From NCBI GenBank assembly GCA_903930095.1, contig CAIYXE010000778.1, forward strand, positions 1 to 10,386: a DNA stretch of 10,386 nt. The letters are read 5' to 3'. The DNA is from an uncultured Hyphomicrobiales bacterium. Its GTDB lineage: Bacteria > Pseudomonadota > Alphaproteobacteria > Rhizobiales > Aestuariivirgaceae. The notes beneath the pieces were generated by a model. That model was not told the DNA's origin, made no database searches, and was given only the letters and a program-made list of their open reading frames with translations. A program made the position numbers and the translations under genes. This document shows positions 1-10,386 of this stretch, piece after piece; position 1 is the first letter of the stretch; every line of letters begins with the position of its first letter.

Positions 1-481
1 CGATGCCGCCGAGCAGCGAGATCACCTGCACATTCTCGAGTTCGCGCGGGGCGAGGGTGGCCAGCGATTCGTAAAGTGTTGCGCCCCAGCCCACGCCCAC
101 TGTCATGTCGTCAGCCAGCGCATCGGACACATACATGCCCGCGGCAACGCCGATCGACTTCGTGACGTTTTCAGGCATCACTGGCTCGGGCACCACCACC
201 GCTTCCTTGAAGCCGAACGCGTCCTTCAGCTGTGCTTCGAGTTCGAAGCATTCGGAAACCTCGCCCTCGATCCAGATCTTGACTTCGCGCTGCTTGATCG
301 CCTCGTTGATGTTGCGCACCACGGTGACGCGCCCGATGCCCAGCCGGTCGGCGATTTCATTCTGGGTCAGGCCTTCGACATAATACATCCACGCGATCCG
401 CATGCGGTTGCGGGCGATGCGGCCCGCACCCCGCTCCGGCGAGGGCGCGCGATGTTTGCGTGAATGAGCATTGTCCAGCAT
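1..481 (-). CDS. SorC-family sugar-responsive transcriptional regulator (partial, C-terminus off left edge)
   Basis: About 160 N-terminal residues are visible on the minus strand, open to the left edge. A short basic leader is followed by a helix-turn-helix at about residues 30-60 containing GLTQNEIADRLGIGRVTVVR, typical of SorC/DeoR-like regulators. From about residue 75 the sequence matches the start of the SorC sugar-binding domain (ELEAQLKDAFGFKEAVVVPE, then GVAAGMYVSDAL and GVGWGATLYE). These proteins bind DNA as oligomers and sense a sugar or, often, a phosphorylated sugar. The ATG at 481-479 is the only in-frame start nearby; the frame stays open upstream but has no close ATG or GTG. 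The gene is divergent from the transporter operon at 948 and separated from it by 466 bp, the classical layout of a local regulator and its target. Full family members have about 310-330 residues, so roughly half is missing. Family call is firm; the effector is unknown. Confidence 0.9.
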   Translation of the reverse strand, partial: MLDNAHSRKHRAPSPERGAGRIARNRMRIAWMYYVEGLTQNEIADRLGIGRVTVVRNINEAIKQREVKIWIEGEVSECFELEAQLKDAFGFKEAVVVPEPVMPENVTKSIGVAAGMYVSDALADDMTVGVGWGATLYESLATLAPRELENVQVISLLGGI

Positions 482-511
482 GGTTGGGACCGCCTGGTTT
501 TTCCAGTTTCC

Positions 512-540
512 ATTGTGTCGTAGGATACTAAACTCTGCAA
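512..540 (-). promoter_or_regulatory. Candidate promoter of the SorC-family regulator gene
   Basis: Read on the minus strand, TTGCAG (535-540) and CACAAT (512-517) are separated by exactly 17 bp, matching a sigma-70-like -35/-10 arrangement with 3/6 and 4/6 consensus bases. Transcription would begin near 505, giving a leader of roughly 25 nt before the ATG at 481. Both hexamers are imperfect, so this is a position-based suggestion only. Confidence 0.25.
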
Positions 541-646
541 GGCAGCACTTTTGTCTCATTCCCAGAGGAACGCTTGCAAATCCGATGTCCGGCGAGGCTA
601 TTCTGCCGTTCAGGCCATGGATCGTCCGTTCCGGTGTCGGGTTTTT

Positions 647-693
647 GCATTGCGAAACTTTGTTGCACTGCCGCAATACGAAACATTTGCACT
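647..693. repeat. Tandem near-direct repeat, candidate upstream operator
   Basis: Two copies of a similar unit follow each other. Copy one begins at 647 (GCATTGCGAAAC, then TTGCACT at 663-669). Copy two begins at 673 (GCAATACGAAAC, then TTGCACT at 687-693). The CGAAAC cores lie at 653-658 and 679-684, 26 bp apart, and the TTGCACT cores are 24 bp apart. The first core lies in TTGCGAAAC (650-658), which occurs inverted as GTTTCGCAA at 839-847. Shared half sites at both ends of the region suggest binding sites for the adjacent SorC-type regulator. Binding is inferred. Confidence 0.5.
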
Positions 694-739
694 CACGCCA
701 GTTATTTAGTACACAAATCTGGCGCAGAAGCTTGCGGAT

Positions 740-759
740 CTCCTGCATCAGAACAGGAG
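740..759. repeat. Short inverted repeat CTCCTG / CAGGAG
   Basis: CTCCTG at 740-745 and CAGGAG at 754-759 form a perfect 6-bp inverted repeat with an 8-nt loop. No T-tract follows, so it is not a typical terminator. If the rightward transcript starts upstream, it would fold in the long leader of the binding-protein mRNA. A six-base repeat in a region this size can arise by chance, so no function is assigned. Confidence 0.3.
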
Positions 760-836
760 GCTGCCAACGGGAGGATCGGAGGTGCTGACGTGCTTTTCAT
801 TCCCCCGGGCCGTGGCCATGATGCGGCATCTGATTG

Positions 837-863
837 CTGTTTCGCAAGTGTGTGACGAAACAG
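837..863. promoter_or_regulatory. Perfect palindrome, candidate SorC-type operator
   Basis: CTGTTTCG (837-844) and CGAAACAG (856-863) form a perfect inverted repeat with 8-bp arms and an 11-bp spacer. The arm centres are 19 bp apart, close to two helical turns, as expected for a dimeric or tetrameric helix-turn-helix regulator. The centre lies about 98 nt upstream of the binding-protein start codon. The arms share the CGAAAC core with the two sites at 653-658 and 679-684. The SorC-family regulator encoded at 1-481 is the obvious candidate ligand. The repeat is seen directly; the binding protein is inferred. Confidence 0.6.
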
Positions 864-937
864 GGTTCACTCGATACAGCCCCGCTTGCCTCCGGCCTGA
901 GGCGAGGCGCGGACCCACAACACAGGCCACATCAAAT

Positions 938-942
938 GGAGG
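938..942 (+). promoter_or_regulatory. Ribosome binding site GGAGG of the substrate-binding protein gene
   Basis: GGAGG lies 5 nt before the ATG at 948. It decides the start: the frame is open upstream to a TTG at 834, and an in-frame ATG at 936 overlaps the GGAGG itself. Starting at 948 also places the twin-arginine motif at residues 10-11, as expected for a Tat signal peptide. Confidence 0.85.
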
Positions 943-947
943 ACGTA

Positions 948-2522
948 ATGCTGACGACCAAGAATGGGATCACGCGGCGATCGCTGCTCAAATCCACCGC
1001 AGCGGCTGGCGCCGCGCTGGCGGCGGGTACGGGCGGCGTGTCGCTGTTCAACGTGCGCAGCGCCTACTCGCAGAGCCTTCCGAACCCCGCGGACGTGCTC
1101 GCCAAGATCAATGTCGGCAACATGGTCAACAAGGCCTATCGCGAGCAGTACAAGCTCGGCGACAATGACGAACTCTGGGATCCCAAGAAGGACTGGATTC
1201 GCACCGTCGACTGGGAAGCCGTCCGCAAGGAGCACGCCGGCAAGACCGTCCGCTTCGCCGTCGGCGCCGCCGACCGTGAATCGGCTGAAAGCCAGACGCA
1301 GCCCTTCGCCGACCTTTCCGGCATCAAGATCGACGTCGTGTCGATCCCGGACGATGCGATGTACGACAAGGTCGTGGCCGAATTCCTCTCGGGCAACGCC
1401 GGTTTCGACGCCATCCAGTTCTTCTCTCCCTGGCTCGGTGACTTCGCCGCCCAGGGCTTCCTGAAGCCGCTGGACGAATATGTCGCCAAGTGGAACCTGC
1501 CCTTCGACGACTGGTATGAGACGTATCAGCGCAACTACGGCCACTGGGGCGACAAGGGCATCCTCGGCATTCCCTTCGACTGCGACATCCAGCAGGTCCA
1601 CGTCCGTCCGTCGATCCTCAAGAAGATCGGCATCAACGAGGTCGACCGTTGGAACACCATCCCGACCTATGACGAGATGCTGCGCATCGCGCCCGAGCTC
1701 AACAAGGCGGAACCCGGCGTTGCCGGCATCGGCCTGATGGCCGGCCGCGGCTTCTGGGCCACCTATGCCTGGGAGCACATCGCCGCCCAGTACGGCATGA
1801 TGCTGTTCAACGACAAGTGGGAACCGATCTTCAACGGCGATGCCGGCGTGAAGGGCCTCGAAATGCTCGCAGCCCTCTCCAAGCATGCCATCGAAGGCGT
1901 TGCCGCCGCCGACTGGCCGACCAACCGCGCTGCGATGCTCGGTGGCCAGATCGCCTGCAACATCTCCTGGCAGGATACCGGCACCCAGGCGACCCGCCCT
2001 GACCAGTCGAAGATCGGCGACGACATCGTCACCATCTATGAGCCGCGCGTTGCCGGTGGCACCTATGCGCCGCCGAACATCGCTGGCTCGACCTCGGTCG
2101 TGGCCTCGACCTCGCCCGAGCCGGAAGCGGCCTTCCTCATGCTCGCCTACCTGACGACGTCGTCGATCATGGCCATGAACGAAGCCAATGCCAACGGCGT
2201 GGCGCCTGGCACCAAGTCGGTGCTCAACAACGAGAAGCTCCGCTCGGTTTCGCAGCCCGCCAAGGTCTGGGCCGAGTCGCTTGACTATGCCTGGTGCGCG
2301 CCGCGCATCCCCTCGGGCTTCCAGGTCGAGCAGGAAATCGGCTTCCTCGTCAACGAGGTCATCGTCGGCACGAAGAAGCCGAAGGAAGCCCTCGACGAGG
2401 CCGCCGGCAAGGTCAAGGCGATCATGGAAAAGAACGGCTTCTACAAGGGTGCCGATCCCATGAACTTCGCGGCCACCGAGCCGGGCCTGTGGATCGGCAA
2501 GGGCAAGCCGCTTCCGTTCTGA
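948..2522 (+). CDS. Tat-exported sugar ABC transporter substrate-binding protein (family 1)
   Basis: This protein of 524 residues would capture the sugar or polyol in the periplasm and deliver it to the two permeases that follow. The N-terminus carries a Tat signal peptide: TRRSLLK at residues 9-15, an Ala/Gly-rich hydrophobic stretch to about residue 35, and likely cleavage near residue 41. The mature part has the shape of a family 1 solute-binding protein, with a first lobe beginning TVRFAVGAADRESAE, a DKVVAEFLSGNAGFDAIQ segment and a GILGIPFDCDIQQVHVRPSILKKIGI segment typical of carbohydrate binders. It is longer than many family members (about 420-450), partly from an N-terminal extension (residues 42-85) before the first strand. 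Tat export implies folding before secretion. The start is set by GGAGG at 938-942. First gene of a four-gene operon. Family is firm; the ligand cannot be read from sequence. Confidence 0.93.
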   Translation: MLTTKNGITRRSLLKSTAAAGAALAAGTGGVSLFNVRSAYSQSLPNPADVLAKINVGNMVNKAYREQYKLGDNDELWDPKKDWIRTVDWEAVRKEHAGKTVRFAVGAADRESAESQTQPFADLSGIKIDVVSIPDDAMYDKVVAEFLSGNAGFDAIQFFSPWLGDFAAQGFLKPLDEYVAKWNLPFDDWYETYQRNYGHWGDKGILGIPFDCDIQQVHVRPSILKKIGINEVDRWNTIPTYDEMLRIAPELNKAEPGVAGIGLMAGRGFWATYAWEHIAAQYGMMLFNDKWEPIFNGDAGVKGLEMLAALSKHAIEGVAAADWPTNRAAMLGGQIACNISWQDTGTQATRPDQSKIGDDIVTIYEPRVAGGTYAPPNIAGSTSVVASTSPEPEAAFLMLAYLTTSSIMAMNEANANGVAPGTKSVLNNEKLRSVSQPAKVWAESLDYAWCAPRIPSGFQVEQEIGFLVNEVIVGTKKPKEALDEAAGKVKAIMEKNGFYKGADPMNFAATEPGLWIGKGKPLPF

Positions 2523-2536
2523 TCTGACCCCACGTT

Positions 2537-2564
2537 CCGGGGCTCCGCGCAGGCGGGGCCCCGG
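2537..2564 (+). other. Intercistronic stem-loop between binding-protein and permease genes
   Basis: CCGGGGC (2537-2543) pairs perfectly with GCCCCGG (2558-2564). The stem extends inward through one G-U pair and three more G-C pairs, giving 11 pairs around a 6-nt loop. No T-run follows, so full termination is unlikely. In carbohydrate ABC operons a hairpin at this place commonly stabilises the upstream mRNA or attenuates readthrough, giving more binding protein than permease. The structure is seen; the role is inferred. Confidence 0.65.
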
Positions 2565-2593
2565 TCCATTCCCGATCAAAGGATTTTTCCTGC

Positions 2594-3511
2594 ATGACAG
2601 ACGCGGCGCTCGATCTTCCACGAAGGGTGGTCCGCCGCCGTTCGCCGTTCATGCGGAAGGCCTTCCCCTATCTGCTGCTGGCGCCCGCCGTCATCTATCT
2701 CCTGGGGATCACGCTGTGGCCCGGTGCCTTCGCGGTCTACCGCTCGCTGTTTACCGGCAAGTTCAACTGGCAGAACAATTACGTCGGCTTCGAGAACTAT
2801 CGTGTGCTGTTCGGCGACGAACATTTCTGGACGGCGCTGTGGAACACCCTGCTTCTCGGGTCCATAACGCTCGCCATCGAGTTTGCGATTGCCTTGCTGT
2901 TGGCAGCACTCGCCTACCGCTCCCGCTGGGTCAAGGGCTGGCGCATCCTGTTCATGCTGCCCATGCTGTTCATGCCCTCCGCGGTCGGTTTCTTGTGGAA
3001 GCTCCTGTTCAATGACGGCCGTGTCATCTCCGACCTCATGATGCGTTTGGGCCTCGTCGATAGCCCGGTCGACTGGATGGCGCATATCTGGAATGCCCGT
3101 TTCGTCCTCATCGTCACCGACGTCTGGCAGTGGACGCCCTTCCTGTTCATCATTCTCGTGGCCGGCCTTCAGGGCCAGGACAAGGAGGTCGAGGAAGCAG
3201 CACGCCTCGATGGCGCGTCATTTGGACAGATGTTCTGGAACATCTCGCTGCCGCTGCTCCGCCCCATCATCGCGATCGCGCTCGTGCTGCGCGGCATCGA
3301 TCTTCTCAACAACATGTCGGCGGTGGCCATCATCACGCAGGGCTCGCCCGCAGGCTATACAGAAACATTGAGCTACTTCATCTACCGGACCGCCTTCCGC
3401 AGCTTCGACCAGGGCTATGCCGCCGCCGCCTCGGTGCTGTTGCTGATCGCATCCGTCATTCTCGCGCAGATTCTCGTGCGAAAATTCTTCCGGTCGGGAG
3501 CCGAAACATGA
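2594..3511 (+). CDS. Sugar ABC transporter permease, MalF/UgpA type
   Basis: An inner-membrane protein of 305 residues, the first of the two permeases that form the translocation channel. Hydrophobic helices are visible at about residues 24-48, 84-108, 118-138, 169-191, 223-245 and 275-296. The EAA motif that contacts the ATPase is clear at about residues 200-224 (EEAARLDGASFGQMFWNISL followed by PLLRP). The usual N-terminal helix motif (PYLLLAPAVIYLLGITLWP) and the following YVGFENY segment match the carbohydrate-uptake CUT1 permeases. The ATG at 2594 has AAAGGA about 10 nt upstream. It follows the binding-protein gene after 71 nt holding the stem-loop, and its last four bases overlap the next gene. 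Family is firm; substrate is set by the binding protein. Confidence 0.94.
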   Translation: MTDAALDLPRRVVRRRSPFMRKAFPYLLLAPAVIYLLGITLWPGAFAVYRSLFTGKFNWQNNYVGFENYRVLFGDEHFWTALWNTLLLGSITLAIEFAIALLLAALAYRSRWVKGWRILFMLPMLFMPSAVGFLWKLLFNDGRVISDLMMRLGLVDSPVDWMAHIWNARFVLIVTDVWQWTPFLFIILVAGLQGQDKEVEEAARLDGASFGQMFWNISLPLLRPIIAIALVLRGIDLLNNMSAVAIITQGSPAGYTETLSYFIYRTAFRSFDQGYAAAASVLLLIASVILAQILVRKFFRSGAET

Positions 3512-4335
3512 GCAAGCGCATGGAAGGCCCCCGCTGGGGCTGGATTGTATTGACCATCTGGGGGATTTTCTCCTTTCTGCCGATCCTGTTTTTTGCGTCG
3601 ATCGCGCTCCGCCCGCGCAACGAGATCATCGCGCCGGTACCGATCTATTTCCCCACCATCACCATCGAGACCTGGGCCAAGATCTGGAACGAGTGGCCGA
3701 TCGGCCTGTATTTCTACAATTCGATCGTCGCCGTCTCGGGCAGTGTCTTCATTTGCCTGATCCTCGGCGTCCCCGCCGCCTATGCGCTCGCGCGCTACAA
3801 GTTCAGGGGCAACGCCGATATCGGCAATTACATCCTGTCCACCAAGATGATGGCGCCCGCCGCGGTCGTCGTGCCCATGTTCTTCCTGTTCGGCAAGATG
3901 GGGCTGATCGACTCGGTCTGGGCCCTCATGCTCGTCTATGCCGCCATGAACCTGTCGATTGTGGTGTGGATCGTGCGGAGCTACATGATCGACATCCCGC
4001 CCGAGATCGAGGATGCGGCCCGCACCGACGGTGCGACGGACCTTCGCATCCTTTGGGAGATCATCATTCCCATGTGCCTGCCCGGCATCATCACGGCAGC
4101 CGTCATCGCCGCGATCTTTGCCATGAACGAATATCTCTTCACCCTGATCATCGCCTCCAAGAACGCCTATCCGCTCTCCGTGGCGCTGGCCAACTTCTCC
4201 GGCGGCTCCGATGGCATCATCTACAACGCCATCGCGCTTGTGGGCTTCCTCGCCTTCTTCCCTGCGCTGCTTCTGGTGATCCTCATCCAGAACCATCTGT
4301 CGCGTGGCCTCACCATGGGTGCGGTCAAGGGCTGA
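3508..4335 (+). CDS. Sugar ABC transporter permease, MalG/UgpE type
   Basis: This protein of 275 residues is the partner permease of the preceding gene. Helices are visible at about residues 10-32, 70-97, 109-130, 135-158, 192-210 and 240-262. The EAA loop reads EIEDAARTDGATDLRILWEI then IIPMCLPG at about residues 166-193. The C-terminus (HLSRGLTMGAVKG) is the standard MalG-type ending. The ATG at 3508 overlaps the previous stop as ATGA and has GGGAG 7 nt upstream, so the two permeases are translationally coupled. A longer open frame reaches back to 3130, but that part lies over the previous permease gene in another frame and shows no MalG-like sequence, so it is excluded. No ATPase gene follows, which is unusual for CUT1 operons. 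Confidence 0.94.
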   Translation: MSKRMEGPRWGWIVLTIWGIFSFLPILFFASIALRPRNEIIAPVPIYFPTITIETWAKIWNEWPIGLYFYNSIVAVSGSVFICLILGVPAAYALARYKFRGNADIGNYILSTKMMAPAAVVVPMFFLFGKMGLIDSVWALMLVYAAMNLSIVVWIVRSYMIDIPPEIEDAARTDGATDLRILWEIIIPMCLPGIITAAVIAAIFAMNEYLFTLIIASKNAYPLSVALANFSGGSDGIIYNAIALVGFLAFFPALLLVILIQNHLSRGLTMGAVKG

Positions 4336-4350
4336 CGCGGGCAAGCTGAG

Positions 4351-5358
4351 GTGCAGGCGCTGGTCTTACGCGCACCGAACCGGATGGGCCTCGAATCGAT
4401 GCCCGATCCGGTTCCTGGGCCCGGGGGGCTGACCATCCGCATCAAGGCCGCCGCCATCTGCGGCACCGACATGCGGATCTACAGAGGCATCAAGACACGA
4501 GGCGTCCGCCTTCCCGCCGTCCTCGGCCATGAGTTCGCCGGTGTCGTCGACGCGCAGAACGCATCGTCTTTCACCAAGGGGCAGCGCGTGGTGCTTTGCC
4601 CGGCGTTATCCTGCGGCACGTGCCGCCATTGCCAGGCGGGCGCCAGCAACATCTGCGAGAATCTGGCCGCCTATGGCTACGGTCCCGATGGCGGTTTCGC
4701 AGAGTTGGTGAATGTGCCGCGCGCCTTCGTGGAGGCTGGGCATGTTCTCCCCCTGGCCGATGACGTGAGCTTCGAAGAGGCCGCGCTGGCCGAACCGCTG
4801 GCCTGCGTCATCAACGGCCAGGAGGTGATGGGCCTTCAGCCCGGCGCGCATGTCGCCGTGCTGGGGGCAGGGCCCATCGGCTTATTGCATGTGATGCTTG
4901 CCAAGGCGCGCGGCGCTGGCCGCATCAGCGTGGTGCAGAGAAGTGCGGCGCGGCGGGCGGCGGCGCTGGCGGTGGGGGCGGATGAAGCACTGGCGCCGGA
5001 AGAGGCTGGCGGCCTTCAGGCCGATGCCGCGATTGTTGCGGTGGGCTCGCCCGATCTTGCCAATCTCGCGGCCAGGATCACGCGGCCGCGGGGCCTCATC
5101 AATCTCTTTGCCGGTTTCCCGGCGGGCGAACTTCCGCGCTTCGACCTCAACGCCGTTCACTACGGAGAACACCACGTGACGGGCGCTTTCGGGCTGACGC
5201 TGAAGCAGTTCCGCGAGGCGCTGGACCTGATCGCGAGCGGACGGGTGCCGGCTGGCCAGTTCGTCACCCATCGCTTTCCGCTGGAGCAAGCCATGCAAGC
5301 CTTCGCGTTGGCCGAGACCGGCCAGGCGCTGAAGGCGGTGATAACGCCTGGAGCATGA
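4351..5358 (+). CDS. Zinc-dependent medium-chain dehydrogenase, polyol/threonine dehydrogenase-like
   Basis: This 335-residue cytoplasmic MDR-family enzyme would oxidise a secondary alcohol on a polyol or sugar with a nicotinamide cofactor. Catalytic zinc ligands are visible as C37 in CGTD, H60-E61 in LGHEFAG and E148 in AEPLACV. The structural zinc site is complete, with Cys at 88, 91, 94 and 102. The Rossmann fold has GAGPIG at 172-177. After the second strand, where NAD-specific relatives carry Asp, it reads VVQRSAARR, which hints at NADP preference. It starts with GTG at 4351, 15 nt after the permease stop; the next ATG, at 4384, would cut away the conserved first strand (QALVLRAP). The ribosome site is weak. 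Relatives include L-iditol, L-threonine and 2,3-butanediol dehydrogenases, and the substrate cannot be chosen among them by sequence. Operon position suggests it acts on the imported compound. Confidence 0.88.
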   Translation: MQALVLRAPNRMGLESMPDPVPGPGGLTIRIKAAAICGTDMRIYRGIKTRGVRLPAVLGHEFAGVVDAQNASSFTKGQRVVLCPALSCGTCRHCQAGASNICENLAAYGYGPDGGFAELVNVPRAFVEAGHVLPLADDVSFEEAALAEPLACVINGQEVMGLQPGAHVAVLGAGPIGLLHVMLAKARGAGRISVVQRSAARRAAALAVGADEALAPEEAGGLQADAAIVAVGSPDLANLAARITRPRGLINLFAGFPAGELPRFDLNAVHYGEHHVTGAFGLTLKQFREALDLIASGRVPAGQFVTHRFPLEQAMQAFALAETGQALKAVITPGA

Positions 5359-5373
5359 TCTTGCGGGCCTTTC

Positions 5374-5400
5374 CCTTCCCACAGGCGGGAGCGGGGAAGG
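5374..5400. terminator. Weak hairpin in the convergent gap, possible bidirectional terminator
   Basis: CCTTCCC (5374-5380) pairs with GGGAAGG (5394-5400) around a 13-nt loop, in the 57-bp gap between the convergent dehydrogenase and kinase genes. No T-tract follows on either strand, so it is a poor intrinsic terminator. Its position between two operon ends is the main support. Confidence 0.3.
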
Positions 5401-5415
5401 AGCGGGGCAGTGGGC

Positions 5416-6363
5416 CTATCCCTTGGTCTTCGTGGTCTTCATGAAGTTGAGCGTGTGCTCGAAGTCCTCGACCCCCGCCTGGGAGCCCAGGCCCGTGGCG
5501 TTGAGTGCGGACGTCGCCTGGGCGAAGCGGACCGTGGTCTCGGGATCGAAGCCCTTGACCAGTCCCACCGCAAAGCCGGCATCGAAGGCATCGCCGCAGC
5601 CGCAGGTGCACTTCACATCGATGTCGAAGGCAGGCACGCGGAACTTGCGGCCCTCCGCGTCATGGTAATAGGCACCGTCGCCCCCCAACGTCAGCACGCA
5701 GGCCTTGACCCCCATGTCGAGGAAGAAGCGCGCCGTATCTCCGTGGTCTGAAAGGCCGCAGAGCGCCTGAGCCTCCTCGATCGACGGCATGAAATAGTCG
5801 GTATAGGGAAGGACATGGGCAATGGCCGGCAGGTCCTTCGGGCTTCCGGCAAACACGTCGACCGTGGTGATGGCGCCTGCCGCCTTCGCAGCCTTCATGA
5901 CGACGGCACTCTGGCCCTTGTCCATCGCATCCATCAGGCCGACGCCGCCGGCGTGGAACACCTTGGCATCCGTCACCTGCGGGATCATGCGCTCTGTCAC
6001 GAAGAAGTCTGACGTGGCACCCTTGCGATGCAGTGCGGGCCGCGAGCCATCAGCACGCGTCAGCACGATGGAGGAAGACGTTTTCCAGCCGGGCTGGCGC
6101 TGCACGCAAGAGGTATCGACGCCGAAGTGCTGCAGGCGCTGCAGCACCCAGTCCCCCATCAGGTCATCGCCCACACCTGCCACGGCGAGCGTGCTGAGGC
6201 CCATCTTGGCAGCGGCAATCGCCGCCGTTCCGCCCGCGCCCGAGACGGCGAGCGTCAACTCGTCGATGAACACGGTGCCGCCGCCCGGCGGAACTTCGGT
6301 GAAGGGCCAGCCCAGGCAGTCATAGGTATAAAAGCCCATCGAAACATAGTCGTAGCGCGGCAT
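5416..6363 (-). CDS. PfkB-family carbohydrate kinase
   Basis: A 315-residue cytoplasmic sugar kinase of the ribokinase/PfkB family, which transfers phosphate from ATP to a hydroxymethyl group of a sugar or polyol. The N-terminal motif is SGAGGTAAIAAAKMGL at residues 41-56, where the Asn common after GG-x-x-A is replaced (I49). The C-terminal signature reads CTCGCGDAFDAGFAVGL (252-268), with the catalytic base D258; the usual GAGD is GCGD here. The middle has VDVFAGSP, then YTDYFMPSIEEAQAL, matching the conserved Asn/Glu region with S in place of N. The stop is TAG. The ATG at 6363 has a good GGAGG (complement of 6369-6373) 5 nt upstream. It is the last visible gene of the leftward operon, 31 nt after the E2 gene. 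Its altered signature residues fit an unusual substrate. Family is firm, substrate unknown. Confidence 0.92.
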   Translation of the reverse strand: MPRYDYVSMGFYTYDCLGWPFTEVPPGGGTVFIDELTLAVSGAGGTAAIAAAKMGLSTLAVAGVGDDLMGDWVLQRLQHFGVDTSCVQRQPGWKTSSSIVLTRADGSRPALHRKGATSDFFVTERMIPQVTDAKVFHAGGVGLMDAMDKGQSAVVMKAAKAAGAITTVDVFAGSPKDLPAIAHVLPYTDYFMPSIEEAQALCGLSDHGDTARFFLDMGVKACVLTLGGDGAYYHDAEGRKFRVPAFDIDVKCTCGCGDAFDAGFAVGLVKGFDPETTVRFAQATSALNATGLGSQAGVEDFEHTLNFMKTTKTKG

Positions 6364-6394
6364 GAGACCCTCCCCTGATCAGCCGTGCCGGTCT

Positions 6395-7663
6395 TCAGGC
6401 CAGCATCAGCAACGGTTCCTCAATAAGGCCCTTGAAGGCCTGGAGCAACTCGGCCCCTACGGCGCCATCGACCGCGCGATGATCACAGGAGAGCGTGCAG
6501 CCCATCTGCGTAGCGAGCACCGGCTGTCCCTTTATGGGGATGAAGCGCTCGACGGCGGCACCCACCGCAAGAATCGTGGCCTGCGGCGGGTTGATGATGG
6601 CGGTGAACTGCTCGATCCCATACATGCCGAGGTTCGAGATTGCCGCTGAACCGCCTTGATATTCCCCGGGGCTCAGTCTGCGCTCCCGCGCCCGTGCAGC
6701 CAGGTCCTTCATTTCGGCGGAGATGGCGGTGAGCGTTTTCTTCTCTGCCGCGCGGATGACAGGTGTGAAAAGCCCGCCCTCCACCGCGACGGCGACGCCC
6801 ACATCGCTCGCCCGGTGGCGGAGGATGGCATCACCCGCCCAGGTGACATTGGCGGCAGGCACCTTCTGCAAGGCCAGCGCCATGGCCTTGATGATGAAGT
6901 CATTGATCGACAGCTTCCACAGCGGCTTGCCATCCGCACCCATGGGTGCCGACGCATTCAGCTGTTCGCGCGCAGCCTTGAGCCTGTCGATGGTGCAGGT
7001 GACGGAAAGATAGAAATGCGGCACCGTCTGCTTCGATTCGGTCAGCCGTGCGGCGATGGTGCGGCGCATGCCGTCCACCGGCACGGCCTCATAGCTGCCT
7101 TCGGCATAGAGCTTCCGGACGCCCTCATGCGAAGGCACGGCAACTGGCGTGGCAACCGGCGTGGCAATCGCGGGGGAGGGGGCGGGTCTGGCCTCTCCCA
7201 CTGCGCGCACATCCGCCGCCGTGATGCGGCCGCGCGGGCCTGAGCCGGCAATCGCCCCGATGGCAAGCCCTGCCTGCCGCGCCAGCCTGCGGGCGAGCGG
7301 CGTGGCCCGCGGGATGTCGCCGTTGATGGCGTGAGCTTGAACGGCGGGCGCTGCAGCAACCGTGGTGGGCGGCACGGTTTCAGACCGCGGTGCTGCGGCA
7401 CTGGCTGGCGGGGTGACGGCCTCGCCCTCGGCATAGATATAGGCCACGGGCGAGCCGACGGACGCGGTGCCGCCCTCTGCCACCATGACGTTGCGGAGAA
7501 TGCCCTCGGCTGGAGAATCGATCTCCATTGCTGCCTTGTCGGTCTCGATCTCGAAGAGGAGCGCGCCCTTGGCGACCCTGTCGCCGTCCTTGACATGCCA
7601 TTTGCTGATCTTGCCCGTCGCCATGTCCATGTCGACCCGGGGCAGGATGACTTCGACCGCCAT
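6395..7663 (-). CDS. E2 acyltransferase of a 2-oxo-acid/acetoin-type dehydrogenase complex
   Basis: This 422-residue protein is the core of a TPP-dependent dehydrogenase complex and transfers the acyl group from lipoamide to CoA. Domains in order are a single lipoyl domain (about 1-80) with the lipoylated lysine K43 in ETDKAAMEI; an Ala/Pro/Val-rich linker; a peripheral subunit-binding domain (about 117-155, ATPLARRLARQAGL and GRITAADV); a second linker; and the catalytic domain (about 193-422) with the active-site CDHRAVDG at the C-terminus (H395). The start codon is one base after the E1beta stop, with GAAGGGG upstream. The single lipoyl domain suits acetoin-dehydrogenase and alphaproteobacterial PDH E2 proteins alike. 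The genes upstream supply E1; no E3 gene lies in the window, so a shared lipoamide dehydrogenase would have to reoxidise the lipoyl group. The complex type is firm, the acyl substrate is not. Confidence 0.93.
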   Translation of the reverse strand: MAVEVILPRVDMDMATGKISKWHVKDGDRVAKGALLFEIETDKAAMEIDSPAEGILRNVMVAEGGTASVGSPVAYIYAEGEAVTPPASAAAPRSETVPPTTVAAAPAVQAHAINGDIPRATPLARRLARQAGLAIGAIAGSGPRGRITAADVRAVGEARPAPSPAIATPVATPVAVPSHEGVRKLYAEGSYEAVPVDGMRRTIAARLTESKQTVPHFYLSVTCTIDRLKAAREQLNASAPMGADGKPLWKLSINDFIIKAMALALQKVPAANVTWAGDAILRHRASDVGVAVAVEGGLFTPVIRAAEKKTLTAISAEMKDLAARARERRLSPGEYQGGSAAISNLGMYGIEQFTAIINPPQATILAVGAAVERFIPIKGQPVLATQMGCTLSCDHRAVDGAVGAELLQAFKGLIEEPLLMLA

Positions 7664-7664
7664 G

Positions 7665-8657
7665 TCAGACGCGCCCCTTCACCAGGCTACGCAGCCCATC
7701 GACGATGCCCGGAACCTGCGGCACCGCGGCCTTCTCGAGCTGCGGATTGTAGGGGATGGGCGACTCGGCCCCGCCCAGCCGCATGATCGGCGCATCGAGA
7801 TAGTCGAATGCCTCGCTCTCGGCGATGCGCGCGCTGATCTCCGCGCCGATGCCCAGCGACTTGACGCCTTCATAGACGCAGGCCAGCCGCGTGGTCTTCT
7901 TCACGCTTTCGATGATGGTGGCGGTATCGATGGGGCGAAGGGTGCGAAGGTCGATCACCTCGACGTCGATCCCCTCCGCGGCCAGCGTCTCCGCGGCCTC
8001 GAGCGACTTGTGCACCATGATGGAGGTGGCCACCACCGTGACGTCCCGTCCGGGCCTGGCCACATGGGCCTTGCCAATCGGCACGCGGTAGGGTTCCTCC
8101 GGCACGATCCCCTTGGTCTTGTAGAGGAGCTTGTGCTCGAACACCATGACGGGGTCCGGATCGTCGATCGCCGCGAGCAGCAGGCCCTTGATGTCTGCAG
8201 GCGTCGATGGCTGCACGACCTTCAGGCCAGGCACATGCGCCAGCCATGCATCGAGCGATTGGGAATGCTGTGCCGCGGCACCCGTGCCGGATCCGGCGGG
8301 AAAGCGCATGACGAGCGGCACGTTCACCTTGCCGCCCAGCATATAGCGGAGCTTTGCCGCCTGGTTCACGATCTGCTCCATGGCGAGCGTCGCGAAGTCG
8401 GAAAACTGAAACTCGAGCACCGGCTTGCAGCCCGCCAGCGCCGCGCCAACCGCGACGCCCGCCTGGCCCAGTTCCGAGATCGGCGCGTCCATCACGCGGT
8501 CCTCGCCGTAGCGGTGCACGAGGTCGCCCGTGACCTGGAAGGCGCCGCCATAGACGCCGATGTCCTCGCCCATCAGGAAAACAGACGGGTCTGCGTCCAT
8601 CGCCTGCGCCAGCGCTTCCTGGATCGCCTGGGCATAGGTCAGTTCACGTGTGCTCAT
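7665..8657 (-). CDS. TPP-dependent dehydrogenase E1 component, beta subunit
   Basis: This 330-residue subunit pairs with the E1alpha encoded just upstream to form the thiamine-diphosphate enzyme that cleaves or decarboxylates the substrate and acylates the lipoyl group of E2. The family landmarks are present: [13 protein letters not shown] (28-40), DAPISELG with the TPP-activating glutamate E62, EFQFSDFA, the [20 protein letters not shown] block (128-147, with H131) and [13 protein letters not shown] in the transketolase C-terminal domain. Its length is that of ordinary E1beta proteins. Its ATG at 8657 overlaps the E1alpha stop by one base (TGATG), so the two subunits are translationally coupled. 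Acetoin dehydrogenase and pyruvate dehydrogenase E1beta chains are close relatives, and the sequence alone does not decide between an acyloin and a 2-oxo acid. Confidence 0.93.
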
Positions 8658-9673
8658 CAGGCGGCCTCGGGCGAATAGACGTCGCGCGTCACGTCATCCG
8701 GGTCTGGGTCGGTGCCGTTGCGGGCGAATTCGATTCCGGCTGCGATTTCCGCCTCGGCGGCCTGCCTGATCGATCTCACATCCGCCTCGGTGGCGATGCC
8801 ATGCGCCATCAGCTCCGCCTCGAAGCGGGGAATGGGGTCACGCGCCTTCCATTCCTCGATCTCTTCCTTGCTGCGGTAGCGGTTGCGGTCAGACCGTGAG
8901 TGACCGCGGGTGCGGTAGGTCTTGCATTCAACCAGCGTCGGGCCTTCGCCCTTGCGGGCCCGCTCGATCGCCCCGGCAATGGCTTCCTCAACGTCGGCGA
9001 TCGAATTGCCGTCCACGATCACGCCCGGCATGTTGTAGGCGGATGCGCGGTCGGCCACATTGGCCACCGCCATCGAGCGCTCGGTGGAGACCGACATTCC
9101 GTACTTGTTGTTCTCGCAGACGAAGACCACCGGCAGCTTCCAGATCGCCGCCATGTTGAGCGCCTCGTGAAAGGCGCCCTCGTTCGAGGCGCCGTCGCCG
9201 AAGAAGCACATGGCGACGTCATCCCGCTTCTGCTTCTTGATGGCGAGTGCCGCGCCGACCGCGATGGGCAGGCCGCCGCCGACGATGCCGTTGGCGCCCA
9301 GGTTACCCGTCGCCACGTCGGCGATGTGCATGGAGCCTCCACGCCCGCGGCAATAGCCTTCCTCCTTGCCGAAGAACTCGGCGAACATCAGCTTTGGTTC
9401 CGCTCCCTTGCCGATGCAGTGGCCGTGGCCGCGGTGGGTGGAGGTGATGTAATCGCTGTTCCTCAGCGCCATGGTGGCGCCGACGGCCGAAGCCTCCTGC
9501 CCGATCGAGAGGTGCATGGTGCCGTGGATGAGGCCGCGCATATAGGCCTCCTCCGCACCTTCCTCGAAGCGGCGGATCAGGTACATCTTGCGCAGCGCTT
9601 CCTTGAGCTGTGCGGCGCTGTATTTCTGGTAGAAGGGCCGGGCGTTCGGCTTGATGCTGCCAACGGCGTTCAT
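8657..9673 (-). CDS. TPP-dependent dehydrogenase E1 component, alpha subunit
   Basis: A 338-residue E1alpha. The thiamine-diphosphate motif runs from GDG (159-161) through [20 protein letters not shown] to NN (188-189). [13 protein letters not shown] (78-90), [10 protein letters not shown] and [17 protein letters not shown] complete the cofactor and substrate regions, and the late [16 protein letters not shown] loop is intact. The length (338) is like acetoin dehydrogenase AcoA and small PDH alpha chains. The ATG at 9673 overlaps the stop of the SAF-domain oxidoreductase as ATGA, with AAGGAA (complement of 9681-9686) 7 nt upstream. That coupling ties the complex to the oxidoreductase more closely than housekeeping PDH genes would be. 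Acetoin operons usually add acoX or a sigma-54 activator, and none is seen, so the substrate may be another acyloin. Confidence 0.93.
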
Positions 9674-10386
9674 CCGACTGTTCCTTTCAGCATGTCGTCC
9701 TGCCGCTTGCGCAGCATCACGATGCGCGACGTCTCGTCCACGGCGCAGTTCTGGTAGGTGAGGAGCTCGCCCTTGCGGATGGCCCGGATGGCCTTGCCGC
9801 CTTCCAGCAGCCCGCAGGGAACGGCCGCGGACGCCGCCGCGTCCGGCATCGTCATGATCCAGGCACGGTAGGTGTACTCGCCGATCGCATCCAGCCGCTC
9901 ACCCGGCTGCAGGTCCTTCTTGGCAACGGCGCAGACTTCGGCGCTCGGCACGTCGAGCGGCTGCATGTCAGCGGTTCCATAAAGCACGGCGCGCGCGCAG
10001 GAGAGCGGCACCTCGAGGCTGGTCAGGTGGTAGGGGCGGTAGAAGGTGTAGTAGGGGCCGGGGCCCAGCTTCAGGTCGTGCATGCGCTCACGCACCCGCG
10101 GATGAGACATTTCGGCGATCACGAACACACCTGGCGCAACACCCTTGCCGATCGAGTAGTCGACCACGCCCTTGCGCGAGAGAACGCCGCCGTCCGCCTT
10201 CGGGCACAGCACCTTTTCCAGATCGGTGAGGCCGGCCGCAGGACCGTGCATGCCCGGGCAGTCGGGCACCAGCCCGGTGGCGTTGGCGACAGCCGCCATC
10301 TCGACCATGGTCTTCGATCCGTCGACGAACTCCACCAGCATGCGCGGGTTCATGTTCCGGCGCTTCGCCTCCTCCATGTAGAGGTC
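9670..10386 (-). CDS. SAF-domain, homoserine-dehydrogenase-like oxidoreductase, DXR-like (DRL) family (partial, N-terminus off right edge)
   Basis: The C-terminal 238 residues are visible, open to the right edge; the methionine at 10377 is internal, as DLY precedes it in frame. The fragment has the central catalytic/dimer region (MLVEFVDGSKTMVEMAAVAN, GVVDYSIGKGVAPGVFVI, TFYRPYHLTSLEVPL) and a C-terminal SAF-like domain from about residue 150 (AEVCAVAKKDLQPGERLDAI, later IRKGELLTY). From memory this resembles the Brucella DRL protein, which catalyses the DXP-to-MEP step in place of DXR, and the wider family often annotated homoserine dehydrogenase; I could not run an alignment. Full members have about 430-440 residues, so the NAD(P)-binding Rossmann domain is missing here. 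Its stop overlaps the E1alpha start (ATGA). It may act in biosynthesis as DRL does, or in a catabolic direction given its neighbours. Confidence 0.82.
   Translation of the reverse strand, partial: DLYMEEAKRRNMNPRMLVEFVDGSKTMVEMAAVANATGLVPDCPGMHGPAAGLTDLEKVLCPKADGGVLSRKGVVDYSIGKGVAPGVFVIAEMSHPRVRERMHDLKLGPGPYYTFYRPYHLTSLEVPLSCARAVLYGTADMQPLDVPSAEVCAVAKKDLQPGERLDAIGEYTYRAWIMTMPDAAASAAVPCGLLEGGKAIRAIRKGELLTYQNCAVDETSRIVMLRKRQDDMLKGTVG

What the first reader, a model, noticed from the sequence alone, without database searches (positions are those of the whole stretch)
948..10386. Candidate catabolic pathway for 2-C-methyl-D-erythritol or 1-deoxy-D-xylulose
Seen: a sugar/polyol importer, MDR polyol dehydrogenase, PfkB kinase, acetoin-type E1alpha/E1beta/E2, and a SAF-domain oxidoreductase resembling DRL, with a SorC regulator. 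Known: DRL of Brucella interconverts DXP and MEP; the analogous DXR reaction is reversible in vitro; acetoin dehydrogenases cleave methyl acyloins into an aldehyde plus acetyl-CoA. DXP is a methyl acyloin. Inference: imported methylerythritol is phosphorylated by the PfkB kinase to MEP, oxidised and rearranged to DXP by the DRL-like enzyme, and cleaved by E1/E2 to glyceraldehyde 3-phosphate and acetyl-CoA. Free 1-deoxy-D-xylulose could enter by phosphorylation alone, with the MDR enzyme feeding in a related polyol. I know of no description of such a pathway, though I cannot search.
Basis: partly seen in the sequence, partly recalled or inferred. Interest (0 to 1): 0.82.

Follow-up and report, generated by a model that had tools for sequence, protein, structure and literature searches.

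The report
Bacterial gene cluster for eating methylerythritol
A gene cluster found in many soil bacteria looks like a route for importing a branched sugar alcohol, probably methylerythritol, and running the first steps of isoprenoid building backwards so that it becomes food.

Summary
The window is a 10.4-kb contig of an Aestuariivirga-type genome. The "DRL-like" gene, cut by the contig end, belongs to DXR-II: E about 1e-104 to PDB 3upy (Brucella DXR-II), with the key residues that lie inside the window kept. Of the 80 best DXR-II loci in a genome scan, chosen by DXR-II similarity alone, 62 have E1alpha directly downstream and 61 of those also E1beta and E2 (Alphaproteobacteria, Burkholderiales). 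In these 62 the uptake module is swappable: PfkB kinase (16) or a glucitol-type polyol PTS (20), never both. All three Firmicutes loci opened pair DXR-II with a glucitol PTS. In 17 of 18 quartet genomes examined a further DXR gene exists, so the quartet copy looks spare for isoprenoids. S. meliloti Rm41 carries kinase, importer, quartet, E3 and lipoyl synthase on a conjugative plasmid. Substrate and direction are inferred. Against: inside Aestuariivirga the linkage is looser (DXR-II next to E1alpha in 7 of 15 genomes with that E1alpha), and dxs sits at three DXR-II loci. MDR is not core. No paper describing such a pathway appeared in my open-licence PMC listings.

The parts
2..748 (-). SorC-family regulator, C-terminal part cut by the contig end; the true start may lie inside this ORF (helix-turn-helix from about residue 115)
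   Evidence: Pfam Sugar-bind 66 bits; NCBIfam best match transcriptional repressor DeoR, then LsrR; SorC-type genes in 40 of 62 quartet loci
948..2522 (+). ABC solute-binding protein, possible Tat signal
   Evidence: SBP_bac_1 93 bits; ATG at 948; relatives at 59-82% in related clusters
2594..3511 (+). ABC permease 1
   Evidence: BPD_transp_1; conserved in clusters
3508..4335 (+). ABC permease 2
   Evidence: BPD_transp_1 on 3505-4335; first Met at 3508; conserved in clusters
4351..5358 (+). Zn-dependent MDR alcohol dehydrogenase; accessory, not found in this place in relatives
   Evidence: ADH_N + ADH_zinc_N; 48-50% relatives near two Shinella clusters, L154 and L162
5416..6363 (-). PfkB-family kinase, proposed methylerythritol 4-kinase
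   Evidence: PfkB 134 bits; nearest PDB YdjH and sulfofructose kinase; never with the Gut PTS in the 62 quartet loci
6395..7663 (-). E2 acyltransferase: lipoyl, E3-binding and catalytic domains
   Evidence: Pfam
7665..8657 (-). E1beta subunit (thiamine-diphosphate enzyme)
   Evidence: Transket_pyr + Transketolase_C
8657..9673 (-). E1alpha subunit; GDG-X26-NN motif (thiamine-diphosphate meaning recalled)
   Evidence: E1_dh 301 bits; motif read from the translation
9670..10386 (-). DXR-II (DRL), C-terminal 238 residues; N-terminus beyond the contig end
   Evidence: DRL_cat 179 bits + SAF; 3upl and 3upy at E 6e-105 and 7e-105

Best explanation
The cluster is a catabolic pathway for a branched C5 polyol, most likely 2-C-methyl-D-erythritol (ME). 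The ABC importer brings it in and the PfkB kinase makes MEP; in other bacteria a glucitol-type PTS would do both at once. DXR-II works in the oxidising direction, MEP -> DXP. The E1/E2 complex with an E3 splits DXP at C2-C3: thiamine diphosphate holds the two-carbon unit, glyceraldehyde 3-phosphate leaves, and the lipoyl arm hands acetyl to CoA. SorC senses a phosphorylated intermediate. Shown by sequence: gene identities, conserved order, module swapping, presence of a further DXR gene. Inferred: substrate, direction, E1 specificity, regulator ligand.
For: 1) DXR-II identity. Of nine positions taken from PMC3847144, Thr229, His250, Arg320 and Tyr322 lie in the window and are present; all nine are invariant in 67 of 67 E1-linked relatives. 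2) Linkage: 62 of 80 DXR-II loci have E1alpha directly downstream, 61 also E1beta and E2. Adjacent E1alpha is absent in all 10 distant family loci (31-37% identical, several with short flanks) and all 11 class B loci of the genus. DXR-II and E1alpha identities correlate, r = 0.88 over 67 loci. 3) Swap: Gut PTS in 20, PfkB in 16, both in 0 of 62; in the 41 with 9 kb on both sides, P = 8e-5 by counting, ignoring kinship. G019 of the genus has the Gut PTS and no such kinase. 4) Firmicutes: 3 of 3 opened loci have DXR-II + Gut PTS + GutM + a sugar-binding regulator. 5) Of 18 quartet genomes picked for spread, the 8 with one DXR-II and DXR-I searched positive all have DXR-I, 8 of 9 with two or more lack DXR-I, and one draft has a single DXR-II and no DXR-I. 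6) Plasmid-borne quartets. 7) Chemistry in the opposite sense: PDH forms 1-deoxyxylulose; aceE mutants make DXP (PMC3424233, passages).
Against: Nothing measures substrate or direction. 18 of 80 DXR-II loci have no E1alpha next door. Nine full-flank Mesorhizobium quartets have neither Gut/Gat PTS nor PfkB/CUT1. Inside the genus, of 15 genomes with the cluster-type E1alpha only 7 have it next to DXR-II, 2 have it a few kb away, 3 elsewhere, and 3 have no class C DXR-II found (G007, G008, G010). In 10 genus genomes class C is the only DXR found, so there it presumably also serves isoprenoids. In G003, G015 and G020 the only strong DXS lies at the DXR-II locus, and G015 has no cluster-type E1alpha; this fits a biosynthetic reading too. 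The Firmicutes loci have no E1/E2. DXR equilibrium is recalled to favour MEP.
Confidence: 0.55

Rival explanations
1. The substrate is free 1-deoxy-D-xylulose: import, phosphorylation to DXP, cleavage by E1/E2; DXR-II only diverts DXP to MEP.
For: Loci L075 and L077 have the kinase and E1/E2 without DXR-II beside them; E. coli XylB phosphorylates deoxyxylulose (PMC3424233, passage); dxs at three DXR-II loci.
Against: The alternative uptake module is a polyol PTS, and in the three Firmicutes loci DXR-II with that PTS stands without E1/E2. G010 (L075) has a class B DXR-II elsewhere; G008 (L077) is 66% complete and its E1alpha looks interrupted. My 62 quartets were found through DXR-II, so they cannot show how often E1/E2 occurs without it.
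Confidence: 0.16
2. A different branched polyol is used (another 2-methyltetrol stereoisomer, or 2-C-hydroxymethyl-erythritol, i.e. apiitol), giving another ketose phosphate and acyl-CoA.
For: Specificity of kinase, PTS and DXR-II is unknown; importers vary between loci.
Against: PMC3847144 (section 5) says both DXR-II paralogs of M. loti MAFF303099 and of O. anthropi ATCC 49188 were shown functional. Related genomes (G052, G049) each hold one quartet copy and one other, so by orthology a quartet copy was probably among those tested; those strains themselves were not examined here.
Confidence: 0.13
3. [quoted passage not shown]
For: Ten of 25 genus genomes show no strong DXS match though all 25 have IspG; 6 of the 7 of these examined hold the cluster-type E1alpha; aceE mutants can replace DXS (PMC3424233); dxs lies at three DXR-II loci.
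Against: Importer, kinase or PTS, E2, E3, lipA and SorC have no evident role in it; 17 of 18 quartet genomes have a further DXR gene.
Confidence: 0.08
4. An ordinary pyruvate or acetoin dehydrogenase operon beside unrelated sugar genes.
For: E1beta passes a PDH E1beta subfamily cut-off, and E1alpha and E2 come just under PDH cut-offs.
Against: Conserved adjacency to DXR-II in 61 of 80 loci; the own genome has five further E1alpha matches at 40-48% identity.
Confidence: 0.05

Closest known systems
DXR-II / DRL (Brucella abortus, PDB 3upy as named in PMC3847144)
   Same: Same family; the family residues inside the window are kept; same DXP/MEP chemistry proposed
   Different: Described in the papers seen only as an isoprenoid biosynthetic enzyme; here in an operon with importer, kinase and E1/E2, and not the only DXR in 17 of 18 quartet genomes examined
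Pyruvate and acetoin dehydrogenase complexes
   Same: E1alpha/E1beta/E2 build; proposed oxidative cleavage of a methyl ketol to acetyl-CoA plus aldehyde resembles acetoin dehydrogenase (recalled)
   Different: Proposed substrate is DXP; usually beside DXR-II outside the genus; no acetoin genes among the window's families
Glucitol (sorbitol) PTS operons (gut/srl)
   Same: IIC, IIB, IIA and GutM with a sugar-binding regulator in related loci; import as polyol phosphate (recalled)
   Different: DXR-II stands where sorbitol-6-phosphate dehydrogenase would be (recalled); the window itself has ABC + PfkB instead
MTA-isoprenoid shunt (described in PMC10663253, section 11)
   Same: Another non-DXS source of DXP
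   Different: Different enzymes (RuBisCO-like isomerase, cupin); runs towards isoprenoids

Membership tests
DXR-II (DRL) | DRL_cat and SAF domains | tested here: met
   PF21135 178.7 bits, PF08666 24.3 bits, both over cut-off
DXR-II (DRL) | Thr229 and Arg320, named in PMC3847144 as separating DXR-II from DLO1/2 and important for activity | tested here: met
   Present in the window translation and in 67 of 67 E1-linked copies; the four outgroup members L064, L066, L069, L204 have S and K
DXR-II (DRL) | Lys191 and Lys193 | tested here: inconclusive
   Beyond the contig end in the window; present in 99 of 99 relatives compared
DXR-II (DRL) | Placement in the DXR-II clade | tested here: inconclusive
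   The truncated window protein was not in the tree; its genus orthologs group with the DXR-II-type sequences apart from four distant members, but no Brucella or published DLO sequences were included
DXR-II (DRL) | DXP reductoisomerase activity | not testable with these tools
   No assay; only orthology to tested copies (PMC3847144)
2-oxo acid dehydrogenase complex (E1/E2) | E1alpha, E1beta, and E2 with lipoyl, E3-binding and catalytic domains | tested here: met
   Pfam
Acetoin dehydrogenase | Activity on acetoin | not testable with these tools
   No assay; no comparison with characterised acetoin dehydrogenases was made
Pyruvate dehydrogenase | Score over the NCBIfam PDH cut-offs | tested here: inconclusive
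   E1alpha 388.1 vs 393.85 and E2 425.1 vs 445 are below; E1beta 395.6 vs 321 is above a subfamily model and 394.8 vs 454 below the equivalog
Gut/srl PTS operon | Glucitol PTS genes | tested here: not met
   None in the window; present in 20 of 62 related quartet loci

The most novel reading that the evidence does not exclude
DXR-II is at root a catabolic enzyme for methylerythritol phosphate in Firmicutes, Alpha- and Betaproteobacteria, served by a swappable polyol uptake and phosphorylation module, and its isoprenoid role in DXR-I-less bacteria was a later recruitment. That would explain active DXR-II in bacteria without the MEP pathway. In Aestuariivirga, scavenged methylerythritol phosphorylated by the PfkB kinase then replaces DXS, one answer to how DXS-less bacteria make isoprenoids.
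Probability: 0.3. Interest if true: 0.9.

Novelty: new variant of a known kind. Interest (0 to 1): 0.78.

Why it matters
[quoted passage not shown] It would explain why DXR-II is scattered, often redundant, and active in Finegoldia, which has no other MEP or MVA genes, and in Chloroflexus, which uses the MVA pathway (PMC3847144, section 7; that paper instead suggests gene dosage or fosmidomycin tolerance, section 9). It would give a sink for methylerythritol and perhaps for 2-methyltetrols, isoprene aerosol markers that include 2-methylerythritol (PMC7377252, passage; plant sources of methylerythritol are recalled). It also offers a testable source of MEP or DXP for bacteria without DXS: PMC10663253 counts 181 of 4,400 species missing only DXS, 172 of them unexplained. 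Cultured hosts exist (A. litoralis KCTC 52945, S. meliloti Rm41, S. fredii NGR234), so it is directly testable.

Tried and rejected
Rejected: MDR gene as a core member (not conserved in place). Rejected: a chance neighbourhood (quartet in 61 of 80). Rejected as a general rule: the quartet DXR-II as the housekeeping isoprenoid enzyme (17 of 18 quartet genomes have a further DXR gene), though in 10 Aestuariivirga genomes class C is the only DXR found. Apionate pathway (a recalled analog): one search listed one paper, which I did not open. Promoter and terminator scan: nothing beyond chance. Paper searches on methylerythritol or deoxyxylulose as food, DXR-II with PTS, and 2-methyltetrol biodegradation: nothing relevant among the listed titles and abstract starts. 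Only the top 8-20 papers of each are listed, out of 8 to 35,227 holding the terms, and only open-licence PMC is searched. DXS loss vs cluster kinase in the genus: 9 of 10 DXS-less vs 8 of 15 DXS-bearing genomes have the kinase, Fisher p = 0.09, suggestive only; three of the DXS-less genomes are only 66-82% complete. Not done: structure prediction, MVA-pathway search, E1 phylogeny against characterised acetoin dehydrogenases.
Full report
WHAT IS THERE. The window is the whole contig C778 of a draft genome of 3.9 Mb in 820 contigs, 89.8% complete, 5.8% contaminated. On the minus strand DXR-II, E1alpha, E1beta, E2 and PfkB lie head to tail, with overlaps of up to 4 bases or gaps of up to 31, so they look like one operon; the ABC genes and MDR are on the plus strand, SorC at the far end. 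E1alpha has GDG-X26-NN, E2 has ETDKA and HRAVDG, and PfkB has GCGDAF (read; motif meanings recalled). No ABC ATPase is in the window; in 11 of 14 other class C loci of the genus a UgpC-like ATPase gene lies divergently upstream of DXR-II.

THE DRL-LIKE GENE IS DXR-II. Its 238 residues match only 3upl and 3upy in the PDB, E = 6e-105 and 7e-105; PMC3847144 (Figure 3 legend) names 3upy as B. abortus DXR-II. It scores 179 bits to DRL_cat. PMC3847144 (abstract, section 5 part 1, sections 6, 7 and 9 read, other parts as passages) sets DXR-II against two look-alike families and names Thr229 and Arg320 as both divergent and important. Both are in the window. In a tree of 99 relatives (window protein not included), 67 of them with E1alpha next door, all nine positions checked are invariant in the 67; four distant members (L064, L066, L069, L204) carry S at 229 and K at 320. 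Some non-E1 copies differ elsewhere, e.g. Ligilactobacillus L160 at 174 and 322.

THE QUARTET IS WIDESPREAD. In 62 of 80 E1alpha follows within 600 bases on the same strand; 61 also hold E1beta and E2, the other (L112) having only about 1 kb of sequence after DXR-II. Hosts include Aestuariivirga, Taklimakanibacter, a Rhodospirillaceae isolate, Mesorhizobium, Ensifer, Rhizobium, Shinella, Bosea, Phyllobacterium, Nitratireductor, Ochrobactrum-type species, Paraburkholderia and Burkholderia. The other 18 show no Gut or Gat PTS, CUT1 binding protein or SorC at my identity limits; two (L090, L091) have PfkB and one (L098) an E2 fragment; four have under 4 kb downstream. No E1alpha is next to DXR-II in 10 distant family loci (L041, L042, L064-L071; several short) or in 11 class B loci of the genus, one of which (L062) has an E1 pair at 42-45% about 5 kb away. 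DXR-II and E1alpha identities correlate across 67 loci (r = 0.88); shared descent alone also gives correlation.

INSIDE THE GENUS THE LINK IS LOOSER. A cluster-type E1alpha (68% or more) occurs in 15 genomes of the 21 examined. DXR-II is next to it in 7 (G000, G005, G009, G016-G019), a few kb away in 2 (G003, G020), elsewhere in 3 (G004, G006, G011), and no class C copy was found in G007, G008 and G010. L075 (G010) and L077 (G008) have E1-E2-PfkB-SorC without DXR-II. L046 (G015) has DXR-II, PfkB and dxs, and G015 has no cluster-type E1alpha.

THE UPTAKE MODULE IS SWAPPABLE. In the 62 quartet loci a glucitol-type PTS occurs in 20, a galactitol-type PTS in 7, PfkB in 16, the CUT1 binding protein in 13, SorC in 40 and E3 in 6; Gut PTS and PfkB never co-occur (flanks are incomplete in 21). 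In the 41 loci with 9 kb on both sides this has P = 8e-5 by counting, ignoring kinship. G019 has the Gut PTS and lacks the cluster kinase. A polyol PTS delivers a polyol phosphate (recalled), so the swap suggests that PfkB does the same job and that the substrate is a polyol. Nine full-flank Mesorhizobium quartets have none of these modules; some of their ORFs look like another ABC importer. From the plasmid collection (111 records, 60 listed) I opened 13. Of nine alphaproteobacterial ones (H2, H4, H7, H12, H15, H17, H18, H19, H20) eight have the quartet; H4 does not. S. meliloti Rm41 pRM41A, typed conjugative, holds kinase, ABC genes, SorC, DXR-II, E1alpha, E1beta, E2, lpdA and lipA within about 15 kb. 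Three Firmicutes records opened (Listeria innocua, Ligilactobacillus salivarius, Enterococcus raffinosus; the last by similarity only) have DXR-II, Gut PTS, GutM and a sugar-binding regulator but no E1/E2; in L. salivarius fsa and tkt follow. A Deinococcus member (36%) lies beside polysaccharide genes.

THE QUARTET COPY LOOKS SPARE FOR ISOPRENOIDS. I picked 18 of the 62 quartet loci for spread and searched their genomes. The 8 with one DXR-II and a DXR-I hit are G042, G044-G048, G053 and G058; of the 9 with two or more DXR-II-family matches 8 lack DXR-I and Bosea (G055) has it; G057, a 2.6-Mb draft, has one DXR-II and no DXR-I. So 17 of 18 have a further DXR gene; Fisher p = 4e-4 for the 17. 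The second DXR-II of the eight is assumed active. Of the extra loci fetched, L198, L202 and L205 show no module, L196 and L197 only a HAD gene and a weak ATPase match, L199 a galactitol-type PTS, L201 the class B setting, L203 a second quartet, L204 a distant member, and L200 is the quartet of L124. PMC3847144 says both DXR-II paralogs of M. loti MAFF303099 and of O. anthropi ATCC 49188 were functional; G052 and G049 each hold one quartet copy and one other, so a quartet copy was probably tested. This is inference by orthology.

AESTUARIIVIRGA AND DXS. None of 25 genomes has DXR-I and all 25 have IspG. A strong DXS match is missing in 10 of 25, confirmed with a protein query in the six that one search examined; seven of the ten are 90% or more complete. 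Of these ten, 6 of 7 examined have the cluster-type E1alpha and 9 of 10 the cluster kinase, against 8 of 15 DXS-bearing genomes, p = 0.09. In G003, G015 and G020 the only strong DXS lies at the DXR-II locus. Fifteen genomes hold class C (the window's own, and 70-87% to it) and 11 class B (61-65%), 8 of these beside an FGGY kinase; in 10 genomes class C is the only DXR found. G012, 99% complete, has remnants of DXR-II and E2, no DXS, no cluster kinase, yet IspG; unexplained. I did not test for the mevalonate pathway.

HOW IT WOULD WORK. ME is imported and phosphorylated to MEP; DXR-II oxidises and rearranges MEP to DXP; E1 attacks the C2 ketone and splits C2-C3, leaving an acetyl-level adduct and glyceraldehyde 3-phosphate; E2 and E3 complete acetyl-CoA and NADH. 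PMC3424233 (passages) gives the chemistry in the opposite sense: PDH forms deoxyxylulose from pyruvate and glyceraldehyde, a cited 1986 title reports 1-deoxyketoses from pyruvate and acetoin dehydrogenases, and aceE mutants replace DXS. Firmicutes, without E1/E2 in these loci, would need another cleavage; fsa and tkt in one locus are a hint only.

NOVELTY. Seven searches listed no paper on such a pathway. A 2026 review mentions DXR-II once and holds no word beginning 'catabol' (PMC13001223, passages). Subscription papers are not held. The enzyme families are known; the combination and direction are what is new.

LIMITS. Most evidence is gene neighbourhood. Counts include related strains. The window gene is truncated, and many loci are from drafts.

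Noticed in passing
G004, G006, G008, G009, G011, G012, G016, G021, G022, G024 (genus relatives): No strong DXS match although IspG is present in all; nine of the ten keep the cluster PfkB kinase
   Followed up: partly
L078 (G012): A 99%-complete genome with only fragments of DXR-II (49 residues) and E2 (112 residues), no DXS, no DXR-I, yet IspG present
   Followed up: no
L037, L040, L059, L061, L201: Class B DXR-II lies beside a divergent FGGY kinase; in L037, L040, L059 and L201 also an ABC importer and a second, xylulokinase-like FGGY gene: possibly another salvage locus
   Followed up: partly
L005 / L040 (own genome, C652): The second DXR-II of the window's genome is reported with one in-frame TAG; pseudogene or draft error unknown
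   Followed up: no
L050, L052, L046: dxs sits at the DXR-II locus and is the only strong DXS of those genomes
   Followed up: partly
L050:11672-12289 and relatives: A protein of about 205 residues without assigned function recurs near many clusters (25-64% identity), also on plasmids
   Followed up: no
L160:13871-16530: fsa and transketolase follow DXR-II and the glucitol PTS in Ligilactobacillus; may be a different way to split the ketose phosphate
   Followed up: no
L164:15792-19296: Thiamine genes (thiC to thiazole synthase) next to the cluster in Rhizobium sp. B230/85; DXP is also a thiamine precursor
   Followed up: no
L131:4320-5552 (Bosea): ORF resembling phosphopentomutase by eye between an ABC importer and the quartet; not checked with a family search
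   Followed up: no
L163:13858-14544; L196, L197 and several Mesorhizobium and Shinella loci: A HAD-family hydrolase recurs beside the glucitol PTS genes and also near some DXR-II copies without E1/E2; role unknown
   Followed up: no
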